Shown here: positions 1-64,000 of the stretch, in pieces
How positions within the stretch are numbered: the stretch's first letter is position 1
Layout of the letters: the number at the start of each line of letters is the position of its first letter
Assembly: GCF_005886345.1 (NCBI RefSeq)
Contig: NZ_PNEC01000054.1
Coordinates: forward strand, 1 to 64,000
DNA from: Pseudoalteromonas phenolica
GTDB lineage: Bacteria > Pseudomonadota > Gammaproteobacteria > Enterobacterales > Alteromonadaceae
DNA length: 64,000 bases
Direction: 5' to 3'
The notes under the pieces: model-generated
Told to the model about the DNA's origin: nothing
What the model saw: only the letters and a program-made list of their open reading frames with translations
Databases searched by the model: none
Position numbers and translations under genes: made by a program

Positions 1-191
1 GAACCAAATGAGTCCTCTGAATCAAATTCAACTGACTGCTCTGTATTTAATTGTGTAACGTCACTTGTATCACTGTATTGAGAATAAGGTTTTTTTTCGT
101 CAAATAATACATTCACTGGCTGAGCCAGTGATTCTGCTATGTGTGATGATGCAAGTACTGCTGGCAATACAGCTAATAAATTAAATTTCAT
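1..191 (-). CDS. N-terminus of an unidentified secreted protein (truncated by window edge)
   Basis: The reverse strand opens with MKFNLLAVLPAVLASSHIAE, which has the basic start, hydrophobic core and small residues of a Sec signal peptide. An acidic, Ser/Asp/Thr-rich stretch follows, and the frame stays open to the window edge. The ATG lies inside the last codons of the upstream Maf-like gene, an 11-bp overlap that suggests translational coupling. About 63 residues are visible and no domain can be recognised. It is probably a periplasmic, outer-membrane or secreted protein; the function is unknown. Confidence 0.6.
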   Translation of the reverse strand, partial: MKFNLLAVLPAVLASSHIAESLAQPVNVLFDEKKPYSQYSDTSDVTQLNTEQSVEFDSEDSFG

Positions 192-2034
192 TACTTTCCT
201 TAATTTTAAGTTGGTTTAGGTAGTGGTTAAAATTTTGAACTAATAAAGGTTTTATTTTTTGAAAATATGTTTCAATATTTTCTTCTGGGATACGATTTAT
301 GTGGCCAGAAATAGTTGTCGAAATATACTTTAAGGAGCCAAGTAACAGTAACTTTGTGGTAGTATTATCTTTTTCTAGGTGCTTTGCCTTCTGTTCTATT
401 ACGTTCATTAATGAGGACATTGATGTACACTGCTCTATTTTGTCTCGGATCTTTTTAATTTCAACTCTTTGCCTTTCAAGGCATAAGAAATTTAACTGTA
501 TCTTTTCTTTTTTTACTAATTGGGCCTTATTTTTTAATTCAATTAAGAGCTCACTCTTTCTTTGGTTACTATTTTTATTAATTACATCGTCGAGCTTGAC
601 CGGTATTGCGCCTTCGACTTTTGCGCCATTACTCGTGTTATATATCTGAAGACCTTTTTCGTTTCGAAGTAAGTTCTCGATTGATAACCTTGCACCGTTA
701 TAAATCCTATTGCTAAAAACAAAAGGAGTGAAATTTCCTATTACTTTAATATCTTGTGAGTATTTGACGTCGTTTAATTGGCTTTTTTTATTATAATAAT
801 CAGAGTGTTTACTATGGTGGTTCACCATATTTAGATAGCCATAATCACAGCCTACTAGAATCTGTTTTTTCAATCCAATTCGGTTTAACGCAGCCGCAGC
901 TAAGTTGGTGACTGTAGGGTTACAATGAAAAAGTGGGATAGCTTCATATAGGTCATTAATAAGTAGAGTGCCAGAGTCGTGCGCTTTTGCAAATATCAAA
1001 TGATAATTAAAGCACGATAGCATTTTAGGGGCCAGTGTATTTAAACCTATGAGTAAAGTGTTTTTTAATCTTCGATCATTAAGTGTTTCAGCTTTGAGAG
1101 TGTAGGTTAATAGTGTTCTTTCTACTTCTACATGTATGTCGGGGACAATACCATTTTTTAAGAGTGTAGTGAGAGATGTACCACATGAGACAATAATATT
1201 ATTTTTATGATATTTTTTTAATAGTGAAATTTCACTATCCAATGATGCTCCATTTCCGACAATGATCGGAAGTGTTTCAATTACTTCATTGCATAACATG
1301 AAATGCCCATCAAATCTATGGGATTTCGAATTCTCTAGAGTGTGTTTTATACTAAGAATTTCATCTTCAAAAAAGCCCCACATACTAGCGAGATCATTTC
1401 TCCAACTTTTGAAGTTATTATATATTTCGTCAAATAAATCAGTGTTGTAGTGTCTAAACAAACTAACATCGGAAAGTGAGTTGTAGCCAGAATTTTTTAA
1501 TATGTTATTTAGCTCAATTTTGAAGCTGCTCATTTTTGATTGTATTATGAAATAAATATCTCTTAAATTCTTATTTTCTTCTTTCAACCTACAAATATCT
1601 AAATTATTAAGTAATAAACTTAATATATCTAAATTTGGTTCGACTATTACAATAGTATGATAATCGAGATGTTTTAAGAGTTCAGGTATATGACCTCCGC
1701 TTCCAGCTCCGAGTACAACCAACATTGCACTTCTTGGTTTCTTAGTTGGACGCGAGCCTAACTCCTGAGCAATTTTGTTAGCATGACCAATAAAGTTTTG
1801 ATGGCCTATCTCTTGATTAATTACATTGTCATAGTGCAGTGATCGGTGCGTTGGCTTTTTGAAAAATAGATCTACTTGATTCCGACATAATTCCAAATTA
1901 TTTTTTGACCCATAAAAGTCATAAAGGTGGCTATCTGAGGTAACCGAAAAGTCCGTTTCTTGAAACTCCTTATGCTTTCTTAGCTTTTTATAGCTTTTGT
2001 TAAGCTCGTTGATGTTCTTTTTAAGCAGTTCCAT
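181..2034 (-). CDS. Maf / MptE-like (DUF115) glycosylation protein
   Basis: This 617-residue protein resembles the motility accessory factor (Maf, DUF115/MptE-like) family. Known members are linked to attaching nonulosonic sugars (pseudaminic or legionaminic acid) to flagellin in the cytoplasm. A glycine-rich nucleotide-binding-like motif lies at about 109-115 (GAGSGGH). The family core follows: VGNGASL near 259-265, SCGTSL near 283-288 and GIVPDIHVEVER near 295-306. The C-terminal third is Lys/Glu-rich and probably helical. No flagellin or nonulosonate genes lie in the window, so the acceptor is unknown. The downstream secreted-protein gene overlaps it by 11 bp. The family call is firm; the specific role is inferred. 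Confidence 0.8.
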   Translation of the reverse strand: MELLKKNINELNKSYKKLRKHKEFQETDFSVTSDSHLYDFYGSKNNLELCRNQVDLFFKKPTHRSLHYDNVINQEIGHQNFIGHANKIAQELGSRPTKKPRSAMLVVLGAGSGGHIPELLKHLDYHTIVIVEPNLDILSLLLNNLDICRLKEENKNLRDIYFIIQSKMSSFKIELNNILKNSGYNSLSDVSLFRHYNTDLFDEIYNNFKSWRNDLASMWGFFEDEILSIKHTLENSKSHRFDGHFMLCNEVIETLPIIVGNGASLDSEISLLKKYHKNNIIVSCGTSLTTLLKNGIVPDIHVEVERTLLTYTLKAETLNDRRLKNTLLIGLNTLAPKMLSCFNYHLIFAKAHDSGTLLINDLYEAIPLFHCNPTVTNLAAAALNRIGLKKQILVGCDYGYLNMVNHHSKHSDYYNKKSQLNDVKYSQDIKVIGNFTPFVFSNRIYNGARLSIENLLRNEKGLQIYNTSNGAKVEGAIPVKLDDVINKNSNQRKSELLIELKNKAQLVKKEKIQLNFLCLERQRVEIKKIRDKIEQCTSMSSLMNVIEQKAKHLEKDNTTTKLLLLGSLKYISTTISGHINRIPEENIETYFQKIKPLLVQNFNHYLNQLKIKESNEI

Positions 2035-2936
2035 TTTGCTTCAAGCCCTTTTAAAATTTATATAAGTTTCGTTTAATGCTGACTCAATTTCTTTAGCTGT
2101 TTGCTTACTCGAAGATAATTTGAAAGTAGTAAATTTAAATAATTACTAGTTACCTTGATGCTCTCCTAAAATAACAACACTAAAACAGTCACGACTAAAT
2201 GCCAGACCCATTATGTACTTTTTTACATAATTATTTTTTTGAATTTCAATAATTTTTTATAAATGGTTTCAATCATAAATATTAACATCTTCTATGCTAG
2301 AATATTATTTTAAATTACATATAAAGTTTAATCGGTTAGCTTCTATAAACCAATATAGCATTGAGATCATAATAAACAAGAGTAAAGTAAAAATACATCA
2401 CAAATAAAAACAATAAAAACAAACACTTAATGAAAAAATATTTTTCTTTTCTGATTTTTCACTATAGCAATACTTTTTTTGTTGATTTTGATAAAAATGT
2501 TCTGTTTTGTACTTTTTTAAAAGTATGAATAGGCAAGTGCTGTCACACTTCGTTGAGATAGGTACGTCGAAGATTGCTTATAATAAGTATCTAGAATTAA
2601 GATGGGACCTAAAAAATCAGCTTCAAAGTTATAAACAGTTTTATGAATAACTGTTGCAAATGGAGCAGATTATGGAGCGCATAGCCTTGTTATTACTCAT
2701 AATACTATTTACCAACCTTTAGCAAATTAATCTCAATTGGTCTTTAAACACTTTTATAACTGAATTATATTCTATGATTAAGGATTGAATTTAAGCTGAG
2801 TATTGGATAATCTTTATGTGTGTATCGGAAAATCAAAAATGACATCCATTTTAATTTAACAAAACATTTGCTGATCCAAGCCACCTTTAAATGTCCCCGC
2901 TAAAAACCTCTATAAATTTGTTTGAAAGTTTTGTGT

Positions 2937-2987
2937 TGACACCCATCTTTAATTTTATAAAAGACAGTCAATTTGAAATGGGTGTCA
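2937..2987. repeat. 10-bp perfect inverted repeat (hairpin)
   Basis: TGACACCCAT at 2937-2946 is matched by its exact reverse complement ATGGGTGTCA at 2978-2987, enclosing 31 AT-rich bases. A related half-motif (TGACATCCAT) lies near 2840. It could be the end of a small mobile element or a structured RNA element. No adjacent gene explains it. Confidence 0.5.
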
Positions 2988-3022
2988 TGACTATTTTTAC
3001 TTTTGCCATGAGAAAGCGCCTA

Positions 3023-3400
3023 ATTGCAAAACCCAATCACTTTCAGCAGCAAGTCCAAACAAAGCTAGCATCAGATCCAATATAAAATAGCTGCCCATTC
3101 CGACCCTATTCAGCAAGTTACTCAATACTGCCACATCTGCTGGCGAAGATACTCCATGCTGCCTAAAGTACCTTGTTTGCACCTGTGAAGTTCTACTTGA
3201 GTTATCCAAGTGTATATATCACTCCAGTTAGACCACGCTGCCGATAGGCGCGACCAAAGTGATCAAAAAACTTGCGACCACATTGTCGGTGAAACGGGAC
3301 CAAAATGACCATAAAAAAGCCCCGTGTAAACAGGGCTATTTACAGTACTTGTTTGTAGCCTCTTTAGAGGCTTGCACGATGCAAGACCTGACCCCTTTAA
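3023..3400 (+). repeat. repeat cassette, copy 1
   Basis: This is the first of three related segments. It starts with CAATCACTTTCAGCAGCAAG and continues through a conserved body. It ends with a terminator-like hairpin (aaaaaagccccg...cagggct, near 3311-3334) and a short palindrome CTTGCA-cga-TGCAAG near 3371-3385, followed by ACCTGACCCC. Copies 1 and 2 are nearly identical over their first 60 bases and then diverge. The terminal palindrome plus GACCTGACCCC resembles, from memory, REP-like sequences near RAYT transposase genes. No transposase is present here. Confidence 0.6.
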
Positions 3401-3539
3401 TTGTTACGAATGACAGGTGTTGGCACAAAACCGACCTTTGCTCTTGAAACGTTTTTGTCCAGAAGTGAATTTTACGAGTACGAAACTTAAATACTCAGTA
3501 ATTACTAATTAGGGCTTAGTACTAGCAATTTGTTTGTCC

Positions 3540-3722
3540 TTAGTTCTGGTGATTTTTAATTTTAAACGGTTCAAGTTGGTTTCCTTGTCTGTTTAAATAC
3601 TCTCCTACGGAAGTGCCCTGATCAGTAAGATAGCTGAGATCTGCAAGTCTATTTTTTGATAATTTGCTGCTGATATAATCCCAAGAAATCTCTAATACGA
3701 ACTCAATTCTTTGAATGAATTA
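3540..3722 (-). pseudogene. possible broken reading frame
   Basis: The reverse strand holds an open stretch of about 60 codons without a start (including EISWDYISSKLSKN and TDQGTSVGEYLNRQG) ending at 3540-3542. Coding-like peptides in the other two frames continue it upstream (VKEYPLLNNSFKELSSY, then VAIDPNYSSLDPNIFSK). This is the pattern expected of a gene broken by successive frameshifts. The family is not recognised. Lying downstream of an RHS gene, it could be a decayed immunity or toxin fragment, but chance open frames are possible. Confidence 0.25.
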
Positions 3723-3812
3723 TTTAAGAGAGGGTACTCTTTTACTTGCTGAAAATGTTCGGATCTAAGCTAGAGTAGTTTGGATCGATTGCTACTTTTA
3801 ATGGACTCTACA

Positions 3813-4171
3813 TTTGTAAAATCCAATCACTTTCAGCAGCAAGTCCAAACAAAGCTAGCATCAGATCCAATATAAAGTAGCAGTCCATTCCGACCCTATG
3901 CAGCAAGTTACTCAATACTGCCGCAACTGCTGACGAAGTCACTTTAAGCTAACTGAAATATCTTGTTTGCACCTGTGAAGATTTATTTGAGTTAGCCACG
4001 AAATACCCCCTGTATTTTGGAGCTGACATCTCTAAAATTTTATGCTTTCAGGCTGCATTAACGTTAAAAATTGACTAGAACTCTCAAAAAAAAGCCCCGA
4101 GAAAACGAGGCTATTTGCAGTGCAAGCTTTTTGATTTAAAGGGGTCTGCAAGATGCAAGACCTGACCCTGT
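3813..4171 (+). repeat. repeat cassette, copy 2
   Basis: This segment is collinear with copy 1. It has the same 5' body (CAATCACTTTCAGCAGCAAG and on), the aaaaaagccccg...cgaggct hairpin near 4087-4113, and the end-motif CTGCAAGATGCAAGACCTGA. The left part matches copy 1 almost base for base; the middle is diverged. The same orientation and spacing suggest dispersed insertion of one element followed by drift. Confidence 0.6.
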
Positions 4172-4293
4172 TATTTCTCCAATGTTAGCTCATCCGTCTA
4201 TAGTGCTATATTCTCCTTTCTCAAACTTAGTTCATATAAGGCTTCAAAATACGCTTCACTAGTATTATCTGAGTATTTGTTTAGGAAAGTAGT

Positions 4294-4491
4294 GGCACTG
4301 CCAGAACTTGCTATAGCTGCTGGACACCTCTACTGCTAATGAGCGCCCAATGCGCTGCCTAAAATGCCCTTGTTGTTACGGTGAAGAGTTGTTTGAATTA
4401 GCCATAAAAAGCCCCGTAAAAACGAGGCTATTTGCAGTGCAATATTGTAGGCGATTAGGGGCTTGCACAATGCAAGAGCTGACCCCGTTTA
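4294..4491 (+). repeat. repeat cassette, copy 3 (5'-truncated)
   Basis: This copy keeps only the 3' half of the unit: a diverged body, the aaaaagccccg...cgaggct hairpin near 4405-4431, and the palindrome CTTGCA-caa-TGCAAG near 4461-4476 followed by AGCTGACCCCG. The highly conserved first 60 bases of copies 1 and 2 are absent. Confidence 0.55.
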
Positions 4492-4536
4492 ATTACTAGC
4501 TCAGACTTTATCATTTACAAATTATACTTGATTTGA

Positions 4537-4974
4537 TTAATGGCGAATAGAAGCCTCTTCGTACTCTAATATATCCTCTTTTTCTTTCTGGTCTAAGTAC
4601 TTTTGAATAGTGGAGTAGTCACAGCTTTCTGGTACATTCACAGCAAATAACCCCTCAATATGACTTAATTCAGACGAGCTACCTAAGCTAGAAAGGTGAT
4701 TTCTCACTTCCATAACTTTTGATGTATCAAAGCAAATCACTCTTAGTGTTGAGTTGTCTGACTTCTTAACGACTGAGCGAAACCACAATTCACCATTTAC
4801 ATTATCTGCTTCTACTATATCTCCACAGCTAATCCCCTGTACAAAAAATGGGATATTATCAATCTCGTAACTACTACCACTTGACAGTGCCCAAAGGCTT
4901 TCATAATCATCAGGTGGGTACCCATCCTCATCTTGAACTAGCTGAAATAGCACTTTTTCGTGTTTATTTGTCAT
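4537..4974 (-). CDS. DUF4265 protein, putative immunity to the RHS-HNH toxin
   Basis: This protein of about 145 residues has the DUF4265 pattern: VLFQLVQDEDGYPPDDYESLWAL, then IDNIPFFVQGISCGDIVEAD and a strand ending SVVKKSDNSTLRVI. The start is MTNKHEK at 4972-4974, ten bases after the RHS stop codon. An upstream extension would run inside the RHS gene. A small acidic cytosolic protein directly 3' of an RHS nuclease tip is the standard immunity position, so it probably neutralises the HNH domain. The family match is from memory; the immunity role is inferred from context. Confidence 0.65.
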   Translation of the reverse strand: MTNKHEKVLFQLVQDEDGYPPDDYESLWALSSGSSYEIDNIPFFVQGISCGDIVEADNVNGELWFRSVVKKSDNSTLRVICFDTSKVMEVRNHLSSLGSSSELSHIEGLFAVNVPESCDYSTIQKYLDQKEKEDILEYEEASIRH

Positions 4975-4984
4975 ATTTAAGTTC

Positions 4985-7900
4985 CTATAGTTCATCTGGC
5001 TTTTTAGGCTCAGGAACCTTATCTGATTTTTCTCTGTTACAAGACCTACACAACACTTGGCCATTTGAAGGTGAACCATCACCACCTTTTGATTTAGGGT
5101 GTATATGATCTACTTGAGTTTCATTCTTAGGCGGAGTCACACCTTTTTGGCTTTTTTGTGCTGGAACCGTTTCAACACCACAGCTTTCACACTTAGTAAC
5201 ACCACCATTTTGTTCTTTATTCCGCTGAATAACAGTTTGCTTCCCTTTCTTTGTAAAGGATTTTCCAGCTCTGTCTCCACCAGAAGTACCTTCTTTACTT
5301 ATACTCTTCTGACTACCAATATCAGTTGTTTTTTGATTTGGACTATTTGCACTTTGAGTATTCTCAGCACCATTGCTTGTTTTAGTCCCGCCATCAGTAT
5401 TCGAAGCATTCTGCGACTTTTGATTATTGGCACTTGGTGGGTCACCCTTAAATGCTTTTCGTATCTTTTGGGCACCTGCTTTGGCAACCTTAAATTTCTT
5501 ACCAACCGTGTTTTCTAGCGCACTAGTAGCAACAGTCGCAGCGACCTCCCTTCCACTTACATCACCGTTCTGATAACTATCGTATGCATCAGCCGCAGCA
5601 TTCGCAGTTTCATAAGCTGCATATGCATTTACAGCCCATACTATAACAGGAACGATAGCAACATACCCCGTCGGATCTGTCCCCGCCAACGGATTATTCA
5701 TTATATACGAATATGGATTAATCGACTGCGAATTACCTGGAGATTGAACGTACGGATCAACACTCATAAACCGACCGAGGTTATAATCGTACACCCGACC
5801 GTTCATATGAATTAATTCCATATCATCTAGGTGTTCGTGATCAGTAAAACCTCTGCGTGTTTTTGCTGTATTGAGATCGCCAAGTTTGTTATCAACCTTA
5901 AGACCGCCACTTGCTTCTCTGGGTTTACCAAATGGGTCGTAGTTGCGCTGTGCTTCAACATTGCCGTTTCTATCGGTAAATAAGCGAGCGCTGCCTAGCC
6001 TATCTCTGTGGGTATATCGAATGGTTGCTAACCCATTATCTGATTTGCTAACTACTGCAACATCACCAATATAGGCTCGCCATGTAGTTTCACCGTTTTT
6101 AACCTCTTCTTCGTACAGTTTGTCGGCGTAATATATGGTTGAGCCTGTACTCTTCGTTTGTTTGAAACGCATATGGTCAGGGCCATAAACAAAGCTGTTG
6201 GTGATGCTATTTTTAGCAATAGAGGTTGGCTTATCCATGGCGTTATAAAGTGCCTCAGTCAAACCATCGCCTTTAGTCATGTTACCGCGCGCATCGTAGC
6301 TAAACCCGACCCACGAACCATCAGTCTTTTGGACTTTTTTGACCGCATTATCACCACCACCACTGTAACCAATCAAATGAGTGTCGTAATCATAGGTTGT
6401 AGCATAATCAGATTTATAAGTAATATTACCCACATTATCGTATCTATATGATGTGGTCGTAATACCCGCAATTTGATTAGAGGTTAAACGGTGGAGGTCA
6501 TCGTACTCAAAACGCTCTGAGAAGGTATGTTGATCGCCTATAGGACCAGTGGTCACTGAAAGTTCTCTTAGGTTACCAAAGCCATCGTAGGCACTGTAAT
6601 TTATATTTAAAAGCTGGCCTTGGCCGGTTTTATTGACAATTTTATTCGCCATTTGACCAGACTCAGCATAGTACAAATTCGACTCTCTTAGACCATTACC
6701 AAGTGTGCTTGAAGCAATATTGCCAAACTTGTCCATTCCAGTAATGTTTTGATAAACATATCCACTGGCAGCATTTTTTATGTGTGTTAAATAACCTCGG
6801 GTGTTGTATTCATATTTTACCGTAAGATTATTTGGATAGCGCAAGCCTTTAACACGACCAAAGTTAGCGTCGTACAAAGTAGAAATTGTATATGACTTAC
6901 TACTGCCTGCTATGGTGGTAGTGGTTGGGCGACCGAAACTGTCAAAGGCATACGTACGTGTTACACCGTTGCCACTTTCAGAACCTAACTGGCCATAACC
7001 ATTACTCGCTGTGTCATAATTATAAGTTAGGTCTGTCTCACCAGTAGCTCGCCTTTTTGTGACGCGACCCAGTGCATCAACCGCATACCTTACAATTGTA
7101 TGAGCTGAAGTACTTGCAGAGGTCTGCTTACGTTCCTCTGCTTGCAACTCACCAAACCCATTGTATGTGAATTGCGTGTAACCTTGGTTTGGATCGTTTA
7201 CCGAGGTCTTTCGACCAAAGCTATCATAGCTTGCAACAATACTATCGCCATTGGCGTCTTGAATAACTGTGGGTAAACCTAGCCTGTTGTAGCTATAAGT
7301 TGTTGTGCCCCCTATGGCGTCTACCGTAGACATCAACTGTTTTTGACTGTTATAAGTACGCAACATCTTTGGCAAAGTCAGGCTGTTGCAAGTCTCTTCC
7401 ACGTCTATCTCCGTAGTAAAACCTGTGTAGGTATATTCTACCGTCATTGTGCCATCAACAAGATTAGCGCAACTTTGCGAGGTTACTTTGTACTTTGGTC
7501 GACCTAGTACATCAAATTCAGAGTAACTTACCCCTAACGTTGTCGGTGAAGTTGCATTTATGAAAGGGACTGACTCAAATGTGACTTGCCCTTCATTGTC
7601 GTAATGCACATCGTTGTAAATCCAACTGATATTCGCAAAACCCTGTACCGCAGTCCGTAATGTTCTCCCTAACTTGTCTTTGTACTCTTTCGTTGTCGGT
7701 GTACCTGCTGATTTAGTGACAATTTGCATCACCGCATTTGCCGGGGCGCTATCATCGGGCGTTTGAACCGCAGTATAGCGAATGGGTTGGCCACCTGTTT
7801 GCACACTGTAAAGGCGATTGTAATCGTCGTAATCATACACTGTATCTAGATAGGCTGACGCACCGATTTGTTTGCGCACTGTAGTGGGCTGCCCTGTGGC

Positions 7901-10900
7901 AGGGTTTATGTTTGTTGTTACCGTGTGGCCTTTTGCATTGGTAACTGTAAACGGGAAATAACCGTCGGCTGATACTAAGGTGCCATTTTTTGTATAATCT
8001 ATCGATGAAGTTCGGTTACTTTCTTGCTCTGAGCCATCGATGGCGTATGTTGTGGCCGTTTCGGTTATAGACGTCGGTAAACCATAGTCATTGAAGACTG
8101 TCGTAGTTGTTTTTAACTCATTGTCAATTTCTTCTGCAGAGCCTTCTTTTAATACTACAGTTTCAGGCTTGCGGTTGGCATGGTAATTACTCAAAACCGT
8201 TGAAGTAGTTTTAGTATCACCTGCAGACGTTTTTGTTACTTTGCTTGATCTAAGCTGGTTAAGAAACCATGTCTCTTCATCATTCTCATAGTCACTTACT
8301 GTTTCGGTTTCATAACTTATGAGGTCAGTGTCGTCAATGGTTACCGTTGAATTAGTAATATTGCCGAATTCATCAATCTCAGTATTTTGCGTTGTGTGCG
8401 TTGTGAGTAAATTACCATCTAGATCGTTTACTATTTTTACAATGCTTGAGGGATAAATATGATAAATACCGCTTAAGTCATGGCTTGGGTTATCAGCCCA
8501 GCTGTAAGTGCTTAAGTTTATCGCACTTGAATCATTGTCGCTCAATGGTGCGCCATTTTTGGTATAGCTGTCCGATTTAAAAGTGGCTTGCCTTTGTATT
8601 TTTCCTTGGTAAGGAAACTCTTGACGAAAGTCAGTTTGGGTCACTAGGCCTGAAACTTGGTCTTGTTCAACTATGGTTTTGAAGCCCATAAAGCCTCGAC
8701 CGCGAGAGTTATATACCGCTCCTCGATATGCATAATTACGTTCACGCAACCCACCAAGTCCGTCACTTTGTTCAAAGCTGTTTACAACATACATGCTAGA
8801 GGTAAAGTTTTGATATCCAGCTTGGTAGTTATCTCCCTTGATGTAGAGTTTTGAAACGTTATTTATATTGGCGTTGACCTCCGAAGACAGAGGTCGATAC
8901 GACCAATTGCTCTGGTAGCCAACCCCATTCGTCACCGATTGCAACATATCAATCGCTGCGTAGTCCGCGCTGGAGGTGCCACCTCCCGAGCCATAGTTGC
9001 GGCTGATATTTACAACCCCCTCTGCAAGGCCACTTGGTGGAGAGGTAGAAAAATTACACAGAGTACTCGCTTCAGAGTCACATCTAAAGCCGTAGTGAAA
9101 AACCATATCTAATAGGCCATCCCCCTGGCCATCGACTAATGCGGTATGATTACGCGCACCATAAAAACTGCTATCATCGCGTGTAAACACACCATCCGTC
9201 AGTTGAATCACCTTATAGCGATATATGCTTCGGTCTTTGTCGTCACTTAAAGACCTAAACCTACTTGACCCTTGCCCTATTTCTTCATAAGCCTTTGAAT
9301 CAAAGTCACTACCGCATACCTCTCCCTCTTGAAATAGATCATTCGTAATTGTTGTAATGCAATGCTCTACAGAAATACTACCAGGGTAAAGAATTTCATC
9401 TTTACCATCATTATCTATATCCCCTACTTGCAGTGCATTCGCATACTTGGGAGAGAACATGACATTGTTAACTTCCATCCCCTCAGAGTCCCAATACGAC
9501 TCATAACTAAATCTACGTTCTGGCATTGTGTAGCCGGTATCAATAGCGCCACTAAAGCTGCCACCTTTGTTATAGCGCACAAACAAGCCCAGTTTATTTG
9601 TATTTCTCGAAGAATTTGGATTATACCAACCCAACCAGTCTTGTAGGCCATCACCATTTACATCAGCAAATAAGTAAAAGCGCGTGCGAGTTCCGTAACT
9701 ATTACTATAATGGCCACTATTTAGAGATATGCCCGTGCGATTCAATTCTACTCGTGTGCCATTTAGAACCGTAAAATATAGGCTTTCAATCGGGGCCTGC
9801 CCCATTATTGGCTCACTACGGTTATACCCGTTGGTGACATAAAAATCTCTTAAACCATCGCCATTGAGATCGCTAGCCGCCACAACACTGTATTGAGATT
9901 GATAAGGCGCAGTCACAATGTCTTTGCTCAGTGTATGTAAAACATCTCTGCGGCTCGCAGAATAAGGCGCGTCAACATCACCGCTGTGGTAATAAATCAA
10001 CAGCTTATCTTCGGTCGTGGAGGCAAACTTGTTTACAACTACGACATCAGGAAAGCTGTCTCCGTTGTAATCGTCTACCGACAAAATACTCGCCAACTCT
10101 TCAAGCTGTACATTTGTGTTGATAGCCGTAGTGCTACCATTTTTATTATTTAATATCACCTCAAGGGTTTTACCGGAATCAGAAGTCGACAAGTTAATAT
10201 TATCTGAGTAACCGTCCAAGTTGACGTCTGCTGTTTGTAGGTGGCAGTTTATTTGCGAACCATAATTACAAGAGTTAGTTGGATGAGAATTTGTTGTTTC
10301 ATTCCCCTCAGGAGTGATGTAAAGGCCAGGCCAGTCTTTTGCACCATCCCCATTTCTATCCGCTACGGGTAAATTTAGTTGGATTAAGTCTGCACTTGCA
10401 ACGCTTATATGTTCTTTTTTTATTACCTGGGCACTATGTTGCCATGAAAACTCTGTTGCAGGGAAGCAATGGTCCCCCATACATTGTTCAATCGATTTAA
10501 GCAGGTCTCGCGATGTTGCAGCGCTCTGCTGATAACTGAGCGTGTAAGTGTTAACATCATTTGTAGTCTCACCATCGGTGTATTGAGTCACTACTCGATG
10601 TAGTCGCTGAGTCAACTCATAGTAACCCCCTGCAACATAGCCTGAGCGTACCTCATCTTTGTTTTGATAGTCGAATACAACGGATTGTTGACCTGAAGTT
10701 GAACTGCTGTCAGCAGTGTAATTAATACTGGTTAAAAGTCGTTCACCTTCACCATAGTCAGTATAGTTATAGTTAATATAGTTTTGTTCAGTAGCATCAT
10801 ACTCATATTCAATTAACCATGAATACGCTTCGGTTTTCCCATCATGTACTACCCGACTAGCGGCGGTTTCACCGAATACTGCTGTTCGGCCATTTTTGTA

Positions 10901-13087
10901 TTCGACGGTAAACGATGTTTCTTCGTCATTTATACCTCCAGATTGGGTAACCCGTACAAAGCTATCTATTTCAGTACGATATATCGCTCCACTTGCTCCA
11001 TAAGTACCGCCATCAGCAATCACTAACCTTTGGCCATTTAAACACAGCTTATCATTACCATTGTATTGCGGGTTTTGGGTAAAGCGATCTTGTGCAAAAG
11101 TAGCTGGGCAACGGGTAATACTCTGCCCTGCTGATAAGGACCAACCTACACCAGCAATACCATTGCCCGAGCGTGATGAATAGTTAAGAGACACATTGGG
11201 CTGTATGCCCGCACGACCTGGTGGTAAATCTATTGGAATATGATAACTAGCAGCACCTCCCGACACACCCGCTTGGCCTTTGATAGTACCTATGTTGTTT
11301 ACCGACGGTGCCGTTATATTTGGCAACGAAGCATTTGGTATTGTTTCAGTTGATGTTGTTTCGTAGTCAAAGACAGGATTGAATGTAACATCGTAGCCAA
11401 GGTCAACACGTTGTGAACAGTTTACGGGGTTAAATACATCACATGTACGAACATTAAAAGTATAGTCACCTGTGTTTTCTAACTCGACACTGAGAGAATT
11501 TTCTCTTGTTGTAGCTCTATGGACTGATTGCCCATCTCTTAATAATTCAAATTCGTAATGAACGCCCAATTGAAAGTCAGCAGGATCAATGGGAGCATGA
11601 GACCAAGTCGCATTGATTGCCGTACCCTGTGCTTGTAGGTTTAAATTTCTTGGAGTGGGTGGTGCTAATAATGTGTAGTAGTTATTTTCTTCTGCCCATG
11701 CACTACATCCCGTTTCGTTACAGGCTCTGACATGAAAACTGTAAAACCTATTATGATCTACATTAAAAGTAGAATTTATTAATGAGCTCTCACCGGTTGA
11801 TGTAGGGAGATTTGAAATAATCTTAGATTCAATAATTTGTTGGTTACGAGTAATTTTAAATTCATAGTTATTAACTACATCCTCTAGATGCTGAATACTA
11901 ATAAAGGCCTCATGATCTGTTGAAGATGTTAAACTTTCAATAACGGGTAGGTCAGGTACTTTAAAAATTTCTACTTCATTAGAATTAAATGAATAACCAG
12001 AACAATTATTTTCTATTGCTTTATCACACACATTAACTCTAAATCGATAAATACCAGGATTTGTAGTCATGTACTCATAGCTTAAAGAGTTACTTGCTAA
12101 TTCAATGGCATCATTGATTCCATCCTTTTGAACAGAAATTTTATAAGTTAACCCTTCAGGAAACCATGGTGTGCCTCCGTTTAATGTTAGCCAAAGTAAT
12201 TTTAATTTCTGTGCAGAGTAAGAGATTGATAACCCTTTCGCAGGGCTTGGTTGTATCCTGTAAAAAGATCTTTCAAGCGGTGAATAATTTGAACATCCTA
12301 GAGAACTGCATGCTTTATAACGATAAAAGTAGTCCCTATTTGGAACTATTTGAAACTCAATATTATTCGTAGAGCTAGATGATTTATAAGTACTTTTTTT
12401 TATTTTTCTACTAAATTCATCCTTATGATAAAAATACTGTTCAACTTCATAGTGTGTCGCATTGTGTTGCTTTGTTAAATTAACAATTGCTTTAAATTGG
12501 AAACCAGAGGCAGAGGGCTCCGATTGCACACTAGAAACTGAAGGTGGCAAAGTGGGTGCTTGAGGTAAACCAATAAAAGAAACTTGGTTACTTGCAGCAG
12601 AATAAGGTGAGCATTTATTTAATTGAGAATCGCAAGCTTTCACTCTAAATTTATATGTATTACCCAAAATTCCATGAACTGAAAAAGCGCGACGCGAAGA
12701 TTGATAGGTTTGACTTTTCCAAACCCCATTTACGTTCTGTTGTATTGTGTAGCTAACGGATGGTTTATATGGGTCAAGTAAACCTGTGCTTGCTGTTGAC
12801 TGGCAAGCGCCTTGTCCACCATCTTCCCACATTAACGTGAGATTTGTACCACTTTTGGACAACTGCAAATGAGTTGGCTTTTTGACATCACCTGAATCAC
12901 TACAGCCAAAGCAATCACCCGGTAAAGCCATAAAACTTGGTAAAGAAGTTGATGGTGATTGAGTTGAAGCTGTATTACTAATAGAAAAACTAGACTGCTC
13001 TTCAAAACACAATTGCCCAAATAAATTGGCAAACGCGAAAGAAGGGAGCAATGCCCCTATAATTATTATTATTCTTAAGACACCCAT
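4985..13087 (-). CDS. secreted RHS/YD-repeat polymorphic toxin with C-terminal HNH nuclease
   Basis: This giant protein has 2700 residues. A signal peptide (1-20) is followed by five or six fibronectin-III-like repeats (about 55-570), each with a Cys pair such as ACDSQLNKCS. An SpvB-like domain starts near 600 (GQAGVSGGAASYHIPIDLPPG). FG-GAP/VCBS-like calcium motifs (VADRNGDGAKDW, FADVNGDGLQDW, VGDIDNDGKDE) and a long YD-repeat shell come next. The RHS core (GRVYDYNLGRFMSVDPY...NPLAGTDPTGY) ends near 2475. The variable tip has a hydrophobic helix, a low-complexity linker and an HNH zinc-finger nuclease: CESCG near 2633, DHIHP near 2660, CRSC near 2680. It is probably a contact-dependent or released DNase toxin. 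The ATG has no obvious Shine-Dalgarno sequence. Confidence 0.88.
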   Translation of the reverse strand: MGVLRIIIIIGALLPSFAFANLFGQLCFEEQSSFSISNTASTQSPSTSLPSFMALPGDCFGCSDSGDVKKPTHLQLSKSGTNLTLMWEDGGQGACQSTASTGLLDPYKPSVSYTIQQNVNGVWKSQTYQSSRRAFSVHGILGNTYKFRVKACDSQLNKCSPYSAASNQVSFIGLPQAPTLPPSVSSVQSEPSASGFQFKAIVNLTKQHNATHYEVEQYFYHKDEFSRKIKKSTYKSSSSTNNIEFQIVPNRDYFYRYKACSSLGCSNYSPLERSFYRIQPSPAKGLSISYSAQKLKLLWLTLNGGTPWFPEGLTYKISVQKDGINDAIELASNSLSYEYMTTNPGIYRFRVNVCDKAIENNCSGYSFNSNEVEIFKVPDLPVIESLTSSTDHEAFISIQHLEDVVNNYEFKITRNQQIIESKIISNLPTSTGESSLINSTFNVDHNRFYSFHVRACNETGCSAWAEENNYYTLLAPPTPRNLNLQAQGTAINATWSHAPIDPADFQLGVHYEFELLRDGQSVHRATTRENSLSVELENTGDYTFNVRTCDVFNPVNCSQRVDLGYDVTFNPVFDYETTSTETIPNASLPNITAPSVNNIGTIKGQAGVSGGAASYHIPIDLPPGRAGIQPNVSLNYSSRSGNGIAGVGWSLSAGQSITRCPATFAQDRFTQNPQYNGNDKLCLNGQRLVIADGGTYGASGAIYRTEIDSFVRVTQSGGINDEETSFTVEYKNGRTAVFGETAASRVVHDGKTEAYSWLIEYEYDATEQNYINYNYTDYGEGERLLTSINYTADSSSTSGQQSVVFDYQNKDEVRSGYVAGGYYELTQRLHRVVTQYTDGETTNDVNTYTLSYQQSAATSRDLLKSIEQCMGDHCFPATEFSWQHSAQVIKKEHISVASADLIQLNLPVADRNGDGAKDWPGLYITPEGNETTNSHPTNSCNYGSQINCHLQTADVNLDGYSDNINLSTSDSGKTLEVILNNKNGSTTAINTNVQLEELASILSVDDYNGDSFPDVVVVNKFASTTEDKLLIYYHSGDVDAPYSASRRDVLHTLSKDIVTAPYQSQYSVVAASDLNGDGLRDFYVTNGYNRSEPIMGQAPIESLYFTVLNGTRVELNRTGISLNSGHYSNSYGTRTRFYLFADVNGDGLQDWLGWYNPNSSRNTNKLGLFVRYNKGGSFSGAIDTGYTMPERRFSYESYWDSEGMEVNNVMFSPKYANALQVGDIDNDGKDEILYPGSISVEHCITTITNDLFQEGEVCGSDFDSKAYEEIGQGSSRFRSLSDDKDRSIYRYKVIQLTDGVFTRDDSSFYGARNHTALVDGQGDGLLDMVFHYGFRCDSEASTLCNFSTSPPSGLAEGVVNISRNYGSGGGTSSADYAAIDMLQSVTNGVGYQSNWSYRPLSSEVNANINNVSKLYIKGDNYQAGYQNFTSSMYVVNSFEQSDGLGGLRERNYAYRGAVYNSRGRGFMGFKTIVEQDQVSGLVTQTDFRQEFPYQGKIQRQATFKSDSYTKNGAPLSDNDSSAINLSTYSWADNPSHDLSGIYHIYPSSIVKIVNDLDGNLLTTHTTQNTEIDEFGNITNSTVTIDDTDLISYETETVSDYENDEETWFLNQLRSSKVTKTSAGDTKTTSTVLSNYHANRKPETVVLKEGSAEEIDNELKTTTTVFNDYGLPTSITETATTYAIDGSEQESNRTSSIDYTKNGTLVSADGYFPFTVTNAKGHTVTTNINPATGQPTTVRKQIGASAYLDTVYDYDDYNRLYSVQTGGQPIRYTAVQTPDDSAPANAVMQIVTKSAGTPTTKEYKDKLGRTLRTAVQGFANISWIYNDVHYDNEGQVTFESVPFINATSPTTLGVSYSEFDVLGRPKYKVTSQSCANLVDGTMTVEYTYTGFTTEIDVEETCNSLTLPKMLRTYNSQKQLMSTVDAIGGTTTYSYNRLGLPTVIQDANGDSIVASYDSFGRKTSVNDPNQGYTQFTYNGFGELQAEERKQTSASTSAHTIVRYAVDALGRVTKRRATGETDLTYNYDTASNGYGQLGSESGNGVTRTYAFDSFGRPTTTTIAGSSKSYTISTLYDANFGRVKGLRYPNNLTVKYEYNTRGYLTHIKNAASGYVYQNITGMDKFGNIASSTLGNGLRESNLYYAESGQMANKIVNKTGQGQLLNINYSAYDGFGNLRELSVTTGPIGDQHTFSERFEYDDLHRLTSNQIAGITTTSYRYDNVGNITYKSDYATTYDYDTHLIGYSGGGDNAVKKVQKTDGSWVGFSYDARGNMTKGDGLTEALYNAMDKPTSIAKNSITNSFVYGPDHMRFKQTKSTGSTIYYADKLYEEEVKNGETTWRAYIGDVAVVSKSDNGLATIRYTHRDRLGSARLFTDRNGNVEAQRNYDPFGKPREASGGLKVDNKLGDLNTAKTRRGFTDHEHLDDMELIHMNGRVYDYNLGRFMSVDPYVQSPGNSQSINPYSYIMNNPLAGTDPTGYVAIVPVIVWAVNAYAAYETANAAADAYDSYQNGDVSGREVAATVATSALENTVGKKFKVAKAGAQKIRKAFKGDPPSANNQKSQNASNTDGGTKTSNGAENTQSANSPNQKTTDIGSQKSISKEGTSGGDRAGKSFTKKGKQTVIQRNKEQNGGVTKCESCGVETVPAQKSQKGVTPPKNETQVDHIHPKSKGGDGSPSNGQVLCRSCNREKSDKVPEPKKPDEL

Positions 13088-13388
13088 TGTTTATATTTTG
13101 TTTATTTTCAGTGAAAAATGTAAACGCATTGTACCCACCTTCAAACCTAACCACAATAAATTGAAAATAATGAAGTAAAATAACCAGTTGGAATCAATTG
13201 AAAGAGAGGCTTTCTTAAAAGTTGTAAATAGTAGGTAAAGATTTAAATCATCATTACGTTAAAGAAGGGAAAACGTATAGTTCTAAAGAAATGATGCTTA
13301 GTTGTTGATTAGATTTATAAGAGTTTGAATAGATTTTTGAGGGCTATTAAAAAAGTATGCTTTAAGGAGAAGTTACTACAATAAATTG
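13088..13388. other. upstream region of the RHS gene
   Basis: This AT-rich stretch separates the RHS start codon from the ffs RNA. It presumably carries the RHS promoter, but no confident -35/-10 pair was found and there is no clear ribosome-binding site. No small gene is seen. Confidence 0.4.
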
Positions 13389-13501
13389 GGTGGTAGTCTT
13401 ACCAGCCACATCCCGGCACACAAGTCATCCGCTGTGGCTGCTTCCTTCCGGACCTGACCAGGTTCACGAACTATTGTTGCGAGAGGACCAATAAGACCAC
13501 C
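13389..13501 (-). ncRNA. ffs: 4.5S / signal recognition particle RNA
   Basis: The reverse strand carries the SRP RNA apical core, ACCAGGTCAGGTCCGGAAGG in generic form (here CCTGGTCAGGTCCGGAAGGA followed by AGCAGCC). The flanking GGTGGTCTTATTGG and GGTAAGACTACC arms pair to close a single long hairpin of about 113 nt, close to the 114 nt of E. coli 4.5S RNA. It binds Ffh and directs ribosomes making membrane proteins to FtsY/SecYEG. The exact ends are estimated from the closing stem. Confidence 0.93.
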
Positions 13502-13528
13502 ATAGTGGGCCTTGTTAGGCGCGGAAGG

Positions 13529-13557
13529 ATTATCTCTATTATGTGCTTTAGATTCAA
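13529..13557 (-). promoter_or_regulatory. sigma-70 promoter of ffs
   Basis: The reverse strand has TTGAAT (13552-13557) and GATAAT (13529-13534) separated by 17 bases. Transcription from it would begin roughly 20-25 nt before the mature RNA, in line with the 5' leader that RNase P removes from E. coli 4.5S precursor. Confidence 0.6.
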
Positions 13558-13564
13558 GGAAAAA

Positions 13565-13610
13565 CTTAATTAATTAAGCCGATTGCCTAATGCTTAAGCA
13601 ATCGGTTTAA
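13565..13610 (-). terminator. terminator of the DUF3014 gene
   Basis: An 8-bp perfect stem, CCGATTGC / GCAATCGG (13580-13587 with 13599-13606), lies just after the DUF3014 stop. On the reverse strand it is followed by an AT-rich stretch ending in a T-run. Confidence 0.6.
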
Positions 13611-13624
13611 AATGTAACACTAGA

Positions 13625-14515
13625 TTATTTGATTAATGATTTTTGAACAGCCGTAAGCTTGCTCTTCACGCGCTTCATATTTGCAGGACCCATGCGTAAA
13701 AACTGTTTTTGCGCATCTGACAGCTTTTCCCACTCTGGGTATGCATAGCTATATGTCACTGAATCTTTAATCAACGGCAGGCTAGTCTCTGGAATTTGCG
13801 TCTCTAACAGTTCGCTGATTGCTTCATTTAAAGTGTAATTAAAATCTTCACCCTCATAGCCAATCTCTTCATAAGCTTCAAAAATCAGTGGCTGGAACTT
13901 TTTATAAAGACGAACAATTTGTGCATTGCTCATTTGAGAAAGCATATCAACGTATGGTGTGTAACGCTCAAAGCTATTTGGATCTGTGATGATGATATCT
14001 GACTCAAGGGCCATGAAACTATCTACAGGTGCACTTAATGGAATGTGCTTCTTAGCGACTTTACCCTGCGCTAGATTGTCAACAAAAACAACGGTACGAC
14101 GTACCATGTCTTCTGTAACTAATAACCCTAATGATTGCTCGGTAAGGTATTCACCCAAGCTTTGTTTAACTTCTGTATCACTGTCATCCAACGATGGAAG
14201 CTGAGGCTCAGCAGGTTTTGCTTCAACAATTCGTTCTTCAACAGGCTCAGGGGTCGGTTCTGGCTGCGGTTCAGGTTCATACGTTTCTACAACCTCAGGT
14301 TCTGGCTCAGGCTCTGGTTGAGTTTGCGCCGTATTGACCGGCTTAACAGGGTCTGTTTGTGGTACCACAACGTCTTGTTTGAACTTTTCATTTTCTACAG
14401 GCTTTTCAGATTTACTTGAAAGCACAAAAACAGCAACGACGATTAACGCCATAACAACAACGGCTGCAAATAGCAGCTGGGTTTGGGAAGGCTTTGAAGA
14501 TGGTTGTTCTGACAT
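13625..14515 (-). CDS. DUF3014 membrane-anchored protein
   Basis: This protein has about 296 residues. A short cytoplasmic N-terminus is followed by one membrane helix (about 15-35, LLFAAVVVMALIVVAVFVL), a Pro/Glu-rich linker (repeated PEPEP-type units, about 65-110) and a globular C-terminal domain of DUF3014 type (DMVRRTVVFVDNLAQGKVA, YTPYVDMLSQMSNAQIVRLY). The start is MSEQPSS at 14513-14515, preceded by GGAG at the right distance, rather than the upstream in-frame codon. The single-helix plus Pro/Glu spacer suggests an envelope protein projecting into the periplasm. The function is unknown. It is monocistronic, with its own terminator. Confidence 0.8.
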   Translation of the reverse strand: MSEQPSSKPSQTQLLFAAVVVMALIVVAVFVLSSKSEKPVENEKFKQDVVVPQTDPVKPVNTAQTQPEPEPEPEVVETYEPEPQPEPTPEPVEERIVEAKPAEPQLPSLDDSDTEVKQSLGEYLTEQSLGLLVTEDMVRRTVVFVDNLAQGKVAKKHIPLSAPVDSFMALESDIIITDPNSFERYTPYVDMLSQMSNAQIVRLYKKFQPLIFEAYEEIGYEGEDFNYTLNEAISELLETQIPETSLPLIKDSVTYSYAYPEWEKLSDAQKQFLRMGPANMKRVKSKLTAVQKSLIK

Positions 14516-14666
14516 GTTTTCTCCGTTTAATGGCTGAACACAATATTCCATTGAATATTCTATAATTAGTTATAAAGTAAAGATATATCACTGAGTGATT
14601 GATGCAAGTGATATACGATAACTGATGGCATTCGCAGCAAAAAGTTCATAATAATTAAGGGCGAAT

Positions 14667-15818
14667 ATGGAAAAAAAACCGCAAAATACTCAGCATTCAA
14701 AAATGGCTCTGCTACTGACAGGTGGTGGCGCAAGAGCGGCGTATCAAGTCGGCGTGTTAAAAGCATTGGCTTTGAGCATGCCTCGCAATGCCAAAATTCC
14801 CTTTCAAATTATTAATGGTACGTCTGCAGGCGCAATAAACTCTGCGGCCATGGCGTGTTATGCCTCATGTATGCATTTAGCTGTGAGAAAAATTGAGTGG
14901 GTATGGCGACAATTTCATACTCATATGGTCTATAAAAGCTCATTTTCAGGTGCATCAAGTTATATTCTGGGCAATATGATGCGCAGCTTTCAATCTGACT
15001 ATTTAAATCATCCCCCCGCTAGCCTACTAGATAACTCGCCGCTTCGAGCATTGCTTGATGATGTTTTAGATTTATCTCGCATTGATAGAAACTTACATAG
15101 AAAATATCTAGAGGCTGTGTCTGTTACGGTCTCGAGCTATTCAACTGGAAAGTCAGTGGCTGTATTTCAGTCGAATAATGCAGCCCCTTGGCAACGAGCA
15201 AAACGCGAAGGGGTCGCAGATCAGATCACGTTAGATTTGCTCATGGCCTCTAGTGCCATTCCTATGGTGTTTCCAAGTGTTAGAGTAAAGCATCATTATT
15301 ATGGAGATGGGTCTATTCACCAATTATCTCCGCTTAGCCCATCAATTCATTTAGGTGCTGATAAAATATTTATCATTGGTGTTGAGCAGCCAAAACGCCA
15401 ACGCGCCATAGGTTACGAACCTCATTTCCCTGGTGTATCAACGGTTGCTGGCCACTTGCTAGATAGCGTCTTTGCAGATACGCTGCAATCAGATTTGGAA
15501 CGTTTAGAACGAGTTAACCGAACCATAGGTTTACTGCCTTCTAACTCAAAGAATAAACACAAAGAGCTAAAGCAAGTTTCAACACTCGTCATTAACCCGA
15601 CGCAAAACTTTAATGAAATAGCGACACAATGCTATGAACATATGCCACTGGCAGTCAGAATGCTATTACGTTCGATAGGTATCAAAAAGCACTCGGAGTC
15701 GAGCTTAGCGAGTTACTTAATGTTTGAGAAAGCCTATACCCGAAGGCTCATTGAATTTGGTTATCAAGATGGGCTAGATAGACTTGAAGAAATTCGAGAG
15801 TTTCTTGAACTGAATTAG
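14667..15818 (+). CDS. patatin-like phospholipase
   Basis: This 383-residue patatin-family serine hydrolase has the oxyanion motif GGGARAAYQ near 19-27, the nucleophile elbow GTSAG at 51-55 (Ser53) and the catalytic Asp in YGDGS near 214. Together they form the Ser-Asp dyad that cleaves acyl esters of phospholipids. There is no signal peptide, so it probably acts in the cytoplasm or at the inner membrane, like RssA-type proteins. AAGG precedes the ATG. It is transcribed alone, divergent from the DUF3014 gene. The physiological substrate cannot be read from the sequence. Confidence 0.87.
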   Translation: MEKKPQNTQHSKMALLLTGGGARAAYQVGVLKALALSMPRNAKIPFQIINGTSAGAINSAAMACYASCMHLAVRKIEWVWRQFHTHMVYKSSFSGASSYILGNMMRSFQSDYLNHPPASLLDNSPLRALLDDVLDLSRIDRNLHRKYLEAVSVTVSSYSTGKSVAVFQSNNAAPWQRAKREGVADQITLDLLMASSAIPMVFPSVRVKHHYYGDGSIHQLSPLSPSIHLGADKIFIIGVEQPKRQRAIGYEPHFPGVSTVAGHLLDSVFADTLQSDLERLERVNRTIGLLPSNSKNKHKELKQVSTLVINPTQNFNEIATQCYEHMPLAVRMLLRSIGIKKHSESSLASYLMFEKAYTRRLIEFGYQDGLDRLEEIREFLELN

Positions 15819-15922
15819 GATTAGCGTAAAAGCCTGACAAAAGAAAGTTGCACTTAGCAGAACCTCAGAGTAATTCTCTATTGAATCTAAAAACTGTTAC
15901 GCTTTGCTTAGAAAAAAAATGC

Positions 15923-17896
15923 TTAAGATAACCCTTCTAACAAAAACTGCTCAGCACGCTCGACTCTTCTAGGCTTACCTTTGAGCAATAAGATGTCATT
16001 AACTTGTAATTGCATATCATCTGCCGGAGAGTCTATTTCTTGACCATCTCGTCTCAATGCAGTGATCACAACCCTCTGCTGCTTCAAATTTAGCTGTGCA
16101 ATTTGTTTATTTACAGCATATGCAGACTCTGGCAATGCAATTGCGTGAAGATATTCTAGACGCTCTAATGGCTCACTATTTTGTTCTATCGAGCCGTCAG
16201 TAAAAAAGCCATGTAAGAATTCGTAGCGATTCTCTCTTTCTTGACTGACTCTTCGTAAAATACGCCGCATCGGTACACCTGACATATGCAGCACGTGAGA
16301 AATGAGCATTAAACTGGCCTCTAAGGCTTCTGGCACGACTTCTGCCACCCCCATTTTTTTAAAATCTTCGAGGTGTATATCATCAGTGGCGCGAACAATA
16401 ATTGATACGCCGGGCGCAACTCTTTTAATTGCATCTATCACAGGTTGGTTTTGTTCAAAGTCAGACATTGTGACTATCACCAACTTAGCTTGTTCAACTT
16501 TAGCTGATTTTAAAATGGTATTTTGCGCAGCATGGCCAAACAAAACAGGCTCTCCTGCATTTTGTGCTTCTTGCACTAATAAAGGATTTCGCTCAATTGC
16601 GACATAAGGGATTGCTTCAGGTTTTAGAAAGCGGGTAATGGTTTGCCCTACCCGACCATAACCAAGGATTAGTACGTGACCATATAAATTATGACTGCCA
16701 AAAGTTTTTTGGAACTGCTCGTTATTCTGTTCATTCTCAATTTTAAAGAAACTTAATATGCGGTCAGTTTGGCTTATTAAATAGGGGGTAAGTGCCATGG
16801 ATAGAACCCCTAAGGCAATTAGGAATGATGCGGTGGTTGAGGCCATAAGCTCATTTTTAGAAGCGAGTGCAATCAGTACAAAGCCAAACTCACCCATTTG
16901 CCAAAGCAAAATACCGGAAGCAATGGCGTCTTTTTTCCGCTCGCCAATGAGTTGTGCGCAACCCCAAATAATGAGCAACTTTATAATAAATAAAACTGCT
17001 AAAGCCACACAAATATACCAAAACATTTCTATGACAAAACCAACGTTGAGCTGCATGCCCACGGTGACAAAAAACAGCCCCATCAATATATCTCTAAAGG
17101 GCCGGATTTCAGCTTCTAATTGATGTCGATACTGACTTTCACCTAACATCATCCCCGCTAAAAAGGCACCAAGAGCCATAGATAATCCAAATAGGTAAGT
17201 CAGGCCTGCGGCGCATAACGCAACCATTAAGGTAGATAAAACAAATAGCTCATCGGTTCTTACCTGCGCTATTTCATTGAACACAATAGGAAGTAACCAC
17301 TTACCTACAGCCCAAAGTAAAATACAAACAAATGCACCTTTCGCTAAGGCAATTGCAAGTGTGGAGGCAAGCATTTGATTATCTGCTTGGGCAAATAAAG
17401 GAATACTGATCAGCAGTGGGACAACAGCGATATCTTGAAACAATAAAATGCCGATTGATAATTGACCACGTCTTTGATTAAGCGCACCGTTTTCTTTGAG
17501 TAGCTTTACCACAACAGCTGTTGAAGACAGTGTCATAATACTGGCAATGGTAAAGGCGCTAAGCCACCCATAGTCAAAAAATCGGACAATAGGCATGGCA
17601 ATAACAATGGTTAATAGCACCTGAAGGCTTCCTAAGCCAAAAACCAGGTTTCGCATTGCCATGAGCTTTGGTACTGAAAACTCAAGACCTAAACTAAATA
17701 GCAAAAATACAATGCCTAGCTCTGCTATGAAGTTCATTTCATAGCTCATACTCATCCAGCCAATGCTTGGGCTGCTAACAAGCACTCCGGTTACGAGATA
17801 CGCCAATATGGCCGGCAAACCGATGCGCTTAAACAGCCAAACCAATAACATTGCGGCAAGTAATAAGGCAAAAACTTGACTATAAATGCTCTGCAA
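15923..17896 (-). CDS. CPA2-family cation:proton antiporter (Kef-type) with RCK domains
   Basis: This 657-residue inner-membrane protein has about twelve hydrophobic helices over residues 1-380 and contains LLFQDIAVVPLL, characteristic of CPA2 (KefB/KefC/YbaL) exchangers. A TrkA-N/RCK domain follows (LILGYGRVGQTITRF near 410, with a downstream acidic residue for NAD binding). A TrkA-C-like domain closes the protein (near 575-650). It probably exchanges K+ or Na+ for H+ under nucleotide or thiol control. No KefF/KefG-type ancillary gene is adjacent, so regulation by glutathione adducts is not supported. It is divergent from the diguanylate cyclase gene. Confidence 0.87.
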   Translation of the reverse strand: MQSIYSQVFALLLAAMLLVWLFKRIGLPAILAYLVTGVLVSSPSIGWMSMSYEMNFIAELGIVFLLFSLGLEFSVPKLMAMRNLVFGLGSLQVLLTIVIAMPIVRFFDYGWLSAFTIASIMTLSSTAVVVKLLKENGALNQRRGQLSIGILLFQDIAVVPLLISIPLFAQADNQMLASTLAIALAKGAFVCILLWAVGKWLLPIVFNEIAQVRTDELFVLSTLMVALCAAGLTYLFGLSMALGAFLAGMMLGESQYRHQLEAEIRPFRDILMGLFFVTVGMQLNVGFVIEMFWYICVALAVLFIIKLLIIWGCAQLIGERKKDAIASGILLWQMGEFGFVLIALASKNELMASTTASFLIALGVLSMALTPYLISQTDRILSFFKIENEQNNEQFQKTFGSHNLYGHVLILGYGRVGQTITRFLKPEAIPYVAIERNPLLVQEAQNAGEPVLFGHAAQNTILKSAKVEQAKLVIVTMSDFEQNQPVIDAIKRVAPGVSIIVRATDDIHLEDFKKMGVAEVVPEALEASLMLISHVLHMSGVPMRRILRRVSQERENRYEFLHGFFTDGSIEQNSEPLERLEYLHAIALPESAYAVNKQIAQLNLKQQRVVITALRRDGQEIDSPADDMQLQVNDILLLKGKPRRVERAEQFLLEGLS

Positions 17897-18040
17897 ACGC
17901 CCTCCAGAGAGTCAATTTTGTATGAGTTTATTTTTAGACTTAAATTAACTATAGCAAGCGTCTGTTTTTCAGCCAGTTTAAAAGTTTGGCATAGAAATAG
18001 CTTAGATACCTTTGGTTATGATAATTAGGGGTTCTAACTG

Positions 18041-18937
18041 ATGGAAAACGTCCATATTCTGACGCAAAGATTAACAACGCGCGGCGACTATTTGCCGTTT
18101 AATGCTGAGCAATATATAAATCATGAGCCTCAATTTGCTCATAGATTAGTAGAAAAGCTACAAACGACACTCGATATTGAAGAACTACTGAACATTTATT
18201 CTGAGCATGCTGAACGTATAACCAAACTTTCAGGCTTGCAATTTCATACTGCTCTTGGCGCATTTGAATTACAAGGCAGCGATAAACAATACACTCCATT
18301 TAGTTTCGAGCTAGATTTAAATGGTGAGTATCTCGGTAAGCTGGTTTATTTTTGCCAATATCAGCTTAGTGCTGCAATTAAGCAAAAGTTGCAATCTATA
18401 CACCAAGTTTTAATTTATCCACTTAGAAACGCCTTGATGTATCAACGTGTACTTCAACTTGCCACTAAAGATTCTCTGACAGGTTTGTACAACCGTAGTC
18501 AATTCAATGACAGCTTAGCGCAAAGAATTGAAAATGGCAGACGACATCAGCGTAAATTTAGTTTGATGTTGCTTGATTTAGATAACTTTAAGCAAGTAAA
18601 TGACAATTTTGGTCACAAAGCGGGTGACGAAGTGTTAATTGAGTTTTCAAACATTCTGAAGGCGTCAATTAGAACAACTGAAAGTGTCTACCGCTTTGGA
18701 GGCGATGAGTTCGCGATTTTAATTGATGATCCTGAGTTTGTTACTAATAAATTGATTGCTGAACGCATCATGCATTCTGTAGGTCACTGTAAATTAATGT
18801 CTAAATATGGTGTCACAACCAGCATTGGGTTCACTCTCGCCGAAGGCGCTGACTGTGAAGAAAATATCTTTGCTAGAGCCGACAAAGGCTTATATAAGGC
18901 TAAAGCAGCAGGCAGGAACTGCGCTCGCGCCATCTAA
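18041..18937 (+). CDS. GGDEF diguanylate cyclase
   Basis: This 298-residue soluble protein has an N-terminal half (1-135) of unrecognised, possibly GAF-like type. The C-terminal GGDEF domain begins at DSLTGLYNR (144-152), and the active-site loop GGDEF lies at 220-224. Mg2+-binding LLDLDNFKQVND is intact, so it should make c-di-GMP from two GTP. The inhibitory I-site position reads R-T-T-E (211-214) instead of RxxD, so product inhibition may be weakened. There are no membrane helices. It is a monocistronic gene with a strong hairpin after the stop. Confidence 0.9.
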   Translation: MENVHILTQRLTTRGDYLPFNAEQYINHEPQFAHRLVEKLQTTLDIEELLNIYSEHAERITKLSGLQFHTALGAFELQGSDKQYTPFSFELDLNGEYLGKLVYFCQYQLSAAIKQKLQSIHQVLIYPLRNALMYQRVLQLATKDSLTGLYNRSQFNDSLAQRIENGRRHQRKFSLMLLDLDNFKQVNDNFGHKAGDEVLIEFSNILKASIRTTESVYRFGGDEFAILIDDPEFVTNKLIAERIMHSVGHCKLMSKYGVTTSIGFTLAEGADCEENIFARADKGLYKAKAAGRNCARAI

Positions 18938-18944
18938 ACAATTC

Positions 18945-18973
18945 GCCAAAGCAAGCCCCTAACTTGCTTTGGC
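18945..18973. terminator. bidirectional hairpin between GGDEF gene and small membrane-protein gene
   Basis: An 11-bp perfect stem, GCCAAAGCAAG / CTTGCTTTGGC, encloses 7 bases between two convergent stop codons. The U-tail is weak on the plus strand. Confidence 0.6.
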
Positions 18974-18989
18974 TCTTATGCCCTTTCTA

Positions 18990-19328
18990 TTACTTTGATT
19001 TGCTCCACAATAAATAAGCGAACAAACAACTCGAAGCACCAAAGAAAAAAGCATTGATCAACCACGCCAGTGCAACAAAACTCGGTAACTCAGCAGTCAC
19101 AACTAAAACCAATGGCATTAAAAGCGCGAAAATAAAAAAGCTACCACCTTTACCATGCCAATAACTCAACAATAAAATCACGGTGACTATACCAAGTGCT
19201 ATCGCTGAGATTAAATTACCAAGTAGTAGCTCGCTATTTACAGCCAAAGGAATAAAAAGCAGCAAGGTAAATACCATGCCGATAGGTGACTTTTGAGCCA
19301 ATGACTGACCAACTTCTCTCTGTTGCAT
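18990..19328 (-). CDS. small inner-membrane protein of unknown function
   Basis: This 112-residue protein has four likely hydrophobic segments (about 17-33, 36-55, 66-80 and 84-106) and no recognisable domain. Its ATG starts one base after the tilS stop codon, so it is translated from the tilS message, probably by reinitiation. It resembles neither a transporter nor an enzyme that can be named. Confidence 0.7.
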   Translation of the reverse strand: MQQREVGQSLAQKSPIGMVFTLLLFIPLAVNSELLLGNLISAIALGIVTVILLLSYWHGKGGSFFIFALLMPLVLVVTAELPSFVALAWLINAFFFGASSCLFAYLLWSKSK

Positions 19329-19329
19329 A

Positions 19330-20655
19330 TTAGGTTAACTCCCAAGAAATACCGCTATCCTCACTGATATAATCAGCAGATACAAAATGACCCACGACCT
19401 GTACGAGGTTATCGTTGTAGAAAACTAAGGGAATACGTTCACGCTGCCATGTGGGGACTTTCAATTCTTTAAGCCAATATTTTAACGTATTACTTCGTGC
19501 TTTCTTATATGGTTTTATTTGTGACTTTAACAGACCAAAACGGATAGAAACGCGCTCATTCTCGAAAGGCAGTCTTAGTAATCCACAAGGCTCGCGCTTT
19601 AACGTCGCTTTATCATTTAAGACTAGTATTGCACTTTCGATGTTTTCAATGTTATTTGGAGTGGCGTCCTGCGTATCAAAATACAACTTATCTCTGTAAC
19701 GTCTAATCGCCCCTTTCGATAACTGCACTTGCATTTGTGCATCTTCACGACTTTCTAGGCTTTGCGTTAAAATCTGTGACATCTGAGCTTTTGAAGGCAT
19801 AACAACACCTAAACCGCTTAACCATGCTCTCACAACATTACTCTGCCTAAGTTCGCTAAACTGTTTTAACTCGTTAAGTTTTAGTGTGGCAGGCATATCA
19901 CTTTTATCTTCACAGTGTGATAAGTCGGCTTGGCTTATTTCGTCAATTAATGCTTGCTGCTGCTGTAACAGCTCAATACTGCGAAGTGTACTTTTTAAAA
20001 AACCATTAAAGCGTTTTTTAAGCGGCGGAATGATTTGGTTGCGTAAAAAGTTACGATCGAACTTATGATCTTGATTCGACTCATCTTCGATATGCGCTAA
20101 AGAAAAAGTGCGAGCAAATGCTTCAATGTCTTCTCGTGAAATATTTAAAAGCGGCCTAATACATTGCCGCCTAGATGATAAACGAACTTCGTCATGCATT
20201 GCACTGAGCCCTGTAGGGCCAGAACCACGCTTGAGTCGCAATAAGAAGGTTTCTAACTGATCGTCCGCATGCTGACCTAATAAAATTAGGTTGCCCTGCT
20301 CTGCTAGCTCATCAAGTGCCTGATAACGCGCATCTCGGGCAAGCGCTTCAAGAGATTGTCTCGATTTTGGCTGAACATTAACGCGCTTGGTTTTAAAAGG
20401 AATATTCAGAGATAGACAAAGCTGCTCGCAGAACTTCTGCCAGTCTTGAGCGTTTTCAGATAAACCATGATTTACGTAAATAGCTTCGACTGAAATGGAT
20501 TGGTTTGAATTTAGACTTTCAAGATAAGTCTTACATAAATGTAATAACACAACAGAGTCGACACCACCCGAAAGTGCCACCGTTAGGCCTGAGCCTGAAT
20601 GTAATTTGGGCTCTAATGCTGTTTTAAACTGTTTAAATAAAGTGGTTTGTATCAT
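19330..20655 (-). CDS. tilS: tRNA(Ile)-lysidine synthase
   Basis: This ATP-dependent enzyme (about 441 residues) converts C34 of the CAU-anticodon tRNA-Ile to lysidine, so that it reads AUA codons. The PP-loop SGGVDS lies near the N-terminus (VALSGGVDSVVLLHL), followed by GLSENAQDW and LLGQHADDQLETFLLRLKRGSG, which are typical of TilS. The C-terminal substrate-binding domains are present. The start is placed at MIQTTLF (20653-20655), because a further upstream codon would lie inside the terminator hairpin. It shares a message with the small membrane-protein gene. Confidence 0.93.
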   Translation of the reverse strand: MIQTTLFKQFKTALEPKLHSGSGLTVALSGGVDSVVLLHLCKTYLESLNSNQSISVEAIYVNHGLSENAQDWQKFCEQLCLSLNIPFKTKRVNVQPKSRQSLEALARDARYQALDELAEQGNLILLGQHADDQLETFLLRLKRGSGPTGLSAMHDEVRLSSRRQCIRPLLNISREDIEAFARTFSLAHIEDESNQDHKFDRNFLRNQIIPPLKKRFNGFLKSTLRSIELLQQQQALIDEISQADLSHCEDKSDMPATLKLNELKQFSELRQSNVVRAWLSGLGVVMPSKAQMSQILTQSLESREDAQMQVQLSKGAIRRYRDKLYFDTQDATPNNIENIESAILVLNDKATLKREPCGLLRLPFENERVSIRFGLLKSQIKPYKKARSNTLKYWLKELKVPTWQRERIPLVFYNDNLVQVVGHFVSADYISEDSGISWELT

Positions 20656-20668
20656 AACTCTAAAACGC

Positions 20669-20695
20669 AAAAAAGCCGCATAATGCGGCTTTTTT
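20669..20695. terminator. strong terminator between accA and tilS
   Basis: A 12-bp perfect stem, AAAAAAGCCGCA / TGCGGCTTTTTT, with a 3-base loop lies between the accA stop and the tilS start. The A and T runs flank the GC core on both sides, so it can act in both directions. It ends the long accA-containing operon. Confidence 0.85.
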
Positions 20696-20708
20696 CAAAA
20701 ACTTAAGT

Positions 20709-21665
20709 TTAGCAGTAACCAAAAGACATTAGTCGCTTGTAACGCTGCTCAAGCATGTCTTCTGTGCTTAATGCTGTCAGTTCAGCAAGGTCACGGTTAA
20801 GTTGAGCTTTTAAGTTCTTCGCCATCTCATCGTAGTTACGATGCGCGCCACCAAGTGGCTCGTCGATGATGTTGTTGATCAGGTCTAGCTCTTTTACTCG
20901 CGTTGCTGATACACCCATCGCTTCTGCAGCAAGTGGCGCTTTTTCAGCACTCTTCCAAAGAATTGATGCACAACCTTCAGGAGAGATAACAGAGTACGTA
21001 CTGTACTGAAGCATGTTTACACGGTCGCCAACACCAATGGCTAGTGCACCACCTGAACCACCTTCACCAATAACCGTACAAATTGTTGGTACTTTTAACG
21101 CAGCCATCACTTTTAGGTTACGTGCGATTGCTTCACTTTGACCACGCTCTTCAGCGCCAACACCTGGGTATGCTCCCGGTGTGTCAATGAATGTAATGAT
21201 TGGCATTTTAAAACGCTCAGCCATTTCCATTAAACGAAGGGCTTTACGGTAACCTTCTGGCTTTGGCATGCCGAAGTTACGCTTAATCTTTTCTGCTGTA
21301 TCACGGCCTTTTTGCTGACCGATAACCATAACAGGCTTACCATCTAAACGTGCTACACCACCTAAAATTGCAGGGTCATTTGCGAAAGTACGGTCACCCG
21401 CAAATTCGTCAAACTCAGTAAAAATGCGCTCGATGTAATCACGTGCATATGGACGTAACGGGTGACGTGCAAGTTGAGAAACCTGCCATGCACCTAATTC
21501 AGAGAATACTTTTTCGGTTAGCTCAACGTTCTTTTCTTTTAAACGAGAAATTTCTTCTTCTAAGCTCAGGTCTAAACTGCCTGAACGGCTAACATTTTGT
21601 AATTCTTTAATTTTCGCTTCTAATTCAGCAATTGGAAGCTCAAAATCAAGATAATTGAGGCTCAT
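20709..21665 (-). CDS. accA: acetyl-CoA carboxylase carboxyltransferase subunit alpha
   Basis: This 318-residue cytosolic subunit, with AccD, transfers carboxyl from biotin to acetyl-CoA to form malonyl-CoA, the first step of fatty-acid synthesis. The family-specific [18 protein letters not shown] segment (here [14 protein letters not shown]), [13 protein letters not shown] and the crotonase-fold [15 protein letters not shown] are all present, at full length. It follows dnaE by 14 bases and closes the operon, with the terminator immediately after. Confidence 0.96.
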
Positions 21666-21679
21666 GCTCTACAACCTAA

Positions 21680-24600
21680 TTAATTAAATTCTAATTCTAT
21701 ATCTTGTGCCGCCAACTGAGATAATCGCGTTATTAGATCATCTGTTGGCGTCACACACCATTCTGTACCTAACGTTAGTTCTGCTAACGCATCAGGACGC
21801 TGATATTGAACCTTAACTTCGCAAGTACCGAACTTATAAGGTTCTAAGACTTTTCGTAAATTATCGAAGAAGTTCGCGTCAATTTGCACCATATTTAGAG
21901 TCATTTTTATTGCTCTGATGCGTTTTTCACGCGCCTGAGCTATGGTACACACGTCTCTGGCAGTCATTGTAATGCCACCAGAGAAGTTATCAAAGCTGAC
22001 CTGTCCAGATATTACCAAGATTTGGTTAATTTGCAGCAATTCTTGATAAGTTTCGTACTGTTCAGGAAATAAGCGTACATCAATTCGGGCACTTTTGTCA
22101 TCTAAAGTTATTAAACCCCAACGTTGATTTCGTTTATTAATCAGCGTTCTCGCATTAATCACCAAACCGGCCGCCGTTGCGCTCACATCGCGGTTAGTCG
22201 GCTGTAAGTCAACTAGTTTACCCGACGTATAGTGCTTTAACTCTTTACGATACTGATTTATTGGGTGACCTGTTAAATACAAGCCTAAGGTTTCTTTCTC
22301 ACCATTTAGCCAATCTTTATCTGGCATAGGTAGAGCAGACTCAAACGCTTGCTCAACTTCATCTGGCTCTGTCGCAAGCAAACCAAACAAGTCACTTTGA
22401 CCAATCGCTTCTGCTTTGTGATGCTGCTCAGCAGCTTTCATTGCAGCAGGTAGACTCGCGATTAGGATTGAACGACCAGCTTGATTTTGCTCAGGTCCCA
22501 GCTTATCTAAGGCACCTGCATAAATCAGCTTTTCAACCACACGCTTATTTAAACGCTTTAAATCAATACGGGCGCAGAAATCGAATAAGTCTTTAAACTT
22601 CCCACCTTGTTCACGCGCCTCGAGGATGGCTTCAACCGGGCCTTCACCGACCCCTTTAATTGCACCGATACCGTAAACAATTTCGCCTTTTAAGTTTACA
22701 GTAAACTTATATAAACCTTCATTGACGTTAGGCGGTAATAAGGCCAACTTCATGTTTTCACATTCATCAACCAAGGTGACAATTTTGTCAGTATTATCCA
22801 TATCCGCCGACATTACCGCAGCCATAAACTCGGCTGGGTAATGGGTTTTCATCCACAGCGTTTGATACGAAACCAATGCATAAGCTGCTGAGTGAGATTT
22901 GTTGAAGCCGTAACCCGCGAACTTTTCTACCAAATCGAAGATCTTCATGGCGAGTTCGCCATCGACACCGTTGTTTACAGCACCATCTTCGAAGGTTGAA
23001 CGCTGTTTTGCCATTTCTTCAGGTTTTTTCTTACCCATCGCACGACGAAGCATGTCGGCGCCACCTAGCGTATAACCAGCTAGCACCTGCGCGATCTGCA
23101 TGACTTGCTCCTGATAGAGGATGATCCCGTAGGTTGGTTCTAGAATAGGTTGTAAACTATCATGCTGATATTGTGCATCAGGGTATGAAATATCTTCTCT
23201 GCCATGCTTACGGTCGATAAAGTTATCTACCATGCCCGATTGCAGTGGACCCGGTCGGAACAGGGCAACCAGTGCGATCATATCTTCGAAGCAGTCGGGC
23301 TTAAGACGACGAATTAGGTCTTTCATACCGCGAGATTCTAGCTGGAACACCGCTGTGGTTTCAGCGCGAAGCAATAGCTCAATACTGGCTTTGTCATCAA
23401 GTGGGATGGCATTAATATCGACAGGCTCTTTGCCTTCTCGAGCTAAACGCTCGTTGGTCATATCTAGCGCCCACTGTAAGATTGTCAGTGTTCTTAGACC
23501 TAAGAAGTCAAACTTAACCAAGCCCGCAGTTTCAACGTCATTCTTATCGAATTGCGTAACCGGGAACTTACCTTCTTCATCGCAATACAGCGCGGCGAAA
23601 TCAGTAATGGTCGTTGGCGAGATAACAACACCACCGGCGTGCTTACCGGCGTTACGTGTACAACCTTCAAGGATGCGACACATGTCGATAAGCTCTTTTA
23701 CTTCTTCATCGCCGTCGTAAGCTTCAGGTAAACGCGGCTCGACATCAAAGGCTTTAGCTAGGGTCATACCCGGATCTGGCGGTACTAACTTTGATATACG
23801 GTCAACGAAACCATAAGGGTGACCAAGTACACGACCTACGTCACGTATTACTGCTTTTGCGGCCATAGTACCGAAAGTGATGATCTGAGATACCGCGTCC
23901 CGCCCATATAACTTGGCTACGTGGTCGATTACCTCGTCTCGTCTATCCATACAGAAGTCGACGTCGAAGTCGGGCATTGAGATACGTTCAGGGTTTAGGA
24001 ATCGCTCGAATAGTAAATCGAATTCAAGAGGATCAAGGTCTGTGATCTTCAGGGCATAAGCGACTAATGAACCAGCACCCGAACCACGCCCTGGTCCTAC
24101 AGGGATATTGTTATCTTTACTCCACTGGATGAACTCCATTACGATCAAGAAGTAACCAGGGAATCCCATTTGGTTGATAACGTCGAGTTCGATTTTAAGA
24201 CGTTCATCATACTCAACGCGTTTTTCTTTGCGTTCATCTTCGTCAGGAAATAAGAACTGCAAACGCTCTTCAAGACCGTCTTCGGATACCTTAACTAAAA
24301 AGTCTTCAATTTTTAAATCACCAGTCGGATAATCTGGTAAGAAGTAGGTTCCAAGTTGAACAGTCACATTACAGCGTTTCGCAATTTCAACCGTGTTCTC
24401 AAGTGCTTCAGGAATATCACTGAACAACTCAATCATTTGCTCAGGCGTTTTTAAATACTGCTCTTTTGAGAATCGTTTTGGACGGCGTTTGTCTTCAAGC
24501 GTGTAACCATCGTGAATAGCAACACGAATTTCGTGCGCATCAAAGTCATGCTCATGTAAAAACACCACTTCATTGGTGGCAACAACCGGTAAGTCACGTT

Positions 24601-25171
24601 GCTCAGCCAGTTTCACCGCCTCATGCAAGTAATCTTCTTCGTCAGCACGACCTGTTCGTATTAATTCGAGGTAAAAATGATCTTTAAAATGTTCTTCATA
24701 GAAAGCAACCGTATCTAATGCCAACTGGTGATTATGCTTTAGAAGCGCCTTACCCACATCGCCGTCTTTACCGCCCGAAAGTAAAATTAAGCCTTCTTTG
24801 TGCTCTGCAAGCCATTGCTTATCAACCACAGGACGATGGAATACATGACCACGCTGATAGGCTCTCGAAATAAGTAAAGTCAGGTTTTTATAACCATCGT
24901 TATTTTTGGCAAGTACCACCAAACGGCATGGCTCATCAGGAAACTCATCACTTTTAAGCCAAATATCCGCCCCGACAATGGGCTTAATACCTGCACCATG
25001 TGCCCCGCCATAAAAACGTACAAGGCCACATAAGTTCATTTGATCAGTAATAGCAAAAGCTGGAAGCGCTAACTCTTGTGCTTGCGCAACAATCGGCTTG
25101 GTCTTTGCCAAGCCATCAACCATAGAGAAGTCACTGTGAACGCGTAAATGAACAAACTGCGGTGCTGGCAT
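21680..25171 (-). CDS. dnaE: DNA polymerase III alpha subunit
   Basis: This 1163-residue replicative polymerase catalytic subunit starts with an N-terminal PHP domain ([15 protein letters not shown]). The palm carries PDFDVDFC with catalytic aspartates and the [16 protein letters not shown] segment. The fingers, the helix-hairpin-helix region and a C-terminal OB fold (residues near 1000-1080) complete it. Length equals the E. coli class (1160). Its ATG overlaps the rnhB stop (TAATG), so translation is coupled, an order shared with E. coli (lpxB-rnhB-dnaE-accA). Confidence 0.97.
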
Positions 25172-25767
25172 TACTGCTCCTTACTTTGCAAAATTCGCTG
25201 TACGGGCTTAAAAGACGTGCGATGATGTGGTGTTGCACCGTATTGCTCTAGCGCTGCAAAATGCGCTTTAGTTGGATAACCTTTATGACCTGCAAACCCA
25301 TACTCTGGGTATTGTGCATCAAGTTCTAACATTTCTTGGTCACGTGCAACTTTTGCTAAAATTGACGCTGCACTGATCTCTTCCACTAAACTATCGCCTT
25401 TAACCACACTCTGCGCTGCCATGATTAGTTTTGGTAAACGGTTGCCATCTACAAATACAAATTCAGGCTGGAGAGTCAGGCCCTCAACGGCACGGCTCAT
25501 AGCAAGCATAGTGGCGTGTAAAATATTCAACTCATCAATTTCAGCAACACTGGCTCGGGCAATGTGGTAGCAAAGTGCTTTTTCTTTGATTTCTTCAGCG
25601 AGCACATTACGTTTTTTTTCTGAGAGCTTTTTAGAATCAGCAAGTCCTTCAATGGGCTTACTCGGATCTAGAATAACCGCAGCGGTGACAACATCGCCCA
25701 CTAACGGGCCACGGCCAACTTCGTCTACACCGGCAATATATTTAACATTTGGTCGTTCAATTTGCAT
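25171..25767 (-). CDS. rnhB: ribonuclease HII
   Basis: This 198-residue enzyme nicks RNA-DNA hybrids 5' of ribonucleotides misincorporated in DNA. The active-site acidic residues are visible in [24 protein letters not shown] and the segment [18 protein letters not shown]. Its start overlaps the lpxB 3' end by 11 bp and its stop overlaps dnaE, so it is fully embedded in the operon. Confidence 0.95.
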
Positions 25768-26914
25768 TAATAAGCTCCTTAACTGCTAGAGCCGCTTGTT
25801 TGCTGGCATCAAGTCGAATGTTGTTGTGAATATCGTAAAATTTATCAATCAATGCTTGGCTATCGCCTTTTAGCATAGGAAAAAGCGCATCGGCTAGCGC
25901 ATCGCTATTACATTCATCTTGTAAAAATTCAGGCACTAAGGGCGCATCAGCCAATAAATTAGGAAGAGAGAAATACTTAATATTGAAAGTAAAGAAGTTT
26001 TTAAAGATCCAATAACTCACAGGCTTAAATTTATACCCTACCACCATAGGCTTTTTATACAGCATGGCTTCAAGTGTCGCAGTACCAGAGGCTAGTAATA
26101 CGGCGTTTGCTGCGGTCATCGCTTCACTAGATTGACCGTCTAACAATTGAACTTTTAGATTCGGGGCGGCTTTTGCTTTTATCTCAGTAAATTGTGCTTT
26201 GCGTTTATCGTTTACTAAAGGCACGATCACTTTTAATTCAGGAATACGTTCTTGTAGTTTTTGAGCGGTTTGCAGGTAAGTCTCACTTAATAATCCAACC
26301 TCAGAGCCGCGACTGCCCGGAAGAAGCGCTAAAACAGTATCTTCAGCAGAAAGGTTTAACTTAGTTCTTGCCGCATTGGTATCGGTTTCAAGTGAAATGT
26401 CATCTGCTAAAGTGTGGCCGACAAACGTACACGGTACTTCATGTTTGTCATAGAAAGCTTTTTCAAATGGTAATAACGACAAAACCAAGCTGGTTGCTTC
26501 AGCAATGTTAAATATACGCTTTTGACGCCAAGCCCACACTGAAGGGCTCACATATTGCACCGTTTTAATGCCGGCTGCTTTTAAAGGCTTTTCAACACGA
26601 AGGTTAAAGTCTGGCGCATCAATACCTACATAGACATCTGGAGGGTTATCTATAAAGTGCTGAACGAGCTGTTTTCTGATCTTCAATAAACGCGGTAAGC
26701 GGCCTAAAACTTCAACTAACCCCATCACTGCGAGCTCTTCCATATCGAATAAACTCTCGCAGCCTTCAGCCTGCATTTTAGGGCCAGCAATACCAATAAA
26801 ACGTGCATTAGGATAATGTACTTTCAACGCTTTAATTAAGCCTGCGCCCAAAATATCGCCGGACAACTCGCCCGCAACAACACCAATCGTGATTGGCTGT
26901 GTATTTGTCGTCAT
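25757..26914 (-). CDS. lpxB: lipid-A-disaccharide synthase
   Basis: This 385-residue GT-B-fold (GT19) glycosyltransferase condenses UDP-2,3-diacylglucosamine with lipid X on the inner face of the inner membrane. [13 protein letters not shown] near the N-terminus, [10 protein letters not shown] and [10 protein letters not shown] are hallmark segments. The length is normal. It is separated from lpxA by 80 bases holding a hairpin terminator that may reduce its expression relative to lpxA. Confidence 0.96.
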
Positions 26915-26935
26915 GTTCTAATTCTTTTTAAATAA

Positions 26936-26967
26936 AAACGCCATACACATTAAATTGTATGGCGTTT
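26936..26967 (-). terminator. intra-operon terminator between lpxA and lpxB
   Basis: An 11-bp perfect stem, AAACGCCATAC / GTATGGCGTTT, with a 10-base loop is followed on the reverse strand by further Ts. It lies downstream of lpxA and before lpxB, so partial termination would set a lower level of lpxB, rnhB, dnaE and accA transcripts. Confidence 0.65.
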
Positions 26968-26994
26968 GTACATGCTTTAATTAAACCGTCGAGG

Positions 26995-27768
26995 CTAGCG
27001 AATAATGCCGCGCTCAGACGTGTCTAAGAAATCAATCATGCTTTGCACTGCTGCAAACTGCTTCGCATCGTCAGCCAGTGAAGCCACTGCTTCTTCTAGT
27101 GTTAAACCCTTTCTAAAAAGCGCTTTGTATGCTCTGCGAACCGCCATAATTTCGTCGCTTGCAAACCCACGACGCTTCATACCTTCAGTATTCACTGCTG
27201 CAGGTTTTGCTGGCATACCTGTGGTTGTAACAAATGGTGGAACATCTTTACTCACACCTGAATACATACCAATAAATGCGTGGGCACCAACTTTACAAAA
27301 CTGATGTACACCCGTATTACCAGCTAGAATAGCCCAATCACCTACGTGAACATGACCTGCTACACTGGCGCCATTTGAAAAAATGACATTATTACCAATC
27401 ACTGCATCATGTGCTATGTGCGTATAAGCCATAAATAAGTTATTACTACCTATTTTAGTCACGCCTTGATCTTGAATTGTGCCACGATGTATCGTCGCAC
27501 ACTCTCGAACAATATTGTTATCGCCCATGATTAATTGAGTTGGTTCATCCTTGTACTTTTTGTCTTGGCAGGCTTCTCCAATAGACGCAAACTGATAAAA
27601 GTGATTACCTTTACCAATCTTCGAAGGCCCTTTAACAACTACGTGAGATTCGATAATCGTGTTATCTCCGATAACAACATCATTACCAATATAGCTGTAA
27701 GGCCCTACTTTAACGTTTTCGCCAAGTTGGGCGCCTGATTCAATAACTGCAGTAGGATGAATTAACAT
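26995..27768 (-). CDS. lpxA: acyl-ACP--UDP-N-acetylglucosamine O-acyltransferase
   Basis: This first lipid A enzyme transfers R-3-hydroxyacyl from ACP to UDP-GlcNAc in the cytosol. It is a left-handed parallel beta-helix with hexapeptide repeats (IHPTAVIESGAQLGENVKVG). The catalytic His region is MAYTHIAHDAVIGN, and a C-terminal helical domain ends the protein. The start is MLIHPTAV at 27766-27768, overlapping the fabZ stop by one base (TAATG). The longer in-frame extension lies inside fabZ. Confidence 0.96.
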   Translation of the reverse strand: MLIHPTAVIESGAQLGENVKVGPYSYIGNDVVIGDNTIIESHVVVKGPSKIGKGNHFYQFASIGEACQDKKYKDEPTQLIMGDNNIVRECATIHRGTIQDQGVTKIGSNNLFMAYTHIAHDAVIGNNVIFSNGASVAGHVHVGDWAILAGNTGVHQFCKVGAHAFIGMYSGVSKDVPPFVTTTGMPAKPAAVNTEGMKRRGFASDEIMAVRRAYKALFRKGLTLEEAVASLADDAKQFAAVQSMIDFLDTSERGIIR

Positions 27769-28238
27769 TAAAACTCTCTTCTTGCACACATAAGGTCTGC
27801 GCTACACACAACCTTACCATCTACTTTTGCTTCTGCTGAAAAACGCCAAATGTTGCGACGTTCTTTTTCAAACTTAACGTGAATATGCATTTGGTCGCCT
27901 GGTACAACTGGCTGCTTAAAACGCGCGTTATCAACGCCTGCAAACAAGTATAGCTCGTTGTCACCAGTATTTTGCACTGTTTTAAAACCTAATAAGCCAG
28001 TTGCTTGCGCCATAGCTTCTAAAATAAGTACACCTGGGAAGATTTTTTGGTCAGGAAAGTGACCCGTAAAAATTGGCTCATTCACGGTAACATTTTTTAC
28101 CGCATGCAAGTAATCACCCGGCTCAAAATCGACCACTTTGTCTACCAAAAGCATAGGGTAACGGTGTGGTAATAAACGCATGATTTCTTGAACATCAAAA
28201 CTGTTTAATTCGTTAGCCAAAATAGTATCCTTATTCAT
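27768..28238 (-). CDS. fabZ: 3-hydroxyacyl-ACP dehydratase
   Basis: This hot-dog-fold enzyme of about 156 residues dehydrates 3-hydroxyacyl-ACP in fatty-acid elongation. It competes with LpxA for the same substrate class. The catalytic segment is [13 protein letters not shown] (His) with [20 protein letters not shown] (Glu). The start is ATG at 28236-28238, rather than the preceding TTG. It overlaps the lpxD 3' end by 8 bp. Its position between lpxD and lpxA is the universal gammaproteobacterial order. Confidence 0.96.
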
Positions 28239-29268
28239 CAACTGTTTTTTGAGATGAGCGTGTTTCTAACTCTTTAATACGCTCTTTAAAATCAGATAAA
28301 TTTCTAAAATGCGCCATGTTACGACGCCATTCTTTGTTGGTCGTATGCGGCATACCTGAAGAATATGCGCCCGGCTCAGTGATTGACTTAGTCACCATGG
28401 TCATACCTGTCAGCATAACACCGTCACAAATATCAATATGGCCGTTAATACCGACAAGGCCTGCAATTTGGCAATATTTACCAACGGTTGTGCTACCAGC
28501 GATGACTGAACAAGCTGCCATTGCACTACCTTGACCAATTTCAACATTGTGTGCGATTTGAATTTGGTTATCTAAAATCACATCGTCATGGATGATGGTA
28601 TCGTCTAAAGCGCCACGGTCGATGGTTGTGCTCGCACCAATTTCAACGCGATCACCAATTACAACTCGCCCAAGCTGTGGAATCTTAACCCACTTACCAG
28701 CTTCATTAGCATAACCAAAGCCATCGCTACCAATTACGGCACCTGATTGGAATAAACAGTGTTCGCCAATTTCAACATCATGGTAAACACTCACATTAGC
28801 CCAAAGCTTTGAGCCCTGTCCTATTTTAGTTTTTTCACCAACAAAGCATCCAGCACCAATTTGAACATTATCACCAAGTATAACGCCCGCAGAGATAACC
28901 GCATTTGCTGCAACGCTAACGTTTTCACCTAATTGAGCCGTATTGTCTATCACTGCTGTAGGGTGAATACTGTTTGCACAAGCTGGTGTTGTATCCATCA
29001 TTTGCGCAAGTTTTGCGTAAGCAATATAGGCGTCCTTCACAACGACTTTATTACCTGCGTATAGCTCAGCTTCTTTTTCTGAAATAATCACTGCGCCCGC
29101 TTGAGTTTCATCAAGTTGAGCACGGTATTTCTTATTTGCGAGAAATGCGATGTCAGAGCCTTTAGCATTCGCTAAAGTTGCTATCTTCTCAATACAATGA
29201 GACGCATCCCCCTCGAGGGATGCGTCTAAATATTCGCTAATTTGTGCGAGGGTATACTGTTTTGTCAT
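28231..29268 (-). CDS. lpxD: UDP-3-O-(3-hydroxyacyl)glucosamine N-acyltransferase
   Basis: This 345-residue enzyme adds the second hydroxyacyl chain in lipid A synthesis. An N-terminal uridine-binding domain (about 1-100) is followed by the hexapeptide beta-helix ([15 protein letters not shown] onwards) with the catalytic His in [14 protein letters not shown]-terminal helix has the family-typical [11 protein letters not shown]. The ATG overlaps the skp stop (TAATG). Confidence 0.96.
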
Positions 29269-29786
29269 TACTTTTTGCTAACTGCTTCAACAACCTTGCT
29301 TGAAAGGTCGGTTACTTTATCAGGGTTAAAGTAAATTGTCGTTTCTTTTACTTTAACTTCATCAAATTTACCTTTCTTTGCAACAGATTCAATCGTTTCG
29401 ATGATCAGCTTTTGTACCTTTGCTAATTCTTGATTTTGACGTGCTTTGATTTCTTGCTCTAAAGGGCGACCTTTTTCAGCTAGTTGCTTTTGCATATCAC
29501 GAATTTTGCCTTCAAGTGAAGTTTTCTGTTCTTCACTCATAGTTGCACTTTCACGCTTATACTTTTCAGCTTCAAAACGAATATCGCCTTGTAGCTTTTC
29601 TAACTCTTGGCGACGCTCAGCAAATTCTGTTTGTAATTGTTGTTCAATTTTAGCCATTTGTGGGATCTGCTGATAAATAGATTGCATGTCAACAATAGCC
29701 ACTTTATGTGCTAATGCACTTGCCGATGTACCCATCATTAATGCGGCTAAAATGCTTAATGCTGTTGTTTTTAAAATCGTTTTCAC
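29268..29786 (-). CDS. skp: periplasmic OmpH/Skp chaperone
   Basis: This 172-residue protein has a signal peptide (cleavage probably after ALA near residue 26). A Lys/Glu/Gln-rich coiled-coil body (about 45-130) forms the tentacles that cradle unfolded outer-membrane proteins on their way to BamA. It is encoded directly after bamA with a 10-base gap and coupled to lpxD. Confidence 0.93.
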   Translation of the reverse strand: MKTILKTTALSILAALMMGTSASALAHKVAIVDMQSIYQQIPQMAKIEQQLQTEFAERRQELEKLQGDIRFEAEKYKRESATMSEEQKTSLEGKIRDMQKQLAEKGRPLEQEIKARQNQELAKVQKLIIETIESVAKKGKFDEVKVKETTIYFNPDKVTDLSSKVVEAVSKK

Positions 29787-29796
29787 AAAAAACTCC

Positions 29797-32268
29797 TTAG
29801 AAAGTATTCGTTATGTTAAAGCTGATAGTTTTAGTTTCGTCTGTGTCTTCTTTCTTAAGCGGATAAGCAAAACTGATCAGCATTGGTCCCATTGGGGAAA
29901 TCCATTGAATTGATAGACCCGTAGATACACGGAATCGACCCGGATCTGAGTAATCTCTCAACTGCGCAACTTGCTCTTCTGGTAAGTCAGCATAGCGGTC
30001 TATATCAAACTCAGTATCCCATACATTAGCTGCATCTACGAATAAACTTGTGCGCACTGAGCTCGTACTGTCTTCGTCTAAGAACGGTGTAGGGACAATT
30101 AATTCCATACCTGCAATTGCTTTAGCATTACCACCAATTCGACCCAACTGTTGTAATCGGTCAAATTCAGATGGCGAACCGATTGTACCTGTTTTACTTC
30201 CATCAGGTAACACTGAACCATCAATTGCAGTTGTAACCCTTCTAATTGCCTGAGGAAGAATTGTGTTTCGATCGAAACCTCTTAACTCCTCTTCAGTGAT
30301 TCTAAAGTATTCTTGGAATGGTAGAATTTGCTCGAAGCCATTCGTCTCACCGTAACCATTACCATATGCAAATGCTGCTCTGGTTGAGAACACCCATCTG
30401 TGGTCATTACTGATTGGCCAGTAAAAACGGGACTTATAGTTAATCTTAAAGAAGTTTAAATCTGAGTTTGGCGTCGTCGCATTAAGTGATAAATTTTGAC
30501 GTGAGCCAGCCGTTGGGAACATACCACGGTTTACGGTAATTCGAGACCACCCCATACTGAACTCATACTTTGTAAACTCATAAGCTGCATCAGGATCATC
30601 TGGGTTAAAGAATGCCAAACGCATAATTCGTGTTTGCTCATAATCGGCAATGTCAGATAAGCTTTCTTCAATCCAACGACCACCAAAGTTAATACGATTT
30701 ACAGCATTAATTGGAAAGCCAAAGTTTGTGCCAATACCATAACTCTTAGATTTGTAAGGGACTAAGCTATATGCCGACGAATCATAGTTGCTATAGAAAA
30801 TACTGCTACCTTGTGAAATACCATCAGGCGTAAAGTACGGGTTTGTATATGAAATACTATAGCGATCTGAACCTTTTGAAGTGTTTACGTTAAATGCTAA
30901 TTGGTTACCAGTACCTAAAAAGTTTGACTCACTGACCCCAACATTAAACTGTAAACCGCCATATGAGCCATAAGCCACACCTGCTTGGAAGCTACCAGCT
31001 GGTTGCTCTTTAACTGTGAAGTCTACATCTACTTGGTCATCAATACCGGCGATTGGCTTAACCTCAAACTCAACATTCTCCATATAAGGTAAACGTTGAA
31101 TTTGTAGTTTAGAGCGCTCAAGACTCTGATTAGATAACCAAGCGCCTTCAAGTTGCGTCATCTCACGTCGAACGACTTCATCAGCGGTAACTTGGTTTCC
31201 ATTTACCATGATACGGCGAACATAAATACGCTTGCCAGGATTAACTGATAAGGTTAATTTTACTTCTTTATTTTCATCATCAATATCTGGGATGGTGCGA
31301 ACTTCTGCATTGGCATAACCAAAGCGTGCTAAATAACTTTTAATATACTCTTCAGACGCTGTGACAATTGAGCCATTGTATAACTCACCTGTTTTTAATG
31401 GGACAATACTCTTGATAAGCTCTTCACGACCTAGCAAATCACCAATAAAGTCAAAATCTTTAACTGTGTATTGCTCACCCTCAGTCAGGTTTGCAGTGAC
31501 ATAAACTGACTCGCGTTCAGGGCTAACTGAAACTTGAGTTGAATCAATATTGAAACGTAGGTAACCCTTATCGAGATAAAAGCTTCTTAACTTCTCAAGA
31601 TCGCCTTCAATTGTCTGCTTTTGATAGCGGTCATTAGACAAGAATTTCCACCACGGCAAGTCTTGCTGAGACTCAACTAAATTTAGTAGCTCTTCGTCAG
31701 AGAAAAGCTCATTACCTACCAAGTTAATTTGTCTGATTGATGCTGCATCACCCTCATCAAACTCAAGGTTTAGACGAACTCGGTTACGAGGTAACTCGGT
31801 AATGCTTACTTCAATTTTAGCGTTGTACTTACCGATACTATGGAAGAAGTCGATTAAGCCTTTTTCAATATTAGATACAACTGTTTTATCTAAAGGCTCA
31901 CCAGCACGAATATTTTGCTGTTCTAAACTTTCATTTAGCTGCTCGTCTTTAATATCTTTGTTGCCATCAAATTCAATTGAAGAAATTGTTGGTCTTTCTT
32001 TTACTTTAAAAACGAGTAAGTCATTGTCACGATACACAGCAATGTCTTCAAAATGACCTGACTTATATAAAGCTTTGATTGTTTGAGAAATCGTATATTC
32101 ATCAATGTTATCGCCCACATTGATTGGAATATGAGTTAATGCAGCACCCAATGCTACACGCTGTAAGCCTTCAACTTTTAAATCTTCTACGATAAAGGAG
32201 CTTTGCCCAGCTGCCGCAAAGCTTGCGCCAAGTAAACTGGTTACTGCGAGATGTTTTTTTATCGGCAT
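29797..32268 (-). CDS. bamA: outer-membrane protein assembly factor BamA
   Basis: This 823-residue Omp85 protein has a signal peptide (1-21), five POTRA domains (about 24-425) and a 16-strand beta-barrel ending in an aromatic residue (SFNITNTF). VKEQPAGSFQAGVAYGS marks the POTRA5-barrel junction, and the loop-6 motif region is present. It inserts beta-barrel proteins into the outer membrane as the core of the BAM complex. Its neighbours rseP (upstream) and skp (downstream) give the usual envelope-biogenesis order. Confidence 0.96.
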   Translation of the reverse strand: MPIKKHLAVTSLLGASFAAAGQSSFIVEDLKVEGLQRVALGAALTHIPINVGDNIDEYTISQTIKALYKSGHFEDIAVYRDNDLLVFKVKERPTISSIEFDGNKDIKDEQLNESLEQQNIRAGEPLDKTVVSNIEKGLIDFFHSIGKYNAKIEVSITELPRNRVRLNLEFDEGDAASIRQINLVGNELFSDEELLNLVESQQDLPWWKFLSNDRYQKQTIEGDLEKLRSFYLDKGYLRFNIDSTQVSVSPERESVYVTANLTEGEQYTVKDFDFIGDLLGREELIKSIVPLKTGELYNGSIVTASEEYIKSYLARFGYANAEVRTIPDIDDENKEVKLTLSVNPGKRIYVRRIMVNGNQVTADEVVRREMTQLEGAWLSNQSLERSKLQIQRLPYMENVEFEVKPIAGIDDQVDVDFTVKEQPAGSFQAGVAYGSYGGLQFNVGVSESNFLGTGNQLAFNVNTSKGSDRYSISYTNPYFTPDGISQGSSIFYSNYDSSAYSLVPYKSKSYGIGTNFGFPINAVNRINFGGRWIEESLSDIADYEQTRIMRLAFFNPDDPDAAYEFTKYEFSMGWSRITVNRGMFPTAGSRQNLSLNATTPNSDLNFFKINYKSRFYWPISNDHRWVFSTRAAFAYGNGYGETNGFEQILPFQEYFRITEEELRGFDRNTILPQAIRRVTTAIDGSVLPDGSKTGTIGSPSEFDRLQQLGRIGGNAKAIAGMELIVPTPFLDEDSTSSVRTSLFVDAANVWDTEFDIDRYADLPEEQVAQLRDYSDPGRFRVSTGLSIQWISPMGPMLISFAYPLKKEDTDETKTISFNITNTF

Positions 32269-32336
32269 TTTATTATCTTTATCCTTTACAACTATTAGCG
32301 TACATATCGCTTTATGGCTTTAAATGACTTTTCGGC

Positions 32337-33689
32337 TTAAAGCCTTGAAACATCATTAAGCAATGCAAAACAGGTTAGGCCTAGAAGCAGCATGGCTCCA
32401 ATCTTATAACCTAACTCTTGTGTCTTTTCAGAGACTGGCTTTTTGCGAATAAGTTCAATTATGTAATACATTAAATGTCCGCCATCTAAAACTGGCAGGG
32501 GCAGTAAATTGAAAACCCCAAGATTGACACTTATTAACGCCAAGAAACTTAGAAAAGCCACCAACCCATAACTGACACTGGTGCCCGCGCCTACAGCAAT
32601 ACCTACCGGGCCACTTAAATTATTGACTGACACTTTGCCGGTAATTAGGTTACCGATCATGTCAAAACTTAACGTGATTAACGCGTAGGTCTTTTGTACG
32701 CCCAGCACAATACTATCCAATGGACCATAATGTCTAGTTTCAATATAACCTTCAGGCCAACTTTCTAACTGAGGAACAACGCCTAAGAAACCTTGCTGCT
32801 CACCATTTGCTCCTGTTCTCGCTTCAGGTGTGACAGATAAAATTTGACGATACCCATCTCTCATCACCTCTAGCTGAATTGATCTGTTAGGCGATGCCTG
32901 TACAAGACTAACCAGTGATTGCCATTGTTCAATTTCTTGACCATCTGCAGCAAGGAGTTTATCTCCAACTAATAAACCTGCTTGGTTTGCAGCCGAACCT
33001 TTTGCAACATGGCCAATAGTGAGGGTTAGAGCTGGTCTATAAGGTACGATACCAATCGCATCTAGAGGTGGTTGATCTTTTTTATCTAACTTCCAACCTG
33101 TTAAGTCGATGGTACGAATTTTAATTTGCTGCTGAGCGTCTTGCACTTTGACATCGACTGATTGCTCACCCAGATGAGACATTAAGCTGAAGGTCACTTC
33201 TTGCCAAGAAAGTACATCTTGACCACCCATAGCTAAAATATGATCGCCCGACTGTAATTGTGACGTTGCTGCTCGGCTTTGTGCATGCACATCACCTACC
33301 ACAGGTTTAGCATTTTGCACACCAATCATATACATGAGTGCCAGCGCGAAAATAGCAAAAATAAAGTTAGCCATTGGACCTGCTATGACAATGGCAATAC
33401 GAGACCAGACAGATTTATTATTGAAAGAAAGATGCGCTTCGCTGGGGTCAACTGCTTCTACTCGCTCATCGAGCATCTTCACATAACCACCGAGTGGGAT
33501 CATAGCTATCACATACTCAGTGCCGTGCTTATCGTGCCAACGACACAAAGGTTTACCGAAACCAACAGAAAATCTTAAAACTTTTACGCCAGCTTTTCTT
33601 GCAACCCAAAAATGTCCATATTCATGTACTGTAACCAAAATACCTAATGCAACAATGAATGACCCTAAGTGCCAGAAAAACTCAAACAT
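32337..33689 (-). CDS. rseP: site-2 zinc metalloprotease RseP
   Basis: This inner-membrane intramembrane protease of about 450 residues clips RseA to release sigma-E in the envelope stress response. The zinc-binding HEYGH lies in the first helix (VTVHEYGHFWVARKAGV), and two PDZ domains lie at about 115-310. The C-terminal helices carry NLLPLPVLDGGHLMYYI, which supplies the third zinc ligand. The start is MFEFFW (33687-33689), two bases after the dxr stop; a GTG two codons upstream is possible. Confidence 0.95.
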   Translation of the reverse strand: MFEFFWHLGSFIVALGILVTVHEYGHFWVARKAGVKVLRFSVGFGKPLCRWHDKHGTEYVIAMIPLGGYVKMLDERVEAVDPSEAHLSFNNKSVWSRIAIVIAGPMANFIFAIFALALMYMIGVQNAKPVVGDVHAQSRAATSQLQSGDHILAMGGQDVLSWQEVTFSLMSHLGEQSVDVKVQDAQQQIKIRTIDLTGWKLDKKDQPPLDAIGIVPYRPALTLTIGHVAKGSAANQAGLLVGDKLLAADGQEIEQWQSLVSLVQASPNRSIQLEVMRDGYRQILSVTPEARTGANGEQQGFLGVVPQLESWPEGYIETRHYGPLDSIVLGVQKTYALITLSFDMIGNLITGKVSVNNLSGPVGIAVGAGTSVSYGLVAFLSFLALISVNLGVFNLLPLPVLDGGHLMYYIIELIRKKPVSEKTQELGYKIGAMLLLGLTCFALLNDVSRL

Positions 33690-33691
33690 AA

Positions 33692-34882
33692 TCACTCCAT
33701 GGTTTTAAGTACGTTGTTAGCAAGGACTCTTGCTTCATTATCTTGAGCAAGTACATCATCAATACTTGAAAGGTTTGTAATCGCGATGCGATTAAGTACT
33801 TCAGCATTCACTTTATAAATATCAGTAAAACTAATTTGTTTATTTAAGAACGCAGCCACTGCAATTTCATTTGCCGCATTCACAGCCGTCGTTGCAGCCT
33901 GGCCAGTCTTACAAGCATCAATCGCTAAAGCTAAGTTAGGATAGCGATTATAATCAGGCTTTGTGAAAGTAAAATCACAGATTTGTGAGAAATCTAGGGG
34001 GGCGACACCTGCGTCGATACGCTCAGGATAAGACAAACCATATGCAATAGGTGTTCTCATATCAGGTTGACCCATTTGTGCAATCACAGAGCCATCTTGA
34101 TACTGTACCATTGAGTGGATCATGCTTTGTGGGTGGATTACTACTTCTATATCGTCTGCATCACAGTTAAACAACCACTTCGCTTCGATAAACTCTAGCC
34201 CTTTATTCATCATGGTCGCCGAGTCGACAGAAATTTTCTGACCCATAGACCAGTTTGGATGGGCGACGGCTTCTTCAACGGTTACATCAGCTAAAGTATC
34301 AATACCGCGATTTAAGAAAGGTCCACCTGAACCAGTTAAAAGTATTTTACGAATGCCGAACTGTTCAAGCTTAGGATCTGAATGTTGTTGAAATGCAGTT
34401 GGTAAGCTTTGATAGATAGCATTATGTTCGCTATCTATCGGCAACAAAATGGCATCATGTTGCTTCACTTTATCCATAAAGATTTGGCCTGACATCACCA
34501 AAGATTCTTTATTCGCTAAAAGTACTTTTTTACTGTGCTCAACCGCACTGATTGTCGGCAACAAACCTGCTGCTCCGACAATCGCTGACATAACGATATC
34601 AACGTCACTGTGAGAAACCACATCTCGCATCGCTTGAACGCCTGTCAGAACCTGAATCTCTGTTCCTGCTAAGTCATCCTTGAGTTGCTTTGCAGCTTGC
34701 TCACACTGCATCACCGCAAATTTTGGTTTAAATGTCTGGCACTGCTGACGCATCACCTCAACATTACGACCTGCAACTAAGGCGAGTACCGAAAATTTAT
34801 CAGCATTGCGGGCAATCACATCTAAAGTAGAAACACCTATTGACCCTGTTGAGCCAAGGATTGCTACCTGTTGAATGCTCAT
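33692..34882 (-). CDS. dxr: 1-deoxy-D-xylulose-5-phosphate reductoisomerase
   Basis: This enzyme of about 396 residues is NADPH- and Mg2+-dependent and forms MEP, the committed step of non-mevalonate isoprenoid synthesis. The Rossmann motif is [16 protein letters not shown], and [15 protein letters not shown] and GSGGPFL are present. The start is MSIQQVA at 34880-34882, overlapping the cdsA stop as ATGA. Confidence 0.96.
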
Positions 34883-35745
34883 AACGCCACCGTCCACGCA
34901 TAACACAGGGCGAATATCGGCGCAGCAGCAGTAAGGCTATCAATACGGTCTAAGATACCGCCATGACCTGGTAAACAACTGCCTGAGTCTTTCAAACCAG
35001 CTTCACGCTTAAACATACTTTCTAGTAAATCGCCTACGGCTGAAAACAGTGCGATAAACACAGTTAATAAGGCATAAACTGGCCACATCGCTTGTTCGAC
35101 GTCTGCACAAGCACAGAAGATAACTACAAAAATAACAGCTGTCAGTAATCCACCGACTAGGCCTTCAATGGTTTTATTTGGACTTACTTTTGGCATTAAC
35201 TTATGTTTGCCTAGGTTTTTACCCGCAAAATAAGCACCTATATCCGCACTCCAGACAATACCCAATACCACCATAATCAGAGTTGAACCGAATAGCTCAG
35301 ATTGTTGATATTCAGCACTACGTAAAACATTGAGTGCAAGCCAAAGCGGCACGAGTGTCAATAAGCCAGCCACAGCCTTCATTACCAGACCTTCTGACCA
35401 TGCGCGAGACATACTTGGGTATTTAACAACAAGAAAAGTAGCAACTAACCACCAGGCAAATGCAAGGGTGAAAACATAGTTTGCATCAGACAATAATTGC
35501 CCATTTTGCCAAAGTGATTCTATGGGCCAATGCAGGTGAAGTGCGCCAAGAATAGAAGCGACTAAAGCCACAAATGTGCCTCTTTGCGCCATTTTTTTGA
35601 GGCCCATCAATGAAGACCATTCCCAAGCACCTAAAAGGGTAATCGCACCAGCAATAAAACTAAATAATGAAAGCGGTGTATAAAACACCAAAAGCAAAGC
35701 CAGTGGCGCTAGAACCACTGACGTTAAAATACGTAATTTAAGCAA
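34879..35745 (-). CDS. cdsA: phosphatidate cytidylyltransferase
   Basis: This 288-residue polytopic inner-membrane enzyme makes CDP-diacylglycerol from phosphatidate and CTP, feeding all phospholipid synthesis. About eight hydrophobic segments are visible. The family signature lies near the C-terminus ([20 protein letters not shown] followed by [13 protein letters not shown]). It is coupled to dxr through ATGA and follows uppS by 11 bases. Confidence 0.95.
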
Positions 35746-35756
35746 ATTGATAACCT

Positions 35757-36530
35757 TTAACTTGTTGTTTTGGACTCGGCAAGTAATTGTTTTATTTGTT
35801 CGCCGGTACAGCCAAAGCGTCGCTCTCGAGATACAAAACAGGCAATTGCCTCAGAAAAAGCCTCTTCATTAAAATCTGGCCAAAGAGTATCTGTAAAATA
35901 GAGTTCAGCATACGCTGCCTGCCAAAGTAAAAAGTTGCTGATGCGACAATCTCCGCCAGTCCTTATCAACAAGTCTAATTCACTTTGATCTGCCATACTT
36001 AATTGTGCTGACAAAGCGTCTTCTGTGATGTCTCTCACAGTAAGTTGACCATCTTGCACTTGCTGTGCCATTGATTGAGCGGCTTGTACAATATCCCAAC
36101 GGCCACCGTAATTTGCCGCAACATTTAATTTCAGACCTGTATTATTAGCGGTTAATTCATGTGCCGATTTAACCCTATCTTGTAGAGATTCAGGAAAGCG
36201 TGAAATATCACCAATAATAGTCAGTTTTACATTATTCTTATGTAGTTTTTTAACTTCTTTAGATAAGACAAATAAAAACAGTTCCATTAAGGTACTGACT
36301 TCATCTTCAGGTCGTCGCCAATTTTCACTACTAAAAGCAAAAAGCGTCAACGATTCAATACCCAGTTTTGTACAAAACTGAACAGCCGAACGAACGGAAT
36401 CTACACCTTTTTTGTGTCCGTATGTACGAGGACGATTGCGGCTTTGCGCCCAGCGCCCATTCCCGTCCATGATAATAGCAACATGCTTCGGCAAAGACTG
36501 CTTTGAAACTGTTTCAGTACTTAAAACCAT
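35757..36530 (-). CDS. uppS: undecaprenyl diphosphate synthase
   Basis: This 257-residue cis-prenyltransferase makes the C55 lipid carrier for peptidoglycan and O-antigen. [20 protein letters not shown] carries the catalytic Asp and pyrophosphate-binding residues. [13 protein letters not shown] and [18 protein letters not shown] are the other conserved regions. It is the first gene after the frr terminator, so part of its transcription may start in that gap. Confidence 0.96.
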
Positions 36531-36545
36531 AATTCCGATTTAGGT

Positions 36546-36584
36546 AAAAAAAAACGCCGCCTAGTATACCCTAGACGGCGTTTC
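36546..36584 (-). terminator. terminator after frr
   Basis: A stem of AAACGCCG-CTAG type pairs with CTAG-CGGCGTTT around one mismatch, and nine Ts follow on the reverse strand. It separates the pyrH-frr transcript from uppS and downstream genes. Confidence 0.8.
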
Positions 36585-36606
36585 AAAACTAATAAATTTG
36601 AGTTGG

Positions 36607-37164
36607 TTAGATTTCCATCAATTCAGCTTCTTTCGCGCTCAGCTGAGTATCCATTTCTTTAACATACTTATCTGTTAACTTTTGGACCTCATCTTCGCCC
36701 TGACGCGCTTCATCTTCTGAGATGTCTTTGTCTTTTAGCAGTGACTTGATATCACCATTCGCATCACGACGAATATTACGGATAGCAACACGACCACCTT
36801 CAACTTCACCACGTACAATCTTAATTAGGTCTTTACGACGCTCTTCTGTAAGAGGAGGAAGTGGTACACGGATAACTGTTCCTGCAGACATAGGGTTTAG
36901 ACCTAAATCTGAAGACATGATAGCTTTTTCAACAGCTTGCGCTAAAGACTTATCAAATACATTGATTGCTAATGTACGTGAATCTTCAGTCGTTACGTTT
37001 GCTACTTGGTTTAGAGGCGTGTCTGCACCATAGTAAGAAACTGTAATACCGTCTAATAATGCAGGGTGTGCACGACCAGTACGGATTTTTGATAGCTGGC
37101 TCGCTAGTGCTGCCACGCTTTTTTTCATGCGCTCTTCAGCGTCTTTTTTAATATCGTTAATCAC
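36607..37164 (-). CDS. frr: ribosome recycling factor
   Basis: This 185-residue factor, with EF-G, splits post-termination ribosomes. The three-helix-bundle family pattern is clear: [17 protein letters not shown] near the N-terminus, [16 protein letters not shown] in the middle and [13 protein letters not shown] [18 protein letters not shown] later. It has the full family length of 185. It lies 23 bases after pyrH and is closed by a strong terminator. Confidence 0.96.
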
Positions 37165-37187
37165 AATTCAATCCTAGTCTTTGTAGA

Positions 37188-37925
37188 TTATTCAGCTGCT
37201 TGTGAAGAAATAAGGGTACCCTCTTCTTCCCCCATGATAACGCGTTTAAGCGCACCAGGTTTATTCATGTTGAATACACTTAAAGGCATATTGTGGTCAC
37301 GAGCTAGCGTAAATGCCGCTAAGTCCATAACCTTTAATTCTTTGTCGATCACTTCATTATAAGATAAATGGCGGTGAAGTGTCGCGTCTGGGTTCTTCAC
37401 TGGGTCGTCGCTGAATACGCCATCAACTTTCGTTGCTTTGATTACTGTATCGGCTTCGATTTCAATACCGCGTAAACACGCTGCAGAATCTGTAGTGAAA
37501 AATGGGTTGCCTGTACCCGCAGAGAAAATTACCACGCGGCCAGACTTTAATAAGCTAATTGCTTCAGCCCAGTTGTATGCATCACATACACCATTAAGAG
37601 GAATAGCAGACATAAGACGTGCGTTTACAAATGCACGGTGAAGTGCATCACGCATTGCTAAACCGTTCATTACTGTTGCTAGCATACCCATATGGTCGCC
37701 AACTACGCGGTTCATGCCCGCTTCTGCTAATGAGCCACCACGTAAGAAGTTACCGCCACCGATAACTAAACCTACTTCTACGTCGAGTTCTACAAGCTCT
37801 TTGATTTCTTGCGCCATACGATCCAATACTTTCGGATCGATACCAAAGCCTTCGTCTCCCATTAAAGCTTCACCGCTTAATTTAAGAAGAACGCGTCTAA
37901 AAACAGGTTTTCTATTCGTAGTCAT
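37188..37925 (-). CDS. pyrH: uridylate kinase
   Basis: This 245-residue hexameric kinase phosphorylates UMP to UDP and is regulated by GTP and [33 protein letters not shown] and [19 protein letters not shown] are typical of the bacterial amino-acid-kinase-fold UMP kinases. It is transcribed with frr. A terminator lies upstream, between tsf and pyrH. Confidence 0.96.
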
Positions 37926-37956
37926 AATCTCAGGGCCATATGTAAAAGTGGGGGAT

Positions 37957-37999
37957 AAAAAATAACCGCGCTTATGAAACTCATAAATGCGCGGTTATT
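37957..37999 (-). terminator. terminator after tsf
   Basis: An 11-bp perfect stem, AATAACCGCGC / GCGCGGTTATT, with a 17-base loop is followed on the reverse strand by a T-run. It ends the rpsB-tsf transcript before pyrH. Confidence 0.8.
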
Positions 38000-38075
38000 C
38001 TAAAGAATTTTCAGCATTGAAGCAAAAGCAAATGCTGCCTAAAGGTGGCTTTTTGCCTCTGCTTCATGAGTAAAA

Positions 38076-38927
38076 TTACTCGCCTTTAGCTGCTGCGATT
38101 TGCGCTGCAACTTCTGCTGCGAAATCTTCTTCTTTCTTCTCGATACCTTCACCAACTTCTAAGCGGATGAAGTTAGAAACTGAAGCGCCTTTCTCTTTAA
38201 GGAATTCGCCAACAGATTTCTTAGGTTCCATGATGAATGCTTGACCAGTAAGAGAGATCTCACCAGTGAACTTCTTCATACGACCTACAACCATCTTCTC
38301 AGCGATTTCTGCAGGCTTACCTTCGTTCATTGCGATTTCAACTTGAACTGCTTTTTCTTTTTCAACCACTTCAGCTGGAACGTCTTCAGGGTTAACGAAG
38401 TCAGGCTTAGAAGCAGCAACGTGCATAGCAACGTGCTTAAGTGTTTCTTCGTCAGCGTCACCAGTTACAACAACACCGATACGGTCGCCGTGACGGTAAG
38501 CAGATAGCTTGTCACCATCGATGTACTCAACGCGACGAACGTTGATGTTTTCACCGATTTTAGCAACTAGAGCAACACGCGTTTCTTCGAATTGAGCTTT
38601 AAGTGCGTCAACGTCAGCTTTTGATTCAACAGCAGCATCAAGAACAGTGTTAGCAAAACCTAGGAAGTTTTCGTCTTTAGCAACGAAGTCAGTCTGACAG
38701 TTAACTTCTAGAAGTGCAGCAAAACCTTCGCCTTGCTTGATAAGGATTGTACCTTCTGCAGCGATGTTACCCGCTTTCTTAGCAGCTTTAGCAGCACCAC
38801 TCTTACGCATGTTTTCGATAGCTAGCTCGATATCACCGTTAGTTTCAGTTAGTGCTTTTTTACAATCCATCATGCCAGCGCCAGTACGCTCGCGTAATTC
38901 TTTAACTAGGGCAGCAGTTACAGCCAT
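38076..38927 (-). CDS. tsf: elongation factor Ts
   Basis: This 283-residue nucleotide-exchange factor recycles EF-Tu-GDP to the GTP form. The N-terminal UBA-like domain is [21 protein letters not shown], and the Tu-binding segment is [13 protein letters not shown]. The length matches E. coli (283). It is the second gene of the rpsB-tsf operon, about 100 bases after rpsB. Confidence 0.97.
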
Positions 38928-38988
38928 TAGTATATCCTCAAATATGAAGTTTTTTTTCGGGGTGCGGAATGACCGCTCTTCAAGAATA

Positions 38989-39021
38989 TCAAGCCTTCAC
39001 CTTATTTTGATGAAGACTTGA
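38989..39021 (-). terminator. hairpin in the rpsB-tsf gap (possible attenuator)
   Basis: An 11-bp stem with one mismatch (TCAAGTCTTCA with TGAAGGCTTGA on the reverse strand) lies directly after the rpsB stop. There is no long T-run, so it may be a partial terminator or an RNA-stabilising or processing hairpin. Confidence 0.4.
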
Positions 39022-39031
39022 TGACAGCTAA

Positions 39032-39760
39032 TTACTCAGCTTCTACGAAATCGTCGTTTTCAGCTTGTGCAACGATGTTGCTTTCACGACCTTCAGTGAT
39101 AGCAGTTGCAACAGCACCAGTGTAAAGCTGGATAGCGCGGATCGCGTCATCGTTACCTGGTACGATGAAGTCAACACCGTCTGGGTTTGAGTTAGTATCA
39201 ACTACAGATACTACTGGAATACCTAGGTTGTTAGCTTCACGGATCGCAATGTGCTCGTGGTCAGCGTCAATTACAAAGATAGCGTCTGGAAGACCGCCCA
39301 TGTCTTTGATACCGCCAAGGCTCTTCTCAAGCTTTTCCATTTCACGCGTTTTCATTAGCGCTTCTTTCTTAGTAAGCTTTTCGAAAGTACCGTCTTGGCT
39401 TTGAGCTTCAAGGTCTTTAAGACGCTTGATTGATTGACGAACTGTTTTCCAGTTAGTCAACATACCACCTAACCAACGGTGATTTACATAGAACTGATCG
39501 CTTTGAAGAGCTGCTTCTTTAACTGCTTCGCTTGCAGCGCGCTTAGTACCTACGAAAAGGATTTTGCCTTTGTTAGATGCAACGTTCGATAAGAACTTAA
39601 GTGCATCGTTGAACATAGGAACAGTTTTTTCTAGGTTGATGATATGAACGCGGTTACGAGCACCGAAGATGAACGGCTTCATCTTAGGGTTCCAGTAACG
39701 TGCTTGGTGACCAAAGTGAACACCAGCTTGAAGCATATCGCGCATTGAAACGTTTGCCAT
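39032..39760 (-). CDS. rpsB: 30S ribosomal protein S2
   Basis: This 242-residue ribosomal protein includes [34 protein letters not shown] and [19 protein letters not shown], typical of bacterial S2. It is the first gene of the rpsB-tsf operon. It has a leader of about 170 bases from the predicted promoter, long enough for the autogenous S2 regulation known in gammaproteobacteria. AGAGGAAAT precedes the ATG. Confidence 0.97.
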
Positions 39761-39937
39761 TTTAATTTCCTCTAATATTTAGGGTTAGGCCTCCACATAT
39801 CCCATAGCACCAACACGTAATAAGTAATTACATGCACCCAAGTGTATGTGTCGATATGTGTGTGTGTTAATATAAAAAGTATGTTTATCTTAACTACAAA
39901 CTATCTCGTAAGATAAATTTGTAAAAAGACGGCGCGC

Positions 39938-39966
39938 TTTATACCATATTAAAGCGCCAGATTCAA
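39938..39966 (-). promoter_or_regulatory. rpsB promoter with GC-rich discriminator
   Basis: The reverse strand has TTGAAT (39961-39966) and TATAAA (39938-39943) with 17-base spacing, followed at once by GCGCGCC. A GC-rich discriminator next to the start site is the mark of stringently controlled (ppGpp/DksA-repressed) ribosomal promoters. The roughly 170-base leader downstream is the candidate S2-binding region. Confidence 0.65.
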
Positions 39967-40024
39967 CGATACGTCTAAAATTTGTGCGTTATTGCAAAGT
40001 GAAAAATTAACGATTGGAGCCTCA

Positions 40025-40813
40025 ATGAGTGCAGTGATTAAAACCCCTGAAGAAATAGAAAAAATGCGTGTTGCCGGTCGCTTAGCGGCTGAAGTTTTAG
40101 AAATGATTGAACCTCATGTGAAGCCTGGGGTAACAACAGAAGAGCTAAACACCATTTGTCACAATTATATTGTTGACGTTCAAGGTGCGGTGCCTGCACC
40201 TCTAAACTATCATGGTTTTCCAAAATCAATTTGTACTTCTGTAAACCATGTAATTTGTCACGGCATCCCAAATGACAAACCATTAAAAGACGGCGATATC
40301 ATCAATATCGATATCACTGTAATCAAAGATGGCTACCATGGTGACACTTCAAAAATGTTCCATGTTGGTACACCAAATATTCAGGGCAAACGTTTAGCCC
40401 AGATCACGCAAGAAAGCTTATACCTTGCTATTAAAATGGTTAAGCCAGGTGTGCGTTTAGGTGATATCGGCGCTGCAATTCAAAAATATGCAGAAGGCTT
40501 TAGCTATTCAATCGTTCGTGAATATTGTGGCCACGGTATTGGTGCTGAATTCCATGAGGAACCACAAGTCATGCACTATGGTAAACCTGGCACAGGCGAA
40601 ACATTAAAAGCGGGCATGTGTTTAACGATTGAACCTATGGTGAATGCAGGTAAGCGCCAGTGCAAACTGCTAAAAGACGGTTGGACGGTTGTTACTAAAG
40701 ACCGTAGCTTATCAGCGCAATGGGAGCACACTCTACTCGTTACTGATAACGGTGTTGAAATTTTAACACTGCGTAACGATGAAACAATTGACCGTGTAAT
40801 TGAGCATAACTAA
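40025..40813 (+). CDS. map: type I methionine aminopeptidase
   Basis: This metalloenzyme of about 262 residues removes initiator Met from nascent proteins. The pita-bread fold metal ligands are visible in INIDITVIKDGYHGDTSKMF, YCGHGIGAEFHEEP and LTIEPMVNAG, and the last ligand lies near QWEHTLLVT. The start is MSAVIKTP at 40025 with GGAG upstream; the earlier in-frame codon is less likely. It is divergent from rpsB, as in E. coli. Confidence 0.96.
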   Translation: MSAVIKTPEEIEKMRVAGRLAAEVLEMIEPHVKPGVTTEELNTICHNYIVDVQGAVPAPLNYHGFPKSICTSVNHVICHGIPNDKPLKDGDIINIDITVIKDGYHGDTSKMFHVGTPNIQGKRLAQITQESLYLAIKMVKPGVRLGDIGAAIQKYAEGFSYSIVREYCGHGIGAEFHEEPQVMHYGKPGTGETLKAGMCLTIEPMVNAGKRQCKLLKDGWTVVTKDRSLSAQWEHTLLVTDNGVEILTLRNDETIDRVIEHN

Positions 40814-40838
40814 TTTAACTGTTTCTGCTTGATTTCCT

Positions 40839-40870
40839 AAATGCCAGCAAACTGCTGGCATTTTAATTTT
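40839..40870 (+). terminator. terminator after map
   Basis: An 11-bp perfect stem, AAATGCCAGCA / TGCTGGCATTT, with a 3-base loop is followed by a T-rich tail. Confidence 0.8.
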
Positions 40871-41043
40871 AGAGACTGTTGAATCAAATCTCATCCATCA
40901 CTAATTTCTCTTTACTAAATTTTGCCTATTAACTAGGCGTTTATCATATACAACAAGCCGCCCTGCTCGCATTTTATTGTGACTTAGTGTAAAACTTACT
41001 AAGCGCTCATCAATTCATTTGATCTAAAAATCAGGGATACTCC

Positions 41044-43662
41044 GTGGCACTATCCAACAAATTAAAAACACTTCTTGAAGCAGCGAATACGCTTGACGAC
41101 TTCAAAGATTGTTCAAGTTATTTTTATAAATGGCTTAGCAATGAATTTTCTAAGCAACCTGTAAAACACCTTATCCGCTCTAGAGCAGCCTTTGTCGACT
41201 TACTGCTACAAAAACTCTACAAGATAACCGGCCTAAGCGAGCATCAAGATATCGCGCTCATCGCTGTCGGTGGCTATGGTCGAGGTGAGCTACATCCATA
41301 TTCCGATATCGACTTTTTACTACTGGTGAAATCTGAACCCAGCGAAACTTTAAAAGAATCTCTCGGGCAATTTGTAACTCACCTATGGGATTTAGGCTTA
41401 GAAATTGGTCACAGTGTTCGAACTCATGAGCAAGTATTAGAACAGAAAAAACAAGATGTACACTTTACCACCAGCTTGCTTGAGTGCCGCTTAATCAGTG
41501 GTAATGAGTTAGAATTTGAGCGCCTAAAAAGTCATATCATTGAAACACCAATCTGGCGCTCTGACGAATTTTTCATCGCCAAAGTAGATGAGCAAAAAGT
41601 GCGCCGTAGAAAATGCCACGGTACAGCCTATAACCTTGAGCCCAATATAAAAGAAAATCCAGGCGGCTTGCGCGACTTGCAAACTATTTTCTGGGTGGCT
41701 AAAAAGCACTTTCATGCTGAAACACTGCGTGAACTCATTAGTCATGGCTACTTAACGCATGAAGAGTATCAGGAGCTGCTAGAGTGTATTGAAAACCTCT
41801 GGAATATTCGTTTTGCCCTGCATCTTGCAGCGGGCAGAAATGAAAACCGTTTATTATTTGATTACCAACCTCATGCTGCTGAATTACTCGGTTTTGGTTC
41901 TGAAGGTAAAGCCTCTGTTGAACGTATGATGAAACGCTTATTTAGGATCATGAGCCGAGTGCGCGAAATGAACCAAATGCTGCTCTCTTATTTTGAACAA
42001 AGTATTTTGTCAGATAAAGTACAAAACGAGCCTCAGCCGCTCGATAAAAACTTTGAACGCGTTGGAAATCGTATCAAGGTTACTGATCCTTCGGTGTTTT
42101 TCCGTAGAGAACAAATTTTTATGTTATTCGAGCATATCGCCGATAACCCTAGTATCACTGATATTGAGCCCAGCACACTCAAAACTATTCGCCAAGTTCG
42201 TCGCCGTTTACTGGGCGACTTACAAGATTATGCAGGTTGTCGAGAAGCGTTTTTGCGTTTAATTAAGCACCCTAATGGTATGGGTCGCGCTTTCACCTTA
42301 ATGCATAAGCATGGGATCATTGCAGCTTATTTACCGCAATGGCGTAATATTTTTGGGCAAATGCAATTCGATTTATTCCATGCTTACACCGTTGATGAAC
42401 ACACCCACAAGTTAATCAATAATATTTACCAGTACTTTGATAAAGAAAAGCAAAAAGACTTTCCTATTTGCTCTGCGATTGTCAAAAACATGGATAAGCC
42501 CGAATTATTGTATCTAGCGGGTATTTTCCACGACATTGCAAAAGGCCGAGGCGGAGATCACTCAGAGCTTGGGGCGGTCGATGCCAATACTTTTTGTAAA
42601 ATGCACGGCTTTAGTAACTCAGACTCTCGACTAGTCGCATGGCTAGTAGAAAACCATCTACTCATGTCGGTGACAGCGCAGCGTAAAGATATTAATGACC
42701 CAGATGTGATTGCTGAATTTGCTTCACACGTAAAAAATGAACGCCAACTTGATTTCTTATATTGCTTAACCGTTGCAGATATTCGAGCCACTAATGACAA
42801 CCTTTGGAATGACTGGAAAAACACCCTGCTGCGTGAACTTTATTTACACACGCAACGTGCTTTAAGAGCCGGTCTTGAAAACCCAATGGACATGCGTGAC
42901 CAAATTCGCGATAAAAAACAACAAGCCAAACAGCGCCTGATAGAGCTGGGTTTTGAAGAGAGCCAAATTGACTTTATTTGGTCTCGCTTCAAAGCAAACT
43001 ACTTTACCGGATTCAGTGAACAACAAATTTCATGGCAATCTGAGCACCTATTAAAAGTAAAAGACTTGAATGACTTTAGTGTCATTGTTGGTGAGAAACC
43101 GCTGCATGGTGGTACCCAGGTTTTTGTTTACAGTCCTTATGAAGCCAGCTTATTTGCCAAACTTGTGAGTGTTATTGGCTCCAAAAAAGCGCAAATTCAG
43201 CACGCACAAGTGATGACGACTAAAGATGACTTTGTGGTATTTAACTTTGTGATACTTGAGCAAGATGGCGATCCTGTCTCCGTGAACCGTGCTCGCTCAA
43301 TTCGAAAGGGGATTGAGTTGATCCTTCAAGATCCAAAGAAGAAGATCAGAATTAAGAAAAATCGCTCTCACAGATTTAAAGATTTTAATATCAAACCTAA
43401 GGTTATTGTGCGCCCGCATGCACGTGAAAACCGTAGCCTAATTGAAATTCAAGCCATCGATATTCCGGGGCTGTTAACCAAAATAGCCGAAGTATTTCAG
43501 GCTAATTCACTGCATATTCATGCCGCACGTATTACAACGGTTGGCGAGCGTGCAGAAGACTTTTTTGTTATTTCAAATAAAGAGTATCAAGCCCTCGATG
43601 AAGAGCATAAAGTAGAGCTTCAACGAGACTTAATGAAAAAATTAAACGCAGAAACAAATTAG
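41044..43662 (+). CDS. glnD: bifunctional uridylyltransferase/uridylyl-removing enzyme
   Basis: This 872-residue nitrogen sensor uridylylates PII proteins when glutamine is low and deuridylylates them when it is high. An N-terminal nucleotidyltransferase domain ([19 protein letters not shown] near 77-95) is followed by a GlnE-like helical part. The HD hydrolase domain carries [16 protein letters not shown] near 498-513. Two C-terminal ACT domains bind glutamine ([16 protein letters not shown] and [19 protein letters not shown]). The start codon is GTG with GGGATAC upstream. No PII gene lies nearby. Confidence 0.96.
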
Positions 43663-43670
43663 AGGAAACT

Positions 43671-44498
43671 ATGTCAGATTTAAAAACCATCATTGAACAA
43701 GCATGGGAGCAACGTGATGGCATTACTCCTACACAAGTGAGCAACGAAGTAAAAAGTGCAATCATTCAATCTCTTTCATTACTAGATTCTGGCGCTGCGC
43801 GAGTTGCAGAAAAAATCAGTGGTGAATGGGTTGTGCATCAGTGGCTTAAAAAAGCGGTACTGCTGTCTTTCCGTATTCGTGATAACCAGCCAATGAACGA
43901 TGGCGTAAACCAGTTTTATGACAAGGTGCCACTTAAATTTTCTGACTACACGCCAGAGCAATTCCAACGAGGGGGTATGCGCGTAGTGCCAAACGCTGTA
44001 GCACGTCAGGGCAGCTTCGTAGGTAAGAACGTGGTACTGATGCCTTCATACGTAAATATTGGTGCTTACGTTGATGAAGGCACTATGGTTGATACATGGG
44101 CTACTGTTGGTTCATGTGCACAAATTGGTAAAAACGTGCATCTTTCTGGTGGTGTGGGCATTGGTGGTGTTTTAGAGCCATTGCAAGCAAACCCAACTAT
44201 CATCGAAGATAACTGTTTTATCGGCGCACGCTCTGAAATCGTGGAAGGCGTAATTGTTGAAGAAGGCGCGGTTATCTCAATGGGCGTTTACATTTCTCAA
44301 AGTACGCGTATTTACGACCGTGAAACAGGCGAAATCCACTACGGTCGCGTTCCAGCAGGCGCTGTTGTAGTTCCGGGTTCATTACCAAGTAAAGATGGCT
44401 CACACAGCCTTTACGCAGCGATTATTGTGAAGAAAGTTGACCAACAAACACGTGAAAAAGTTGGCATCAATGCCCTACTTCGCTCTGTCGATGAGTAA
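43671..44498 (+). CDS. dapD: 2,3,4,5-tetrahydropyridine-2,6-dicarboxylate N-succinyltransferase
   Basis: This 275-residue enzyme succinylates tetrahydrodipicolinate in the lysine/diaminopimelate pathway. The N-terminal helical domain is followed by a left-handed beta-helix ([40 protein letters not shown]). It is full length and follows glnD by 8 bases with AGAGGAAACT before the ATG. The glnD-dapD order is shared with many gammaproteobacteria. Confidence 0.97.
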
Positions 44499-44510
44499 TC
44501 AATAAAATAT

Positions 44511-44550
44511 AAAAAAAGGCCGCAATCAATGACGATTTGCGGCCTTTTTT
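44511..44550. terminator. strong terminator after dapD
   Basis: A 14-bp AAAAAAGGCCGCAA / TTGCGGCCTTTTTT stem lies between convergent genes, with A and T runs on both sides, so it is probably bidirectional. Confidence 0.85.
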
Positions 44551-44554
44551 ATGC

Positions 44555-45145
44555 TTAATTCTCGCAACTTAAACCTTGAATATCATAGTGTTTAAACTGC
44601 CTTTTATTATTTTCTGTAAAGCTGATGGTAAGTTGTTCAAACGGCTCATAACTTTCTATGTTCAGTGCTTTACCAAGCCAAGGTTCTTTTGCCACCGATA
44701 ACAATTTATAAAACCCAAATCCCTTGTCGCACATAATGTTAATATCGTGAAATGCCGTGAGTAGCTTACCCGGTGCTTGGCTTTGAATACTAATATTGGC
44801 TTGCTCAATGAAATTATCGGCCTTAGTGCCATTAAACACATAATACACCGATGTGATACTCAGCATGATCACTTGCACAGAGGCAACAAACATTAATGGT
44901 AGTACTGCTAGTTTAACCTTACTGCTCACCTCATTATGCTTCACAAAGTAAATAAGCAGCCAACAGCCGGCAATGACCATGGCTAACTTCAGCGGCACTA
45001 AAAACACGCTGAAATAGTACATGAGCTTTTCACTGCCCCACTTTAAGCCAAATGCGTTATCAAACCAGCTGCTTTCAATTGCTGGCAGCACAATTAAAAT
45101 GCTACTGAGTAAAAACACCCATTTAAATTGTTGTAATCTCGACAT
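44555..45145 (-). CDS. membrane protein of unknown function
   Basis: This 196-residue protein has three or four hydrophobic helices in its first 110 residues (near 8-24, 42-66 and 80-102). A hydrophilic C-terminal domain of about 85 residues ends in a Cys-containing tail. No family is recognised. It starts one base after the flavodoxin stop and is the last gene of the yqcC-truC-flavodoxin operon. Confidence 0.7.
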   Translation of the reverse strand: MSRLQQFKWVFLLSSILIVLPAIESSWFDNAFGLKWGSEKLMYYFSVFLVPLKLAMVIAGCWLLIYFVKHNEVSSKVKLAVLPLMFVASVQVIMLSITSVYYVFNGTKADNFIEQANISIQSQAPGKLLTAFHDINIMCDKGFGFYKLLSVAKEPWLGKALNIESYEPFEQLTISFTENNKRQFKHYDIQGLSCEN

Positions 45146-45146
45146 A

Positions 45147-45587
45147 TTAAAGGGTTTTCTGCCAATCCGTTAGCCAGGCTTCAACCACCTCCCATGGTTC
45201 AAAATGCTCACACGCATCAACATCTAGACGCGGTGCAGTTTGTTGTGCATTCAATTCTTGTAATAAGACATCGACTTGCTTTCCCGCGCCACAATAGGTG
45301 TCACCGTAGCTTGAGTCGCCTAACGAAATCACCCCAGCTTTTTTACCTGTTAACATCGGCGACTGACTTCGCAATTGTATAATTAATGGCTCAATGTTAT
45401 CAGGCAGGTCGCCAGAGCCTGTGGTCGAGGTAATAAACAATGCCACTTCAGCTGCCTTTACATCATCAATGCTTGCGCTTTCAAATAAGCTCACTTGATG
45501 TGAAGATGACAAAACAGTTTGCACCTGTTCAGCTAAATTCTGTGCATTGCCATACACACTGCCTACAAAAATTGAAATTGATGCCAT
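45147..45587 (-). CDS. flavodoxin (YqcA/MioC-like)
   Basis: This FMN-binding electron carrier has about 146 residues. The phosphate-binding loop GSVYGNAQNLAEQV, the ring-stacking region STTGSGDLPDNIEP and LGDSSYGDTYCGAGKQVD are typical of short flavodoxins. The start is MASISIF at 45585-45587, overlapping the truC stop (TAATG). The yqcC-truC-yqcA order matches E. coli, so it is probably the YqcA orthologue. The redox partner is unknown. Confidence 0.88.
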   Translation of the reverse strand: MASISIFVGSVYGNAQNLAEQVQTVLSSSHQVSLFESASIDDVKAAEVALFITSTTGSGDLPDNIEPLIIQLRSQSPMLTGKKAGVISLGDSSYGDTYCGAGKQVDVLLQELNAQQTAPRLDVDACEHFEPWEVVEAWLTDWQKTL

Positions 45588-46321
45588 TATTGATAATCCT
45601 GTTCGCTGCTGGGCCACCCCAACTGCGCACAGATATTTAGCATCTCTTCGCCTAGGTTTGCCCGAATGGTAATTTCTTGTTTTGTATAAGGATGAACAAA
45701 CTTTAACCGAGTTGCAAATAACATTAAGCGCTGCAAACCAAAATGTTCATAAAAAAAGTGATTATGCTTGCTATCTCCATGGTTCACATCACCCAAAATA
45801 GGATGGGCTAAATGCTTTAAATGACGTCGAATTTGATGCTTGCGGCCGGTTTTAGGAAAGCACTCCACCAGCGAATAGCGAATACTCGGAAACTTACCAA
45901 AAGGAATTGGCAAGCTTGCCTGATGTAAACAGTTAAACTCTGTCTGCGCTTCTTGCGGTGCTTTATCTTGATCGGCAAATTTGTCGGCGATTTTATCTAA
46001 ATGCTCTTTTAAAGGTCTATCTAGATAAATATGCTCTGGCGCAAAACCTCGCACCAGTGCCAAATAACGCTTTTCGATTTTGCCCTCAATGAATACTTGG
46101 TTCATATCTCTGGCTGCTTCTGAGCTGAGCGCAAACAACAAAATACCACTGGTAGGACGGTCTAATCGATGCACTGGAAATACGTGCTGACCTAACTGAT
46201 CACGCAACATTTGCATGGCAAATTGGGTTTCGCGTTTATCTAAAAATGAACGATGCACCAATAAGCCCGAAGGCTTATTAATCGCCACATAGTTTTCGTC
46301 TTGATAGACAATCTCAAGCAT
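45587..46321 (-). CDS. truC: tRNA pseudouridine synthase C
   Basis: This RluA-family enzyme of 244 residues makes pseudouridine 65 in tRNA-Ile and tRNA-Asp in E. coli. The catalytic motif FPVHRLDRPTSGILLFAL holds the nucleophilic Asp. IEKRYLALVRGF and PKTGRKHQIRRHLKH complete the fold. It lies between yqcC (12-base gap) and the flavodoxin (1-base overlap). Confidence 0.93.
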   Translation of the reverse strand: MLEIVYQDENYVAINKPSGLLVHRSFLDKRETQFAMQMLRDQLGQHVFPVHRLDRPTSGILLFALSSEAARDMNQVFIEGKIEKRYLALVRGFAPEHIYLDRPLKEHLDKIADKFADQDKAPQEAQTEFNCLHQASLPIPFGKFPSIRYSLVECFPKTGRKHQIRRHLKHLAHPILGDVNHGDSKHNHFFYEHFGLQRLMLFATRLKFVHPYTKQEITIRANLGEEMLNICAQLGWPSSEQDYQ

Positions 46322-46333
46322 GATCTTTCTCTT

Positions 46334-46660
46334 TTAATTCTGTTGTAAGCTTTCGTCTAACTTAGTCAGTAGACTTAAAATCTGTGGATATTGCGGGTGT
46401 GTGGCAAAGCTCATTTCAGCCATGGGGGCAATCGACATATTGACTGGTAGCGGCATACCTTGCTCTATCATCAAGGTCAATTTAGGAATAAACACAAACT
46501 GCAACCACTGCTCAAATGTCATCACATCACAACAAAATGGCGCTGTAGAATTTAGCTTTTCAGCTTCAATGCTTTCACTTTGCCAAAGCTTGGCGATGCG
46601 TAATACCGCTTCGAGCTCTTTCAATAAGGTATAAACTGCTTGGTATTGGGCGTGACTCAT
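46334..46660 (-). CDS. yqcC: YqcC family protein
   Basis: This 108-residue all-helical protein matches the YqcC family in sequence (MTFEQWLQFVFIPKLTLMIE) and in position before truC. The function is unknown. The start is ATG at 46658-46660, rather than the preceding TTG. In E. coli the gene next to yqcC on the other side is csrB and then syd; here csrB and syd lie 8-14 kb away, beyond inserted genes. Confidence 0.9.
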   Translation of the reverse strand: MSHAQYQAVYTLLKELEAVLRIAKLWQSESIEAEKLNSTAPFCCDVMTFEQWLQFVFIPKLTLMIEQGMPLPVNMSIAPMAEMSFATHPQYPQILSLLTKLDESLQQN

Positions 46661-46800
46661 CAAACCGACTCTTAATAGACTATTTAAAACCCGCGAATTA
46701 TAGCCCAGCTAACTTCTTTACAGTAGCTTTACGGCTTCGCTTATCAAGCGCCGAGAAAATCCGTATAATTCGGCTAATTTAAAATTTGCATGAGCGAACT

Positions 46801-47829
46801 ATGACTGCGCATATTTCTACTTTAGGTGATCTTCTTAACACAGCTGGCACACAGTGGCGTGTTTACGACATGGGTCGAAAAATCACTAAAATTGATAAAG
46901 CCCTCTTCAATCAACTTGAAAACGGTCAGGTACCTTACCCTTACCCGCTTGCTGGTCATGCCCTGATAGCCATTCAATTTTGGGATAACCAAGCCACCGC
47001 TGATCCGTATGTGTGGTTTTTAAAAATGCCCCTTGATGAGCAAAGTAAGTTAGTGCTTGCAAGCCGTGACCACTTCGCAAATATGGTGCTTGAAGCATTA
47101 GGTACTGAGTTAACGGGCGAGCAAGCAGATGGCAAGCTAGACAATAACCCGTATGTATTTACACCTAATGCCAATAAACTTGCCGCGTTCAATGCACTTT
47201 TAAAAACTGAATTAAAGCGCCCTGCATCTCAGTATTATGAATTTACCGAGCAATTTTTTGCTGGCAACTTAACTGACGATGCGTGGCAAAGTATTGCGGT
47301 ACAAGGACTGGCTGATTTCGCCTTTAGACTCGACCACGGCCAAAACAGTGCAAACCTAACTAAAGTGTGGACGAGCTTACCACAAGAGGTGCAGCAGCCT
47401 TTAAGTGCGATGCTAGAACATGTTGAAATTAACACGCAACTTGCTGAGTTATTCTTTGCACAGTGCGAAAAAGCCATCGCTGAAAATAATTTAAACCTAT
47501 TAATTAACAATATGCGTGCACTTTCAGGTAGCAAAGCACAAGGGTTAAAGTCTCAGTTAGTCGAGCAAGTACTAGCAAGCGAGCTCGGCAGTCAACCAGA
47601 CGTGTTGCTTACTCTAGCAGGTCGTTATTGGTTATGCTTTGAAAAACCAGAAGCCCTATTCAAACTACTTGATGCGGCTGCTAATAATGAGCAAATGCCT
47701 GAATTATTCCCAAGTATTTTTGCGGACCTAGTTGCAATTCCGTCACTTCGCCCACACGTACTAGGTATTCTTCGAGCAGAAAATCGCAGCGACACCTTAT
47801 CTCGCGCAATAGGTAGGTTATTCTCTTAA
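46801..47829 (+). CDS. DUF3549 protein
   Basis: This protein of about 342 residues resembles the DUF3549 family of Alteromonadales and Vibrionales. An N-terminal domain (TLGDLLNTAGTQWRVYDMGRKI, then YVWFLKMPLDEQSKL) is followed by a C-terminal helical-repeat region. There is no signal peptide or helix, so it is cytosolic, and its function is unknown. The start is MTAHIST at 46801; the upstream in-frame codon is less well placed. The stop overlaps the next gene (TAATG). Confidence 0.82.
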   Translation: MTAHISTLGDLLNTAGTQWRVYDMGRKITKIDKALFNQLENGQVPYPYPLAGHALIAIQFWDNQATADPYVWFLKMPLDEQSKLVLASRDHFANMVLEALGTELTGEQADGKLDNNPYVFTPNANKLAAFNALLKTELKRPASQYYEFTEQFFAGNLTDDAWQSIAVQGLADFAFRLDHGQNSANLTKVWTSLPQEVQQPLSAMLEHVEINTQLAELFFAQCEKAIAENNLNLLINNMRALSGSKAQGLKSQLVEQVLASELGSQPDVLLTLAGRYWLCFEKPEALFKLLDAAANNEQMPELFPSIFADLVAIPSLRPHVLGILRAENRSDTLSRAIGRLFS

Positions 47830-48131
47830 TGACAACTCTCTGGCTTTTTATTGTTATTGGCAGCGTTATCGGCTTTTTTTGGTATAGCCGTAAAATTGCG
47901 GAAGCCGCAAACGAACATGCACAAAGACAAGCAAAGCAATTGCAAGTGCAGTTGCTCAGTGTCGCCTGTAAAAAAGTGCTACCCGGTATTTTAAAAAGTG
48001 GTCGTTTGGGAATAAAAAGTCAGTTTTTGTTTGAATTTAGCTCAGACGGCGAGAGTTTATATCAAGGTTATTTGTATCTTGAAAATGAAAAGCTAGTGCA
48101 AGCAGATATTCCACCGCATCGCTTGGGCTAA
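47829..48131 (+). CDS. DUF3301 small membrane protein
   Basis: This 100-residue protein has one N-terminal membrane helix (about 3-20, LWLFIVIGSVIGFFWYS). A basic, Gln-rich amphipathic segment and a small beta domain with RQ/GRLGIKSQFLFEFSSDGE and YQGYLYLENEKL follow, as in DUF3301. It is translationally coupled to the DUF3549 gene. The function is unknown. Confidence 0.8.
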   Translation: MTTLWLFIVIGSVIGFFWYSRKIAEAANEHAQRQAKQLQVQLLSVACKKVLPGILKSGRLGIKSQFLFEFSSDGESLYQGYLYLENEKLVQADIPPHRLG

Positions 48132-48255
48132 CGCTGAAGCTAATTCATCTACTGAGCTAATTCATCTACCGAGCAAGCTATAGAATCATGTAGCTTGTTC
48201 GCACTTTGCTTATATCCACTCACTAGAATAACCCTTAATCAGATAATTACAGGAA

Positions 48256-48292
48256 AATGGTTAACACACTGATATTGTTAACCATTATTTTT
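48256..48292. terminator. terminator between DUF3301 gene and restriction gene 1
   Basis: An 11-bp perfect stem, AATGGTTAACA / TGTTAACCATT, with a 9-base loop is followed by a T-rich tail on the plus strand. It separates two convergent genes. Confidence 0.75.
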
Positions 48293-48309
48293 ATTTTGGT
48301 GAGTGGAAA

Positions 48310-49365
48310 TTATTCTGAAAAATAATTTTTTGGAATAGTAAGCTGCTTTTTCTTATTCACAACAATTCCTCCGCAACGGTTAAAGCTTTCGAAAAACTTC
48401 TCTCCATTGGTAAGTAATAAGCTACGAATCTTTACTTTGGTATCATTTATTTCACCATAAAAAATGCCATATCTAATATCTCTATGAGTTATCTGATTGC
48501 CGTTAACTTTTTCTAGATCAAGCGCTGATTGACTATTTGGCAGTGCTACCCCTAGATCTATTGTTGGTGAAGTTTGCATTTTTAATTCTAATAGCTGGTG
48601 CTTTAAATCTGGATACTTACCTAAATCACTAAACTGTTCATACCCTAAAACCTTGCAAACCAGAGAATGTAATTTGTCCCCTCGTTTTCGCTCTTGATCT
48701 ATTTTAGGAGCTTCAAATTCAGTACCGATCAGTGTTTTGAGTCGCTCAAATAATGACACAGCGCTATACAACTCTTTGTTCTTTGGGTCTTCTGTCGGGG
48801 ACTTACTCGATAAATCAATAATTTCGTTAGTAGCGAGCAAAGAAAGGCTACTCGTATCCTTTTTTATCAACAAGGAAGTCTGTAAATGATCTCCACCAAA
48901 TGTTGCTTGATACTTTTTTGTTAATTTTCCTGTTCTGTCCCAAAAAATTACTTCACTACCTAGCGGTATTTTGACCTCACTTATAATCGAGTTTTTGTCG
49001 ACTCGAATAAGAACGTACTTTCGGTGAGCTGCTAATGCTTCGTTATATACTTGTAAGTTGTTTCTTTTCTGGACATAGATATCGAATTGTAAGCATGGAA
49101 AGCTTGGTTTGACTCTCTTGAAGCTATTAGGGGTAGGAAAACCAAGAGCTTCACAAACTAATTTTTTTGCTTCCTTTGATCTAGTCTTTAATGCAAAGTT
49201 TGCCAAAGACATGCCTTTCAATTTCTGATTTAGGATCGCTACTAGTTCTTCTCTTGTTAACCAAAGATTAGGATCGCCAATATCGATGCTATCGTAGATC
49301 GAATAATCTGATTTTTTTATGTTTTCGACTTTTCTTTGAGCGTTTTTTAAAACCTTTGAATCCAT
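48310..49365 (-). CDS. putative type II restriction endonuclease, paralogue 1
   Basis: This 351-residue protein shares roughly half its residues with the product of 51283-52338 along its whole length, so the two are paralogues. The likely nuclease site is a PD-(D/E)xK motif near 255-265 (PDLKHQLLELK), after the conserved DQERKRGDKLHSLVCKVLGY. The N-terminal half (LWLTREELVAILNQKL) may bind DNA. It lies divergent from the methyltransferase, and a C-box-like site sits 61 bases before its start. The REase family was not identified; the role comes from the motif and context. Both copies look intact. Confidence 0.65.
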   Translation of the reverse strand: MDSKVLKNAQRKVENIKKSDYSIYDSIDIGDPNLWLTREELVAILNQKLKGMSLANFALKTRSKEAKKLVCEALGFPTPNSFKRVKPSFPCLQFDIYVQKRNNLQVYNEALAAHRKYVLIRVDKNSIISEVKIPLGSEVIFWDRTGKLTKKYQATFGGDHLQTSLLIKKDTSSLSLLATNEIIDLSSKSPTEDPKNKELYSAVSLFERLKTLIGTEFEAPKIDQERKRGDKLHSLVCKVLGYEQFSDLGKYPDLKHQLLELKMQTSPTIDLGVALPNSQSALDLEKVNGNQITHRDIRYGIFYGEINDTKVKIRSLLLTNGEKFFESFNRCGGIVVNKKKQLTIPKNYFSE

Positions 49366-49425
49366 ATTATTTTTCTTTTCCTAAGGAATAAGCTAGATAT
49401 CTTTGGGAAGAGAAATGATTGAGTT

Positions 49426-49458
49426 TTGATGACTTTAAGTCTACACACTATAAGTAGC
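49426..49458 (-). promoter_or_regulatory. C-box-like operator upstream of restriction gene 1
   Basis: A 33-bp segment is identical, except for one base, to 52603-52635 upstream of the controller gene. On the reverse strand it reads ACTTATAGT-GTG-TAGACTTAAAGTC, a dyad like the C-boxes bound by C proteins of type II R-M systems. Its place in the gap between divergent genes would let the controller act on restriction gene 1 and possibly on the methyltransferase. Confidence 0.65.
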
Positions 49459-49609
49459 TAATTAGGTTTGTTCACTTCTAAGGCGTATTAATTAATTGAT
49501 CAATATGAAGTATTTTCGATTAGGAGAAACTAAGTGAATTAACAGTGTGTATTAGCCGAATCATCATGTTAATCTTCATATATATGACGACGATAAGTAG
49601 AGGTATAAT

Positions 49610-51286
49610 TTGTTAGAAGTTGCAGAAAGATATGAACACGTAGAGTGCAGAAAAAGTGAAGGAGCGCACTATACCTCTTCTCAATTATCTAATTTTGTTT
49701 CGCAAGAATTAGTGAGCTTCAACAGCAATTTCGCAGACCAAAAAATAGTTAGAATTGCCGATCCTGCAATAGGTGACGGAGAGCTAATAATATCTCTACT
49801 AAGTCGCATCAATGACAACAAAGAAATCGAAGTATTCGGGTTTGATACAAATGAAATTTCGTTAGAGAAAGCTCAACGAAGAATAAATGAGCTTTTCCCA
49901 AATGTTACTTTTAAAGCTTATTTTGGAGACTTTTTAGATCAGTCATTAAGTCATGAATTCAATGAAATTAAATTTGATTTTATTATTGCTAACCCGCCTT
50001 ACATTAGAACTCAGGTACTTGGAGCCGAAAAAGCACAAGTCTTAGCCAAGCAGTTTGGTTTAAAGGGACGAGTTGATATTTACCAAGCTTTTCTAGTCGC
50101 AACATCAAAAGTTCTAAGTCCCAATGGTGTTGCTGGTTATATTGTTTCAAATAGATTTCTTACAACAAAAGGAAGCGGTACCCTAAGAAATATACTTTCT
50201 GACTTGTATTCGATTGAAAAAATCGTAGATTTTGGTGATACAAAGCTATTTGAAGCTGCTGTTCTTCCCGCAGTAATGTTCTTTAAACTCAAAGTTCAAA
50301 ATCATGATCATACTGAGTTTGTTTCAATTTATGAGAGTACAGAAAGTTGTAACTCAGAAATTGTCAGCGATTCACCTATTTCGGCACTAGAACATGAGGG
50401 AGTGATATCCTGTTCAAATGGTAAAACTTATGAGGTTAGAAAAGGTTTTCTTACGTATGACGCTTCTCCCAAAGACGTATGGAGAATACAAGATACCTCG
50501 TCTGAAATTTGGCTAAATAATATAGAAGAAAGAACCTATTTACGTTTTAAAGACATAGGTAAAATTCGTGTTGGTATAAAAACAACAGCTGATAACGTTT
50601 TTATCAAAGACAACTGGGAAGAAGAGGTTGGTGTCGTACCAGAGCTTGTACGCCCTTTAATCACTCACCATGTAGGAAACAAGTATACTCAATCTGTGAC
50701 TCAGAGATTGAAAGGTGTGTTATACACTCATACCACTGTTAGTGGTAAAAAACGCCCTGTTTCCATTGAAGATTATCCTATTTCAGAAGAGTATTTAAAT
50801 TCTCACAAAGAACAATTATCTAGTAGGAACTATGTAATCAAAGCCAAAAGAAATTGGTGGGAAATTTGGGTTCCTCAAAACCCAGAGTTATGGAGTTCTC
50901 CAAAAGTTGTTTTCAGGGATATTTGTGAAAGCCCTACTTTTTGGTTTGACGACACTAACTCAATTGTAAATGGTGATTGTTATTGGCTTGTAAAAGATAA
51001 TGAGGAACTAGAAGACAGTATCTTGTTCTTGCTTCTGGCAGTAGCTAATTCAAAGTTCATTGAAGACTACTACGATATCAAGTTTAACAATAAGTTATAT
51101 TCCAACAAACGAAGATTCATGTCTCAGTATGTTGAAAACTTTCCGTTACCTGACCCTAATTCGGATATAGCATTAGAACTAATAGAGCTTGTTGAAGCTC
51201 GAATGAATTGTGAGACAGATATTGAGAGAACGAAACTGGAATCAGCTATTAATTCTCTCGTATATCAGGCATTTGGATTAAATTAG
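49610..51286 (+). CDS. type II adenine-specific DNA methyltransferase
   Basis: This 558-residue N6-adenine methyltransferase has the SAM motif I at IADPAIGDGELIISLL (near 51-66) and the catalytic NPPY in FIIANPPYIRTQ (near 126-137). The SAM-motif-first order is of gamma type. A C-terminal target-recognition region of TaqI/Eco57I style (about 300-530) includes WWEIWVPQNPELWSSPKVVF. It protects host DNA from the cognate nuclease. The start is TTG, with AGAGG upstream and no nearby in-frame ATG. The stop overlaps the convergent restriction gene 2 by 4 bp. Confidence 0.85.
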   Translation: MLEVAERYEHVECRKSEGAHYTSSQLSNFVSQELVSFNSNFADQKIVRIADPAIGDGELIISLLSRINDNKEIEVFGFDTNEISLEKAQRRINELFPNVTFKAYFGDFLDQSLSHEFNEIKFDFIIANPPYIRTQVLGAEKAQVLAKQFGLKGRVDIYQAFLVATSKVLSPNGVAGYIVSNRFLTTKGSGTLRNILSDLYSIEKIVDFGDTKLFEAAVLPAVMFFKLKVQNHDHTEFVSIYESTESCNSEIVSDSPISALEHEGVISCSNGKTYEVRKGFLTYDASPKDVWRIQDTSSEIWLNNIEERTYLRFKDIGKIRVGIKTTADNVFIKDNWEEEVGVVPELVRPLITHHVGNKYTQSVTQRLKGVLYTHTTVSGKKRPVSIEDYPISEEYLNSHKEQLSSRNYVIKAKRNWWEIWVPQNPELWSSPKVVFRDICESPTFWFDDTNSIVNGDCYWLVKDNEELEDSILFLLLAVANSKFIEDYYDIKFNNKLYSNKRRFMSQYVENFPLPDPNSDIALELIELVEARMNCETDIERTKLESAINSLVYQAFGLN

Positions 51287-52338
51287 TCGTTAAAAAAATT
51301 TGTTGGCAAAGGGATTTGAATTTTCTTATTAAGAACTTTGCCTTCAAATCTTGAAAAGTGTTCAAAAAACTTTGTCCCTGTAACAATATAAAAGTTACTT
51401 ATAACAACTTTCTTATTTTCAATAGATCCATAAAAAATAGCGTACCTTACGTCACAGTGTCTGATCTGGGTTTGTTCTATTTTGTTAATGTCTAACTTTG
51501 ACTCACTATCTGGGCAAATCAAGCCTAAATCTATTGTTGGTGAAGTTTGCAGTTTAACTTCCAATAGCTGATGCTTTACGTCTGGGAAAGTCCCATGGTC
51601 ATTAAATTCTTTATATCCGAGAGCTTTACAAACCAGAGAGTGTAATAAGTCTCCTCGTTTTCTTTCTTGATCTGCTTCTGGTGCATCAAACTCTTTACCA
51701 ACAATATTTTTTAAAGACGCATATAGCTGCTCTATGCTCAACAATTGACTCTTTTGGGGTGAATTAGTTGGGGAGTAGTTCGATAAGTCTAAGTTACCTT
51801 CTGATACTATTGCTTGAAGGTTGTCAGTATCTGATTTAGATAGTAATAAAGCCTCTTCTACGGTGCCCGAATACTTTGCCTGATACTTTTGGGTCAACTT
51901 ACCTGTGGTATCTAACACTACAAGATCACTACCAGTAACTACTTTAACTTTTGTGATAATTGAATTTTGATTTATTCGAATTAATACGTATCGACGCTCA
52001 ACGTCTAGTTCTTCATTCCAAACTTGTAAGTTATTAGATTTCTGCACATAAGTGTCGAATTGCTGACCAGTAAACCTTGGTTGTACTTTTTTGAATGAAG
52101 AAGGTAATGGGTATCCAAGTGCTTCACAAACTATTTCCTTAGCGACCTTAGACCTTGTTCTTAATGCTAACCCTTCAAAAGAGTACCCAACTAGTTTTTT
52201 ATTAAGAATTGCCGACAACTCTTCACTTGTAAGCCAAAGTTTTGAATCACCAATATCGATGTGATCGTAAATTGAAAGATTTGAGCTACTAATATTTTGA
52301 ACTTTGGTTGTGGCGATCTCTAAGGTGTTTAATGTCAT
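51283..52338 (-). CDS. putative type II restriction endonuclease, paralogue 2
   Basis: This 351-residue protein is the same length as paralogue 1 and aligns end to end with it. The PD-(D/E)xK candidate site is PDVKHQLLEVK near 255-265, preceded by DQERKRGDLLHSLVCKALGY. Its ATG overlaps the controller stop as ATGA, so controller and nuclease are translated together, the usual C-R operon logic. It is convergent with the methyltransferase. With paralogue 1 it may form a heterodimer, or the two may be separate enzymes. Confidence 0.65.
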   Translation of the reverse strand: MTLNTLEIATTKVQNISSSNLSIYDHIDIGDSKLWLTSEELSAILNKKLVGYSFEGLALRTRSKVAKEIVCEALGYPLPSSFKKVQPRFTGQQFDTYVQKSNNLQVWNEELDVERRYVLIRINQNSIITKVKVVTGSDLVVLDTTGKLTQKYQAKYSGTVEEALLLSKSDTDNLQAIVSEGNLDLSNYSPTNSPQKSQLLSIEQLYASLKNIVGKEFDAPEADQERKRGDLLHSLVCKALGYKEFNDHGTFPDVKHQLLEVKLQTSPTIDLGLICPDSESKLDINKIEQTQIRHCDVRYAIFYGSIENKKVVISNFYIVTGTKFFEHFSRFEGKVLNKKIQIPLPTNFFND

Positions 52339-52565
52339 TGAGTATCCTTACTTAATAAATGTGGAACCGAGGTATTCAGAGTTTTAGAAAGGGTTTCTAG
52401 TGTGCTCAATGTTACGTTTCGTTCGCACCTTTCAATCGAGCCAATATAGGTTCTGTGAAATCCACACAGTTCTGCCAACTCCTCTTGTGACAGGCTGTTT
52501 TCTCTTCTGAACTTTTGCACATTTTCAGAAAGAGTTACCAACAGAAGCTTGCTTGGTTTTCTCAT
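52335..52565 (-). CDS. C-protein type controller of the R-M system (HTH_XRE)
   Basis: This 76-residue helix-turn-helix protein has LVTLSENVQKFRRENSLSQE, then LAELCGFHRTYIGSIERCER and LSTLETLSKTLNTSVPHLL. It matches the small C proteins that delay nuclease expression after a type II R-M system enters a new cell. It is coupled to restriction gene 2 by a 4-bp overlap. The dyad at 52603-52635, 38 bases before its start, is the expected site for autogenous activation and repression. A second copy lies before restriction gene 1. Confidence 0.85.
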   Translation of the reverse strand: MRKPSKLLLVTLSENVQKFRRENSLSQEELAELCGFHRTYIGSIERCERNVTLSTLETLSKTLNTSVPHLLSKDTQ

Positions 52566-52602
52566 TACCTATCCCCTTTTAAATCAACCAAATAGTCCGA
52601 CA

Positions 52603-52635
52603 TTGATGACTTTGAGTCTACACACTATAAGTAGC
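52603..52635 (-). promoter_or_regulatory. C-box-like operator of the controller-R2 operon
   Basis: This 33-bp segment is shared with 49426-49458 (one mismatch). The reverse-strand form, ACTTATAGT-GTG-TAGACTCAAAGTC, is an imperfect dyad around GTG, like known C-boxes. Its position just before the controller start fits autoregulation. Confidence 0.65.
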
Positions 52636-52815
52636 ATTTCTGGTTGGTTTGGGTTTCTATCTCTTTCCAAAATCTGTGATTTTGCCCGCTGCATTGGAAC
52701 AATGCTTTAGTGGGCTAAGGCATTAAAAAAAATTAATTCACATGTATTGATTAATAAAAAATATGTGGTTTATTGAAAGGAGAACAAAAAAGGAATTAAT
52801 GAAAAACTGAACTGG

Positions 52816-53637
52816 TCAACTCCAACAGGACACTTTTTCTAAAGAATTCTCATACTCTACTGGCGACAGATCACCATTAGCCGTATGAAGCCTTTCTAAA
52901 TTGTAATATCGCATATATTCAACAACGTCATTTATCATATGCTCACGAGTTGGTTGTGGTACTTTTAGTAGCCAATCATGCTTTAAACTGCCGAAGAATC
53001 TTTCAACCACTGCATTATCCCAGCAAGCTCCAACATCACCCATACTCGCCCTGATATTGAACTGATTAAGTAGGTTGCGATAACGTCTACTCGTATACTG
53101 TGAGCCTCTATCAGAGTGGAATACCAAACCTTTAGGCGGTCTTCTTAGGTTATAAGCTTTAATCATTGCTTTCATAACCAAATCAGTCGTCATGCGCTTA
53201 TCTATATGCCAACCTACTATACGACGTGAATATAAATCCATTACGATGGCTAAGTACATCCAGCCTTCGCCAGTCTTCAAATACGTCACATCACCAGCCC
53301 AAACTTGGTTAGCGGCAACAGGATTAAAGCTTAAGTTAAACAAATTATCTGCAACTGCGTCAGAGTGCTTACGTTTGGTTGTTACCCTATATGCTACTCG
53401 TTGCCTAACAGTTAAATTTAACCGCGCCATTAGCTTTCTGGTTTTATAGAATGTTATTTTAAAACCTTCTTTACGTAAGTTCTTACACAACTCACGGTAG
53501 CCTAAGCTCTCTCGACTTCGTTTAAACAGCTTTTTGGTTCTACGATACAGGTGTAATTCATCTGCCGTTATAAGCTTTGCAGGCCGCTCTAGCCATGCGT
53601 AATAACTTGAGCGACTCACCTGCATGACTGAGCACAA
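52816..53637 (-). CDS. IS3 transposase OrfB (DDE integrase core)
   Basis: This 273-residue frame carries HTH_21 and rve integrase-core features: VWAGDVTYLKTGEGWMYLAI with the first catalytic Asp, HSDRGSQYTSRRYRN with the second, and DVGACWDNAVVERFFGSLK with the Glu. This is the IS3-family DDE triad. The active transposase would normally be an OrfAB fusion made by -1 frameshifting at the A6G site upstream. Here the orfA frame is broken, so full transposase cannot be made. The stop lies within the terminal repeat. Confidence 0.9.
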   Translation of the reverse strand: MCSVMQVSRSSYYAWLERPAKLITADELHLYRRTKKLFKRSRESLGYRELCKNLRKEGFKITFYKTRKLMARLNLTVRQRVAYRVTTKRKHSDAVADNLFNLSFNPVAANQVWAGDVTYLKTGEGWMYLAIVMDLYSRRIVGWHIDKRMTTDLVMKAMIKAYNLRRPPKGLVFHSDRGSQYTSRRYRNLLNQFNIRASMGDVGACWDNAVVERFFGSLKHDWLLKVPQPTREHMINDVVEYMRYYNLERLHTANGDLSPVEYENSLEKVSCWS

Positions 53638-53684
53638 TTTAACAACAGGATAAGCTTGGCTATTGTCTTTGACGAACTGATGCT

Positions 53685-53973
53685 TTACTTCATTTCTTTC
53701 GCAAAGAAGGCACTGGCCTTTTTTAAGATCTCTTTCTCCATTTTGAGATCTTTAACTTCTTTTCGTAGTCTTTTAAGCTCAGCTCGCTCATCTTCATTCA
53801 AAAGCGGAACCAGATTGCTCAGCTTCAAATTTGGCTTTCCAGTTATAAAGCAACTTATCTGTGATACCTAAAGACGCTGCTGCCTTTGATACGCTATAGC
53901 CTTGTTCTGTAACTAAAGCTACTGCCTCTTTCTTAAACTCAGCCGTATAACTTCTTACTTTTCTTTTTGTCAT
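53685..53973 (-). pseudogene. IS3 OrfA, disrupted by a one-base insertion
   Basis: The start MTKRKVRSYTAEFKKEAVAL and the helix-turn-helix (SVSKAAASLGITDKLLYNWK) are typical of IS3 OrfA. After SGSAFE a TGA stops translation at 59 residues. Removing one base from the four-base run at 53800-53803 restores NEDERAELKRLRKEVKDLK and the leucine-zipper part ending KASAFFAKEMK. The slippery heptamer for OrfAB lies in this second part, so the insertion prevents the fusion. Confidence 0.85.
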
Positions 53974-54124
53974 TTAACACCTCAATAATTGGATCATTTT
54001 CCATTATTAAAGTGTCCTGTCTAATTAAATCAGTTCACCTTGCTCCGCAACGTGTATTTTGCACGAAAAGTCATTTGAGGTGAGAAATCAGACATAAAGT
54101 CGATACGGCTGAAAAACCAGACGC

Positions 54125-54550
54125 CAGAAAGAACTAAGGCGCAACATAAGTCGCGCCTAAAGTTGACAACATCCATGATAGCTTCCAAAGCCTAAATCCT
54201 GTTTTATCTTCCGCTGAATGGTTATCTTCCATCGACAACCAAAAGTCCATTTAAAGTCCTATACACGTCCTGTGTTCCTCATATCCTAAATCCGCTTCGC
54301 AAAATCCTATGCGCTCCTAGTACACCCTGTACTCCATCCTCATCCTAGGTATCATCCTAATACCTGTAACCATCCTGGTTTCCGCTTCACCCATCTTTGG
54401 GCTGTCCTCACACTCCTGTGTGTATCCTATCTCCATTGTGCAACTCCGTTACACGCCTCATCCAGAGGAACCTGTTGAGCTTCTTGCCCTAGCACTTAAT
54501 CCATAACCTTGTGCTTATTCCGTTCTTCCTATCCCTTTGCCTTCCTGACA
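54125..54550 (-). ncRNA. csrB: CsrB-family regulatory RNA, copy A
   Basis: This untranslated RNA of about 425 nt sequesters the translational regulator CsrA. The reverse strand is crowded with GGA motifs, many in the loops of short hairpins: CACACAGGAGTGTG, ACCAGGATGGT, GGTATTAGGATGATACC and GTACAGGGTGTAC. This matches the CsrA-site consensus. The 5' end GTCAGGAAGG is placed by comparison with copy B, and the RNA ends at AGGCGC...GCGCCT followed by a U-rich tail. Its -10 (TAAACT) is weaker than that of copy B. E. coli csrB lies between yqcC and syd, as here. The ends are estimates. Confidence 0.85.
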
Positions 54551-54707
54551 TGATTAAGTTTACGGTAATTTGCCGTGTGCAAAAGCGACTTACGGCAATT
54601 TATTTAGTGTCATTTTATTTTAACAATGAAATACTTGTTATTTTTCATGTTGTTATAGTCAAACCACAGCCAGGGCAAAGTGTTTAAAACACCAAAGCCC
54701 ACAAGCA

Positions 54708-54725
54708 TGTGGGAAATATCTCACA
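54708..54725 (-). promoter_or_regulatory. GacA/UvrY-like upstream activating dyad, csrB copy A
   Basis: The 18-bp imperfect palindrome TGTGAGATATTTCCCACA (reverse strand) has the 6-6-6 layout of the TGTAAG-N6-CTTACA boxes bound by GacA/UvrY/VarA. It lies about 160 bases before the predicted start of copy A, the same place as in E. coli csrB. Confidence 0.65.
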
Positions 54726-54993
54726 GCTAAGTTTCCGATCCGTCCTTATCTAATTTTTTGATTTATCATCCAATATGAGAATCTTGGTCAAAGAAGAAGG
54801 ATAGCTTGATTTCCAACTGCTTAAATTTGAGCTTTGTTAGATTTGCAGTATGCGTTGAATTAAATAAGCATTCGCAACAAGGTTAATTAAGCGAGGAAAG
54901 ACTCAATAGATAAAAGACTTTCTTGTCGAGGTTGTTACCTAAGAAAAGATAAACATTGATAAAATTAGAGGTGATAAAAGAAATAACCTAACG

Positions 54994-55417
54994 CCAGAAA
55001 GAACTAAGGCGCAACATAAGTCGCGCCTAAAGTTGACAACATCCATGATAGCTTCCAAAGCCTATAATCCTGTTTTATCTTCCGCTGAATGGCCGTCTTC
55101 CATCGACAACCAAAAATCCGTTTAAAATCCTATACACGTCCTGTGTTCCTAATATCCTAAATCCGCTTCGCAAAATCCTATGCGCTCCTAGTACACCCTG
55201 TACTACATCCTCATCCTAGGTGTTGTCCTAACACCTGTAACCATCCTGGTTTCCGCTTCACCCGTCTTTGGGCTGTCCTCACACTCCTGTGTGTATCCTA
55301 TTCCTGAGTGCAACTCCGTTACACCTCATCCTGAGTATCCTGTTGAGCTTCTTGCCCTGGCACCTGTCCATAACCTTGTGCTTATTCCGTTTTTCCTATC
55401 CCTTTGCCTTCCTGACA
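54994..55417 (-). ncRNA. csrB: CsrB-family regulatory RNA, copy B
   Basis: This RNA of about 424 nt is a near-duplicate of copy A. Around thirty GGA triplets were counted by eye, many in hairpin loops (ACACAGGAGTGTG, ACCAGGATGGT, GGTGTTAGGACAACACC). A perfect TATAAT -10 (55424-55429) lies seven bases before GTCAGGAAGG, fixing the 5' end near 55417. The 3' end is the AGGCGC/GCGCCT hairpin at about 54996-55029 followed by TTCTTT. The -35 is weak, consistent with an activator-dependent promoter. Two copies suggest redundant or additive control of CsrA. Confidence 0.87.
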
Positions 55418-55423
55418 TGATTA

Positions 55424-55429
55424 ATTATA
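55424..55429 (-). promoter_or_regulatory. -10 box of csrB copy B
   Basis: The reverse strand reads TATAAT, seven bases before the predicted RNA start. The 17-base spacer leads to a poor -35 (CTTTTG). A TGTAAG half-site lies just upstream. The matching position in copy A reads TAAACT, so the two promoters should differ in strength. Confidence 0.65.
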
Positions 55430-55574
55430 CGGTAATTTGCCGTGTGCAAAAGCGACTTACAGCAAATCATTTGTTGTCACATTATTTTAAAAATAAAATA
55501 CCTTTTTATTTTCATATACTTAAATATAAACCACAGCCAAAACAAAGTGCTTAAAACACTAAAACCCACAACCA

Positions 55575-55592
55575 TGTGGGAAATATCTCACA
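55575..55592 (-). promoter_or_regulatory. GacA/UvrY-like upstream activating dyad, csrB copy B
   Basis: This is the same 18-bp dyad as before copy A (TGTGAGATATTTCCCACA on the reverse strand), about 158 bases before the start of copy B and two bases before the GNAT gene's stop codon. Conservation of the site within diverged flanks supports a real function. Confidence 0.68.
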
Positions 55593-55593
55593 G

Positions 55594-56244
55594 CTAACTT
55601 TCCGATCCGTCCGCATCTAACTTTTTATACATCAGCTCACCCGACACTTCACCGAAGGTCATTTGCTCAATCACCTCATATTGGTGCTTTAAGAAGAAGG
55701 CTTTTTGCGCTGTTTGTGTAATGAATACCGCCACGCCAGTGATGTCTTCTTCGGCTAGGTGAAGTTGCTCCACCCCGTTTAATAAGTAATGACCAAGACC
55801 TTGCCCCTGCGCATTCGGATGAATGGCAATTAATGACAAATAAAAACACTCGCCATATTGCTCTAGGGCCGCTCTTATCGCTTGCTCTTTAGCAACCAGT
55901 TGCTTGGTTTGAACATACCCGGCGCTGAGCATGAGTTTTAAACGCCAATGCCAAAAACGCTGCGCTGACAAAGGCCCGTTGGTTGCGATTGCACACGCAA
56001 CACCAACAAGTTGTTTGTCTATAAACGCGCCTAGCATGGCTTGACCACTTTGTGAGAATGTTTGTAACTCTTCGCGAATAAGTGCGCGCAACTTTTTCGC
56101 AAAGTCTACGTCAGAATCTGCAGTTAACACTTGCTTTAGTAATTCATCACTATGATAAGCTTGAAATAGCAGGCTTGCTGCAATGTTTATTTCTTCCGGC
56201 TCCAAATACTTTAGGCTCAGTTGATCTGCTTCTACTATTTTCAT
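55594..56244 (-). CDS. GNAT-family N-acetyltransferase
   Basis: This 216-residue protein has the GNAT acetyl-CoA site: the strand FYLSLIAIHPNAQGQGLGHY gives the Q/RxxGxG/A pattern (QGQGLG near 155-160), followed by the helix LLNGVEQLHL. The N-terminal 90 residues are helical. The substrate cannot be told from sequence. The gene is monocistronic and lies upstream of csrB copy B; read-through from it into csrB is possible because no terminator is visible between them. Confidence 0.82.
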   Translation of the reverse strand: MKIVEADQLSLKYLEPEEINIAASLLFQAYHSDELLKQVLTADSDVDFAKKLRALIREELQTFSQSGQAMLGAFIDKQLVGVACAIATNGPLSAQRFWHWRLKLMLSAGYVQTKQLVAKEQAIRAALEQYGECFYLSLIAIHPNAQGQGLGHYLLNGVEQLHLAEEDITGVAVFITQTAQKAFFLKHQYEVIEQMTFGEVSGELMYKKLDADGSES

Positions 56245-56490
56245 TATTGTTCCTGTTACCTAATTTTTACTAGAAAACTTAGTCAACTATAGTTACTGAG
56301 TGTTTTTTAAGCAAAAAGACATGCTAATACTAGTCAGTAATATCTAGTCTCTCGTTGTTAACATAAGTATAGAAAGAACGAATCGATCACTGTGCATTAT
56401 GCAAAACAAACCGTTTAGCATGGTTACGAGCTCAGCTATGCGCTTTAAAGATTTATGCTAGAATGCGTTTTATTTTGTTGAGTAAAACGC

Positions 56491-56754
56491 ATGCATCCCG
56501 CTGTTCATTCTGCTATTGCAGCCTTAGTCGCTGAAAACAAAACACCCACTGTTGCTTTAACTAAATCTAAGTTGTCAGAGCCTGTACCTATGCCTTTGGT
56601 TATTGCTGGGTTGACCGCCTACAAAAATGATCCAAATTGTATCAACACTCAACCTGCAGCAGCCCCAAAAGCCAAGGCTACAGAACAAAGTCAGCTTGAC
56701 CGCATTGAACAAAAACTTGACCGCTTACTCGCTCTATTAGAAAAAGATAACTAA
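56491..56754 (+). CDS. small protein of unknown function with C-terminal coiled coil
   Basis: This 87-residue protein has an N-terminal helical segment (AVHSAIAALVAENKTPTVAL). A Pro/Ala/Lys linker and a short amphipathic coiled coil (SQLDRIEQKLDRLLALLEKD, about 67-86) follow. No family is recognised. It is followed after two bases by the DUF2310 gene, so the two are cotranscribed and may act together. Confidence 0.7.
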   Translation: MHPAVHSAIAALVAENKTPTVALTKSKLSEPVPMPLVIAGLTAYKNDPNCINTQPAAAPKAKATEQSQLDRIEQKLDRLLALLEKDN

Positions 56755-56756
56755 TT

Positions 56757-57530
56757 ATGTTCGTTGTAGATTTAACTTTTGATTGTTACCAAGACACCAC
56801 CCTAGATGATGCCGAGCGTGCCATTAATCGCGTGGTGAATGCCCTACGTTTTAACGGACAGATCTTCGGGGATGAGTTTCCGACCGTATTAAAAGACGGC
56901 TACTTTATTACCCGTGTTATGTGCCCGCTTGAAGATGCGCTACACCCACTTAATCACAGCCCGTTTGTAAAAAAGGCCATTGAGCTTTTACAAGATGCAG
57001 GCTTATTGGCACCGAAAGTAAAGGTGATCGGTCAGGATATTCATGCCAATGGCGCCGACCTGTGTGACGCTCCGTCTTCTTATATTTTATATACCACTTA
57101 TGTGCATACATGTAGCCCGCTGTATTGCGGCGATGACTTTCAGCCTGTGCCACTTTATAAAATTCCTGCCATTGCCAATGGCGATTACAAGGCCTTAATT
57201 AAGTGGCAAGAGGATTGGCAAGCATGCGATCAGATCCAGATCAACGGTGCCACGCGCTGTGAGTTTGCGGCGTTAGAAGAGATTTCTAGTACTGAAAGCG
57301 ATTTGTTCCGTCGTGGTATGGACTTGTCTAAACGTATTCGCTATCTCACCAAAAAGCCGGTTTATTACTATTTGTATCGCGTTGGTGGTGAGAGCTTGGC
57401 AGCAGAGCAAGCGCGAATATGTCCAAGCTGTGGCGGTGATTGGAAGTTAGAGGAACCTTGGTTTGGCTTATTTGATTTTCGCTGTGACAGCTGTGAGCTG
57501 GTGTCGAATATCTCTTGGGATTTTCAGTGA
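56757..57530 (+). CDS. DUF2310 zinc-ribbon protein
   Basis: This 257-residue cytosolic protein ends in a zinc ribbon (CPSCGGDWK ... CDSCELVS, about 222-247). The rest matches DUF2310 in style (NALRFNGQIFGDEFP, YTTYVHTCSPLYCGDDF, DLSKRIRYLTKKPVYYYLYR). The family has been annotated as possibly nucleic-acid-binding; its function is unknown. It is cotranscribed with the preceding small gene. Endonuclease V follows 42 bases later. Confidence 0.8.
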   Translation: MFVVDLTFDCYQDTTLDDAERAINRVVNALRFNGQIFGDEFPTVLKDGYFITRVMCPLEDALHPLNHSPFVKKAIELLQDAGLLAPKVKVIGQDIHANGADLCDAPSSYILYTTYVHTCSPLYCGDDFQPVPLYKIPAIANGDYKALIKWQEDWQACDQIQINGATRCEFAALEEISSTESDLFRRGMDLSKRIRYLTKKPVYYYLYRVGGESLAAEQARICPSCGGDWKLEEPWFGLFDFRCDSCELVSNISWDFQ

Positions 57531-57572
57531 TCGCGCTACCCAACAATATACTAACTATAAATGGAAGTTACT

Positions 57573-58235
57573 GTGACAGATAAAATTCATGACGCAGAAT
57601 TGTTGCAAGCAACACTTGCAAAACAAGTCATTACATATAACGAGTTTAATAGCATAAATACCGTTGCAGGTGTGGATGTTGCTTATCATGAACAATCTAA
57701 TCAGGTTGTTGGCGCTATTTCAGTGCTTGACGCTGACACGCTAGAGTTACTAGAAACTCAAGTGAGCATTGAGGAAATTAGCTTTCCTTATGTGCCGGGG
57801 CTGTTTTCTTTTCGTGAACTTCCGCCACTACTGAATGCGTTTGCAAAGCTCACAATCAAACCCGACCTTATTGTTTGTGATGGTCATGGTATCGCCCACC
57901 CGAGGCGCTTTGGTCTAGCGTGCCACTTGGGTGTCAAGTTAAACTTACCCACTATTGGTTGTGCTAAAACTAAACTTATCGGTGATTTTTTGCCAGTAGA
58001 GCAAGCTCGTGGCCAGATGAGTGACTTATTAATTAATGAAGACGTAGTTGGAAAGGTGCTGCGCACTCAACACAATGTGAAGCCGGTATTTGTCTCTATT
58101 GGCCACAAAATCAGTCTAGATACAGCCGCTGAATGGGTATTAAAACTCTCGCCAAAATATCGACTCCCCGAGACCACACGTCAAGCCGATCAACTGGTCA
58201 ATAAAACACTTAAGTCAAAACTTGAGCTAACATAG
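57573..58235 (+). CDS. nfi: endonuclease V (deoxyinosine 3'-endonuclease)
   Basis: This repair nuclease of about 220 residues cuts one phosphodiester 3' of deoxyinosine, starting removal of deaminated adenine. AGVDVAYHEQS holds the first catalytic Asp, FPYVPGLFSFRELP the lesion-wedge motif, and VCDGHGIAHPRRFGLA the second Asp region. The start is taken as GTG at 57573, with GGAAG seven bases upstream. An ATG four codons earlier has no ribosome-binding site. A terminator follows at 58272. Confidence 0.93.
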   Translation: MTDKIHDAELLQATLAKQVITYNEFNSINTVAGVDVAYHEQSNQVVGAISVLDADTLELLETQVSIEEISFPYVPGLFSFRELPPLLNAFAKLTIKPDLIVCDGHGIAHPRRFGLACHLGVKLNLPTIGCAKTKLIGDFLPVEQARGQMSDLLINEDVVGKVLRTQHNVKPVFVSIGHKISLDTAAEWVLKLSPKYRLPETTRQADQLVNKTLKSKLELT

Positions 58236-58271
58236 AAAGCTATATCATTAGAATAGAGATACAAAAATAGA

Positions 58272-58303
58272 AAAGCCCAGCAAGTGCTTACTAGCTGGGC
58301 TTT
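58272..58303. terminator. terminator after nfi
   Basis: A 10-bp perfect stem, AAAGCCCAGC / GCTGGGCTTT, with a 12-base loop lies between convergent genes. A and T runs on both sides make it probably bidirectional. Confidence 0.8.
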
Positions 58304-58340
58304 ACTGATCCAAATCAACACTTTGATTAATAGTTAAAAA

Positions 58341-59228
58341 CTAATCATCTATATTGTCGATTAATATTTCAATATGTGGAAAGTGTGTATCTCTATAAGC
58401 CAAACACTGCTCTAAAGTAACTGCATTCAGTCGAAATGCACGAACGCTCGTCACAGCCGTTATTGGTACTTCTTTTAACGTCTCCAAATTACTCATCGCT
58501 AACTCTTTAAAAAACACTTGATATATAGGCCAATGTTGAGCAGCTTGCAAGATTTCAATAGTCGTACTCTTATCACAACTACTTAACTCTAATTCTATTG
58601 GTGTTTTGCCAATAAAATGAGCAATTGCTGAAAAGCAATCTATTTTTAAAGCCGATTGAGGTAATAGACTGTTTTGTTCAAAAATACTCTTATACTCTCC
58701 ACTAAATTCAATTATTCTGATTTCACCTTTATCATTGAAGTATAGCTGCAGCATCTCTTTAGATGGCCCGTCGTAGATAGCCGTGTATTTTGATATTATC
58801 TCTGGAGATTCCCAATCATAAGAATATTCCATGTTTTCAATTTTATAATAGAGTGATGAGTAACACTCAGGGTCTGAAAAGTACTGTTCTGTGCCATATT
58901 CATAAAAACCTTTAACACAAAAAGTTATCTTTCGAATGTAGTCGCCTTCAAGTACAAATACAGTACCGTCAAAAACATCACCTTGATATGTATATCGACC
59001 AGACTCATCATCAAGAAGCGAGTCTAAAATACAAGGTTGCCGTACTTTAATATACGGGAACTGGTATTCTCCGACTGCTTTACCCTGTTCAAATGCTTGG
59101 CTATTTTTGACGATATCATCTTCAGTATATACAGCTACGCCCGTAAAGGGCGTGCCATGATGATAGTAGAGGCCTTCTTCTAATGATAAAGCCTCAAAAA
59201 TAACTAACGCGGGTGCTTGGTATCTCAT
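58341..59228 (-). CDS. unknown protein with a YwqK/MORN-like repeat
   Basis: This protein has about 295 residues. An N-terminal segment, EGLYYHHGTPFTGVAVYTED, and a second at about 80-97 (RYTYQGDVFDGTVFVLEG) resemble the short beta repeats of YwqK-type antitoxin/MORN proteins. The rest is not recognised. It is acidic and cytosolic, with no signal peptide. The start is MRYQAP at 59226-59228 with GGAAG upstream. It lies in a row with two paralogous acidic proteins, a pattern seen in collections of orphan immunity genes. That role is a guess. Confidence 0.55.
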   Translation of the reverse strand: MRYQAPALVIFEALSLEEGLYYHHGTPFTGVAVYTEDDIVKNSQAFEQGKAVGEYQFPYIKVRQPCILDSLLDDESGRYTYQGDVFDGTVFVLEGDYIRKITFCVKGFYEYGTEQYFSDPECYSSLYYKIENMEYSYDWESPEIISKYTAIYDGPSKEMLQLYFNDKGEIRIIEFSGEYKSIFEQNSLLPQSALKIDCFSAIAHFIGKTPIELELSSCDKSTTIEILQAAQHWPIYQVFFKELAMSNLETLKEVPITAVTSVRAFRLNAVTLEQCLAYRDTHFPHIEILIDNIDD

Positions 59229-59335
59229 GTCATTACTTCCTTGCAAAGCACTTCTAAACAATAAGCGCTTTATTTACTTTGCTGAGTGTTGTGTGAAACT
59301 TTAGTAATCATGATAGTAATAAGCAGTATTTAGCT

Positions 59336-59869
59336 TTAAACACTAAAATCTAACAACGTTAAGTCACCAGAACTTGGCTCTGTGTAATTAGGTAACGCCT
59401 CACCCGGGAAAAAGATATCCCAGACACAGCGTTTTATTAAAAACTTAAGCATTTCCGGGTGGTAGTGGTCTACCTCTTCACAGTCAAGGTCATAATCGCC
59501 AAAGGCTTCTTCCCACAGAACATGACAGCTGCATTGTATACCTCCACTAAACGGATCCTGCTGTTCTTTGTCTGCAACAGTTTGTGAAACAGAGTTAAAC
59601 CCCCACCAGTGAGCCCAATCAGCATCGTATAATGCAAGCATTTCAACTCGCAACTTTTCTTTGCCGTTTTGGGGATAATCTCTTTCTACTTTTTCGTTAT
59701 AACGTTCAACTAGATCGAGTATTCTCAATGTTAGTTGACCAAAATAAGGTTCAGGCAGTTGTCTTTTTTTAAACTCATCTAAATGACATATACCTGGGCC
59801 AAACTCTTCACGTAAAGGTAAAATTATATAATTCAGAATAGGATATATAAGACCAATATGATTACTCAT
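59336..59869 (-). CDS. acidic cytosolic protein, paralogue of 60001-60552
   Basis: This 177-residue protein is rich in Asp, Glu and Trp. Its C-terminal 45 residues (DHYHPEMLKFLIKRCVWDIF then PNYTEPSSGDLTLLDF) closely match the product of 60001-60552. ADWAHWWGFNS corresponds to TWWWLNS there. No domain can be named and there is no signal peptide or helix. Duplicated small acidic proteins of this type are often immunity proteins, but no toxin is adjacent. Confidence 0.6.
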   Translation of the reverse strand: MSNHIGLIYPILNYIILPLREEFGPGICHLDEFKKRQLPEPYFGQLTLRILDLVERYNEKVERDYPQNGKEKLRVEMLALYDADWAHWWGFNSVSQTVADKEQQDPFSGGIQCSCHVLWEEAFGDYDLDCEEVDHYHPEMLKFLIKRCVWDIFFPGEALPNYTEPSSGDLTLLDFSV

Positions 59870-60000
59870 CAGTAACTGCCTTGCTTAGTTGAGAGTATAG
59901 ACATGATATAGAAAGTGCCTTTAACACCGTCGTAGTTATCTTTATTATTTGTTGATTTATTGAATGCCATCTTTTGGGGCAGATGCTTTTATTTAATGGG

Positions 60001-60552
60001 TTAACTCGCTACTAGGTCGCAAAAATCAATATCAAACGGATAATCTAATGACCTAACATCACCTGATTTAGGCTCTGTATAGTTAGGTAGCACTTCATTT
60101 GGAAACATCACATCCCAAACAAACTTTTTAACAAATAACTTTAAAAATTCTGGGTGATAATATTTTAAGATGTATAACTCTTCTAACTCCCAGTTAGGCT
60201 CGTCATTAATACCAATAATATCAAAGTGTTCTAACCAAGCACAGGCAGCAACTACCTGCATACCTTCATTAGGTTGTTTTTGATCTTCCCAAGCTTGTAC
60301 ATCTGAATGCTTGTAACTATTCAACCACCACCAAGTATAGTCATCTTGTTTAAAAGCATTAACAAGGGCATCTTTAACATCACTTTTAGTAAACTTTCCT
60401 TGTTTATATTGAGAGTCGAGGCGATCCAAATAATCATAAATCCCTGTTCTCAACCAACCATATTGAAGCTCTTCGTCCTCAAAGTCCCATGAATAATCTA
60501 TGAAGCAAAAAAATATATGCCCAAATACGACTGATTCTAATTCTCTTAACAC
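60001..60552 (-). CDS. acidic cytosolic protein, paralogue of 59336-59869
   Basis: This 183-residue protein starts at GTG with GAGGGG upstream. It has the same architecture as the neighbouring paralogue, ending KYYHPEFLKLFVKKFVWDVM and PNYTEPKSGDVRSLDY. The N-terminal halves are diverged and share mainly aromatic positions. The function is unknown. The pair arose by duplication, and divergence is strongest away from the C-terminal core. Confidence 0.6.
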   Translation of the reverse strand: MLRELESVVFGHIFFCFIDYSWDFEDEELQYGWLRTGIYDYLDRLDSQYKQGKFTKSDVKDALVNAFKQDDYTWWWLNSYKHSDVQAWEDQKQPNEGMQVVAACAWLEHFDIIGINDEPNWELEELYILKYYHPEFLKLFVKKFVWDVMFPNEVLPNYTEPKSGDVRSLDYPFDIDFCDLVAS

Positions 60553-60671
60553 CTTTACCCCTCACCAATTCTTATACGCCAAATTGTATAAAGTACCGGT
60601 TAATGAACTCAACATACATAGACGCTCTGTAAGCGACATACCATGACATACTAGAGACAATCACATGAATA

Positions 60672-61211
60672 TTAAAACTCAACCGCTTGCAAAAATTTTT
60701 CTAGACTATCAGCCAAAACATGATGTGGCCTTTTGCCGACATACTCTAGCCAGACTTTGCCAGTCTCTAGTTCAACGGTGATCAACAAATCATCTTGCTC
60801 GGTTAAACCGATAAACACTGTATCTGCATGTTTGAGTTTGCGTTTCATCAATACATGACCTGTGATGTTTTGCTGTAAACGCACAAAGTCACCTTCATTC
60901 CACGCTTGTAATAACTCGATTTGATGACCTTCTACGTTGCCAATGATATTGCCCGCATAAAAGCTGCTGTAGAACTCATTCAACGCATCAGGAAAACTAC
61001 ACTCTAACGCGCTTGCTAAATCATCTAAGCTATTTTTTGCTGGCTGCGGCACAGCTTGCCACTGAATTTGTTGCTCGCTGAGCACTTCGCCAACTTCACA
61101 AGGGCTTGGCCAGTCAGCGTCATGATACATGCAAGGTAAAGTGCCATGTTGTTGCTGATAGTGAGATTTAAACTTGTCGTGAAGCTCTGATAAAAGCGGC
61201 TTAATTGTCAT
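60672..61211 (-). CDS. syd: SecY-interacting protein Syd
   Basis: This peripheral inner-membrane protein of about 179 residues binds SecY and checks Sec translocon assembly in E. coli. Family segments are WPSPCEVGEVL, FYSSFYAGNIIGNVEGHQIE and the strongly conserved LLQAWNEGDFVRLQQNITGH. The start is MTIKPLL at 61209-61211, since upstream residues would fall in the promoter region shared with divergent queF. In E. coli syd flanks csrB and yqcC, an arrangement still recognisable here. Confidence 0.93.
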   Translation of the reverse strand: MTIKPLLSELHDKFKSHYQQQHGTLPCMYHDADWPSPCEVGEVLSEQQIQWQAVPQPAKNSLDDLASALECSFPDALNEFYSSFYAGNIIGNVEGHQIELLQAWNEGDFVRLQQNITGHVLMKRKLKHADTVFIGLTEQDDLLITVELETGKVWLEYVGKRPHHVLADSLEKFLQAVEF

Positions 61212-61271
61212 ACTGTTAACCTGTGTGCGATACGCTATAATACGCGCCATTGTAACCACTATTGGTGAAAC

Positions 61272-62117
61272 ATGACAGATTACAACAATGCACCTGAGCT
61301 GAAAGCATCAGTGTTAGGTAAAACGACCGAGTACGCGTCGCAATACGATGCAAGTTTATTATTCCCAATTGCAAGAAAGCTAAACCGTGACCAAATCGCG
61401 GTAGATGAGCAGAACTTGCCATTTAAAGGGGAAGATACTTGGACTGGCTATGAGCTATCTTGGCTGAATAGCAAAGGTAAACCACAAGTGGCTGTGGCGA
61501 CGTTTGTGTTCCCATGCCAAAGCTCTCATATTATCGAGTCTAAGTCGTTCAAGCTGTATTTAAATAGTTTTAACCAAACTAAGTTTGCCAGCTTTGACGA
61601 AGTACAAACTATTTTAACCAATGATTTAAGCAAAGCAGCACAGACTGACGTCGAAGTGACGTTATTCAAAGCTGAAGACTATGCCTGTATTCCATTCACG
61701 GCCATGCCGGGCGAATGTATTGATGAGCTTGATATCGAAGTTGATACCTACAGCCCGCAAGAAGGCTTGATCGTGATAAAAGATGGTAATGAAGTGACCG
61801 AAACACTGCATAGTCACTTACTTAAATCGAACTGTTTAATTACTTCTCAGCCTGATTGGGCAAGTATAGTGATAAGTTACACGGGTAAGCCTGTGTGCAA
61901 AGAGTCACTGCTTAAGTATCTTATCTCTTTTAGAGATCACAATGAGTTTCATGAGCAGTGTGTGGAGCGAATTTACTGTGACTTGATGCGTGAATTAAAG
62001 CCGAGCAAGTTAGAAGTATATGCACGCTACACAAGACGTGGCGGTTTAGACATTAACCCTTACCGCAGCAGCGAAAACGATAAGACGGCTTATCACATTC
62101 GTACAAACCGTCAGTAA
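61272..62117 (+). CDS. queF: NADPH-dependent 7-cyano-7-deazaguanine reductase
   Basis: This 281-residue enzyme reduces preQ0 to preQ1 in queuosine synthesis. It is the long, bimodular QueF type: an N-terminal T-fold half, then the C-terminal half. The conserved segments include [20 protein letters not shown], the catalytic-Cys region [16 protein letters not shown] and [15 protein letters not shown]. It is divergent from syd, as in E. coli. Confidence 0.95.
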
Positions 62118-62127
62118 ACTATTGTTT

Positions 62128-63015
62128 TTAATTAAGGCGTTTGGTCGGGATAGATACCGAGCAAACGTCTGTATGATTTGGCTTATCGATAAACCAGTCG
62201 CTTGGGCGGTTTTTACGAGATTCAATCAAGTCTTTAAAATCTTCTGAGCTGGTATCAAACACCGTAAAAGCACTGTTATCTTCACCCGCAATATCACTTA
62301 ACACTCGCACTTGGCTGATTGGGTTAAACGGCTGCCCTTCTACAGGTGTGCGTAATAAACGCTGTGCATGCTCCATGCCTTCTAGCACTCGACCAAATAC
62401 CGTGGTGTTTTTATCAAGATAACGCTGTGGCGCTAAAGTGATATAAAACTCTGTGCCGCCACTGTCGATTTCGTTGCCGCGCGCCATCGCGAATGTGCCC
62501 GTACAGTGGGTCATCCAAGTCTTTTTGCCATCGCTATTTTGCGCCACTGCAAAACCATTTAAAAAGCCGGTGTTGTCAGCATACCCATCTACGGCATTAA
62601 TTGAGGTGATCTCCAGCGCATGCTCGGTGGTTAAAAACATTTCACCCGCAATGCCTTTGCTGCCTTGCGTTGGCTGCTTTTCTCCTGACTGATCGCCACC
62701 TTGCGCCACAAAGCTCTCCACAAAACGGTACACATTTAAGCCGTCATAAAAGCCTTCACGCGCAAGCTTTTTAATATTATCGACATGCCCAGGTGCAAGT
62801 TGTGGGTTAAGTTGTACGTAAACACGGCCTGTTGGTAAATCAATTCTTAACACATCGTTGTTGTTTACTTGCTGCCATAGATCGGCAGATGCAGAGCTAA
62901 TAATGGTACTTGGTGAGCGAACTTCAGATTTATTCGGTGCCGATTCAGTATTTTGCGTGCTGCTGCAACCTGCGAGCAATACACAAGCAGTTAGGCCAAA
63001 AGCGCGTAAAAGCAT
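62128..63015 (-). CDS. cyclophilin-type peptidyl-prolyl isomerase lipoprotein
   Basis: This lipoprotein of about 295 residues has the lipobox LLAGC near 11-15 and a Ser/Asn-rich linker. The cyclophilin fold follows: LPTGRVYVQLNPQLAPGHVD, NVYRFVESFVAQGGDQSGE and GTFAMARGNEIDSGGTEFYI. It should catalyse prolyl isomerisation at the periplasmic side of a membrane. The start is MLLRAFG at 63013-63015, four bases after the preceding gene's stop. It is part of the tamB-SBP-PPIase operon, suggesting a role near outer-membrane assembly. Confidence 0.87.
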   Translation of the reverse strand: MLLRAFGLTACVLLAGCSSTQNTESAPNKSEVRSPSTIISSASADLWQQVNNNDVLRIDLPTGRVYVQLNPQLAPGHVDNIKKLAREGFYDGLNVYRFVESFVAQGGDQSGEKQPTQGSKGIAGEMFLTTEHALEITSINAVDGYADNTGFLNGFAVAQNSDGKKTWMTHCTGTFAMARGNEIDSGGTEFYITLAPQRYLDKNTTVFGRVLEGMEHAQRLLRTPVEGQPFNPISQVRVLSDIAGEDNSAFTVFDTSSEDFKDLIESRKNRPSDWFIDKPNHTDVCSVSIPTKRLN

Positions 63016-63019
63016 TTGT

Positions 63020-63847
63020 TTATTTTCCTTGATTATTGTTATACCAGTATTTTTTTGTATGAATAGGTGCACTGGCGGGGAGTAAAGTATTTACGAGGGT
63101 AATTTTTTGTCGTTTTTCTAACGCTAATTCTGCCAACTCGCCCTTGAAGTAGCGGTTAAATAAAGTATCAAACGAGCCATCTTCAATGGCTTTATCTAAA
63201 CCTGTTTTAAGTTTTTGGTACAAAGCTTGATTATCTTTTTTTACGAAAAAATAAACTGCTGAAGGGTAATAGAATACATGCGCTGGATCGATTGCTAAGT
63301 CTGTCATATTAGTAATATCGTTGGCATATAGGGCATCGATAGGCAATACATCTATGCGTGAGGCTTCAAGTAATTCATAGCCTGAGTTTTCTTGAGAATA
63401 CTCTAAAACATTAAAATCATTGTCTTCGAAAATAACCGTATCTGGCCAGTCAGCTCTTAGGCCATACCTTAAACTTCTGAGTTCACCATCGGTTTTTAAC
63501 TTTGAAAAATAGTCTAAGCGAGACTTTTTGATTATCCCAAGACGGTAACCAAGTACGCCTTTAACAATAGGAACTCTAACAGCTAACGCTTGCTTCTCTC
63601 TCTCATCTGATGTGACAGACCAGAAGACATCAATACCATTTTTATCACCTAATAAACGGATTGCGCGGCTTTGAGTAGGAATGTTTTCAACAAAATCTAA
63701 CGTATGAGCTTCTCTTTGATAGCTTAGCGTATGCTTTAAAAGCTCAATCACATAAGGATCAGCCCCTGAAGTAATACGCACGGTTTGCTCGGCACAGGCT
63801 GAGAAACAAAAACAGGCATTAAAACATAGGACTACAATCCACTTCAT
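63020..63847 (-). CDS. periplasmic solute-binding protein (SBP_bac_3-like)
   Basis: This 275-residue protein has a signal peptide (about 1-19, cleaved after SACA) and the two-lobe layout of family-3 solute-binding proteins. It looks like the stand-alone SBP-like proteins common in Alteromonadales, with no ABC permease nearby. Its ATG overlaps the tamB stop as ATGA. The ligand cannot be predicted. It may be a sensor or an envelope accessory protein, not a transporter component. Confidence 0.75.
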   Translation of the reverse strand: MKWIVVLCFNACFCFSACAEQTVRITSGADPYVIELLKHTLSYQREAHTLDFVENIPTQSRAIRLLGDKNGIDVFWSVTSDEREKQALAVRVPIVKGVLGYRLGIIKKSRLDYFSKLKTDGELRSLRYGLRADWPDTVIFEDNDFNVLEYSQENSGYELLEASRIDVLPIDALYANDITNMTDLAIDPAHVFYYPSAVYFFVKKDNQALYQKLKTGLDKAIEDGSFDTLFNRYFKGELAELALEKRQKITLVNTLLPASAPIHTKKYWYNNNQGK

Positions 63848-64000
63848 TCAGGATCCCAATCAAATTGATAGAGTAGATCTATACTATCGTATAAACCACT
63901 AGTCGCTTCAATATATAATTTTGTAAAAACTCTATAGCGAATTGCAATCTCATTCATGGCTTCGAACACCCCTACGCGATAACTCACCTGCACACTAGGC
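63844..64000 (-). CDS. tamB: C-terminus of TamB (translocation and assembly module)
   Basis: The last 52 codons are visible and the rest lies past the window edge. The sequence SVQVSYRVGVFEAMNEIAIR, then LYIEATSGLYDSIDLLYQFD, matches the conserved end of the TamB DUF490 domain, which interacts with TamA. TamB spans the periplasm and helps lipid transport or autotransporter assembly. The stop overlaps the next gene by ATGA. Confidence 0.8.
   Translation of the reverse strand, partial: PSVQVSYRVGVFEAMNEIAIRYRVFTKLYIEATSGLYDSIDLLYQFDWDPE

Follow-up and report, generated by a model that had tools for sequence, protein, structure and literature searches.

A probable tandem duplication of a CsrB-type RNA gene with its control region in Pseudoalteromonas phenolica

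Two csrB genes side by side are already known from another genus. Shewanella csrB1 and csrB2 (420 and 421 bp) are described in PMC3171408 as both UvrY-dependent and as differing in level. A transposase gene lies between them in MR-1, and by implication of that account they are adjacent in S. putrefaciens CN-32 (PMC3171408). The same source puts csrB1 of S. oneidensis 3-10 fold below csrB2 and reports a growth-phase change in csrB1 only. Pseudomonas brassicacearum has tandem genes for titrating RNAs, rsmX-1 and rsmX-2, but these RNAs are ~110 nt in the description given (PMC7911923). Vibrio tasmaniensis has a duplicated csrB as well, but csrB3 and csrB4 are described as relocated after duplication (PMC6262261). 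Csr/Rsm siblings are listed as distal in a review (PMC4211561). E. coli has a single csrB with yqcC and syd as direct neighbours, in the order yqcA-truC-yqcC-csrB-syd-queF, and its RNA has 22 GGA by the count that is used below. Within Pseudoalteromonas the closest described RNA is Pf1 of P. fuliginea. Promoter fusions and glycogen staining are published for Pf1, and promoter fusions, gel shift and glycogen staining for Pf2 and Pf3 (PMC9927453, PMC11882849). That Pf1 binds CsrA was concluded in the 2023 paper from glycogen staining in E. coli (PMC9927453). The GGA number of Pf1 is given as 21 in that paper and as 25 in the 2025 paper, which also suggests that Pf1 and Pf2 emerged de novo within the genus (PMC11882849). 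We found no mention of a tandem pair in the main text of these two papers, and none of the matches listed in our literature search deals with tandem csrB genes in Pseudoalteromonas.

The window considered here is a 64,000-nt stretch of Pseudoalteromonas phenolica DNA. It contains the two direct repeats that an earlier note on this DNA had described, copy A at about 54115-54759 and copy B at about 54985-55626, both on the minus strand. Their starts are 867-871 bp apart and they are 87-96% identical in four long blocks. The whole unit of copy B comprises the 3' end of an acetyltransferase gene, the control region, the RNA and its terminator. As a correction to the earlier note, the unit extends upstream as far as the end of the acetyltransferase reading frame and takes in its final codons. 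This GNAT gene (55594..56244, minus strand) lies directly upstream of copy B and is present in 108/108 genus genomes searched. A fossil of its last codons, its length judged by eye, lies upstream of copy A (54727..54759, minus strand) and marks the left edge of the duplication. The spacer between B and A occupies 54762..54984 and the right flank of copy A 54037..54114, both on the minus strand. When the copy A unit is searched against the whole genome (E up to 0.001) only A and B are found, at 90% identical. A coding reading of the repeats was dropped. The sole ORF of at least 60 aa within them, 55291-55554(+), is found in copy B and is absent from copy A, which agrees with the earlier claim that no protein frame is conserved. 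One can imagine that the pair is an assembly artefact, since the source genome is a draft in 164 contigs. However, the copies differ at 6-17% of sites depending on the region, and the pair is also found in two other assemblies, one of which has two contigs. We give the artefact next to no credence.

We argue that the pair is very probably two csrB genes, co-orthologues of Pf1 in the slot of E. coli csrB, that would have arisen by tandem duplication with the control region and would titrate CsrA. Since tandem csrB genes are known in Shewanella, the pair joins an already known kind. The csrB locus, however, is repeatedly enlarged by duplication in Pseudoalteromonas.

The GGA content is the first line of evidence. 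The putative RNAs are both ~420 nt with 30 GGA, copy B at 54999..55420 (minus strand, its 5' end placed from the -10 element) and copy A at 54129..54553 (minus strand, 5' end estimated). Around thirty GGA per copy had been claimed for the reverse strand, and the count is 30 per 440 nt in A and 30 per 438 nt in B. This is beyond all 1000 dinucleotide shuffles, which average 15.7 (A) and 14.7 (B) and reach 25 and 24 at most. On the plus strand there is 1 GGA in A and 0 in B, and no other 440-nt stretch of the window has more than 9. Both copies therefore have the GGA density beyond chance that is expected of a CsrB-type RNA.

CsrB-type RNAs are also expected to carry GGA in loops or single-stranded stretches. 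In the minimum-energy folds 17/30 GGA of copy B and 19/30 of copy A are fully unpaired. On average a GGA is unpaired with a probability of 0.78 in copy B and 0.75 in copy A, while the 60 shuffles of each copy average 0.61 and 0.60. GGA exposure exceeds that of the remaining RNA by 0.39 in copy B, more than in all 60 shuffles (maximum 0.24). In copy A the excess is 0.37, and this is surpassed by at least one of 60 shuffles (maximum 0.40). The earlier note had many of the triplets in the loops of small hairpins. The exposure stands, but "many" must be reworded as "some", since closed hairpin loops hold only 7/30 GGA in each copy. The folding energy of each copy is below that of all of its 60 shuffles, so the real sequences are the more stable.

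Comparison between copies adds a little to the folds. When the six copies of the three genomes with a pair are aligned, 2/106 predicted pairs change on both sides and stay paired. One of them belongs to a hairpin whose loop contains AGGA, and this pair is G-C in B and A-U in A. The covariation support is thin, since the six copies are too alike. The GGA columns were also considered as a sign of purifying selection. They vary less than all other columns (7/96 vs 57/329 variable, p 0.015), but this significance is lost against other purine columns (7/96 vs 26/177, p 0.08), where variability is not clearly lower. G alone does not differ in variability (4/64 vs 6/70). We have rejected this sign of selection.

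The second line of evidence is position. In the window yqcA, truC, yqcC, syd and queF are in the E. coli order and on the same strands. The conserved neighbours are yqcC (DUF446; 46334-46663, minus strand) on one side and syd (60672-61259, minus strand) on the other. It is correct, as had been claimed, that the pair lies between yqcC and syd as csrB does in E. coli, and it is also on the same strand. However, 14 kb separate the two genes. Where E. coli has csrB between direct neighbours, here the interval also holds the GNAT gene, further genes, a restriction-modification island and a transposase gene.

The sequence family itself is harder to pin down. The earlier note proposed the Rfam CsrB model (RF00018) as a check on both units. 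Both do have weak matches in a 1.9-kb search, copy B at 55108-55292 (28.6 bits, E 1.4e-5) and copy A at 54237-54421 (27.3 bits, E 3.2e-5), but neither reaches the curated cut-off of 71 bits. A search at Rfam gathering cut-offs gives no CsrB match in the whole window. A miss by the covariance model is a poor refuter, since only 2/15 relatives' loci were matched at E up to 0.01 (27.9 and 25.0 bits). At the same threshold neither the P. fuliginea KMM 216 locus nor the pair-bearing locus of another genome, G085, is matched. The CsrB model is insensitive in Pseudoalteromonas, so we file these RNAs as CsrB-type by position and features and not as RF00018 matches.

The genome also has the partners such RNAs would need. 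There is one match to PF02599 over its cut-off, which gives csrA, and UvrY and BarA likewise have a single match each above the cut-off. With the GGA density and the slot shared by E. coli csrB and Pf1, the presence of csrA, uvrY and barA bears out the earlier reading of CsrB-type genes duplicated with their control regions. It is the best reading of the pair and it is supported by these features.

The control elements are consistent with it. Copy B has a GacA/UvrY-type box, the palindrome TGTGAGATATTTCCCACA (55575..55592, minus strand), ~150 bp upstream of the -10. Copy A has an identical box at 54708..54725 (minus strand), also ~150 bp upstream of its -10. Over the whole genome a degenerate pattern of this box matches at these two sites only; for the box consensus we follow PMC3171408. 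These upstream boxes are sequence matches, in a genome that has BarA/UvrY. At the other end of each RNA is an intrinsic terminator, 55007..55028 in copy B and 54137..54158 in copy A (both minus strand). This is the GC hairpin with a U-rich tail that had been noticed, with stems at 55028-55007 and 54158-54137 read on the minus strand, and it is what a CsrB-type RNA should have at its 3' end.

The promoters need more care. The -10-like elements had been read correctly as TATAAT in copy B (55424..55429, minus strand) and TAAACT in copy A (54557..54562, minus strand), with coordinates that we derived from offsets. The wider claim of a promoter at one end holds for these elements but not for a sigma-70 consensus promoter. 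A sigma-70 consensus scan finds none at either start (1 site, elsewhere, where 4.0 are expected), so the case for the promoters is made by comparison with relatives. TATAAT is peculiar to copy B of this genome, and the other five copies in its clade have TAAACT.

It could be that only one copy works and that the other has no role and is decaying. Many tandem duplicates do not last. The 190 nt upstream have diverged more (83.2% identical) than the RNA part (94.1%), and only B has the consensus TATAAT, with TAAACT at that place in A. However, TAAACT is the commonest -10 in the genus, in 21/37 genomes where the pattern found any sequence (each genome is counted by its first match, nothing was found by the pattern in the remaining 71, and the 16 sequences of other kinds probably include some that are no promoters). 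By that measure the promoter of copy A has not decayed. Moreover the box, the -10-like element, 30-32 GGA and the terminator are kept in 6/6 copies of the three genomes, and 26/32 consensus GGA triplets are identical in all six. Decay of one copy is quite improbable.

The same differences can be read in another way, with A and B driven by different signals and their functions split, as is published for Shewanella csrB1/csrB2 and for the Vibrio csrB copies. The upstream 190 nt are only 83% identical, the -10 elements differ, and S. oneidensis csrB1/csrB2 with their unequal levels and growth-phase response are a precedent (PMC3171408). Against this, the boxes of A and B are identical, the stretch from box to -10 still aligns throughout between them, and there is no new operator in the sequence. 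A split of functions is rather unlikely.

Two working csrB copies would act as follows. One csrB gene and its control region would have been tandemly duplicated into copies A and B. Each ~420 nt RNA would offer 30 GGA sites, many exposed between small hairpins and some in them. Each RNA could then bind many CsrA dimers and free the target mRNAs from CsrA. With two copies the locus would titrate about twice as much CsrA, and the diverged upstream regions (83%) would leave room for different promoter strengths. The sequence features, gene order, copy number and partner genes given above are observed, whereas the transcription of the pair, its UvrY binding, its CsrA binding and its dosage effect are what we infer.

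The pair has a narrow distribution. A cluster of at least 8 GGA is found downstream of the GNAT gene in 102/108 genus genomes and none in 6/108. Two separate clusters are found in just 3/108, namely this genome, P. phenolica S3663 (G009) and G085. These three form one group on the GNAT protein tree, a quick single-gene tree on which the pair needs one change (support 100). The duplication is therefore specific to a lineage, as the earlier note had proposed. A set of 61 named Pseudoalteromonas loci, largely of the same species as the genus set, has a cluster of at least 10 GGA in 56 and two clusters in 1. Outside the genus we sampled 19 loci (L213-L226, L228-L232). A cluster of at least 9 GGA is in this slot in 2/19, both of them Colwellia (L230, L231). 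Two Rheinheimera and two Pseudidiomarina loci have no more than 2-4 GGA in the stretch that follows the GNAT gene.

The history of the duplication may be more complicated than the distribution makes it look. One can imagine a single old duplication, common to the clade, behind both copies with later exchange between them. All three clade genomes have two copies, and no grouping that we tested is rejected. The flanks speak against this scenario. The acetyltransferase fossil at copy A is ~33 nt here but ~17 nt in G009 and G085 (judged by eye), and those two genomes share one left junction of copy A. The spacer at 54762-54984 has a full-length match in this genome only (108 searched), with matches of ~30 nt in three others. 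The first 68 nt after copy A have an 87% match to the start of the sequence that follows copy B, not copy A, in P. phenolica S3663. G085 matches the right flank of copy A over 21 nt only, and part of this flank is a repeat with several occurrences in the G085 spacer. The next gene after copy A in G009 and G085 is DUF3301-like. Here that gene is at 47829-48131, adjoining the restriction-modification island and the transposase gene. The labels DUF3301 and DUF3549 for neighbour genes are names that we assume, given without a family match.

Trees do not settle the matter. In the six-copy tree copy A of this genome groups with its own B and the B of G009 (85/95, not starred), which also speaks against a single duplication. 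However, none of four alternative groupings is rejected (p-AU 0.24-0.33; 0.25 for the A copies as one clade and 0.33 for the two copies of this genome together). Dating the duplication by six-copy trees was dropped, since they are unresolved and 0/4 of the groupings tested are rejected. The simplest account that the flanks suggest is a loss of the old copy A at the island and a renewed duplication of B, an account that the trees neither prove nor reject. This would require at least two duplication events. A single old duplication with exchange strikes us as fairly doubtful.

The slot also bears on the origin of Pf1. In P. fuliginea KMM 216 (G069) a cluster of 25 GGA follows the GNAT gene in this slot, and its box CGTGAGACATCTCTTACA is the one published for Pf1. 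By box, GGA number and species the RNA in this slot matches Pf1. Pf1 and the pair are thus alike in their slot beside the GNAT gene, but the Pf1 slot has a single copy with 25 GGA as opposed to 30 per copy here. A nucleotide search with copy B (E up to 0.001) finds nothing in G032, which has the Pf1 box (KMM 216 is outside this search). That Pf1 shares its slot with E. coli csrB speaks against an origin of Pf1 de novo. We argue that a Pf1-type RNA in the E. coli csrB slot points to descent with extreme sequence change.

Enlargement of this locus goes beyond the pair. In the 98 genomes where no contig end cuts the cluster, the GGA number has a median of 26 and a lowest value of 18. In 18/98 a single cluster of 666-1045 nt holds 50-80 GGA, and the highest has 80 GGA in 946 nt (G033). 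Since GGA with gaps of up to 60 nt were joined into one cluster, these numbers may include a few that lie outside the RNA. The large clusters consist of internal tandem modules, and Tandem Repeats Finder reports internal arrays of about 2 to 9 copies in 26/108 genomes. Their units are 79-81, 87-88, 108-110 or 124 nt with 5-9 GGA each, and 3/26 arrays are reported at double or triple period. Strains of P. luteoviolacea are among the genomes with large arrays. For five of the large arrays (G062, G078, G093, G100, G130) the assembly has just two or three contigs, which makes assembly error unlikely. On the GNAT tree the 79-nt type is one group, and each of the other unit types needs 2-4 changes. 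Since a run of five T is absent inside 15/18 large clusters and occurs once in 3/18, we infer that each would be one RNA. In literature that includes few subscription journals we found no paper that names P. luteoviolacea and CsrA together, and among the matches listed there was no report of such GGA arrays. These large internal arrays are a more surprising result than the pair.

It is close to an even call, and we lean slightly against it, that the csrB locus is a sponge whose capacity evolves both by duplication of the whole gene, probably on more than one occasion, and by expansion of 79-124 nt modules with 5-9 GGA, up to ~80 GGA per RNA. If this is true, species would set CsrA availability by repeat number. 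The repeat number could also change quickly through recombination between repeats. There is in any case a natural series of 18 to 80 GGA at one locus. With this series the question of why bacteria keep several CsrA sponges, for dosage or for separate signals, becomes testable.

It must be noted that this genome has a further GGA cluster elsewhere. It has 13 GGA and a box-like palindrome and adjoins a gene that we take to be of the iron-transporter type. The same place in P. fuliginea KMM 216 has a 20-GGA cluster. The 13-GGA cluster is probably of the Pf2 type.

The csrB slot, the interval between yqcC and syd after the GNAT acetyltransferase gene, has a single very large GGA cluster in 18 of the 98 measurable genus genomes. 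Each of these clusters has 50-80 GGA triplets and a length of up to about 1 kb, and tandem modules are its building units. Such genomes include G033, G092, G100, G077, G078 and G129, among others (loci L134, L128, L109, L087, L125 and L082). In 6 of the 108 genus genomes (G005, G007, G098, G106, G108 and G126), the 4 kb that follow the GNAT gene contain neither a GGA cluster nor a match to the box expression. In these six csrB may have been lost, may have moved or may be too diverged.

In the window, terminator-like hairpins (CCCACA..TGTGGG, then T-rich) overlap the GacA/UvrY box upstream of each csrB copy, at 55565-55592 and 54698-54725. They could possibly terminate the acetyltransferase transcript as well. 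The spacer separating the two copies in G085, another genome with a tandem pair, has a TwoAYGGAY motif (RF01731, L050:2802-2963). This match lies on the strand opposite to the csrB copies and scores 51.8 bits against a cut-off of 43.

A transposase gene with an rve domain, presumably IS3-like, lies at 52816-53637 between copy A and a Type II restriction-modification island (48310-52565), which is downstream of the pair. It is missing at the corresponding place in G085 and in G009 (P. phenolica S3663), which also has a tandem pair. The same is true of a segment of about 3 kb between the DUF2310 gene and syd (57538-60665), one ORF of which we take to be endonuclease V-like. The island has a control-protein gene and an Eco57I-type methyltransferase between two paralogous REase_II-type proteins that are 55% identical. 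Paired paralogous nucleases flanking one methyltransferase look unusual to us.

On its contig C122, the window's own genome has a further candidate for a Csr-type RNA, the third, which contains 13 GGA (L249:2897-3128). This candidate is accompanied by a GacA-box-like palindrome and adjoins a gene that we assume to be of iron-transporter type.
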